Assembly: GCA_947471505.1 (NCBI GenBank) | Contig: CANIWM010000066.1 | Span: forward strand, 1-34,840 | Direction: 5' to 3' | Source: Chthoniobacteraceae bacterium | GTDB lineage: Bacteria; Verrucomicrobiota; Verrucomicrobiia; Chthoniobacterales; Chthoniobacteraceae | Length of the DNA stretch: 34,840 bases | Shown: piece after piece, positions 1 through 34,840 of the stretch | How positions within the stretch are numbered: the first letter of the stretch is position 1 | Layout: each line of letters starts with the position of its first letter | The notes under the pieces: generated by a model | Database searches by the model: none | What the model saw: only the letters and a program-made list of their open reading frames with translations | What the model was told of the DNA's origin: nothing | Program-made: the position numbers and the translations under genes

Positions 1-84
1 GGTCAGGTCCGGCGGCAGGATTTTGCCCACCACTGCGGCCTCACCCAATAGGTGAACGTTTTTCGCGCTCGTTTCGTCGTGCAT
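1..84 (-). CDS. 5' part of an unknown gene, running off the window
   Basis: An ATG at 84-82 opens 28 codons that stay open to the window edge. The peptide begins MHDETSAKNVHLLGEAAV. A purine-rich stretch (AACAGAGAG) lies directly before the ATG and may serve for ribosome binding. The start lies 30 bases after the stop codon of the large CotH-type gene on the same strand, which fits a following gene in one transcription unit. A competing upstream ATG at 112 reaches a stop after 23 codons, so it was not chosen. I recognise no family in 28 residues. The evidence is only position, an open frame and a plausible start, so the call is tentative. Confidence 0.4.
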   Translation of the reverse strand, partial: MHDETSAKNVHLLGEAAVVGKILPPDLT

Positions 85-114
85 CTCTCTGTTGTTGCAC
101 GACTTCCGCCATTT

Positions 115-3100
115 TCACATCCGGCTAACTGCTTTATTTAGGGTGAATGAAGCGCGGCGATTCAGGCGGAACTCAAGTGTCTGCATCGTAGGCACGCCGC
201 TCGTGAGTTCGAGTGTGCTGATGACTTGGTTCGCGGTGCGTTCGGCGGCGGTGGCGGCGACTGTGGGATTCGTGTTCGCGAGGAATTCGGCGAGGTTTTT
301 TATCCCGTCGCCGTCTGAATCTCCATCCGTCGCTGCGCCGGGGATGCCGTGGCTGGCGGTCCAGGTGTCGAAGGTGTGGAGCACCGTCACTGTCACGGCC
401 GCGCTCGTCACGCTGCCGCCGGGTCCGGTGAAAGTGACCGTGTAATTACCGTCGTTCATCGTGGATGCCGCAGTGATGTAATATGTGAGCGTGGTGGCTG
501 CGGAATATGCACCGCTCGCGCCGCTGGGGATGGGTGCGCCGTTGAAGTTCCACTGGTAGGTCGTGGCGTTCAGCGCCATCGCACCGATGGGTATGGTGCT
601 CCCGGCGATACCGACCGTCGGGCTCGATAGATACGAGATGACGGGTGCAGTGCCTTGCGCGGCGTTGGCCATGTTTTGCGTCTGCCATAGCGGAGCGACA
701 GCGCCGGTGCCGTCGGGCAGGCGACCCAGCGCGTAGAGGTAGCCGCCCACAGTGCCAAAGCTCTGCGCGTCGAGTTGGGTGTCGTCGTTCTGCGCGAGGC
801 GGAGGTATTCGCCTCCGAAGTCGATTTCAAAACCCAAGTCCAGCGACGAGGATGTGGCGAAGCCGCTGCCCGCGACGTAACTGAGCGGCGGAAAGGCGAA
901 TTTGCGCCGCCCCACTTCGCTCGGGTCGTCGCTGAGATATAGGCCGCCGAGCGCGACGGGCAGTGCGCTGGTGTTGAAGAATTCCACGCTGCTCGTGGTC
1001 CATTCGTTGATGCGGATTGCGCTCACTGGGCCGAGTGCGGCGGCAGCGGCGTTCGTGGCGCTGCGCGTGGGCGTGGCGAGTAGCGCCCATGTTCCGCCGC
1101 TGGTGCGGCCAATGGTCTTGTCGGCGATTTGTTGTCCGTAAGTCACGGTGTCCACCAACTGGCCAGCGGGGTTGAGCAGGTCCAGAATACGGGTTCCGTC
1201 GCCGATGATTCCGACGTAGAGACCAGAGTTCAAATTGGGACTGCTCACGGTCGAAGGCAGTGCATTGACCGGGTCGCACCAAATCGCGAGATGCCCTCCC
1301 GCTGAAATGCTTGTGCCCGATGGAAACGTCCAAGCCGACGTCCAATCATCGGCATAACGACCGAGCCTGAGCCTCCAGCCGCCGAGCGCGATGCTGCTGT
1401 CGGTCGGATTTCGCAATTCCAACCACGCGGGGCGGCGTCCCCACGGGGCGTTGTCTCCATCATAATTTGTGACGAGGATTTCGTTAAGCTGCGCGGTGCC
1501 GGTGATCGCGATGTGATTGGCGATGCCGGGACTTGGGATGAGCGCGGCGATGGTCGCGGTGCCGTCCGGCAGGCGTCCGGTTGAGACACTCTGGGTCTGC
1601 GCGGTGTATGTCAGTGAATCGGCCTGCGTGCCGCCGGAGTCGCGGATCGTTAGCGTTGTGCCGGCTCCGGGGAGGTTGAAATCGAGGGCGTCGGCGCGGT
1701 TCGTGCCTTCGTTGCAATAGAGCCGCGCCCAGCCGAGCGGGGCGACGGCGGCGAGGCACTTGTATTGGAAAAGCTGGGCATCCGTGCTGGCGTAGAAGCC
1801 ACCGAGCACGACGGGCTGGGTGGCGTGGGTGTTGTAGAGTTCGAGCCAATCGGCGAGGCCGGGGCGCGGGTTGGCGAGCCATTCGTTGAGGCGCAAGTTG
1901 CTTTGTGCGGCGGAGGTCGCGGCGATGTTGGCCGCGTCGGGTGTGGGCGTGGTGAGCGTCCAGTTGCCGCTCACTTTTCCGAAGGAATAATTCGCCGCCT
2001 GCGGGCCGTAGCGGACGCTGGCGGCAGTGATTCCGTTGACGCGGAGTTCGATGAGCCCGTGGTCCGCAGGCAGGCGCGGAGTGCCGGTGACTCCCGGCAG
2101 CGTAGTATCGTGGAAATGGGCGAGCAGAAACGCACCGGGGGCTACGATCGTCCCGTTTGGAAAAGCGGTGATGGGAGCGCCGTCCACATGAAGATACGCG
2201 AAGTTCAGCGTGATGGCGCTGCCGCTGGTATTTTGCAGTTCGATGAAGCCGGGATTCGCACCGGAGAACGTGTAAGCACCGCCGTTTTTCACGAGGAATT
2301 CGCTGAACTCCATGCCCGCAGCGAGTGCGCTGTTGGTGGCACCGGGCGTGCCGTTGCTTGCGGCACTGGCCTTCCAGTTTGCGGCGTCGTCGGGATCGCC
2401 ATCGGCATTGATAATTTCGAGCGAAGGGCCATTGCCGTCTGCCGCGACAGGCCACGGCCTAGCATCGCGATAATCCACGCTCACGATGACGCGCCCGCCC
2501 GCATCGTGCAGCGACACACGCTCGCCGCCATTATCGAGGTTGCCGCCGAAAAATGCACCGACTGCGACTCCGGGATACGTCGCTGCGAAAACCGTCGGGC
2601 TGTCGTTGTTTGCGAGGACGAAGTGGTCGCCCGCGCCCAGCACGGTGCCGAGCGGGATGACGCAATCCACGCCGCCAAAATACCAGCCGGACATATCCAC
2701 GGGCTGAGTGCCGATGTTGCGCAACTCGATGAATTCCTTCGCGTCGTCGTTCGTGTTGCCGGGCGGATTATACATGATCTCCGTGATGCGGACGGTCGGG
2801 ATGAGCGAGTCATTTCCCACGGTGAAAGTCTGCTCGTTCAGCGCGCTCCAGATCGAGCCGTTGAAAGCGCGAACCTTCAGCGTGGTTGTAGCATTCACGG
2901 TGTAAGTTGCCCCCGGCGAAGCGGACACAGCGCCCGTCGCGACGGTGCTCGCATAGTACACACGCGGGTCCGTGCCGTTCGTCGTGTAGTAAAAAGTCGT
3001 CGCGTTCGACGTGCCCGATGGCAGCGAGGCGACGTTCGCAAATTTCACCACAAAACCTGCCGCGACACGCTGCGACGCAATCGCTACATCGGTCACGTTG

Positions 3101-6054
3101 TTCCGAATCTCCGGCGCATTCACCGAGGGATAAAGCACGAGCGCAGGCGCGGTGGGCGTCGCGCGGAATTGGCCGACGACGTTTGCTGTCCGCAGGGGAA
3201 AATAAGTGCCGTTGAGCCGCGTCAGTTCGGACAGCCAGTGCGTCGTCGTCGTCTGCGTCGCGCCGCCGGAGTACCACTTGCCGTTCCACGTATAGACGAT
3301 GTTGTAGGGCGCGCTTGTGTATTGATGCACCATCATCCGGTAGTCGCCCCAGCGTGCGGATTCGGCGGCTTGCGCGTCGGCATTCACGATAGCGGTCCAC
3401 TTACTGTGGCGGGCGATATTTGCAGCAGGCAGCAGCGCGCCGTCGGGGGAAATCATGTGCTTGTGGACTTGGTCGGCGAAATCCAGCGCGAACTGCGCGT
3501 TCGTGCGCAAGCGGTTCTGCGCGGCGACGGGCGGGTAAAGCGCACCCGTCACGCGGTTCACCGTCTCGCTCCACAGCAGGTTCTCTTGGTCCCACGGGAG
3601 CAGGCGAAACTTCGAGCCGGGCTTGCTGCTTTTGACGAAGTACCAGTTCTTGTTGTAGTCCGCCGTCGTCCCCCAATCTTCGTGCCCGACATAGTAGTGG
3701 TGGATCATGTAATCAATGAACCACGGCATATCGAGCTGGCCTTTGAGCGTCTCGTATTCGGCATTAGTGAAAGCGGTCGCCAGCACGCCAGCCGTGGGCA
3801 CGGTGGTGTAAGTCGCGCCCGTCCAGCCGAGTGTCGCCTTCATCGCGTAGTAGGCGGTCATCGTGCCGTTTTTCAGCACACCTTGGTCAATCACATCGTA
3901 GTCCGCTTTATCCCCACCGAAGTAAGCGGCGGCGAAGTCCTCCGCCTCATCCTCGGATGGGTCGTAGGTGCCCCAGTAGATGCCGTTGATGAACAAATTC
4001 ACGTAGCGATGGTGGCTCGCCGCGCGGCCCATCGCGCGGAACGTATCCTTGCTCCACGCATCGCGGATGCGCGTGCCTTTTGGGCGCTGCACGCTGCCGT
4101 CTTGGTGCCGCCAGCTTGAGTTAAAATCCGCCCGCAGCACGAGCTTGTCGAACGACTGCACGGGCGAATCCGGGAACATCTGATAGTCCAACTTTCCCGG
4201 CCCGTAGTCGCCTTTGAACTTCAGCGTGAAGCCGTGCTTCGGGTTCTTGTAGGGCGCTCGGCTCGCGTTGCCGTGCAGGTCAATTCCGCAGTTCACATGG
4301 AACGCCGTGGAGCCGTTCGGCAGCAGCATCTCCAGTGAGCAGGCTTTGGTCAGGTCGGGTTTCACGCTCTCGGATGCGCTCGGATAAATCCCCGTGCTCG
4401 CCGGTCCGAACATGTCATCCGTTTTCATCACGACAGACATCACCGGCAGCGTGCGCAGACATGTCTTGATGCGCTCTAGGTTCGTCTTTCCCGCCGCGTT
4501 GATGGCTCCTGTGTCGTCGTATTTGTTCGGGTCGTTCCACACTTTGTCGTCCATGCCGTAGTCGGCTGGAATCTGCCCCGCGACGTAACCAGCGAGCGGC
4601 ACAGCGGCGGCGGTGAAAGTCGCATTCGTCCCCCAACTCGTCGGCAGTGCCACGCCGCCGACGGTGGGCACGAGATTCGCCCCGGAGTATGGCGGCGAGG
4701 TCTGCGCCGTTACCGCATCGAGGTAGATATAGCTGTGCGTGATCGTCTCGCTCGGCACGAAATTCGTCGCGAAAGCCACCGCCCGCAGCAGCGTCGTCGT
4801 GCTTACGGAAAGCGGCGTCGCGTAAAGCGTGCTCGCAGCCGTCGGCACCGAGCCGTCCAGCGTGTAGCGGATGCTGGCGCTCGGCGTCGCGCACGAGAGA
4901 ACCACGGTGAACGGGTCTTTGAAAAACCCACGCGTCACCGACGCTGTCGGGTTCGCCGCAATCGTCGTGAGCGTGCCCGCAGCGTTCGGCGCGTTCGGAG
5001 TGGATGGGGTGAAATAGAACAGCGCCCCAGCCGTCCCGCGCCCGTAGCTGTAGTCCGTGCGCTGCGCGGGGAACGGCGCGAAACTCGGCGATGTCAGCAC
5101 GCGCGGCGAGTCCGGCGTGTAGAGCTGCAACGTCCCGCCGTTTTCGTTCAGCTTGAAGTTCGTGTGCAGATTCCCGCTTCCGGGTTTGCGGTCTTTGCCG
5201 GAGGCAAAAACGAGCAGCGTTCCACCGCTCGCAATCGTCCGCGAAGGTAGCACCCATTTGTCCTGCTCGTCCACGTCGTTCGTCAGCGCCCAGCCCGCGA
5301 CATTCACCGCCGAAGCGCCCGTATTCAGCAGCTCGATCCAGTCGTTCTGCTCCGCGTTCTCATCCGCCAGCCCGAGCCCGTTTTGTGCGAGGAATTCATT
5401 GATGACCACCGTGCCCGTCGCCCCCACTGTCACGCTCCAGCCCGCACCGGCAAAGGGATTACCCACACCATCCACGATACCGTGCCCGCCCGCCCAAGTG
5501 AACGCCAGCGCCCCCGCCGCTGGCTGCGTGATGGTGAAAAGATACGGCCCCACGCCAGCGCCCGTCACCGCCGTCGCAGGCGTTCCGTTCACCAGCAAAT
5601 CCGCCGCATCCACCCCCGACACGAGTTCGGAAAAAGACACCTGCACCTGCGTCAGCACGCCCATCGTCGCACCCGCCAACGGCGTCGTCTGCACGAGCGT
5701 CGGGGCAACCGTATCCGACAGCGAAAACGCATACGCGCTCGGCGCGACAAACGCCCCCGTCCCCAGCCCCGCGATGCCGTGGTCCGCCTCCCAAGACACG
5801 CTCACCGTCCCCGCGCCCGGCTGCGTGAACGTGAACACATACGGACCCGCGCCCGAGCCCGTGACGCTCACGGGCGCCTCGCCGTTTACCAAAAGATCAT
5901 TCGAGCCCACGCCCGTCACCGCTTCGGAAAAAGTGACGCTGAGGGAGGAGAACGACGACACCGAAGAACCATTCGCAGGCGAAAGCGTGGAAACCGTCGG
6001 AGCCGCAAATGCAGACGCGACAAAAACAAGAGAGAGGAGTGAACGGGTGAGCAT
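115..6054 (-). CDS. Giant secreted CotH-kinase-like / lamin-tail-domain protein
   Basis: The product is about 1979 residues. The start chosen is the ATG at 6054, because it puts a signal peptide (MLTRSLLSLVFVASAFA) at the N-terminus; an upstream in-frame ATG at 6114 would hide it. In order: two similar Ig-like repeats (about residues 19-112 and 115-210, both with the pattern LLVNG..VTG.G.GPY.FT.TQP), a lamin-tail domain (about 215-310), a chitobiase/HEX C-terminal-like domain with YTLDGSVPT (about 370-445), and a CotH-like kinase domain (about 540-835, with GIYWGTYDPSEDEAEDF and LLPWDQENLLW). A second chitobiase-like domain follows, then about five more lamin-tail-like units (motifs ITEIMYNP, LRLNEW, AQLNEI, IRINEW), an Ig-like domain, and a C-terminal calcium-type motif DGDSDGDGIKNLAEFLANTNP-like (thrombospondin type 3/dockerin style). 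Such proteins are common in Verrucomicrobiota and are exported. CotH homologues phosphorylate spore-coat proteins elsewhere; the substrate here is unknown. Confidence 0.88.
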   Translation of the reverse strand: MLTRSLLSLVFVASAFAAPTVSTLSPANGSSVSSFSSLSVTFSEAVTGVGSNDLLVNGEAPVSVTGSGAGPYVFTFTQPGAGTVSVSWEADHGIAGLGTGAFVAPSAYAFSLSDTVAPTLVQTTPLAGATMGVLTQVQVSFSELVSGVDAADLLVNGTPATAVTGAGVGPYLFTITQPAAGALAFTWAGGHGIVDGVGNPFAGAGWSVTVGATGTVVINEFLAQNGLGLADENAEQNDWIELLNTGASAVNVAGWALTNDVDEQDKWVLPSRTIASGGTLLVFASGKDRKPGSGNLHTNFKLNENGGTLQLYTPDSPRVLTSPSFAPFPAQRTDYSYGRGTAGALFYFTPSTPNAPNAAGTLTTIAANPTASVTRGFFKDPFTVVLSCATPSASIRYTLDGSVPTAASTLYATPLSVSTTTLLRAVAFATNFVPSETITHSYIYLDAVTAQTSPPYSGANLVPTVGGVALPTSWGTNATFTAAAVPLAGYVAGQIPADYGMDDKVWNDPNKYDDTGAINAAGKTNLERIKTCLRTLPVMSVVMKTDDMFGPASTGIYPSASESVKPDLTKACSLEMLLPNGSTAFHVNCGIDLHGNASRAPYKNPKHGFTLKFKGDYGPGKLDYQMFPDSPVQSFDKLVLRADFNSSWRHQDGSVQRPKGTRIRDAWSKDTFRAMGRAASHHRYVNLFINGIYWGTYDPSEDEAEDFAAAYFGGDKADYDVIDQGVLKNGTMTAYYAMKATLGWTGATYTTVPTAGVLATAFTNAEYETLKGQLDMPWFIDYMIHHYYVGHEDWGTTADYNKNWYFVKSSKPGSKFRLLPWDQENLLWSETVNRVTGALYPPVAAQNRLRTNAQFALDFADQVHKHMISPDGALLPAANIARHSKWTAIVNADAQAAESARWGDYRMMVHQYTSAPYNIVYTWNGKWYSGGATQTTTTHWLSELTRLNGTYFPLRTANVVGQFRATPTAPALVLYPSVNAPEIRNNVTDVAIASQRVAAGFVVKFANVASLPSGTSNATTFYYTTNGTDPRVYYASTVATGAVSASPGATYTVNATTTLKVRAFNGSIWSALNEQTFTVGNDSLIPTVRITEIMYNPPGNTNDDAKEFIELRNIGTQPVDMSGWYFGGVDCVIPLGTVLGAGDHFVLANNDSPTVFAATYPGVAVGAFFGGNLDNGGERVSLHDAGGRVIVSVDYRDARPWPVAADGNGPSLEIINADGDPDDAANWKASAASNGTPGATNSALAAGMEFSEFLVKNGGAYTFSGANPGFIELQNTSGSAITLNFAYLHVDGAPITAFPNGTIVAPGAFLLAHFHDTTLPGVTGTPRLPADHGLIELRVNGITAASVRYGPQAANYSFGKVSGNWTLTTPTPDAANIAATSAAQSNLRLNEWLANPRPGLADWLELYNTHATQPVVLGGFYASTDAQLFQYKCLAAVAPLGWARLYCNEGTNRADALDFNLPGAGTTLTIRDSGGTQADSLTYTAQTQSVSTGRLPDGTATIAALIPSPGIANHIAITGTAQLNEILVTNYDGDNAPWGRRPAWLELRNPTDSSIALGGWRLRLGRYADDWTSAWTFPSGTSISAGGHLAIWCDPVNALPSTVSSPNLNSGLYVGIIGDGTRILDLLNPAGQLVDTVTYGQQIADKTIGRTSGGTWALLATPTRSATNAAAAALGPVSAIRINEWTTSSVEFFNTSALPVALGGLYLSDDPSEVGRRKFAFPPLSYVAGSGFATSSSLDLGFEIDFGGEYLRLAQNDDTQLDAQSFGTVGGYLYALGRLPDGTGAVAPLWQTQNMANAAQGTAPVISYLSSPTVGIAGSTIPIGAMALNATTYQWNFNGAPIPSGASGAYSAATTLTYYITAASTMNDGNYTVTFTGPGGSVTSAAVTVTVLHTFDTWTASHGIPGAATDGDSDGDGIKNLAEFLANTNPTVAATAAERTANQVISTLELTSGVPTMQTLEFRLNRRASFTLNKAVSRM

Positions 6055-6095
6055 AGAGCGTGGAGTGGGTAAAAGGTCCGCGCACAATGCCCATA

Positions 6096-6116
6096 TTTTG
6101 CCGACATGCCGCAAAA
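6096..6116. promoter_or_regulatory. Imperfect dyad upstream of the CotH-type gene, possible operator
   Basis: The inverted repeat TTTTGC-N9-GCAAAA is centred about 50 bases upstream of the chosen start codon at 6054. The spacing and A/T ends look like a repressor operator of the LacI/ROK kind, but no regulator gene of those types is adjacent; the neighbouring ROK protein lacks a DNA-binding domain. No clear -35/-10 pair could be assigned. The dyad may be fortuitous. Confidence 0.25.
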
Positions 6117-6190
6117 ATTTTGCGCCATTTCGCTGGTGAGACTTCCAGATTTGCTGTGTGAGGACTCGCCGATGGTCGATGCGGCCGAGC

Positions 6191-6460
6191 TCGGGGTGAA
6201 AGCGCCCGTCGCTCTGGGCGCATGGCGTTCACGTCTGGGTCGTGTAAGGGTCGCTCTGGGTCGGTGCGTGAATATGGTAGGGAATCGTCAACGAATGTCA
6301 GGGTTGCCGCGCGCCCACCTATGGGTGCTGTCAACAGGGCTCGGGGTTACCGCGAGGTTACCTCTGGGTAATGTTAGCGCGACTCTGGGTTAGTGCGCGT
6401 TGAGGTCTGGGTTAGTGCGCGTCGAGGTCTGGGTTAGTGCGCGTCGAGGTCTGGGTTGCG
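6191..6460. repeat. Degenerate 21-22 bp phased array of TCTGGGT motifs in a gene-free region
   Basis: Thirteen GGG runs, nearly all followed by T and many preceded by TCT, start at 6194, 6216, 6237, 6258, 6280, 6301, 6323, 6344, 6366, 6387, 6409, 6431 and 6453. Every step is 21 or 22 bases (mean about 21.6). The last three full units (6384-6449) are near-identical 22-mers beginning TCTGGGTTAGTGCGCG. The earlier units keep only the GGG(T) core and the spacing. A period of 22 is not a multiple of three and no frame is conserved, so the array is not coding. The rest of the 597-base gap (6055-6190 and 6461-6651) holds the dyad described separately and otherwise nothing I recognise. The array lies upstream of the CotH-type gene and downstream of the glucokinase gene. 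Confidence 0.85.
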
Positions 6461-6651
6461 TTTTTCTCTGTAAAATATCCGTCGGCAGCCCTCTGGATCC
6501 CATAAAGCGCGGCGGGATCGGAGCCGAGAGCGCCATGCAAGGTGGAAATGAGGCGGACGAGCGCAGCCCCCCCGCTCAGATTACGTCAACACTCACTACA
6601 AACGCGAAAACATCGCTGTTTGGGATCGTTTGCTGCCTCGTATCCTGACGT

Positions 6652-7446
6652 TTAGCTCCGGCGGAAGATGTCGGTGCTCCCAGGGCTGCGCTCTTTCCAG
6701 AGCCAGATACCGCCGCGCATCCCGAGTTCGTTCGATACGAGTTGGACGTCTTTTGGGAGTTCGAATTTGAGGGCTTTCGCATTGCCGCCGCCGATGTAGA
6801 GGCGGTCGAAATTGGTCAGGATGCGGAGTGTGTCGATGGCCTTTTCGACTCGCTTGCTCCAGCGTCGTTTGCCGGCTGCTTCGAGCGCTGCATTGCCGAG
6901 TTGTTCTTCGTAGGTTTGCCCTTTGCGGAAGGGGTGGTGTGCGAGTTCCAAGTGACACGAGAGCCTTCCGTCCTCGGCGAGGCTGGAGCCGAGGCCGGTC
7001 CCGAGCGTGATGACCATTTCAACTCCTTTGCCCGAAATCGCGCCCAGTCCTTGGATGTCCGCATCGTTGAGTACCCGCACGGGTTTTCCGAGTTTTTCGG
7101 TGAGCGCCAAGTCGAGGTCGAATCCCTGCCATGCTTCCTGCCCGAGATTGTGGGCCGTCATGATCTTCCCGCGGCGCACGACGCCGGGGAAGCCGACGGA
7201 GACGCGGGCATAGCCGGTGAGCGGTTCCACGAGTTTCGCGAGCGTGTCCACGATGGTCTTCGGGTCGCGCTGTTCTGGCGTGGCGATGCGGACGCGCTCG
7301 GTGATCATGTTGCCTTTGGAGTCGAGTACCGAGGCCTTCAAGCCCGTGCCGCCGATGTCGATGGCGAGCGTCTTTGGCCCTGGTGCGGGAGCGGGGAGGG
7401 GAGTGTCGGTTTTTGGAGTAGCGGTTTTTTTGGAGACTGCGTTCAT
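6652..7446 (-). CDS. ppgK: ROK-family kinase, probable polyphosphate glucokinase
   Basis: The product is 264 residues, the usual size for polyphosphate-dependent glucokinases, which phosphorylate glucose to glucose 6-phosphate in the cytoplasm. After a Pro/Thr/Lys-rich N-terminal tail of about 24 residues come the phosphate-binding motif AIDIGGTGLK (residues 28-37), the catalytic-Asp region VLNDADIQGLG (125-135), a second phosphate loop ITLGTGLGSS (146-155) and IGGGNAKAL (218-226). The ATG at 7446 was chosen because the extension upstream to 7611 reads through an intergenic inverted repeat and looks non-coding. There is no helix-turn-helix, so this is a sugar kinase and not a ROK repressor. 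It is divergent from the lactate dehydrogenase gene, with 281 bases between them. The kinase family is certain; the phosphoryl donor (polyphosphate or ATP) is inferred from overall resemblance. Confidence 0.82.
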   Translation of the reverse strand: MNAVSKKTATPKTDTPLPAPAPGPKTLAIDIGGTGLKASVLDSKGNMITERVRIATPEQRDPKTIVDTLAKLVEPLTGYARVSVGFPGVVRRGKIMTAHNLGQEAWQGFDLDLALTEKLGKPVRVLNDADIQGLGAISGKGVEMVITLGTGLGSSLAEDGRLSCHLELAHHPFRKGQTYEEQLGNAALEAAGKRRWSKRVEKAIDTLRILTNFDRLYIGGGNAKALKFELPKDVQLVSNELGMRGGIWLWKERSPGSTDIFRRS

Positions 7447-7508
7447 GGTTGAGGGCGCGATGGGATACTGATTCGTCGATGATTGCGAGAAATAGTTCGG
7501 CGCGTTTG

Positions 7509-7686
7509 GGTTGAACCCGAACGCCGCGAATTGAACCGCAGATGAACGCGAATTTTCGCAGATATTGTTGCTCGCGACTGCTCTGAGGGGACCGGCGTTT
7601 CTCGCCCGCACGAAAATCTCCAGCTCTCGCTTATCTGCGTTGATTTGCGCGTATCTGCGGTTTCAAAAGCGGCGTTCGGGTTGAAC
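7509..7686. repeat. Intergenic inverted repeat (CCGCAGAT/ATCTGCGG type)
   Basis: Two arms of about 54 bases lie in inverted orientation at 7509-7563 and 7633-7686. Shared blocks include AACCCGAACGCCGC, AACCGCAGAT and CGCAGAT. The arms match well but with scattered differences, and about 69 bases separate them. Intergenic repeats of this style (ACCGCAGAT..ACGC..) are widespread in Verrucomicrobiota genomes. The element fills most of the region between the divergent glucokinase and lactate dehydrogenase genes, so their promoters must lie within or beside it. It encodes nothing. Confidence 0.75.
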
Positions 7687-7727
7687 TGTTTGCAAAGCGC
7701 CCGCCGAGCGGAGAAGGTCGCGCTTCC

Positions 7728-8720
7728 ATGAAAATCGCTGTCTTTTCTGCCAAACGCTACGACCGGGAATTCCTCGAAGCTGCCAATGCCGGGCGGCACA
7801 CGTTCCGGTTTCTGGAGCCGCACCTCGATGCGGAGACTTGCTCGCTCGCTGCGGGGTTCGACGCGGTGTGTGTGTTTGTGAACGACACGTTGGATGCTTC
7901 TGTTTTGGAGACGATTGCGGCATTCGGTGTGAAGCTCGTGGCGCTGCGATGCGCGGGCTTCAATAACGTGGATGTCGCCGCTGCGACCCGGCTCGGGATC
8001 GCCGTCGTCCGCGTCCCTGCGTATTCGCCGAATGCTGTCGCCGAGCACGCTGTGGGGCTCGTGCTGATGCTCAATCGCAAGCTCCACCGGGCGTACAATC
8101 GTATCCGCGAGGGGAACTTTTCGTTGGATGGGCTGCTCGGCTTTGACTTGAACGGGCGCACCGTGGGCGTGGTGGGCACGGGGCGAATCGGAGTGGTGTT
8201 TGCGAAAATCATGGCGGGGTTTGGGTGCCGTATTCTTTCGTTCGATCCGATGCCAGACTCCTCGCGGATGCCGCAGGGAACGGAGGAGGTTTCTTTGGAT
8301 GCGCTGTTCGCCGCAAGCGACATCATCAGCCTCCACTGCCCGCTCACGGTGAAGAACCACCACCTCATCGGCGAACAAGCCATCGCTGCGATGAAGCCGG
8401 GCGTCATGCTCATCAATACCAGTCGCGGCGCGCTCATTGATACGCCCGCAATCATCGCTGCGCTCAAGAGTGGACGCGTCGGCGCGCTCGGGCTGGATGT
8501 GTATGAAGAGGAGAGTGATTTGTTTTTCGAGGACTTGTCGGACCGCATCATTCCCGATGATGTTTTTTCGCGGCTGCTCACATTCCCAAACGTCGTCATC
8601 ACGGGGCATCAGGCATTTTTCACCCGCGATGCGCTGGAGAAGATCGCGCAGACGACGATGGGGAATCTCGCCGAGTGGGAGGCGTCTGGCGTGTGCGCGA
8701 ATGCGGTCCACGCGAGCTGA
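7728..8720 (+). CDS. ldhA: D-lactate dehydrogenase (D-2-hydroxyacid dehydrogenase family)
   Basis: The product is 330 residues, the normal length for fermentative D-lactate dehydrogenase, which reduces pyruvate to D-lactate with NADH in the cytoplasm. Visible motifs are the substrate-binding loop [11 protein letters not shown] (72-82), the NAD-binding loop VGTGRIG (149-155) in the Rossmann fold, [10 protein letters not shown] (229-238) with the catalytic Arg233, GLDVYEEE (255-262) with the conserved Glu, and ITGHQAFFT (291-299) with the catalytic His294. GHQAFFT and the SDLFFED segment are typical of LdhA and less so of glycerate or glyoxylate reductases. The ATG at 7728 follows a GGAGAAGG stretch about 12 bases upstream. 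It is transcribed in the same direction as the E2 gene, 85 bases before it. Confidence 0.9.
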
Positions 8721-8805
8721 TGCGGGAGTTTATTTACAGCGAAAGTTCGGTTTGCGGTTGCCGGAGTCGCCCGTGGCCAGCTAACAACCGCACCCATTTT
8801 TATCC

Positions 8806-9924
8806 ATGAGTCTCGAAGTCAAAATACCATCCGTCGGCGAATCCATCACCAGTGGTATGATCTCCACTTGGCACAAGAACGACGGCGATGCCGTCGCGAA
8901 AGGCGACGCGCTGTTCACGCTGGAGACGGACAAAGTTTCCAGCGAAGTCGGTGCGGAGATCGCGGGCGTGCTGCGCATTTTGGCCCCGGCAGGTGCGGAA
9001 GTGCAGATCGGCCAAGTCGTCGCGACCCTCGATGCCGCCGGTGCTGCCGCGCCCGCTACGCCTGCACCGAAAGCCGAAGTATCGAAGGCCGCACCTGCGA
9101 AACCTGCGGCTGAGAAGAAGGCCGCGCCTGCGCCGGTCGCCGCTCCCATGAGTATCTCCGCCGCTGTGGAGTCCGCGAATCAATCGCTCGCGACGATTTC
9201 CGAAAACGTCGCCCCAGCCAGCGATGGCCGCACCACCCGCAAGCGCCTCTCGCCTTTGCGCCGGAAGATCGCCGCGCAGCTCGTCATGGCCCAGCACACC
9301 GCAGCCATCCTCACCACGTTCAACGAAGTCGATATGACTGCCGTGATGAAGATGCGCAAAGACCTCGGCGAAGCATTCCTCGCCCAGCACGGGGTGAAGC
9401 TCGGCTTTATGTCGTTCTTCATCAAGGCGACCGTCGCCGCGCTTCAGGCCGTTCCGCAGATCAATGTCCGCGTGGACGGCGATGACATCGTGCAGAACCA
9501 TTTTCACGATGTCGGCGTCGCCGTGGGCACCGAGCGCGGGCTCGTCGTCCCCGTCATCCGTAACGCTCGGGATAAATCGTTTGCCGACATCGAGCGCGAC
9601 CTCGCCGCCTACGCGGTGAAGGCACGCGAAGGGAAAATCACCATCGAAGACCTGCAAGGCGGCGTCTTCACCATCAGCAACGGCGGCATCTACGGCAGCT
9701 TGCTGAGCACGCCCATTTTGAACCCTCCGCAAAGCGGCATCCTCGGAATGCACAAAATCCAGGAACGCCCGATGGCGGAGAAAGGCCAAGTGGTCATCCG
9801 CCCGATGATGTATCTCGCGATGAGCTACGACCACCGCGTCGTGGATGGCAAAGAGGCTGTCACATTCCTCATCAAGATCAAAGATGGGCTCGAACAGCCA
9901 CAGCGGTTGTTGCTGGGGATTTAG
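8806..9924 (+). CDS. sucB: 2-oxoglutarate dehydrogenase E2 (dihydrolipoyl succinyltransferase), no evident E3-binding domain
   Basis: The product is 372 residues. The lipoyl domain covers about residues 1-77, with lipoyl-lysine Lys43 in LETDKVS. An Ala/Pro/Lys-rich linker (about 80-120) follows. The catalytic domain (about 145-372) opens with [12 protein letters not shown] and contains [25 protein letters not shown] and the active-site SYDHRVVDG (340-348, His343 and Asp347). These motifs fit the succinyltransferase branch, which acts in the TCA cycle by transferring succinyl groups to CoA. Unusually, the segment between linker and catalytic domain (about 115-144) has no recognisable peripheral-subunit-binding domain, which in most E2 proteins binds E3. 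E1 and E3 genes are not in the window. The stop codon overlaps the stop of the convergent panE gene. Confidence 0.87.
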
Positions 9925-10841
9925 CGGTTCGCGAGGAACTTCACGATTCGGTAAAGCGCATCCAGCTTCGGCATCGTCGCACCTGCGGCGAGTCCTTGAC
10001 GGAGCGGCTCGCCCCAGATTGCTTCCACTTCGACGGGACGCCCGCTTTCAAAATCGATCATCGACGACGAGCGATACGGCCCCATCGAGGCGCTGCGCTC
10101 GATTTGCCAGTCGGCGAACGCATCCGGGATGTCGTGCCCGAGTCGGCGCGCGGCATCCAGCCCTTCGTCCATCAGCGAACGCGCGAGGGAGCGCAGGTCA
10201 TCATCCGCCAGCACTTCGGCGACATTCGCGCGTGCGGCGATCGAGAGGCCGTTGAAGGGGATATTCCACAGCAGCTTCCGCCAGCGCTCGCCCGCGAGAT
10301 TGTCCACGGCACGCGCCTCTACGGTGGCTTCGTTAAACGCAGCAGCCACCGCGCGGACCCGCTCGGAGACAGGCTTGCCGAATTCACCGATAGAAATCGA
10401 CCCGTGATCGAGGTGCCGGATGACGCCCGGCTCCGTGCGATTGATGCACACGAAGCACAGCGCGCCCGTCACCCGCTCCGCGCCCCAGCGAGCCGAGAGA
10501 AACTCTTCATTTCCCAGTCCATTCTGGAGCGTGAGCAGCGCCGTGTGCTCGCCGATGAGCGGCGGCAAAAGACGCTCCAATTCTCTGTTCGCCGTGGTTT
10601 TCACCGCGATCAGGATGAGATCGACTGGCCCGATTTCCTCCGCCGTCGCAAACGCCTGAACCTTCGGCAACCGGATGACTTCGCCCTTCGTGTCGATGAC
10701 GAGCCCATTGCGCCGCACCGCATCAAGGTCCGACCGTATGAGAAAACGGACGTCATGCCCGACATGCGCGAGCATTCCGCCGTAGTAGCACCCGACCGCC
10801 CCTGAGCCGACGACCGCGATTCGTTTTCCAAGTAAAGTCAT
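9921..10841 (-). CDS. panE: 2-dehydropantoate 2-reductase
   Basis: The product is 306 residues, normal for ketopantoate reductase, which uses NADPH to make pantoate for CoA synthesis in the cytoplasm. The N-terminal Rossmann motif is [15 protein letters not shown] (8-22). LIAVKTTAN (77-85) and [10 protein letters not shown] (103-112) are typical of the family. The catalytic Lys and partner Asn residues sit in [15 protein letters not shown] (about 185-199, Lys189, Asn193, Asn197). The ATG at 10841 was chosen because the ten residues gained from the upstream ATG at 10871 come before the usual N-terminal strand. The stop TAA (9923-9921) overlaps the stop TAG (9922-9924) of the convergent E2 gene, so the two genes end tail to tail with no room for a terminator between them. 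Confidence 0.9.
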
Positions 10842-10891
10842 CCACCAAATGAAGCGCGAGCATTCCCCCACGACAAATCACTTCTCACAAA

Positions 10892-10910
10892 TCACCATTC
10901 ACAATGGTGA
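10892..10910 (-). terminator. Hairpin just 3' of the tRNA, possible terminator
   Basis: A perfect 8-bp stem (TCACCATT/AATGGTGA) with a 3-base loop begins four bases past the tRNA discriminator base. On the minus strand it is followed by ATTTGTG, so the U-run is weak. It is positioned to end the tRNA transcript or to mark the 3' trailer for processing. Confidence 0.4.
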
Positions 10911-10913
10911 AAG

Positions 10914-10986
<73 letters not shown>

Positions 10987-11107
10987 TTACTCTAAGTTCA
11001 ACGGGGGGCGTGAACATGGACGGCATCTGACTGCCATTGCGCAAGAGTTTGTGCAAGTGTAACGCCATGAAGGCGAGCGAAACCTTCACGCAGGTTCGTT
11101 TACGGCC

Positions 11108-13168
11108 TCAGTTCGAGAGCTCCAAGAGTCGAGTGTCGGCTAGGTCGAACTCGCCCTTCGCGTCGCGAGGGAGAACGAAGCGGATGCCGGCATCATCTTT
11201 AAACGCGTTCTTTATTTCGAACTCAACGACGTGCTCCTTCCATTCCGGTGAGAGCGCGATCTTGGCTTCCTTGGCTATGGCGCGCCAGCCATCAACCGCC
11301 TCGAATTCGACCGACAGACCCGCTGTCCCGCGGACTCGGAATGCGAAACGATAGCGCCCGCGCTCGAGTTTCACGTCCTTCCCGAATTCGTAGCCGAGCG
11401 TCGAGCGTGGGCCGAAGTCGCCCGTGACGCGAATGACTTTGCTGTCGCCCGGTCCGTCCATCCGGATTTGTTTCTCGACCGTCTTTGTGTCCGCCGAGAG
11501 GTTCCAGTCGCGGGATGGGTCGATGAGTTCCGTTTTTGGATCGGGAATCCAGCGGGTGACGGCTTTTACGTCGGGAACGGGCGGCGCTTTTACAGAACGG
11601 ATCGCTTCGGGGACTTTGTAGCTGAGGCTGTCGTCAAACGCGGGGCTGTCGAACGTGATGCTCCCCAGAGCGACATCCTGCGGTGCCTTGCCGATGCCGA
11701 TGAATCCGAACGGATGCCATCCGCCGCGGAAGTAGTTCGTGGTCGCAAATCGGGCGCTCGGCACCATCCCGCCCTGACGATCGAGAATGGCGAGCGCGAG
11801 GATGTAGCTGCCCGATTTCATCCCGTCGGGCAGCGTGGCCGAGCCGCTGGCGAGGTTTTGTTTTGCAGCGCGACGATAGGAAAAGGTGTCGCTGTCCCAG
11901 TCCTCGCCGGGCAGCCATTTGCGGATGTCCACATCGCCGAGCGGAGCGGACCACACGGGCTTTTTCGTCTCTGGGTCGAGCAGCCCGACCGCCACCGGCC
12001 AGTCGAGATAAAATGGAGCGCTGCCCGTGTTTCGCACGGCCAGCTTCACCATCAATTTCCCGCCCGGCTCCGCCGTCTGCGGGTAGCCCACGGAATCGAG
12101 CACAAAGCGATAGCCGAACGCTTTCTGAATCTCCCCGGCGCCCTCCACCACGGCGCGGTCGGAATCGTTGTAGTTGTCGATCCAGCCGAGGTAGCTCGTG
12201 TGGTAGCGGCGGATTTTATCGACCATGTAGCGGCGATACGCTGGCTCTTTCATCGTCTCATCCGGGGTGCGTCCGAAGGTTTCCTTCGGCTTCGCGCTCT
12301 CGCGTTGCTGCTGCCAGTTGTATTCCACCTCGCCTTCGATGGGCGCGCGTTTCCAGATGTTGGGATACACATTCATCGCCTGCCACGGGAACTGATCCTT
12401 CGCATCACCGGCGGGCTCGCGGGTGATGTTTGCAAACGTGTCGTAGTAAATGCCGAAGCCCGCCGCCATGAACTCCGGGTCCGTGTGCCGCACGAGCACG
12501 GGCTTGTTCTTAAACGCCTTTTGAAAAGCCTCCGCGAGCAGGCGACGCTGGTCGGCGGTGGGTGTCGGATGATGATGCTCGCCGAAGTGCCCGATGAGCC
12601 CCATCTGCACGGCAAAAATGCGCGGGTCGTTGTCCCACGCCTGCCCGAGTTTCGCCACGAGCGCCTTCAGCCTTTCGTGAAAAGCCGGGCTGTCGTAGTC
12701 GAACGTGTGCATGTCCGCTGGCCAATACTGTTTGGGTTTGTCCGGCGTGCCCGCGGAGCCGTCCCAATCGAGATAAACGCGCGGCACCAGCTTCACGTTT
12801 AGATCCTCGAATCGCTTGCCCTTCACGGTCGTGATTTTGTTCGTGTGAGCGATGATGCGCTCCACGCTGTCATTCGCGCCGACCTCGATTTCGTTCCACT
12901 TGATGTATTGGCGTTCGAGAAGTCCGTAGCCGTTCTTTTTGAATTCGCGGAAGCCTTTGAGTGGATTGTTAACCGCGCCCTCAAACTCCCGCGGCACGAC
13001 CGTCACCCAGCCATTTTGAACCGATGCACCGACGGAGTTCGCATCGAGTTTTTCATCGGCCGAAACGTGCGCAAAAGGGCTCAGCGCACAAAATAATACA
13101 GCGAGAAAGGAGAAGGCCCGCCAAGCGGCGCGCGTTCGGTTGCTGGCATCGGCGAGCTTGGATCTCAT
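11108..13168 (-). CDS. Secreted DUF4832-type glycoside-hydrolase-like protein
   Basis: The product is 686 residues with an N-terminal signal peptide (hydrophobic core about residues 17-33, cleavage near HVSA-DE). Residues about 67-340 look like a TIM-barrel glycosidase fold: NPLKGFREF (68-76), QYIKWNEIE (87-95), VQMGLIGHFGEHHH (187-200, Glu197 a possible catalytic acid) and a further region around HTSYLGWIDNYND. From about 350 a DUF4832-like beta domain begins (FVLDSVGYPQ, LAVRNTGSAPFYLDWPV). The last 150 residues resemble a carbohydrate-binding jelly roll (RYRFAFRVRG, EWKEHVVEFEI). No enzymatic activity is proven for the family. The gene is last in the long minus-strand run, 22 bases after the alpha-glucuronidase-like gene, so it probably acts on the same polysaccharide outside the cytoplasm. 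Confidence 0.75.
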   Translation of the reverse strand: MRSKLADASNRTRAAWRAFSFLAVLFCALSPFAHVSADEKLDANSVGASVQNGWVTVVPREFEGAVNNPLKGFREFKKNGYGLLERQYIKWNEIEVGANDSVERIIAHTNKITTVKGKRFEDLNVKLVPRVYLDWDGSAGTPDKPKQYWPADMHTFDYDSPAFHERLKALVAKLGQAWDNDPRIFAVQMGLIGHFGEHHHPTPTADQRRLLAEAFQKAFKNKPVLVRHTDPEFMAAGFGIYYDTFANITREPAGDAKDQFPWQAMNVYPNIWKRAPIEGEVEYNWQQQRESAKPKETFGRTPDETMKEPAYRRYMVDKIRRYHTSYLGWIDNYNDSDRAVVEGAGEIQKAFGYRFVLDSVGYPQTAEPGGKLMVKLAVRNTGSAPFYLDWPVAVGLLDPETKKPVWSAPLGDVDIRKWLPGEDWDSDTFSYRRAAKQNLASGSATLPDGMKSGSYILALAILDRQGGMVPSARFATTNYFRGGWHPFGFIGIGKAPQDVALGSITFDSPAFDDSLSYKVPEAIRSVKAPPVPDVKAVTRWIPDPKTELIDPSRDWNLSADTKTVEKQIRMDGPGDSKVIRVTGDFGPRSTLGYEFGKDVKLERGRYRFAFRVRGTAGLSVEFEAVDGWRAIAKEAKIALSPEWKEHVVEFEIKNAFKDDAGIRFVLPRDAKGEFDLADTRLLELSN

Positions 13169-13190
13169 GTCATCTATCGGAGGCGAAGTG

Positions 13191-15368
13191 CTATTCGCGG
13201 AAGCCTTTTTCAGTGCCGTTGCGCTTGATTGCGGTTTCTACAACGGTGCCGGGCTTCCAGTCGCGCGCAATCTGCACGTCGGCGGCTACGTCTTCGGTTT
13301 GCTTTGGAAGGTCCACCACTCCGGCGCGGTTGTAGAGAACAGGCTGGATGTATTGGCTGGTGTAGGCCTTGGAGTAGTTTTTCCAGTGGCCCAGCGCGGC
13401 TTCGAGGTACTGCACGGCGGAGGCTTGCTGCTGCGCGTCGCCGGTTTTGTCGAAGAGCGCGAGGTCGCATGCACCGCGGATTTTCGCTGCGTAGTAAAGG
13501 CCGAGGTGCGACATGGATTCGATGTCGCCGAGTGTGGCGGCGTATTCTTTGGCGCTGGCGGCGGGAGCGATGGTGGCCTTTTGAAGTTCCGGAAGTTCGG
13601 CGAGCGCGCGGGCGGCGTTGTCGTGGAGTGTGTCGGCGATTTGCAGCGGGGTGACGCCTTCGGGCATTTGCTTTCCGAGCAGGCCGTTGCGCCATTCGAT
13701 GATGTTGAGCACGCCTGCGCCGGGCATCGTGCCGCCTTCGACGAAGTTTCGCACGGTGTAGAATCCTTGTTTTCTGCGGCAGGCTTCGGGAAACCATTTG
13801 ATGTCGATGTCGCCCCAGAAAAACCGCGTGATGGTGGGAAACGTCTTCGAGGCATCGGCCCAGGCTGCTGTGAGTTTCGGGACATCGGCACCAGCGAAAC
13901 GTGCGGCGGTGAGACGCTCGAATGTGGCTGCGGAGAGGTCGGGCTCGTAGGCGAGGCGTCCCCACAGCGCGAAGGAGAGCCACTGCTTTTGCATGACGGT
14001 TTGGCGCGGGGTGCCGGGGTCTTTGGAGAGAAAATCGCGTCCCCACAGAAAGCCATCGGGTCCCATGTAGAAGCCGGCGATTTTGTCCTCGCCGGGGATG
14101 GCCTTGATGAAGGCGCGGGCGTAGTCCACGTCGGCCCAGCGGAAGCTGTAGATGTCGTCGTTGCGGACGGTGAGCCAGCTCCGCAGCTTGGGGCTGAGCA
14201 GCGGGAGCAGCGGCTTGATCATGCCCGGCGCGGGGACGGAATACATGTGGGCGATGGCGTATTTGAAACTCAGGTCGAGCGTGCAAGGCAGCTCGGCGAA
14301 CTCTTTCTGAATCTCGGTCAGACCCGTCATGTGGAAGCGGTGGATGAGCCGGAACTTCCGGTCGGGCGTGTCCTTCAATCCATCGCGAATGCCTTCGCCG
14401 TATGTCTTCCAGAGCCACTGCTCTTTCGACATTTCCTTGAACTTGTTCTCGGGCATCCCTTCCCCAGCGGTGATGCCGAAGCCTGCGAGCAGGGGATACG
14501 TCTTGATGGTTTCGCGGACGCTGGCGCGGAAATACGCGACGGCGCGCGGCGCGGTCTTGTCGCTGGTGATGCCGTCTTTGCCCTCGGCTCCGTGGAGGAA
14601 GACGTTCCATGTGAACCAATACACGTCGATGCCGCGGTCCTTGGCCAGTTGCATGACGTCGCGCCAGAACTGGACTTTTTCATCGATGGTCATGCGCTTC
14701 ACGACTTCGTGGTTGGCGAGCATTGAAGGGCGGACAAAGTCGTTGCCATTGTGGTCAAAGCCGGCGTCGAGTTTCTCTTTGGTGCGCCAGACATCGTTCA
14801 GCGCGACGTTTGGAAACTCCGGCACTTTCACAATGCTGGGGAAGGGATTGAGCGACCACAGCGAGATGACGTTGTAGCGATGCCGGGCCATGTCGTCGAA
14901 AGTCTCGCGCCAGAAAGCCATGCTCCACACCTCCGGGATATTCGCCTGCGCCGCATCCGAAGGATCGGTGTAACTCGGCGTGCGCAGATCGAGCGGGATG
15001 TTGAACTTGATACCACGCTGCTTGATGTGCGGCGTGTGTTCGGAGTCCTTCAACGAGTCGAGCGTGCCCGTGCGAATCGCCTCCGCGATATCAAGCCCGC
15101 CATACATCGCGCCGACGGCATCTCCGCCGATGACGCGCAGATCCTCGCCATCTCGCACGATGCGGTAGCTCTGCGCCGCCGCTTTCCCATCTTTCGCGAC
15201 GGTGATGGAAACGTTGACGTCCCTAGTCGCCAACGCAGCCGCGCCCCGAATCTCCGCCGCCGCAAATTTGCCCGGCTCGCCAGTAGCAGGATCGAGTGAA
15301 ACGCTCGCCGGCGATGCCGCCAGCGGTGAGAGCATTGCGACTAAAGAGATTACGAGGAAGTGTGTCAT
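13191..15368 (-). CDS. Secreted alpha-glucuronidase-like glycoside hydrolase (GH67-like)
   Basis: The product is 725 residues. The ATG at 15368 was chosen because it gives a signal peptide (MTHFLVISLVAMLSPLAASP) and because it overlaps the stop of the gene before it (ATGA, 15365-15368), a sign of translational coupling. Residues about 45-105 resemble the N-terminal domain that precedes catalytic barrels in GH20 and GH67 enzymes (SYRIVRDGEDLRVIGGDAVGAMYGGLDIAEAI-like pattern). Barrel motifs follow: GIKFNIPLD (119-127), MARHRYNVISLWSLNPFP (160-177), RGIDVYWFTWNVFLHG (245-260) and LLAGFGITAGEGMPE (293-307, Glu303 a candidate acid). GH67 enzymes remove 4-O-methylglucuronic acid from xylan. The similarity here is partial, so the exact substrate is uncertain; a neighbouring uncharacterised family is possible. 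Confidence 0.65.
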   Translation of the reverse strand: MTHFLVISLVAMLSPLAASPASVSLDPATGEPGKFAAAEIRGAAALATRDVNVSITVAKDGKAAAQSYRIVRDGEDLRVIGGDAVGAMYGGLDIAEAIRTGTLDSLKDSEHTPHIKQRGIKFNIPLDLRTPSYTDPSDAAQANIPEVWSMAFWRETFDDMARHRYNVISLWSLNPFPSIVKVPEFPNVALNDVWRTKEKLDAGFDHNGNDFVRPSMLANHEVVKRMTIDEKVQFWRDVMQLAKDRGIDVYWFTWNVFLHGAEGKDGITSDKTAPRAVAYFRASVRETIKTYPLLAGFGITAGEGMPENKFKEMSKEQWLWKTYGEGIRDGLKDTPDRKFRLIHRFHMTGLTEIQKEFAELPCTLDLSFKYAIAHMYSVPAPGMIKPLLPLLSPKLRSWLTVRNDDIYSFRWADVDYARAFIKAIPGEDKIAGFYMGPDGFLWGRDFLSKDPGTPRQTVMQKQWLSFALWGRLAYEPDLSAATFERLTAARFAGADVPKLTAAWADASKTFPTITRFFWGDIDIKWFPEACRRKQGFYTVRNFVEGGTMPGAGVLNIIEWRNGLLGKQMPEGVTPLQIADTLHDNAARALAELPELQKATIAPAASAKEYAATLGDIESMSHLGLYYAAKIRGACDLALFDKTGDAQQQASAVQYLEAALGHWKNYSKAYTSQYIQPVLYNRAGVVDLPKQTEDVAADVQIARDWKPGTVVETAIKRNGTEKGFRE

Positions 15369-17941
15369 TGTTTGAAGGATTGGTGCGCCGCGTTTCCGCC
15401 CGAGAGCAAGTAGGCTATCAGGTCCATCAGTTCGTCGCGGTTCATGCCCGAGATCGTCCCTGGTGGCATGATGGATACTTGGGAGAACTCGACGCTCGCC
15501 ACCTGATCCGCCGGAGCTTTGGTGAGCTGGTTGAGGTCGAAGGGATTCGAGGCGACGCCGACTTCCTTGTCGTTGCGGAAAATCAGGCGGCCATAGATCG
15601 CGCTGCCGTCTTTGAGCTTCACCGTGCTGGCCATGTATTGCTCGGAGATGGACGCGCTGGGTTCGCTGATGGCTACGAGGATGTCGCGGATGGAATAGCG
15701 GGCGCCCACGGAGCCGAGGTCGGGGCCGGAGTGACCTCCTTCGCCGCCGACGCGATGACAGGCGATGCACATTCCGGCGGAGAACATCTTTTTGCCGTTC
15801 TGGAAATCCCGGTCGCGGAGGTCGGTTTCAAACAGCTTCATGGCCGAATCTACTGTCCAGGCCACCGCCGGGCCTTTTGGCTTCGGCAGTTTGGAGAGGT
15901 CGAACGCGGGGAAGTCCGCCAGCAGTCCAGTCAGCAGCTCGACATCCCTGGTCTCGAGTTGCGCGATGGCGTCCTTGCGAATGGCGCGGATGTATCCGGC
16001 GAAGCTCTTGCCGCCGTCTTTTTCCAGCGCCTCGTTGAGCCAGCCAAAGAAGTATTTGCGGTCGTCGAGCGTCCAGCCGCTGCGGACGATGCGCAGGCAG
16101 TAGGAGTAGAAGATATTCCGCGTGTTGGGGGTGTTGGCCATCATTTTCAAAATGGCCGCGCCGTATTCGTGGCGACCGAGCATTTCCTTGTCGTAGCTCA
16201 CCGTGTCGGCGCGGGTGGCTTTCATCAGCTCGATGGTTTTCTTTACCACGGTGGGAGCGTCGAGGTAGGCGAGCACGCGGCACAGCTCGGCGTTCACGGA
16301 GTCTTCCTTCGATGGAAAATGCGGGTCGAGTTTCGCGATGACTGCGGCTGCTTTCTCCGCAGTGGGCTGGCCCATTCGTGTGAAGCAGAGCGCGTATGCG
16401 CGGAGCAGCGCGAGCTGGTCTTCCTTCTCCAGTGAGCCAAATGGCAGCTCGCCGAGCTTGTCGAGCAGCCGCCCGGATAACGACTTGTCGCCATGACGGC
16501 TCAGCGCGATGCCCGCATAGATCGTCGCTCGTGGATTTTTCTCCGCGAAGACCTTCTCCCGCCAGAGCGCCACGTCCTGATTCTCGATGGCGATGCGCGC
16601 CGCGTAGCGGATGTGGCGGTCGGCGTGCGCGAGATTCGGCCATGCTTTTTCCACGCCTTCCGCGCTTTCGCCGGGCGTGTGGAATTTTTCGAGCGAGTGA
16701 CGCAACGTGCGGAGTTCGCTGTTTTCGCCTAGCGTGCGCGAAGGCCCCGAAAGTTCGCCCGTGTAGCGGATTCGATATAGCTTCGATGCCGTCGTGCGTC
16801 CGCCGGTGACGAAATACATCGCGCCATCCGGGCCGAAGCGCATTGCCGCGATGTTCAGCGGACTTCCGTGCAAAAACTCTTTCTTCGTGCCCGTGTAAGA
16901 CGAGCCGCTTTCCTGCATCTCCACCGTGAAAATCGTGCCGAAGGTCCAATCGCAAATGAAAAGCTTGTCCCGAAACTGCGGCGGAAAATTGGCGTCATAC
17001 CCGAAGCTAATCGCCGTCGGCGACCCCGGCCCGATGTTGACCACCGAGCCGAGGCCGTCCGCGAAGTAATCCGGCCATACGCCCGTGTTTGCCCGCCAGC
17101 CAAACTCGGCGCCGCTCGTGATGTGATTGATGCGCGTGGGGCGATACCACGGCGAGCCGACATCGAACTCCATGTCGGAATCGTAGGTGAACAGCTCGCC
17201 CTCGCGGTTCAGCGCGAGGTCCACGGAATTGCGGAAGCCCGAGGCAATCATCTTCCAGTCCTTTCCATCCGGCGAAATGCGGCACACCCAGCCGCCCGGC
17301 GCCTTCAGGCCCACGGCGTGCCCCATCGGGTCGGGGATCATCGGGAGCAGCGAGTCTTCCTTCCACACCGGCGGCTGCAAAGAAGTCGTCGCTTTCGGCA
17401 CTCGGGTGAAATTTCCGCTCACCAAATACAGCCCCTTGCCGTCGGCAGTCTTGATGATGGAGTGCGCCGAATGCTCGTAGCCCATGTCCAATTTTTGCAG
17501 CAGCGTGAACTCGTCGAACTGGTCGTCCCCATCCGTGTCGCGGATGCGGTAAAAGCCCCGCATATTTGCCATGTAGAGACTGTCGAAGGCGTAGAGAAAA
17601 CCATAGGCCCCGCCGACCTTGCGCTTCCCCCAATCCACCGGCTCGTAAGGAAACCCCGGCAGGCTCTCGACTTTGATTCCCGCATCTCCGCCCGGCAACG
17701 TGACGCGGAACACGCCCTTGTCGTCCTGATCGGAAACGATGAGCCGCCCCTTCGGATCAAACGCCATAGCCACCCAGGAGCCTTGAGACGTGGGCACCTC
17801 GTAAAGCAACTCCGCATCGAAGCCTTCGGGCAGGGTGATCTGTGTGTCAGGGTCGAGGACGTATTTGCCTTCGTCGGCTCCGGCTTGGCCGACGATGGCC
17901 GAAAGGAGCGTCAACGCCGCAAGTTTTTTAATGAAGATCAT
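15365..17941 (-). CDS. PVC-type secreted sugar-dehydrogenase-like protein with C-terminal haem c domain
   Basis: The product is 858 residues. The ATG at 17941 gives a signal peptide (MIFIKKLAALTLLSAIVGQAGA). Residues about 30-430 form a beta-propeller of the glucose/sorbosone dehydrogenase or membrane-bound dehydrogenase type (LPEGFDAELLYEVP, AMAFDPKGRLIVSDQ, HSAHSIIKTADGKGLYLVSGN, GFRNSVDLALNREGELFTYDSD, DWTFGTIFTVEM). A helical, HEAT-like middle follows (about 450-700). The C-terminus carries a haem c attachment site MCIACH (Cys725, Cys728, His729), then GPDLGSVGARY, and IMPPG..M as likely axial-Met region, ending in a monohaem domain. Such proteins are abundant in Planctomycetes and Verrucomicrobia and presumably oxidise sugars in the periplasm with electron transfer through haem. 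The exact substrate is unknown. The gene overlaps the next one by four bases. Confidence 0.8.
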   Translation of the reverse strand: MIFIKKLAALTLLSAIVGQAGADEGKYVLDPDTQITLPEGFDAELLYEVPTSQGSWVAMAFDPKGRLIVSDQDDKGVFRVTLPGGDAGIKVESLPGFPYEPVDWGKRKVGGAYGFLYAFDSLYMANMRGFYRIRDTDGDDQFDEFTLLQKLDMGYEHSAHSIIKTADGKGLYLVSGNFTRVPKATTSLQPPVWKEDSLLPMIPDPMGHAVGLKAPGGWVCRISPDGKDWKMIASGFRNSVDLALNREGELFTYDSDMEFDVGSPWYRPTRINHITSGAEFGWRANTGVWPDYFADGLGSVVNIGPGSPTAISFGYDANFPPQFRDKLFICDWTFGTIFTVEMQESGSSYTGTKKEFLHGSPLNIAAMRFGPDGAMYFVTGGRTTASKLYRIRYTGELSGPSRTLGENSELRTLRHSLEKFHTPGESAEGVEKAWPNLAHADRHIRYAARIAIENQDVALWREKVFAEKNPRATIYAGIALSRHGDKSLSGRLLDKLGELPFGSLEKEDQLALLRAYALCFTRMGQPTAEKAAAVIAKLDPHFPSKEDSVNAELCRVLAYLDAPTVVKKTIELMKATRADTVSYDKEMLGRHEYGAAILKMMANTPNTRNIFYSYCLRIVRSGWTLDDRKYFFGWLNEALEKDGGKSFAGYIRAIRKDAIAQLETRDVELLTGLLADFPAFDLSKLPKPKGPAVAWTVDSAMKLFETDLRDRDFQNGKKMFSAGMCIACHRVGGEGGHSGPDLGSVGARYSIRDILVAISEPSASISEQYMASTVKLKDGSAIYGRLIFRNDKEVGVASNPFDLNQLTKAPADQVASVEFSQVSIMPPGTISGMNRDELMDLIAYLLSGGNAAHQSFKQ

Positions 17942-18020
17942 TGTGCGCCAATCCGTAGTGGGCGGGCGCTCCCGAGGCCAGTGCGAAAGGCACAGTTCCA
18001 GTAGCAATGGTGGGCTTGTT

Positions 18021-19342
18021 TCATTTCCCCAATGCATCCAAGGCCGCCTGCAGCGTCTTGCGGGCGGCGGCCTCTTTTTCCGGCTCTTTGTTTTCGTTGG
18101 GTTTGGCGGGCTCTTCCCACAGTTCGACGACGCGCCGGAGTTGGTCCTTGTTGTCCAGCATGTAGTCGCTGTTTCTGAGTTGTCGGTCGCCAGCATTTTG
18201 AATGTGGATCCACTCGCGGGGATTGCCCGGTTTTCCGAGAAGCTGGGGCGCGAATGAGCGGCCGTGGATTCTTTGTTCGGGCAGATTGGCACCGGTGAGT
18301 TCGCAGAGGGTGGGCAGAAAGTCCGAGAGATCGACGAGATCCTCGCAGGTGCTGCCGGGCTGGATGCGACCGGGCCAGCGGACGAGCAGCGGGATGTGGG
18401 TGCCGCGGTCGGTCATGGTGCCTTTGCCGCCGGCGATCTTTTTGCCATCGCCCCACGTGTTGATGAGGTCGCGGTCGGTGCCGTTGTCGGCGAGGAAGAG
18501 GACGACCGTGTTGTCGGCGATTCCGAGGTCTTCGAGTGTTTTCAGCATGATGCCGATTTGCTTGTCGAGGTAGGCCACCATCTCCGGGAAATATTTTGGG
18601 TCGCCTTTGTGCTCGGCGTTGGGTGCACGGTAGGTCTTCTCTTTGCTGTCCGGAGTGGGTTCCCACGGGTAGTGCGGCAGGCAGGTGGAGTAATACGCGA
18701 GGAAGGGTTTGTTTTCTTTCGCGCTGGCTTTGATGAAATCGAGATAGACTTCGAGGTCCACATCGGGGCCGTATCGGTTCTTGATTTCATCGGCGATGAT
18801 CCGTCCATCCCGCATGAGGTATGGGTTCCAGTGGCGCGTGGTTCGCTCGCCTTTTCATCGAAAATCTGCCAGGTCTGGTAGTGGTCGAAGCCGAATTCCT
18901 GAATGGTGTTGTGCTTGTGCTCCAAGGACACATGCCACTTGCCGACGATCTGCGTGGCGTAGCCGTGCTGCTTGAGTTGGCGCGCGAAACTTGGCTGGGA
19001 AGGATGGAGATAGATATTCTCCTGACTCTTGCTGTGGAGGACGACTTTCAGCCCGTTTTGAAATGGATACCGCCCGGTCAGCAGCGAGCCGCGCGAGGGC
19101 GAACAGAAGGGATTGCTGAAAGAACGGGTGAAGCGCATGCCATCCTTCGCGAGCCGGTCGATGTTTGGCGTCTGGTGCGAGGTGCCGCCGTAGGCGGAAA
19201 GGCACTCCACGCCGAGGTCGTCGGCGAGGATGAGGAGGACGTTGGGTTTGCTTGCGGTTGTCGTCGCTGGTGCATCGGCGGCATGTAGAGCAGCCAGCAG
19301 TGGCAGGAGAAGAGCGACGATGAGGTTGATTTTGCTTTTCAT
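18021..19342 (-). pseudogene. Sulfatase (arylsulfatase A-like) broken by a one-base loss
   Basis: The first half reads from the ATG at 19342: signal peptide (about 1-22), PNVLLILADDLG (33-44, metal-binding Asp41 and Asp42), NPFCSPSRGSLLTGR with the formylglycine Cys80, and VGKWHVSLEH. Homology leaves this frame near TWQIFDEK. It resumes in the next frame (from about 18848) as WNPYLMRDGRII, then PFLAYYSTCLPHYPWEP, VVLFLADNGTDRD (second metal site) and a normal C-terminus ending at 18021. Moving between frames needs one extra base. Restoring one A to the A4 run (T4 on the given strand, 18852-18855) gives a continuous reading D-E-K-G-E-R-T-T-R-H-W-N-P. The gene lies four bases after the acetylesterase stop. 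Either it is inactive or the base is an assembly error. Programmed slippage is less likely, since the run is only four bases. Confidence 0.85.
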
Positions 19343-19345
19343 GAA

Positions 19346-20890
19346 CTACTTTGATTTCCCGCCGGGAATCAGGCCTGCCGGTGCATCCGTGCGGAAGGGC
19401 GCGGCGGGTAGGCCTTCGCGGTTGAACAAATTCACATCGGGCACGAAGGCCCATGCATAGCGGACAGCTACGGGGGCGGCGATCTTGTCGGCAGTAACGA
19501 CCACGGTCGCACCGTTGATGACTGCTTCTGCGGGGATGAACTTTCCATCCGCGCCCGCCAGCGTGAAGCCTTTCAGCGTGTCTCCTTTTGCCATGAGGCC
19601 CTCGCCCACGTGCTCGAACGAAATCACTGCCCGGCTGTTTTCGATGCGCATGCCGCTAAAGACCGGGCCGGAATACTCCACCTTTTCTCCATAGCTCAGC
19701 GCACGCGCGGCCAGGGCCAGGCGCTCGCCCACCGGGCGTTTGCGGGTGGGATGAATGTTCCCAGCGTCACCCACATCGGTAATAACGGCCATCGCAGTGC
19801 GCGGCGTTTTTTGCCAGATGCGATGCTGCGCTTCGCGAAACGCCGGGTGCGTGCCGCGATACGGTGCGAGTTGCACAAAAAGGAACGGCAGCTCATTTCC
19901 CCACACCTGCCGCCAGTCCGCGATCATCGCCGGGAGCAGCCTTTCATAAGGGCCGGGCTGCCCGGAATTCGCCTCGCCCTGATACCATATTGCTCCACGA
20001 ATCGCATACGGCTGAAGCGGCGCGATCATCCCGTGATGCAAGGCACCCGGGCAGTCGTGGCAGCGCAGCTTCGGCATCGGAGGCGGCGGCGGCACAGGCG
20101 CGCCCTGGGCTTTCGCCGATTTGACCGCCTGCGGATGAAGCTGATCGCGCTCCTGCTGATAGGCACGATACGCAGTCGCGATATTCTCAAACTCGACCGC
20201 TGAAACTGACCTCCACTTTTCCACGAGCGGCGCTGATTCGCCGGTCGTGGAGAGCGTCTCCGGGCGCATCCACGTCTCGATGCGCGTCCCCCCGACCGAA
20301 CTCACGAGCAATCCGATCGGCACGCCAAGCTTTTGCTGGAGCGCGTTGCCAAAGTAATACGCCGCTGCCGAACACGCTCCGGCCGTGGCCGGAGAAATCG
20401 GCTCCCATGCGCCGATCACGTTCTCAGCGGGCGATTGCGCGAACTGATGCTCCACCGCAAAAAAGCGCACGGCAGGATTATTTGCAGCGGCGATTTCCTG
20501 CGGTGCGTTTTCGACCCGGCTCATGGTGAAGTGCATGTTCGACTGGCCGGAGCAAAGCCAGACATCGCCCACGACAACGTCGGTGAGCTTCGAGTTGTCC
20601 TTGCCGTCGGTGGACTGGACGACCAGTTCGCGTCCCTCCGCCGAAGCCGGCAACGGATCGAGCATGACGACCCATTTGCCTTTCCCGTCTGCCTGCGCGC
20701 TCTTCTTCTGCCCCACAAACTCGACTGTGATCTTCTCGCCCGGCTTCGCCCAGCCCCACACTGGCACAGGCTGCTCCCGCTGAAGCACCATGTGATCGGA
20801 AAACAAGGCGGCGAGTTTCACTGCGCCCGCTTGGGATGGAGCGATCAATGCAAACAGTAGTGCGGAAAGAATAGTGACGATTGGTTTCAT
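19346..20890 (-). CDS. Sialate O-acetylesterase family protein
   Basis: The product is 514 residues with a signal peptide (MKPIVTILSALLFALIAPSQAGA). It belongs to the SASA/SGNH-type esterases, which remove acetyl groups from sugars. Motifs are LFSDHMVLQREQPVPVWGWA (29-48), WLCSGQSNMHFTM (111-123, nucleophile Ser117), LLVSSVGGTRIETWM (194-208), GAIWYQGEANSGQP (299-312) and DAGNIHPTRK (375-384, catalytic His380). A small proline run (about 266-271) sits before the second half of the catalytic domain. The gene is placed between two sulfatase genes with gaps of 14 and 3 bases, so it is almost certainly co-transcribed with them. Related proteins in polysaccharide loci often deacetylate xylan or other glycans and not sialic acid, and that is the likely role here. 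Confidence 0.9.
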   Translation of the reverse strand: MKPIVTILSALLFALIAPSQAGAVKLAALFSDHMVLQREQPVPVWGWAKPGEKITVEFVGQKKSAQADGKGKWVVMLDPLPASAEGRELVVQSTDGKDNSKLTDVVVGDVWLCSGQSNMHFTMSRVENAPQEIAAANNPAVRFFAVEHQFAQSPAENVIGAWEPISPATAGACSAAAYYFGNALQQKLGVPIGLLVSSVGGTRIETWMRPETLSTTGESAPLVEKWRSVSAVEFENIATAYRAYQQERDQLHPQAVKSAKAQGAPVPPPPPMPKLRCHDCPGALHHGMIAPLQPYAIRGAIWYQGEANSGQPGPYERLLPAMIADWRQVWGNELPFLFVQLAPYRGTHPAFREAQHRIWQKTPRTAMAVITDVGDAGNIHPTRKRPVGERLALAARALSYGEKVEYSGPVFSGMRIENSRAVISFEHVGEGLMAKGDTLKGFTLAGADGKFIPAEAVINGATVVVTADKIAAPVAVRYAWAFVPDVNLFNREGLPAAPFRTDAPAGLIPGGKSK

Positions 20891-20904
20891 GGGTGCTTTG
20901 AAGT

Positions 20905-22299
20905 TTAGCGGTCTCCGCCTCCAAGTGACTTAGTCCATCGCGTGTGCGCTTTAATCAGCGCTTCGGCGCGTCCGGACTCGGTGGGCAGGAGGTTTTCCGC
21001 TTCGCCGATGTCTTGGGTCAGATTCACGAGGGTGACAGCCTTGTTGCGTTCGCCCGTCAGCTTCCACGAGCCGCTGCGCACCGCCCAATCATCCTCGGAT
21101 TGCCAGTGCAGCTCGCGCGGCGAATCGCTGCGGGTGCCTAGTAGAATGGGCAGGATGTCCATGCCATCCAGATGGCGGTCGGCGGGAATGTTTGCGACGG
21201 CGAGTTTTGCGAAGGTCGGGAGCAGATCCATGGTCATCACGGGTTCGTCGCTCGTCGTTCCAGCGGGGATTTTTCCCGGCCACGATGCGATGCATGGCAC
21301 GCGGTGTCCGCCTTCGAGGAGCATGCCTTTTTTGCCGCGCAAACTCCCGTTTGCTGCGAAGCCGCGCGGTGCGGCAGGGCCGTTGTCGGAGCAGAAAATC
21401 ACGAGCGTTTTGGATTCGAGGTTCTGTTTGCGCAACTCCGCGACGACGGTGCCGACGGATTCATCCAAAGCGCGGATCATCTCCTTATACGTTTCCGCAG
21501 GCGACTTTTTCGCAGAAGGATCGCGGTCTTGCAGCGGGTCGTGGACGGCCTCGTGTGCGAGGTAGAGGAAGAACGGAGCGTCCTTGTTCCGTGCGATGAA
21601 CTCGGTGGCATACTTCGTCAGCAGGTCTGTGGAATAGCCCGGCTCATTCGCGTTCACGCGGTCTTTCCACCAATCCAGTTGCTTCTCGCCGTAGCCCGCG
21701 ATGTGCGTGTGGTAATCCACGTTGCCGCCGACATAGCCGCGGAATTCATCGAAGCCGTAGTTCATCGGGTGAAAACGGAGGTCGTATCCGAGATGCCATT
21801 TGCCGATGAGCGTGGTGCGGTAGCCGGATTGCTTGAGGAGCGAGGGCAGCGTGACTTCCGCGGTGGAGATGCCCCACGCCCATCGTTGCTTGAGGTTCTT
21901 TTTGCGCTGCTCGCGGAAGACGGGCGAAAGGTCGGCGTCTGGGACTTCGACGCACCGCTGCTGGTATCGCCCCGTGAGCAGCGCGGCCCGCGTCGGGCAG
22001 CAGAGCGGACCGTTGCCGTGAAAGTCGGTCAGCCGCACGCCGCTGGCAGCGAGACGATCAATGTTGGGAGTCTCGACTTCCTTGTTGCCGTAGCACCCGA
22101 GCGAGCCGTAGCCCAAGTCATCGGCGAGAATGAGCACGATATTGGGCCTGGCGGCGGCTACTCCGCCGGTGGTGGGATCACTTTTTTTTACCCGGAGTTT
22201 CCGGCGACGTTTTTGGGGTCGGCGCGCGCTTCCATGCTTCGGGACGTGCGATTTGTTTTGCAGCTTCGAGTTTCTCCAGCAGCGCGGGATACGGCACAT
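20905..22299 (-). CDS. Sulfatase (arylsulfatase A-like) without its own signal peptide
   Basis: Sulfatase homology starts at RPNIVLILADDLGYGSLGCYG (genomic about 22149). GPLCCPTRAALLTGR follows with the formylglycine Cys encoded at 22002-22000, then LIGKWHLGYD, FLYLAHEAVHDP, FCSDNGPAAPRG and GKKGMLLEGGHRVPC. The only in-frame start upstream of the homology is the ATG at 22299, inside the oxidoreductase gene. The residues between it and the homology include an Arg-rich stretch that looks like out-of-frame translation. No in-frame ATG, GTG or TTG gives a signal peptide. The frame instead joins cleanly to the oxidoreductase frame if one A is removed from the A8 tract at 22182-22189. The given start is therefore only formal; the true protein may be the C-terminal part of an exported fusion. 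Confidence 0.82.
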   Translation of the reverse strand: MCRIPRCWRNSKLQNKSHVPKHGSARRPQKRRRKLRVKKSDPTTGGVAAARPNIVLILADDLGYGSLGCYGNKEVETPNIDRLAASGVRLTDFHGNGPLCCPTRAALLTGRYQQRCVEVPDADLSPVFREQRKKNLKQRWAWGISTAEVTLPSLLKQSGYRTTLIGKWHLGYDLRFHPMNYGFDEFRGYVGGNVDYHTHIAGYGEKQLDWWKDRVNANEPGYSTDLLTKYATEFIARNKDAPFFLYLAHEAVHDPLQDRDPSAKKSPAETYKEMIRALDESVGTVVAELRKQNLESKTLVIFCSDNGPAAPRGFAANGSLRGKKGMLLEGGHRVPCIASWPGKIPAGTTSDEPVMTMDLLPTFAKLAVANIPADRHLDGMDILPILLGTRSDSPRELHWQSEDDWAVRSGSWKLTGERNKAVTLVNLTQDIGEAENLLPTESGRAEALIKAHTRWTKSLGGGDR

Positions 22300-23830
22300 C
22301 CTGAACGCTCACATTTTTGTCGATGGCCATGCCCGCAGCGATGGCTGCACTTTGCGAGAGCGCCATGAAGACGGGCTCCATGCGGATGGAGCCGTGGGCG
22401 ACGTGCGTGGCGGAAAGGCAGATCGGCGAGAACAGGTTTTCGCACTCGCCCTTTTTTGGGATGATCGACCGATAGGAAATCCCATACGGCTTGGGCGGCA
22501 CGCGCCAGATGACGCCTTCGTTCTGCACTTTGCCGGTGTCGGTGACGATGTGCTGCACGCAGTGCGAGTCCATGCCGAATGAGCCGAGCGCGATGGGGTC
22601 GTCGGCTTTGCGGGTGCCGGAGCAGTCGAGTTGCGTCATCACGTAGTCGGTCACCATGCGTCGTGCCTCGCGGATGTAGATCATCCACGGCCAGCCTCCG
22701 TTGTCGGTGAACTCGTCCTTTGGAAGTCCGTAAGCGGCGGTGCGCTGACGGATTTTTTCCGGCACGCGCGGGTTGTTCGACATCGTCCACAGGAAGCCGC
22801 GGATGTAGGTTTCGTGGGCCTTTTCGATCTCGCGGCGGCGCTCGTAGCTGGCCTCGGGATAGTCCCAATTTGCGCCGACATAGTCGGACCCGACAGCGTG
22901 CATGTTGTTCCAATCCACCTTCTTTCCTTCGCCCGCCAGCGGCTCGACGAGCGCGGGCAGGCGCATGTCGCCAGCGTCGAAATTGCGGAGCAGCAGTTCG
23001 TGATCGATCTCGCGGTAGCCGGGCGGTTTTTCAATGGGGATGCGGTTGTCCGGATTCGACGTCAGGCAGACGCGGTAGTTGTAGGCTTGGATCTTTTTGT
23101 CGCCCTGGCCGTTTGTGAGGCCTTCGATCCTGTTGATGTGCGGGAGCAGTCCGCTGCTCGGGTCGCCGAGCTTCACGTAGGGGTCCACTTCTTTCACAAA
23201 GTGATCCTTGTCCTTCTGTCCGTAATGGACGCGCGGGTTGGTGTCTCCGCGCCGCACGCCGTTCATGTCCTCGCCGTATTGGCTCTCCGGCTCGCGCCCG
23301 ACAGTGTAACTCACGCCCGCCGCCGCCATCAGATCGCCCACATAGGTCGCATCGATGAACATCCTGCCGCGATAGGTCTTACCGCTGAGCGTCGTGATCG
23401 ACTTGATGCGCTTGCCTTCCATCGTCACGCCTTTGCCGGTGCGGTCGAGCAGTTCGTTATAGACCACCGTCACTCCGGCATTCGCGATCATCTGCTCGAA
23501 CACCTTCTTTCCGACATGCGGCTCGAAACTCCGGACGAAATCCGTTCCGTAAGCCTTGGCGACGCCGCGGTAGAACTCGGCGGCGATGCCCCCAAAGGTG
23601 CCCTGTTTGCCGAGGAAATCCGTCGCGCCGAGTCCGCTAGCACTCATGCCGCCGGGGAAGCCCGTGGGATTTACCCACACGACCGAGCGTCCCTCGCGCT
23701 TCGCAGAAATGGCGGCGACGACCGCGCCGGAGGAGTCGCCGTAAACAACGACATCATGCTCGGATTGGCCGAAGGCTTTCGGCAAAGACAAAATGAGGAG
23801 GCAGGAAGTCAGGGCGATGGTGTGTTTCAT
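22178..23830 (-). CDS. Secreted FAD-dependent oxidoreductase (FAD_oxidored family)
   Basis: The product is 550 residues with a signal peptide (MKHTIALTSCLLILSLPKAFG). An FAD-binding Rossmann motif follows at VVVYGDSSGAVVAAISAKREG (a variant of the usual GxGxxG), then FPGGMSASGLGATDF, YNELLDRTGKGVTMEG, GRMFIDATYVGDLMAAAGVSYTVGRE and a C-terminal FAD site SICLSATHVAHGSIRMEPVFMALSQSAAIAAGMA-like segment. The family is common in PVC bacteria and Bacteroidetes polysaccharide loci; substrates are mostly unknown. The C-terminus is a Pro/Thr/Ser-rich tail (RAPTPKTSPETPG) ending in three lysines and TGA, encoded by an A8 tract. That tail looks like an inter-domain linker and leads into the sulfatase frame. 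Confidence 0.85.
   Translation of the reverse strand: MKHTIALTSCLLILSLPKAFGQSEHDVVVYGDSSGAVVAAISAKREGRSVVWVNPTGFPGGMSASGLGATDFLGKQGTFGGIAAEFYRGVAKAYGTDFVRSFEPHVGKKVFEQMIANAGVTVVYNELLDRTGKGVTMEGKRIKSITTLSGKTYRGRMFIDATYVGDLMAAAGVSYTVGREPESQYGEDMNGVRRGDTNPRVHYGQKDKDHFVKEVDPYVKLGDPSSGLLPHINRIEGLTNGQGDKKIQAYNYRVCLTSNPDNRIPIEKPPGYREIDHELLLRNFDAGDMRLPALVEPLAGEGKKVDWNNMHAVGSDYVGANWDYPEASYERRREIEKAHETYIRGFLWTMSNNPRVPEKIRQRTAAYGLPKDEFTDNGGWPWMIYIREARRMVTDYVMTQLDCSGTRKADDPIALGSFGMDSHCVQHIVTDTGKVQNEGVIWRVPPKPYGISYRSIIPKKGECENLFSPICLSATHVAHGSIRMEPVFMALSQSAAIAAGMAIDKNVSVQDVPYPALLEKLEAAKQIARPEAWKRAPTPKTSPETPGKKK
22182..22189 (-). other. A8 homopolymer at the oxidoreductase stop / sulfatase junction
   Basis: Eight consecutive A on the coding strand (T8 on the given strand) encode the last Lys codons of the oxidoreductase, immediately before its TGA (22180-22178). 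With seven A the frame would bypass the TGA and run K-K-S-D-P-T-T-G-G-V into the sulfatase. Such tracts are prone to replication slippage, transcriptional slippage and sequencing error. Confidence 0.7.
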
Positions 23831-23857
23831 TTGATGTGATTTTACAAAAGGTTCGTG

Positions 23858-23967
23858 TCAGCGGCTGCGGAATAAATCGCTGCTAACCACGGTTTCGAGA
23901 CGGTGTTTGTGCTTCGGCGGTTCGGCGAGGATCTTTTCACGATTGGTTCATCGAGGTCGATGCGGGC
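23858..23967 (-). pseudogene. C-terminal remnant of a DUF1585/DUF1592-type protein
   Basis: Directly after the stop of the iduronate-sulfatase-like gene, the minus strand reads ARIDLDEPIV in one frame and then EKILAEPPKHKHRLETVV..SDLFRSR and TGA in the next. Restoring one G at about 23938 joins the two frames as DEPIVEKILAEPP. This matches the C-terminus of the intact DUF1592-type protein ending at 26999 (LDEPSVEKILTELPAHKYGL ... SELFLSR). About 36 residues of the family's C-terminal DUF1585 segment survive; the rest is gone. It sits between the sulfatase and the oxidoreductase in the same orientation. It suggests an earlier second copy, or a recombination scar between duplicated units. Confidence 0.72.
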
Positions 23968-23969
23968 TA

Positions 23970-25544
23970 CTACTTCAGCGTCCCCGCAGCCCGCGTGACC
24001 TTGATCGACGGATCCGGGCTCCCGGCTTTTTCCGCTTTGCCTCCTTTGTTTTGGGCGACCTCGGGGACGAAGGCGGCGGGGAACGAGGCGGCTAGTCGCT
24101 TCATCTGGGCTCCGATTTCCGGATCGTTCGAAGCTGCGAGATTGGTCCACTGCATCGGATCGCGTGACATGTCGTAGAATTCTTCGGTGCCGTCCTTGTA
24201 GCGGATGAAATACCAGCGCTCGTCGCGAACGGAAGCGTTGCCCCGGTCCATCACCGTGATGGAAACGTGCGGCCACGGTGTCTGCGGATCGCGCAACAAC
24301 GGGAGGATGCTGCGTCCATCAATCTCGGGCTTGGCAGGCAAACCACACGCCTCGATCAAGGTGGGAAAGAGATCCATCAAGTTGACCACGCGCGGGCAGT
24401 CTTGCTGCGATTTCATCCCGGGCATCCGGATGATCAATGGCAGTCGGGTGGATTCGGCCCAGAGCGTGGCTTTGCGGAAGCGCAGCTTCTCGCCGAGGTG
24501 CCAGCCGTGGTCGCCCCAGATGACGACAATCGTGTTGTCGCGGGCCGGACTTTTCTCGAGCGCATCAAGGACGTGACCGACACAATCATCGGCGTAACTC
24601 GTGGCCGCCAGGTACGCTCGTATCGCGCCCTTCATCAATCGCGGGTCTTGCTGCGCCCATTTGAAGTCGGAGGTTGGGCTAAACTTTCCCTTTCCCTTGG
24701 AATCGCCGATGTCGTCAAAATCGTTGAGGCGGAATTCCGGCAACTGGATCGAGTCCAAAGGATGACGGTCGAAGTATTCCTGTGGCACATACCAAGGCAG
24801 ATGCGGCTTGGATATGCCGAGCGCCAGGAAGAAGGGTTTCGCCGACGGCTTGGCCAACTGTGCCGCGGCCCAATCCGCCGATTTCCAGTCCCTCGAATCT
24901 TCCTTGGGCCCCTTGGTCGGTCCCCATGAAAACTCCGTTCCCTCGCCGTCGCCGCCTTCGTTGCCCTCGCTCTTCGTTGCGGGCAACGGGGCGGGTTTGC
25001 CATCCAGTAGATTGCGATTGCGCGAGGTGATGCGTTCCTCGTCGGGACGCGAGCCGCTTCCGCCATCCGTCTCGACCCATTCGTCAAACGCCCAGTGTCC
25101 CTCGTCGCCGGGATGCTTGTGGAAAATCTTTCCGGTCGAAAGCGTGTGGTATCCGTGTTTCGAAAAGTATTCCGGCAGCGTTAGGTGCGTCTGGATGAGT
25201 GCGGAACCGCGCATGTTCTGGGCGTTGCCGTAAACTCCGCTCCGGTTCGGCATGAAGCCCGAGAGCAACGCGGAGCGTGACGGGCCGCAGACTGGTCCCG
25301 CGCAATTGGCCTGTTGAAAAACAACGGACCCGTTTTTTGCAAACTGATCCATCTTGGGGGTGGCCGACTGCTTCTGCGGCGAGCCTCCGAAGGCCCCCAC
25401 CCAGTCATTCATGTCATCAATCGCAATGAACAGAACGTTGTAAGGCGCGCGCGTTTCCTCAGCGCCGTGGAGCGTGGTGACGGCCAGGCAAAGCGATGCG
25501 AAGGCGACTGATCTTAGAGCAAGGAGTAGTTGGTTATTTGACAT
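23970..25544 (-). CDS. Sulfatase, iduronate-2-sulfatase-like
   Basis: The product is 524 residues. The ATG at 25544 gives a signal peptide (about 1-28). It overlaps the previous sulfatase by 11 bases, suggesting coupled translation. Motifs are YNVLFIAIDDMNDWVGAFGG (35-54, metal-binding Asp43 and Asp44), AGPVCGPSRSALLSG with formylglycine Cys86, STGKIFHKHPGD, FLALGISKPHLPWYVP, VVIWGDHGWHLGEKLRFRKATLWAE and a final RDERWYFIRYKDGTEEFYD. The DDMNDW and HGWHLGE forms are typical of the iduronate-2-sulfatase branch, which removes 2-O-sulfate from uronic acids. The Cys must be oxidised to formylglycine by a maturase that is not in this window. The real sulfated sugar is unknown. Confidence 0.9.
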   Translation of the reverse strand: MSNNQLLLALRSVAFASLCLAVTTLHGAEETRAPYNVLFIAIDDMNDWVGAFGGSPQKQSATPKMDQFAKNGSVVFQQANCAGPVCGPSRSALLSGFMPNRSGVYGNAQNMRGSALIQTHLTLPEYFSKHGYHTLSTGKIFHKHPGDEGHWAFDEWVETDGGSGSRPDEERITSRNRNLLDGKPAPLPATKSEGNEGGDGEGTEFSWGPTKGPKEDSRDWKSADWAAAQLAKPSAKPFFLALGISKPHLPWYVPQEYFDRHPLDSIQLPEFRLNDFDDIGDSKGKGKFSPTSDFKWAQQDPRLMKGAIRAYLAATSYADDCVGHVLDALEKSPARDNTIVVIWGDHGWHLGEKLRFRKATLWAESTRLPLIIRMPGMKSQQDCPRVVNLMDLFPTLIEACGLPAKPEIDGRSILPLLRDPQTPWPHVSITVMDRGNASVRDERWYFIRYKDGTEEFYDMSRDPMQWTNLAASNDPEIGAQMKRLAASFPAAFVPEVAQNKGGKAEKAGSPDPSIKVTRAAGTLK

Positions 25545-26991
25545 TGGATTCAAGTGTTGATGGTTTTTCCAGTCCGGTGCGGTTGATGAGGCCGCCGAAC
25601 GGATTGTTTCCAAAAGAAGGCGCGATAAGGCCGTGGTTCCATTCGGCGGCGGCGGCGGCGAGACGCGCGGCGATTTCGGGGCAGGCCGAGGCGAGGTCGT
25701 GGGTTTCACCTATGTCGGTGGAGAGATCGTAAAGCTGCGGAGCGTTTTGATAGGTGCGCAGCCACTTCCAATTTCCCTCGCGCACGGCGAAAGCCTCGCC
25801 TCCGTCCATGCGCCAGAAAAGGCGCGCGTGGGGGGCAGCGGCGTTTTTCCCCGTGAGAAAAGGCAGGAGATCGACGCCGTCGAGGGCGGCGAGCTTGGCA
25901 TCTCGCGTGGTGCCGGCGGCGGCCAGGGCCGTGGGCAGGATATCGAGTGAGATGACAGGTTGCGAATAGGTGCCGCCGGCGGGGATACGGGCGGGCCACG
26001 CGACGAGGAACGGAACGCGGATGCCGCCCTCGAAGACGTCGCCTTTTTGGCCACGCAGGGGAGAATTCACGGAGGCGTTGGCGTTGCGCTTGGTCATCGG
26101 GCCGCCGTTGTCGGAGATGAAAAAGATCAGCGTGCGCTCGCGTTGGCCGGTGGCGTCGAGGGCGCCGAGAATGCGGCCCACAGCCTCATCCACGGTGGCG
26201 ACCATCGCGGCGTAGGTGCGGCGGCGTTCATCGGTAATCGAGGCGAAGCGGGCGAGTTGATCGGCGCGGGCCTGGAGCGGCGTGTGCGGCGCGTTGAAGG
26301 CGAGGTAGAGGAACCATGGCTTTGGATCGCGGGCGTGGCGGGTGACGGAGGCGGTGGCTTCTTCGCCGAGGCGGGTGGTGAGTTCGCCGACCTCGGGAAC
26401 TTCGGTGGCGTTGCGCAAGAGGGGCGAGCTTTGTTCGGCGTCGCTGCTACTGGTCGCGTTCTTGCCCGCGCCGATTTCGACTTCGACGACGGAGCCGGAG
26501 AGATACCGGTGGCCGCCGCCGAGAAAGCCGAAGTAGTCGTCGAAGCCGCGACGATTGGGGTGAAACTGCGGATGGGCACCGAGGTGCCATTTGCCAATCG
26601 CGCCGGTGGTGTAACCGGCTGCGCGGAGTGAATCGGCCAAGGTGGTTTCGGAGAGCGGCAGGCCGTGGGTGACGGCGGTGGCATCCCACTGGGGATTATA
26701 TTCATAGCCGAAGCGCTGCTGGTAGCGGCCCGTGAGAAGTCCGGCGCGCGAAGGACTGCAAACCGGATAGGAAACGTAGCCATCGGTGCAACGGATGCCG
26801 GAAGCGGCGAGGCGGTCGAGGTGCGGCGTGGGAATGTCGCGGGCACCTTGAAAGCCGACGTCGTTGTAGCCCAGATCGTCCGCGACGATGACGAGAATGT
26901 TGGGGCGAAGCTCGGCGGCGTGGGCTGCGGCAGAAGTGGCGATCCAGAGCAGGGCCGCGAAAAATCGAGTCATGATTGGTTGTGCGGTCAT
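25534..26991 (-). CDS. Sulfatase, arylsulfatase A/B-like
   Basis: The product is 485 residues with a signal peptide (MTRFFAALLWIATSAAAHAA, beginning at residue 7). The start is either the ATG at 26991, seven bases after the preceding stop, or the one at 26973. Motifs are RPNILVIVADDLGYNDVGF (29-47, Asp38 and Asp39), YPVCSPSRAGLLTGRYQQRFG with formylglycine Cys78, GAIGKWHLGAHPQFHP, YLAFNAPHTPLQA, FFISDNGGPMTKRNAN and GQKGDVFEGGIRVPF. The sequence is richer in Ala and GCG/GCC codons than its neighbours, so it may have been acquired separately. It lies in the operon between the DUF1592-type cytochrome and the iduronate-sulfatase-like gene. Confidence 0.9.
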   Translation of the reverse strand: MTAQPIMTRFFAALLWIATSAAAHAAELRPNILVIVADDLGYNDVGFQGARDIPTPHLDRLAASGIRCTDGYVSYPVCSPSRAGLLTGRYQQRFGYEYNPQWDATAVTHGLPLSETTLADSLRAAGYTTGAIGKWHLGAHPQFHPNRRGFDDYFGFLGGGHRYLSGSVVEVEIGAGKNATSSSDAEQSSPLLRNATEVPEVGELTTRLGEEATASVTRHARDPKPWFLYLAFNAPHTPLQARADQLARFASITDERRRTYAAMVATVDEAVGRILGALDATGQRERTLIFFISDNGGPMTKRNANASVNSPLRGQKGDVFEGGIRVPFLVAWPARIPAGGTYSQPVISLDILPTALAAAGTTRDAKLAALDGVDLLPFLTGKNAAAPHARLFWRMDGGEAFAVREGNWKWLRTYQNAPQLYDLSTDIGETHDLASACPEIAARLAAAAAEWNHGLIAPSFGNNPFGGLINRTGLEKPSTLESNVK

Positions 26992-26998
26992 GAGTGGA

Positions 26999-29491
26999 TC
27001 AACGGCTGAGGAACAGCTCGCTCGTCACCACGGCTTCGATCAGCGACCGCAGGCCGTATTTGTGCGCCGGCAGTTCGGTGAGGATTTTCTCCACACTAGG
27101 CTCGTCGAGAGCGGTGATGCGGCGGCCGCAGGCGTAGGTGAGAAGACGGTCGGTGAGCATGTGAGCGAAGCGCTTTTGGCGCTCGACGAGGATCTTCTTC
27201 AGGCCGGATACGTCGGAAAACTTCTCACCGCTGGGTAGCTCGCCGGCAGTATCGATCGGGCTTTTGGCATACTTCGTCCGCCATCCGCCGATAGGATCAA
27301 AGCTCTCCAGCGCGAAGCCGAGCGGGTCGATTTTTTGGTGGCAGCCGTAGCAGTTCGGCGATTCGCGATGTTTGCTGAGAAGCTCGCGGATGGATTTGGC
27401 TCCGCGCACATCGGGATCGATTGCGGGGACGTTATCCGGCGGCGGCGGCGGCGGCGTGCCGAGGATGTTTTCCAGTAAAAACACGCCGCGTGTGACGGGC
27501 GATGTTTCGATACCATTGGCGGTGACCGTGAGCACGGAGCCCATGCCGAGTAGTCCGCCGCGCTTTGAGTGCTTAAATGTGACTTTGCGGAACTCGTGCG
27601 CACGCGCGGGTTCGCCGAGATCGCCGAGGCCGTAGTGCGTGGCGAGCGGCTGGTTCACGAAGCTGTAGTCGCAGTCGAGGAAGTTCACGATGCTGGCATC
27701 GCGATCGATGAGGTCGCGCATGAAAAGCCGCGTCTCTTGCTTGAATGCGTGCTCAAGGTCTTTGAAGAAATACTCTTCAAACTCTTTCCGGTCCGGCGGC
27801 ATTCCTCCGAGGCTGCGGAGGTTCAGCCAACTATCGAGAAAGCCCGACACGAACGCCTCCGAGCGCGGGCTCGCCAACATGCGGCGCGTCTGCGCGAGGA
27901 GCACGTCGGGCTTGGTGAGATCCTGGTTTTGCGCGAGCCGGAGCAGTTCTGCATCCGGCATGGAGGACCAGAGAAAATAGGAGAGCCGCGAGGCGAGTGC
28001 GTAGCCTTCGAGCCTCGGCCGGACTTTCGAGTCCGCTTTTGCGGCGACGGTGTCTTGAGCGAGGTAAATGAAACCCGGCGAGCAGAGCGCGGCTTTGAGT
28101 GCGTCCTTCAGACCTTCTTGCGGCGAACGTCCTGTGCTGATGCGTTTCTCCGCCACGGCCACGAGGCGATCCACTTCGTCTTTGGTGGATGGGCGGCGGT
28201 AGGCGCGGTCCGCGAAGGCTTGGAGAACCGGGCGCATTCTTTCCGGCGTGAAGGGGGTTTTTCCGATCACGGACTGCTGGGGCAATGGAGGCCATTGCTC
28301 GATGATGGGTCCGCGAATTTTCACCTCGTGGATGCGGATGTGCGGAATCTTTCCGATCATCGTCGCGACATCACGCGCGTCGCTAATGTCGAGGCGGTCC
28401 TTGGCTTTATGCCGCCCCTCCGGCCATTGGTCTTTGTGATATTCCGAAATCCGGTGCCACGATTTGCGGGCATCCTTGGGGCCGTTCGGAAAAACGAATC
28501 GAACGGTCTTCCCGGCATCGAGCCACACTTTCATTGTGTGCCAGACCGGCTCACCATCGCTCATGGCCTGCTCTGCGAGCAAGGGCTGGAGAGGCTGGGG
28601 GAGTTCGAGCGGACCTGCATTCACGTCTCCGGGCACGACACCGAGGCGGAAAGGTTCGCGGGCGTCGGTGCCGAAAATCTCCGGGTCGTAGGGATGATTC
28701 CGGTTCATCGCGTGAGCGAGAACCTGCACTTCGTAGAAGCCGTCGGCAGGCGCTCCATCTTTGAAGCCGTCGATGAAACCGTAGCCTCCGACGTGCTTCT
28801 CCGAGTCCATGCACTCGTAAATATTCAGGTGGCGGTTGTCGTATTCCTTGGCCGCCTTCGGGGACTTCTTCGTCGTCTGAAAGTTGTCCTTGAAATGCAA
28901 CTCGCGCGCGGCAACCGGATGCTGGAGTGCGAAGACCTTTTCGACAACGGTGTCCGCAGCCTCAAGGTATTGATCGAGCAAGTAGCCGGAAGTTTGAAGC
29001 ACATCGCCGAGATTCTCCATGTGTTCCGCGGACTGATCGCGGGGGAACTTCGTCGTGGGATCAAAAGCCGCCATGTTCAGCCCAAACAGATCGCCGATGG
29101 TGTTGATGTATTCGTGGCGATTCAGCCGACGCAAAACGGTGCTTCCGCCGGTGCTCGCGAGTGCCTCACGACCTTTGGTGAGCGCGAGCGTCGCCTGCTC
29201 GATGAAAGCTTTCTGGTCCGTCGCCGAAGGTTGCTTGGCCTTCTTCGGCGGCATCTCGCCAAGGTGGATTTGATCCAGGATGTCTTTGAGATCGATCAGC
29301 GTGTCCAACTTGGCGACTGGAAGCGCAAGCCCGTCAAAGCGCCGGTCGCCCTTCTGCTTTTCCGCGCCGTGACACTCGTTGCAGTAGGTGGTGAGGAAGT
29401 GCTGAACCGGTGCGGCTTCAGCGGCTGCATGAAGCGGACGGGCGGAAAGCGGAAGTAGCGCCGCGGTGAGGAAAAGCAAATGTCGAAGCAT
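26999..29491 (-). CDS. Planctomycete-type cytochrome protein (DUF1587/1595/1592/1588/1585)
   Basis: The product is 830 residues. The ATG at 29491 gives a signal peptide (MLRHLLFLTAALLPLSARPLHA). A haem c site, YCNECHG (Cys37, Cys40, His41), belongs to the N-terminal cytochrome domain. The family domains follow in the usual order: DUF1587 (RRLNRHEYINTIGDLFGL), DUF1595, DUF1592 (RLSYFLWSSMPDAELL, RSEAFVSGFLDSWLNLR, EYFFKDLEHAFKQET), DUF1588 (GLLGMGSVLTVTANGIETSPVTRGVFLLENI, and a second haem-like motif NCYGCHQKIDPLGF with Cys714, Cys717 and His718) and DUF1585 at the end. These proteins occur next to DUF1552 proteins in Planctomycetes and Verrucomicrobia. Their biochemical role is unproven; periplasmic electron transfer during polysaccharide breakdown is the usual inference. 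It lies 35 bases after DUF1552 and 7 bases before a sulfatase. Confidence 0.9.
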   Translation of the reverse strand: MLRHLLFLTAALLPLSARPLHAAAEAAPVQHFLTTYCNECHGAEKQKGDRRFDGLALPVAKLDTLIDLKDILDQIHLGEMPPKKAKQPSATDQKAFIEQATLALTKGREALASTGGSTVLRRLNRHEYINTIGDLFGLNMAAFDPTTKFPRDQSAEHMENLGDVLQTSGYLLDQYLEAADTVVEKVFALQHPVAARELHFKDNFQTTKKSPKAAKEYDNRHLNIYECMDSEKHVGGYGFIDGFKDGAPADGFYEVQVLAHAMNRNHPYDPEIFGTDAREPFRLGVVPGDVNAGPLELPQPLQPLLAEQAMSDGEPVWHTMKVWLDAGKTVRFVFPNGPKDARKSWHRISEYHKDQWPEGRHKAKDRLDISDARDVATMIGKIPHIRIHEVKIRGPIIEQWPPLPQQSVIGKTPFTPERMRPVLQAFADRAYRRPSTKDEVDRLVAVAEKRISTGRSPQEGLKDALKAALCSPGFIYLAQDTVAAKADSKVRPRLEGYALASRLSYFLWSSMPDAELLRLAQNQDLTKPDVLLAQTRRMLASPRSEAFVSGFLDSWLNLRSLGGMPPDRKEFEEYFFKDLEHAFKQETRLFMRDLIDRDASIVNFLDCDYSFVNQPLATHYGLGDLGEPARAHEFRKVTFKHSKRGGLLGMGSVLTVTANGIETSPVTRGVFLLENILGTPPPPPPDNVPAIDPDVRGAKSIRELLSKHRESPNCYGCHQKIDPLGFALESFDPIGGWRTKYAKSPIDTAGELPSGEKFSDVSGLKKILVERQKRFAHMLTDRLLTYACGRRITALDEPSVEKILTELPAHKYGLRSLIEAVVTSELFLSR

Positions 29492-29526
29492 GTGACTGGA
29501 TCGTGATGCAGGAATTCTGGAATCGA

Positions 29527-30843
29527 CTACGCGAGACCGGTGAGCGTGCCGGTGCTGGTGCCAAATGTTTTCACCTCCGCACCGAAGCGATGCAGCATCG
29601 ACAAATAGAGATTGCACAACGTCTGACGGCCGAGGCCGGTGGCCGGATACGCCTTGTGCTCGCCGTGCTTGAATCCGCCGCCGGCGAAGATGATTGGCAG
29701 GTTGCTGTTCGTGTGCGAGTTCGCGTTCCCCATGCCGCTGCCAAAAAGGACCATCGAGTGATCGAGCAGCGTTCCTGCGCCGTCCTCGATGGATTTGAGC
29801 TTGGCCAAAAAGCGCGCGAACTGCTCCACCTGATAGCGCTCCATTTTGACGAGCGCGGCGATGGATTCCTCGCGCATTCCGTGATGCGAAAGCGCATGAT
29901 AGCTGGACTTCAAATCGAAAGCGGAAGCCTCGAAGTCGCCGCCAATTTCGAACGTGGCGATGCGGGTGGAGTCCGTCTGCAAGGCGAGCGCGATGAGGTC
30001 GTACATCACGGGCAGATCCGAGACGAAATCCTTGTTCTCCGGCTCCGCGATTTTCGGGTCGGGCTTGGGCACGTGCGCCCATTTGCGGCGCAGCTCGATC
30101 TGCTTTTCCACGTCGCGGACGGAGGTGAAATACTCATCCAGCTTTTCTTTGTCCCGCTGCCCCAGATGGCGCTGAAGCGATTTCGCATCGCCCTGCACCG
30201 CGTCGAGAATCGAGCCCTTTAGATCGAGCCGATCCAGCGACGCTCCGATGTCTGCGGCACCATCGGTAACGAACAGTTTCCGGAACAACTCGCGTGGAGT
30301 GCTGAGCGGCGGCACGCGCGTGCCACTGCGCGTCCATGACATGAGACAGCCGCCATGGATGCCGCTCTCCGACCCAAGCGCGAGCGTTGGAAATCTCGTG
30401 GCTCCGCCCAATGTCTCCGCGGCGCGTTGGTCCAAGGTGATGTTGCCCTCGGGCATGCTTTTCGCGTCAGCCGTGCGCACGCCGCTGAGGAAGGAACTAA
30501 TCGCGAAGTGCCCGCCTTTCACTCAGTGGTCGAGCCCGGAGAAAAGCGTGAAGTCTTTCTGGTGCGGCTTCAGCGCCTCGACGGACGAGGGCAGTTCGTA
30601 GTCCGCCCCCGTTTTCGTCGGGAAGAACGACTGCGGAACAAACCCGAGCAGGTTTCCGATGCACACCATCCGCTGCGGACGCACCGCGCCCGCCGCCTTG
30701 CCCGGTAAAGTGGCTACCGCAGAGTTTTGAGCGAACGCGCGCCCGCCAAGCGATTCCAGCAACGGCAGCGCAAGGCTCACACCCGTCGCTCGCAGAAAGA
30801 ATCGGCGCGTAAATGAAGAAGGGGAAAGGTTCGATGATGACAT
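29527..30843 (-). pseudogene. DUF1552 protein interrupted by an in-frame TGA
   Basis: Without the interruption the product would be about 438 residues. It opens with a twin-arginine signal (FTRRFFLRATGVSLALPLLE), so it is normally exported folded. Family motifs run in one frame on both sides of a single TGA at 30525-30523. Before it is HQKDFTLFSGLDH; after it is VKGGHFAISSFLSGV. Family members usually have a Gly here (LDHGVKGGH-like), and GGA to TGA is a one-base change. Later segments such as SSYHALSHHGMREE and VLFGSGMGNANSHTNSNLP are intact. The gene lies between the anti-sigma gene (30 bases) and the DUF1592 gene (35 bases). Downstream translation could restart at the GTG right after the TGA, but that product would lack the export signal. 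Nonsense mutation or assembly error are the two likely readings. Confidence 0.85.
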
Positions 30844-30873
30844 GGTGATTGTTGGTTCGGAATGATTGGCGGA

Positions 30874-31839
30874 TTACGGCTGCGTCGATTGCGGAGTCAG
30901 AACGGAAACGTGCACATCATCCAGATAGTGCGTCGGAGCCGGTTGAGAACCGTCCTCCACCGTGCCCGCGCCGAGCAAGAAAACCAAAGTCTGCGCGCCA
31001 TGTGGCAACGGCATCTTTAGCGAAAACGTGTGCCACCCTTGCTCCCCGGGCGATTTATCAAACGTCTGTTTCACGGACACAACGCCGTCGTCGTCAGTCT
31101 TTGGCCAAAAGCCTTTCGTCGCCTGCTCCGGGGATTCGTTGAGAGCGACGGCACGAATCAAGTAGCGGGATGACACGTCACTGTTTGCCGCGAAAAACGA
31201 AGCCGTCACCTGCACCTCTGCATCGCCGGTGACGCCGGGCGTTGGCTGCGAGCGAAGGTCGAGCACTTGATAAACACGCGACATGCGGCTCCTTGCTTTA
31301 CTCTCCAGCGGGATCGGATCAAGCCGTAGCATCTGCCTGCCTTCCATCGGCTTCACGCCATTTTCAGTCGTCACCACGACTGCTGAATCGGCACCCCACT
31401 GTCCGGCTACCTTCGGCAACCCACTGGCCACAAACGTCTCCGCAATCTCCAGGCCCGGCGAATAAACCACCAACGGCGTCTTCTTTTCAAAGCGGCGCTG
31501 CGCCGCGAATCCAAACACCATCGACGTGCAAAACATCCCGAGCACAATCCCCGCTGCAGCAGAAATGAGCGGACGCCATGTAAACCATCTTGGCAAGCGC
31601 ACCACTTTATCCGACTCCGCCAACGGCGCAGGGTCCAGCAGTGAAACGATGCTGTCGTCGCGCAGTCGGCCGATCAGCGCCTGCTCATCCACCAACAGAC
31701 GTGCCATCGCCGCGCGGGCCGCGGGATCAGCCCGCAGCAACTCGTTGAGCGTGGCACGCGCTGACTCGTCGTGCGTGTCGCGCACGGCTTGAAGCAAGGC
31801 GAGCAGTCGATGATCGAGGGATGAAGAATCGGAGTTCAT
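30874..31839 (-). CDS. Anti-sigma / FecR-like single-pass membrane protein
   Basis: The product is 321 residues. The start is the ATG at 31839, which overlaps the sigma factor stop (ATGA); an ATG two codons earlier is less likely. The cytoplasmic N-terminus (1-85) is helical and begins LDHRLLALLQAV, with DPAARAAMARLLVDEQAL as in FecR-like regulators paired with PVC sigma factors. One membrane segment follows (about 90-112, LISAAAGIVLGMFCTSMVFGF). The outer part (about 120-321) is beta-rich and ends HYLDDVHVSVLTPQ, like the carbohydrate-binding jelly-roll domains seen in such regulators. It likely holds the sigma factor inactive until a signal arrives outside. Coupled translation with the sigma gene supports the pairing. 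Confidence 0.8.
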   Translation of the reverse strand: MNSDSSSLDHRLLALLQAVRDTHDESARATLNELLRADPAARAAMARLLVDEQALIGRLRDDSIVSLLDPAPLAESDKVVRLPRWFTWRPLISAAAGIVLGMFCTSMVFGFAAQRRFEKKTPLVVYSPGLEIAETFVASGLPKVAGQWGADSAVVVTTENGVKPMEGRQMLRLDPIPLESKARSRMSRVYQVLDLRSQPTPGVTGDAEVQVTASFFAANSDVSSRYLIRAVALNESPEQATKGFWPKTDDDGVVSVKQTFDKSPGEQGWHTFSLKMPLPHGAQTLVFLLGAGTVEDGSQPAPTHYLDDVHVSVLTPQSTQP

Positions 31840-32360
31840 GGGCAAATGCGAATTTGACGTTGGATGCAGGCGCTGAGCTGTTCCCGCAGCCGCAGCAAAA
31901 TCATTTTCACCGCGCTCTCGCTGCGGCCCGTGGTGCCGGAGAGCTGGCGCACGCTGTGTCCGCCGATGTAATGCCCTTGGAGAAGGTCACGGTGCTCCGG
32001 CTTCAGTTTCTCGAGGCAACTGCCGAGCATTTCGCGCCGTTCTTCAAACTGGGTTGCTGCCACCTCGGTTTCCTCCGCCATCGCCAACACCACGTCCTCA
32101 TCGAAGACCAGCCGGTCACGCATCCGGTCGCGGATGTGGGAGAGCACCGTGAACCGCGCCACCGCAAAGGCCCACGGCAGAAACTCCGTCTCCGCGTTCC
32201 ACTCGCCCGATTTCTCCCAAAGCTTCACACACGTCGCCTGCAATGCTTCCTGCGCATCCTGCCGGTTCGCCAACTGCGCATGGCAAAACGCTTCCAACGC
32301 CGGTTGATGCCGGGTCAGCGCAGCGATGAATCGCGATGAGTCTTGTGCAGAAGTAGCCAT
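31836..32360 (-). CDS. ECF RNA polymerase sigma factor (Rhodopirellula/Verrucomicrobium type)
   Basis: The product is 174 residues. Region 2 covers about residues 10-82 (ANRQDAQEALQATCVKLWEK, FLPWAFAVARFTVLSHIRDRMRDR). Region 4 covers about 110-166 (CLEKLKPEHRDLLQGHYIGG, SVRQLSGTTGRSESAVKMILLRLREQL, a helix-turn-helix). The FLPWAFAVARF and SESAVKMILLRLRE forms are those of the sigma family expanded in Planctomycetes and Verrucomicrobia. It heads the 21 kb minus-strand run and overlaps the anti-sigma gene, so it most likely controls that run. The leader (32361-32407) ends at a hairpin repeat; I cannot assign a promoter. Confidence 0.9.
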   Translation of the reverse strand: MATSAQDSSRFIAALTRHQPALEAFCHAQLANRQDAQEALQATCVKLWEKSGEWNAETEFLPWAFAVARFTVLSHIRDRMRDRLVFDEDVVLAMAEETEVAATQFEERREMLGSCLEKLKPEHRDLLQGHYIGGHSVRQLSGTTGRSESAVKMILLRLREQLSACIQRQIRICP

Positions 32361-32407
32361 TACACGGGGTTAATTCCAACGGAGGCGACTTCGGTCACAA
32401 ATTTTTT

Positions 32408-32481
32408 CACCGCGAGAGATTGGAAGACCGCAGAGGTTTCTTCGAAATGCAATTCTCTGCGGTCTTCCAATCTCTGCGGTG
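32408..32481. repeat. Hairpin repeat on the left flank of the GxxExxY gene
   Basis: Arm A (32408-32435, CACCGCGAGAGATTGG..GACCGCAGAG) is followed after 19 bases by its reverse complement A' (32455-32481), with one base missing. A strong stem of about 27 bp is possible. It lies between the GxxExxY gene (its stop is 8 bases away) and the sigma factor gene, and may also end transcription. The same arms occur in the other order at 33329-33396. Confidence 0.88.
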
Positions 32482-32489
32482 CAACGGTT

Positions 32490-33302
32490 CTATTTGTAGG
32501 AAAGGCTGATGCGCCTGACCTCGGCGGCCATTGATTCAGCATGGAAGTTACAGCAAAGACCGGTTTCAACGTGAGCAGCCTTGAGGAGTGAACGCTGGCG
32601 GGCGAGCAATATCGGCTCCACCGATTTAACGCACACACAACCGACCATGAGCCGCCCATCCACGACCATCGGGATTTCCTTGGCGCTTGGAATGAGCTGC
32701 TCGCGGTAAACAAGGTTCGCCGGCAAACGCCGCTCGACCTTGAGCCCGCGGAGTTTGAGTTCGTGCTCAAGCGCCGCTTCATACGCGCTTCTGAGCAACC
32801 CGGAGCCAAGCAAATGCTGCACTTCGATCGCAGCGTCTATGACCTCGAAAGACAGCGGATCAAGTGCGACATCCTTTGGACGATCAGATCGAGGACTCGG
32901 GTTGAGCGCGCCGGAAAGCGCGCGACGCACGATGCCATCCCGGACCATCATCTCGGCAAAGTTCACCATCAGCCCAAGCTTGATTCCCGACAGTCGGAGA
33001 TAGGTTATCAACTGGGCTTCATGTACGGGGTGAAGTTTCTCGACTGCCTTCAATTCAACGAGAAGTCGCCCCGCGATCACAATGTCGATGCGATATCCGC
33101 AATCCAAGAGAGTGCCCTTATAGATCAGCGGAAGCGGGACCTGACATTCATGCTCAATACCCCGTGCGCGAAGCTCGATACTCAGCGCGCATTCGTAGTC
33201 CTCCTCATTCACACCTGGTCCGAACTCACGGTGCACGGCAATGGCTGAGGCAATGAGTTGGCCGGAGAGATTTGAACCAAGGTCTTCATGGGTAGTCTTC
33301 AT
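32490..33302 (-). CDS. Tandem GxxExxY protein (PD-(D/E)XK nuclease-like), second domain degenerate
   Basis: The product is 270 residues, about twice the usual 125 or so. The ATG at 33302 was chosen because the upstream extension reads through the flanking repeat. Domain 1 (about 10-120) has AIAVHREFGPGVNEEDYE, the family's G-x-x-E-x-x-Y motif, then PLIYKGTLLDCGYRIDIVI and LLVELKAVEKLHPVHEAQLITYL, which carries the nuclease-like D...E-x-K core. Domain 2 (about 145-270) aligns along its length (AAIEVQHLLGSGLLRSAYE, HELKLRGLKVERRLP), but the Glu of the motif is Arg (GLLRSAY) and the VELKAVE core has become VGCVCVKSVE, so it cannot use the usual catalytic residues. The family's function is unknown. 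Stop and start lie within 8 and 26 bases of hairpin repeat arms. Confidence 0.85.
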   Translation of the reverse strand: MKTTHEDLGSNLSGQLIASAIAVHREFGPGVNEEDYECALSIELRARGIEHECQVPLPLIYKGTLLDCGYRIDIVIAGRLLVELKAVEKLHPVHEAQLITYLRLSGIKLGLMVNFAEMMVRDGIVRRALSGALNPSPRSDRPKDVALDPLSFEVIDAAIEVQHLLGSGLLRSAYEAALEHELKLRGLKVERRLPANLVYREQLIPSAKEIPMVVDGRLMVGCVCVKSVEPILLARQRSLLKAAHVETGLCCNFHAESMAAEVRRISLSYK

Positions 33303-33328
33303 TTTTTGGTCCGCCAATAAACCAAACT

Positions 33329-33396
33329 CTCTGCGGTCTTCCAATCTCTTGCGGTGCAAAAAACTGTCCACCGCGAGAGATTGGAAGACCGCAGAG
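33329..33396. repeat. Hairpin repeat on the right flank of the GxxExxY gene
   Basis: Arm A' (33329-33356) is followed after 12 bases by arm A (33369-33396, identical to 32408-32435). With the left copy the order is A, A', gene, A', A. The arm nearest the gene is A' on both sides, so the gene is bracketed by direct repeats about 27 bases long. The hairpin also sits just past the end of the PhoD-type gene (stop at 33415). Confidence 0.88.
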
Positions 33397-33414
33397 GGTT
33401 TTTCCGAAGGATCT

Positions 33415-34698
33415 TTAAAGCTTCACGGCTCGCTGCCCTGACTCAGACTTCGGCTTTGCTTCCAGTCCGGCAAGCGTCTGTGCGTCCGGTTTATCACGGC
33501 CTATTTTGACAGTGTGCTTACCTGCGGAATAGACACGCGGATGGAAGCGCGCACCTTGCGCACGGACGGTGTAGAGGATGTCGCCCGTCGCTTCCTCGAT
33601 GACTTGCACGACGGGATTCTCTGCCCCTTCAAACACCAACTCCGGCAGCCAGCCCGCGACCTTGCGTCCGTCGTTCGCATCCATCGCGACGGTGATGGGC
33701 CAGCCTGGGAACTGTGCTTTATCGCCCTGCTTCGCGTCCGAAAATCGCGGCCAGCACTCAAACGTGATGGAGCGTTTCGTCTTATTAAAGCGGGCGATGC
33801 CGTAGCCGTCGGCGCGCTGCTTTTCATCCGTGACGTCCTCCGGATTCGCGTAGGCCATCATGCTGAGTTTGTTGCCGAGGCCGTCGTGGAAATCGCCCGT
33901 CCACGGAAGCGGGCTGCCGGCCACGGGATTTGGCCCGGGCTTTTCGTCGAGCGGATGCCACCAGCGTCCGTAGATCGTGTTCACGAGCGCCGGGCTGGTG
34001 AATGCGCAAGGTCCGTCGCCAAACTCGCGGATGCCGTTCTTCACGACCACGGCGAGATGCTGGTCGCCGCAAAGATGCACGGCCCACGCGCGGCGGATTT
34101 CCTCCAGCGCGCGGTTGCGCGGCGTCTGCGGCCAACCGTTGCAATCGAGGTCGGCGAGCAAGCGTGCGTTTCGCCCGCCGTGCATGTGGACGGCACCGCA
34201 AAACGCCGTGGCCGAAAGGACCGCTTTCATATTTGCACCGGTCCAGTCCTGTCCCCATGCATGCAGGAATTTCTCCTGCCGTTCACCGAGAAGTTGCAGA
34301 CCCGGCAGGTCGATCGTCTTCGGGTCGTAAGACGGATCGTTGATGTGATCCGGACGCGGCCCCATCTTCGGAATCTTCCCCGCCGGACCGCTCTTAAACT
34401 TGCGGTCTTCGAGAATGGCGAAGTCCACACCGCCGACGGTGAGCCGCGTGAAATACACGGTGATTCCCCGCTCGACGGGCGCAGGGTCCACGGGGTCGGG
34501 CAGATTCCACGACTGCTGACGCTGCACTTGATTCACATACTCGACCGGATAGCGATAGCCGCCATCGGCGTCGCCGGGAATGGTCGAGCGCTTGCCGTTT
34601 TCACCCCACAGATTTCCGTGGCCGACATCGTGGTCGTCCGGGATGCAAATGGTCGGACGGTCGCGCATGATTTCGCGGAATTGCAGGCCGAACTCAAC
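33415..34698 (-). pseudogene. PhoD-type alkaline phosphatase, 5' end cut off by an inserted element
   Basis: The frame reads VEFGLQFREIMRDRPTICIPDDHDVGHGN from 34698, then GERQEKFLHAWG, AVLSATAFCGAVHMHGG, VHLCGDQHLAVVVKNGI (metal-binding His region), FTSPALVNTIYGRWWHP and a beta-rich C-terminal part ending at 33415. The family is the metal-dependent alkaline phosphatase D group, normally exported. The expected N-terminal part, with signal peptide and the first metal-binding motifs, is absent: homology stops at 34698 and the next codon, TAG (34701-34699), is created by the first two bases of an inverted-repeat element. Translation could only begin at the ATG at 34668, which would make a protein without export signal or complete active site. 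It is very likely inactive. Confidence 0.8.
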
Positions 34699-34699
34699 C

Positions 34700-34840
34700 T
34701 AAAAACGGCAGTTGACCCCGTTTTTGAGGCCGAAAAATAGGGTATTTTACTCTGGAAATTGCCAACTGCGGAGCAGTTGAAAATCACTCACCCGTCCAAG
34801 GCTCATTTTTCTCTGAAAATCCGTTCAACTGCCGTTTTTA
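34700..34840. mobile_element. Small non-coding element with perfect 16-bp terminal inverted repeats (MITE-like)
   Basis: TAAAAACGGCAGTTGA (34700-34715) is the exact reverse complement of the last 16 bases of the window (34825-34840). The 141 bases in between encode no protein. The core GCAGTTG/CAACTGC occurs four times in alternating orientation (34708-34714, 34763-34769, 34773-34779, 34826-34832), so either two neighbouring hairpins or one long stem can form; CAACTGC-GGA-GCAGTTG at the middle is itself a tight hairpin. The left end cuts the PhoD-type gene. Target duplication cannot be checked because the window ends at the right repeat. The element could also be the end of something longer. 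Confidence 0.7.

What the first reader, a model, noticed from the sequence alone, without database searches (positions are those of the whole stretch)
6191..6460. Thirteen GGG(T) motifs held in a strict 21-22 bp register in a gene-free region
GGG starts fall at 6194, 6216, 6237, 6258, 6280, 6301, 6323, 6344, 6366, 6387, 6409, 6431 and 6453. The motif and spacing are kept while most other bases have drifted, except for three fresh 22-bp copies at the right end. About two helical turns per unit puts every G-tract on the same DNA face. This suggests an array bound by a protein multimer, a bending element, or an array growing by unit duplication at one end. It fits no feature type I know: it lacks CRISPR spacers, is not coding, and is not a simple microsatellite.
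Basis: seen in the sequence. Interest (0 to 1): 0.75.

Follow-up and report, generated by a model that had tools for sequence, protein, structure and literature searches.

The report
Phased 21-bp intergenic repeat array
A stretch of non-coding bacterial DNA repeats a short motif every two turns of the helix; sampled relatives carry many unrelated arrays with the same spacing, which may be protein-binding sites, and this is unusual and testable.

Summary
Confirmed: 13 GGG starts at 6194-6453 lie 21 or 22 bp apart; Markov-generated windows reach at most 4. The array is closed in all six frames and shows no RNA-fold signal.

A homologous array lies elsewhere in this genome (C116, after a rimO-like gene) and, orthologously, in a MAG titled Prosthecobacter debontii. 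The orthologues differ by one whole 22-bp unit. Columns conserved in the window array changed in 3/120 cases between them, the others in 13/138, like rimO third positions (8.9%).

In a 1.18-Mb sample of this genome, 17 of 24 arrays called intergenic have periods of exactly 21, 42 or 63 bp, with unrelated units; 6 of 16 called coding have period 21. Three further families with a second copy here also pair a constrained motif with a drifting spacer.

Best reading: a lineage-specific class of dispersed, helically phased arrays that gain and lose whole units, with a motif kept on one DNA face, probably for cooperative protein binding. The protein is unknown; evidence against sub-unit indels is alignment-dependent.

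The parts
6179..6193 (+). left boundary of the array element; aligns with the left edge of the homologous arrays
   Evidence: alignment A2; homology is weak here
6194..6452 (+). twelve array units of 21 or 22 bp, each starting at GGG; consensus TCTGGGT-N3/4-G with a drifted spacer
6384..6457 (+). homogeneous 22-bp units near the right end (TCTGGGTTAGTGCGCGTCGAGG)
   Evidence: TRF, 3.4 copies, 98% matches
6453..6471 (+). right boundary: last GGGTT then GCGTTTTTCTCTGT; the BLAST match with array C116 stops at 6471
115..6054 (-). neighbouring gene to the left, transcribed away from the array: protein with Lamin Tail Domains and a CotH kinase domain
   Evidence: Pfam
6652..7446 (-). neighbouring gene to the right: ROK family protein; its 3' end faces the array
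   Evidence: Pfam

Best explanation
The feature is a non-coding array element of about 290 bp: twelve units of two DNA helical turns, closed on the right by a T-rich end ending in TCTCTGT. SHOWN: homologous arrays exist at a second place in this genome and at one orthologous place in a sister species. The orthologous pair differs by one whole unit. Within these arrays the spacing stays at 21-22 bp, although single-base changes between 21 and 22 do occur. Substitutions avoid the motif columns. Many arrays called intergenic in this genome and in some congeners share the 21-bp register but not the sequence. INFERRED: units are added and lost whole by recombination or slippage; selection keeps one short motif per unit on the same face because a DNA-binding protein binds it cooperatively, forming a local nucleoprotein stretch that could act as a regulatory, boundary or nucleoid element. 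UNKNOWN: the protein, the consequence for neighbouring genes, and why unrelated arrays share one unit length.
For: Register against controls: 13 versus at most 4. Homologous arrays in G000:C116 and G006:C38; a sequence profile finds two arrays in G000, one in G006 and a fragment at G000:C11 among 10 genus genomes. Whole-unit differences: 22 bp (C116/G006:C38) and 42 bp = two units (C40/G006:C34). Constraint: columns conserved in the nine older window units have 3 of 120 substitutions between C116 and G006:C38 against 13 of 138 elsewhere, p=0.035. In the three other families with a second copy: 20/130 vs 52/143, p=1e-4 (C12/C105); 19/180 vs 27/72, p=2.6e-6 (C40/C37); 12/120 vs 46/163, p=1.7e-4 (C11/C54; 18/119 vs 50/165, p=0.003, against G006:C113). 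Class: 17 of 24 arrays called intergenic in the sample have period 21, 42 or 63.
Against: No binding protein, expression or binding data. As a whole the C116 array is not clearly slower than synonymous-like sites (16/258 = 6.2% versus rimO third positions 8.9%), and the information-content version of the column test gives p=0.075. For C12/C105 one of the two cross-validated correlations is weak (rho -0.36, p=0.11). Sub-unit indels: 0 with 159 substitutions in three pairs against 4 with 61 in flanks (p=0.007), but the window/C116 pair has three 1-bp gaps with 105 substitutions and C11/C54 can be aligned with five small gaps; counting all, the contrast is not significant (p=0.12). Period 21 is also the commonest among arrays called coding (6 of 16), so the register is not confined to non-coding DNA, or the gene caller errs. 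Arrays lie between divergent, convergent and co-directional genes. Unrelated motifs would need many proteins, or one with little sequence demand. C40/C37 substitutions are uneven by codon phase (11/21/28).
Confidence: 0.42

Rival explanations
1. A mutational ruler: some replication, repair or recombination process in this genus makes tandem duplications of two helical turns, so arrays of unrelated sequence share the length; the arrays have no function.
For: The period is shared by arrays with unrelated units, including 6 of 16 called coding; 14 of 18 remain at 21, 42 or 63 after dropping six intergenic-called arrays with coding-like codon scores; copy number changes by whole units; no common gene context.
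Against: Neutral drift should hit all columns equally, but motif columns change less in the four families that could be tested.
Confidence: 0.29
2. A homotypic cluster of sites for one dedicated transcription factor acting on the neighbouring CotH/LTD gene.
For: The array lies just upstream of that gene's start; direct repeats at two-turn spacing suit cooperative binding.
Against: The homologous array lies downstream of a rimO-like gene and in front of a gene without a Pfam match; in G006 no such array lies within 750 bp downstream of the ROK gene. Two other arrays of the class lie between convergent genes (L056, L073).
Confidence: 0.1
3. A small dispersed (mobile) repeat element: the array is the body of a non-autonomous element moved between loci.
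For: Homology is bounded and flanks differ in families C66/C116, C12/C105 and C11/C54; Y1 transposases occur in all 10 genus genomes searched, and in 2 of 20 Y1 neighbourhoods a 21- or 84-bp array lies within about 310 bp of the gene (L178, L185); homology edges of three families fall at CTCTGT.
Against: Only one or two arrays per genome per family; no terminal inverted repeats or target duplications were established; 16 of 20 Y1 neighbourhoods hold no array of 21-bp multiple.
Confidence: 0.11
4. A transcribed non-coding RNA with repeated protein-binding or structural modules.
For: T-rich right end (GTTTTTCTCTGT); repeated CUCUGGGU on the plus strand.
Against: RNA fold z-scores 0.07, -1.10, 0.71 and 0.21 for both strands of two arrays; the only Rfam match above the gathering score in the window is a tRNA.
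Confidence: 0.06
5. A decayed or unrecognised protein-coding repeat (heptads of 7 codons).
For: 21, 42 and 63 are multiples of 3; 6 of 16 arrays called coding have period 21; the C116 homologue has one open minus frame of 165 codons.
Against: The window array mixes 21 and 22 bp and is closed in six frames; the open frame at C116 has a negative codon score. Substitutions in C12/C105 show no codon phase (23/28/32).
Confidence: 0.02

Closest known systems
Bacterial intergenic minisatellites / VNTRs
   Same: head-to-tail units of about 20 bp, intergenic, copy number changes by whole units; intergenic tandem repeats tied to non-coding deletions are reported for lake Planctomycetota (PMC9426551, passages seen)
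   Different: units diverge strongly except for a constrained motif; one unit length shared by many unrelated arrays in the genome
Plasmid iterons
   Same: direct repeats, 17-22 bp in the plasmids listed (longer ones exist); cooperative binding is abolished by a half-turn shift (PMC4980987, passages seen)
   Different: no plasmid or phage match; no replication gene among the neighbours scanned; many unrelated arrays on one genome
Tandem repeats of Borg elements
   Same: many arrays per genome with units almost unique to each site (PMC9879509, passages seen)
   Different: Borg intergenic units are of mixed length (14-38% divisible by three) and near-perfect; here one length dominates and units have drifted
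REP/BIME and REPIN elements with RAYT transposases
   Same: short intergenic repeats; clusters occur; O. terrae (Verrucomicrobia) is said to be rich in GTAG repeats (PMC3733652, passages seen)
   Different: REP families have many dispersed palindromic copies; this unit is not palindromic by reading and has one or two loci
SV40 21-bp GC-box repeats (recalled, no call)
   Same: G-rich 21-bp direct repeats with binding sites
   Different: viral promoter, three copies, known factor

Membership tests
Intergenic minisatellite (tandem-repeat array) | head-to-tail units of constant length in non-coding DNA | tested here: met
Intergenic minisatellite (tandem-repeat array) | copy number varies by whole units between relatives | tested here: met
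   one 22-bp unit for the homologous C116 array; the window copy itself has no orthologue to compare
Intergenic minisatellite (tandem-repeat array) | units near-identical | tested here: not met
   only the last three units; the others share mainly the motif
Plasmid iterons | direct repeats at helical spacing | tested here: met
   21-22 bp
Plasmid iterons | next to a Rep gene or origin on a plasmid | tested here: not met
   five window proteins and two at C116 scanned, none a Rep protein; no plasmid match
CRISPR | near-identical repeats separated by unique spacers of one length | tested here: not met
   constant part about 8-10 bp, remainder 11-13 bp and alignable between homologues
REP/REPIN | palindromic body and many dispersed copies | tested here: not met
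   two arrays in the genome; no palindrome evident in the unit by reading
Structured RNA | fold more stable than shuffles | tested here: not met
Curved-DNA element | intrinsic curvature above shuffles, kept between homologues | tested here: not met
   z 2.58 for the window array, 0.28 for C116; 2.30 and 0.81 for C40/C37 (model parameters recalled)
Cooperative protein-binding array | motif columns under constraint relative to spacers | tested here: met
   modest for the window's own family
Cooperative protein-binding array | a protein binds the motif | not testable with these tools
   needs gel shift, pull-down or ChIP

The most novel reading that the evidence does not exclude
A genus-level class of dispersed array elements, perhaps a few dozen per genome and unrelated in sequence, is built on one two-turn unit by a common duplicating process. 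Each array is then kept by selection on a face-aligned motif, so that these bacteria carry a widespread system of phased protein-binding tracts in their intergenic DNA.
Probability: 0.31. Interest if true: 0.8.

Novelty: new variant of a known kind. Interest (0 to 1): 0.6.

Why it matters
Bacterial tandem arrays are often used simply as typing markers. Here one genome, and some of its congeners, show one dominant unit length, two helical turns, across unrelated arrays, with constrained motifs and drifting spacers in the four families that could be tested. If this reflects a protein that reads DNA in two-turn steps, it is a new route to bacterial chromosome organisation. If it reflects a fixed-length duplication process, it exposes a mutational mechanism. 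Either can be tested at the bench.

Tried and rejected
Coding origin: rejected for the window array (closed in six frames). Structured RNA: fold z-scores near zero; folded as single-stranded DNA, z is -1.54, with 8 of 100 shuffles as stable. Intrinsic curvature: not kept between homologues, although 4 of 14 arrays (C1, C15, C9 and the G001 array) exceed all 200 shuffles. Phage or plasmid origin: no match; the unit-pair pattern had no viral match and matched one contig of the genome collection.

Y1 transposase (RAYT) link: such genes occur in all 10 genus genomes searched. Of 20 neighbourhoods read, 4 hold arrays of 21-bp multiples, two of them within about 310 bp of the gene (L178, L185); 79 kb would hold about one by the intergenic density. 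Not established, not excluded.

A CRISPR-like reading of the C11 array (a 25-bp block with 17-39-bp spacers, one resembling the C66 unit) was dropped when the C54 paralogue proved to carry homologous spacers at the same positions.

TCTCTGT at array edges: found in 5 of 17 families (p=5.5e-6, 2569 words tested) and in 2 of 11 held-out arrays, both of which are related to arrays in the first set. In the reverse test 11 of 23 intergenic sites lie near 21-register DNA against 6.75% of random intergenic points, but five of those sites are one locus and two belong to an IS-like repeated contig end whose third copy is not near an array. The orientation to the array is inconsistent. Kept as a lead only.

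The genus-wide count is a sample: mostly contig starts of the larger contigs, and in the congeners few arrays. My gene caller (trained on long ORFs) can misplace coding repeats; six arrays with coding-like codon scores were dropped for the 14-of-18 count, and adjacent arrays on one stretch are not independent. Controls outside the genus are only G018 (0 of 5 intergenic arrays) and G030 (none found).

Full report
OBSERVATION. Chains of GGG at 21/22 bp reach at most 4 in 300 Markov-generated windows at each of orders 2-4, and at most 6 in 20,000 order-2 sequences of the region itself. The array is closed in all six frames. It lies between a minus-strand gene for a Lamin-Tail-Domain/CotH protein and a minus-strand ROK gene. 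Over its twelve units, GGG is invariant, the fourth base is T in 83%, the ninth column G in 92%, and the closing TCT 92/83/75%; the other columns range from 33 to 75%.

HOMOLOGUES. A 331-base query found one further array in the window's genome, at C116:6639-6858, and one in a congeneric genome, G006:C38; 2 of 38 genomes match, the window's own included. The C116 array starts some 30-50 bp after the stop codon of a gene with UPF0004, Radical_SAM and TRAM domains; I call it rimO-like from recall. The G006 array is at the same place. Its contig matches, by length and pattern hits, a public MAG record titled Prosthecobacter debontii. Among 40 genomes of the family, the C116 array again hit only these two. 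A sequence-only profile of the right end gave two arrays in G000, one in G006 and a fragment at G000:C11 in 10 genus genomes. The window array and C116 can be aligned end to end and share a T-rich right end ending in CTCTGT; the BLAST match stops at window position 6471. I read the first 750 bp downstream of the ROK gene in 5 congeners: none shows this array, and G001 has an unrelated 42-43-bp T/A-tract array there.

DYNAMICS AND CONSTRAINT. C116 and G006:C38 differ inside the array by one extra 22-bp unit, about third from the right end, and by substitutions. Over the twelve paired units there are 16 substitutions in 258 bases. rimO third codon positions differ by 8.9% (42 of 471), immediate flanks by 31-33% and the next intergenic segments by about 10%. 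The array as a whole is therefore not clearly slower than synonymous-like sites. Columns that are conserved in the nine older units of the window array changed in 3 of 120 cases and the rest in 13 of 138 (p=0.035; Spearman -0.54, p=0.01; the information-content version p=0.075).

A CLASS, NOT A SINGLETON. In 59 stretches of the window's genome (1.18 Mb, chosen by contig number; the one stretch chosen for content, L048, left out) TRF found 24 arrays that my gene caller places in intergenic DNA. Of these, 9 have period 21, 5 period 42 and 3 period 63; the others are 15, 18, 24, 36, 41, 82 and 138. Dropping six with coding-like codon scores leaves 14 of 18. Of 16 arrays called coding, 6 also have period 21, so the register is not confined to non-coding DNA or some calls are wrong. 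Congeners give 5 of 6 (G003), 2 of 3 (G007), 3 of 4 (G006; 21, 42 and 105), 0 of 1 (G001) and 0 of 1 (G008). G018, another genus of the family, gives 0 of 5, and G030, another family, no intergenic array. The unit sequences differ between arrays. Arrays with mixed 21/22 or 22-bp units (window, C116, C90) cannot be codon heptads; a few arrays found by pattern have single spacings of 20 or 23.

THREE FURTHER FAMILIES. Constraint could be tested only where a homologous array exists. Of six arrays put into one joined query, two (C12 and C40) have a second full array in the same genome (C105, C37) and one (C40) has one in G006; the other four have none beyond a short partial match for C1. A separate query showed that C11 has a second array at C54 and one in G006. 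C12/C105 align over 363 bp without a gap, with 83 substitutions spread over codon phases as 23/28/32. C40/C37 align over 344 bp with 60 substitutions (11/21/28). With column conservation taken from one half of the units and substitutions from the other, conserved columns changed in 20/130 against 52/143 (C12/C105, p=1e-4; correlations -0.62, p=0.003, and -0.36, p=0.11) and 19/180 against 27/72 (C40/C37, p=2.6e-6; correlations -0.72 and -0.71). In C11/C54 the repeated block changed in 12/120 and the spacers in 46/163 (p=1.7e-4; against G006:C113, 18/119 and 50/165, p=0.003). C40 and its G006 homologue differ by an internal gap of 42 bp, two units.

INDELS. Three pairs (C12/C105, C40/C37, C116/C38) show no sub-unit indel with 159 substitutions, against 4 with 61 in the flanks of C116 (p=0.007). 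This does not hold for every pair: window/C116 has three 1-bp gaps with 105 substitutions, and C11/C54, aligned with low gap cost, five small gaps. Counting all of these gives p=0.12. Gap-free local alignments also favour zero. The register is kept in length, but I cannot claim that indels are rarer than in flanks.

MECHANISM. Four families with unrelated units share an anatomy: a constrained motif or block, a drifting remainder and a two-turn step. Two of the three families with a G006 counterpart differ from it by whole units. The simplest reading is cooperative binding on one face, as with iterons, where a half-turn shift abolishes cooperativity (PMC4980987, passages). The unit length shared by unrelated arrays is not explained by binding alone; a fixed-length duplication process may create them and selection keep some. 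RNA folding does not support an RNA role, and curvature is not kept between homologues. No protein was identified.

LITERATURE. Nine searches of the held library listed no title on 21-bp-register arrays in Verrucomicrobia; only the top rows of each were shown, and most subscription journals are not in that library. Passages were seen from PMC4060949, PMC2884548, PMC9426551, PMC9879509, PMC3733652, PMC3116915 and PMC4980987; none was read in full.

Noticed in passing
L139:8270-8440 (G000:C42) and L153:310-640 (G006:C14): 21-bp GTACC arrays that switch strand in the middle (AAGTACC units, then GGTACTT units), apparently related between the two genomes with different unit numbers.
   Followed up: partly
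L036, downstream of the ROK gene in G001: A different array of about 42-43 bp with phased T5/A5 tracts and CCGGAGGCTTCGG-like inverted repeats; strong predicted curvature (z 5.67).
   Followed up: partly
window 6465-6471; L025:1349; L163:1429; L046:19535; L122:118: TCTCTGT or CTCTGT lies at or near the edge of several unrelated arrays, and homology edges of three families fall on it.
   Followed up: partly
L046, L121 and L137, positions 1-147: Three contigs begin with the same IS-like end (contains TGCATCTCTCTGTTGTTGCA), two of them within 250 bp of a 21-bp array.
   Followed up: no
L105:177-5221 (G018): Arrays built on AAAGTGTCTGTCCCT at 33, 41 and 68 bp in another genus of the family, with no 21-bp period.
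   Followed up: no
L012:6950-7090 (G000:C116) and window 7528-7665: Inverted elements of the type TTGAACCGCAGAT...ATCTGCGGTTCAAA about 100 bp (C116) and 1 kb (window) from the arrays; the C116 one is 90% identical in G006.
   Followed up: no
L178:188-655 and 1564-1755 (G000:C100), beside a Y1 transposase gene: A 121-bp tandem array of hairpin-like GGAGCGGGGCTTTCC sequence and an 84-bp array near the gene.
   Followed up: no
window 10914-10986: tRNA gene on the minus strand (Rfam RF00005).
   Followed up: no
L120:1-125 (G000:C23): The contig starts with a run of the 8-mer GGAGCGTC.
   Followed up: no
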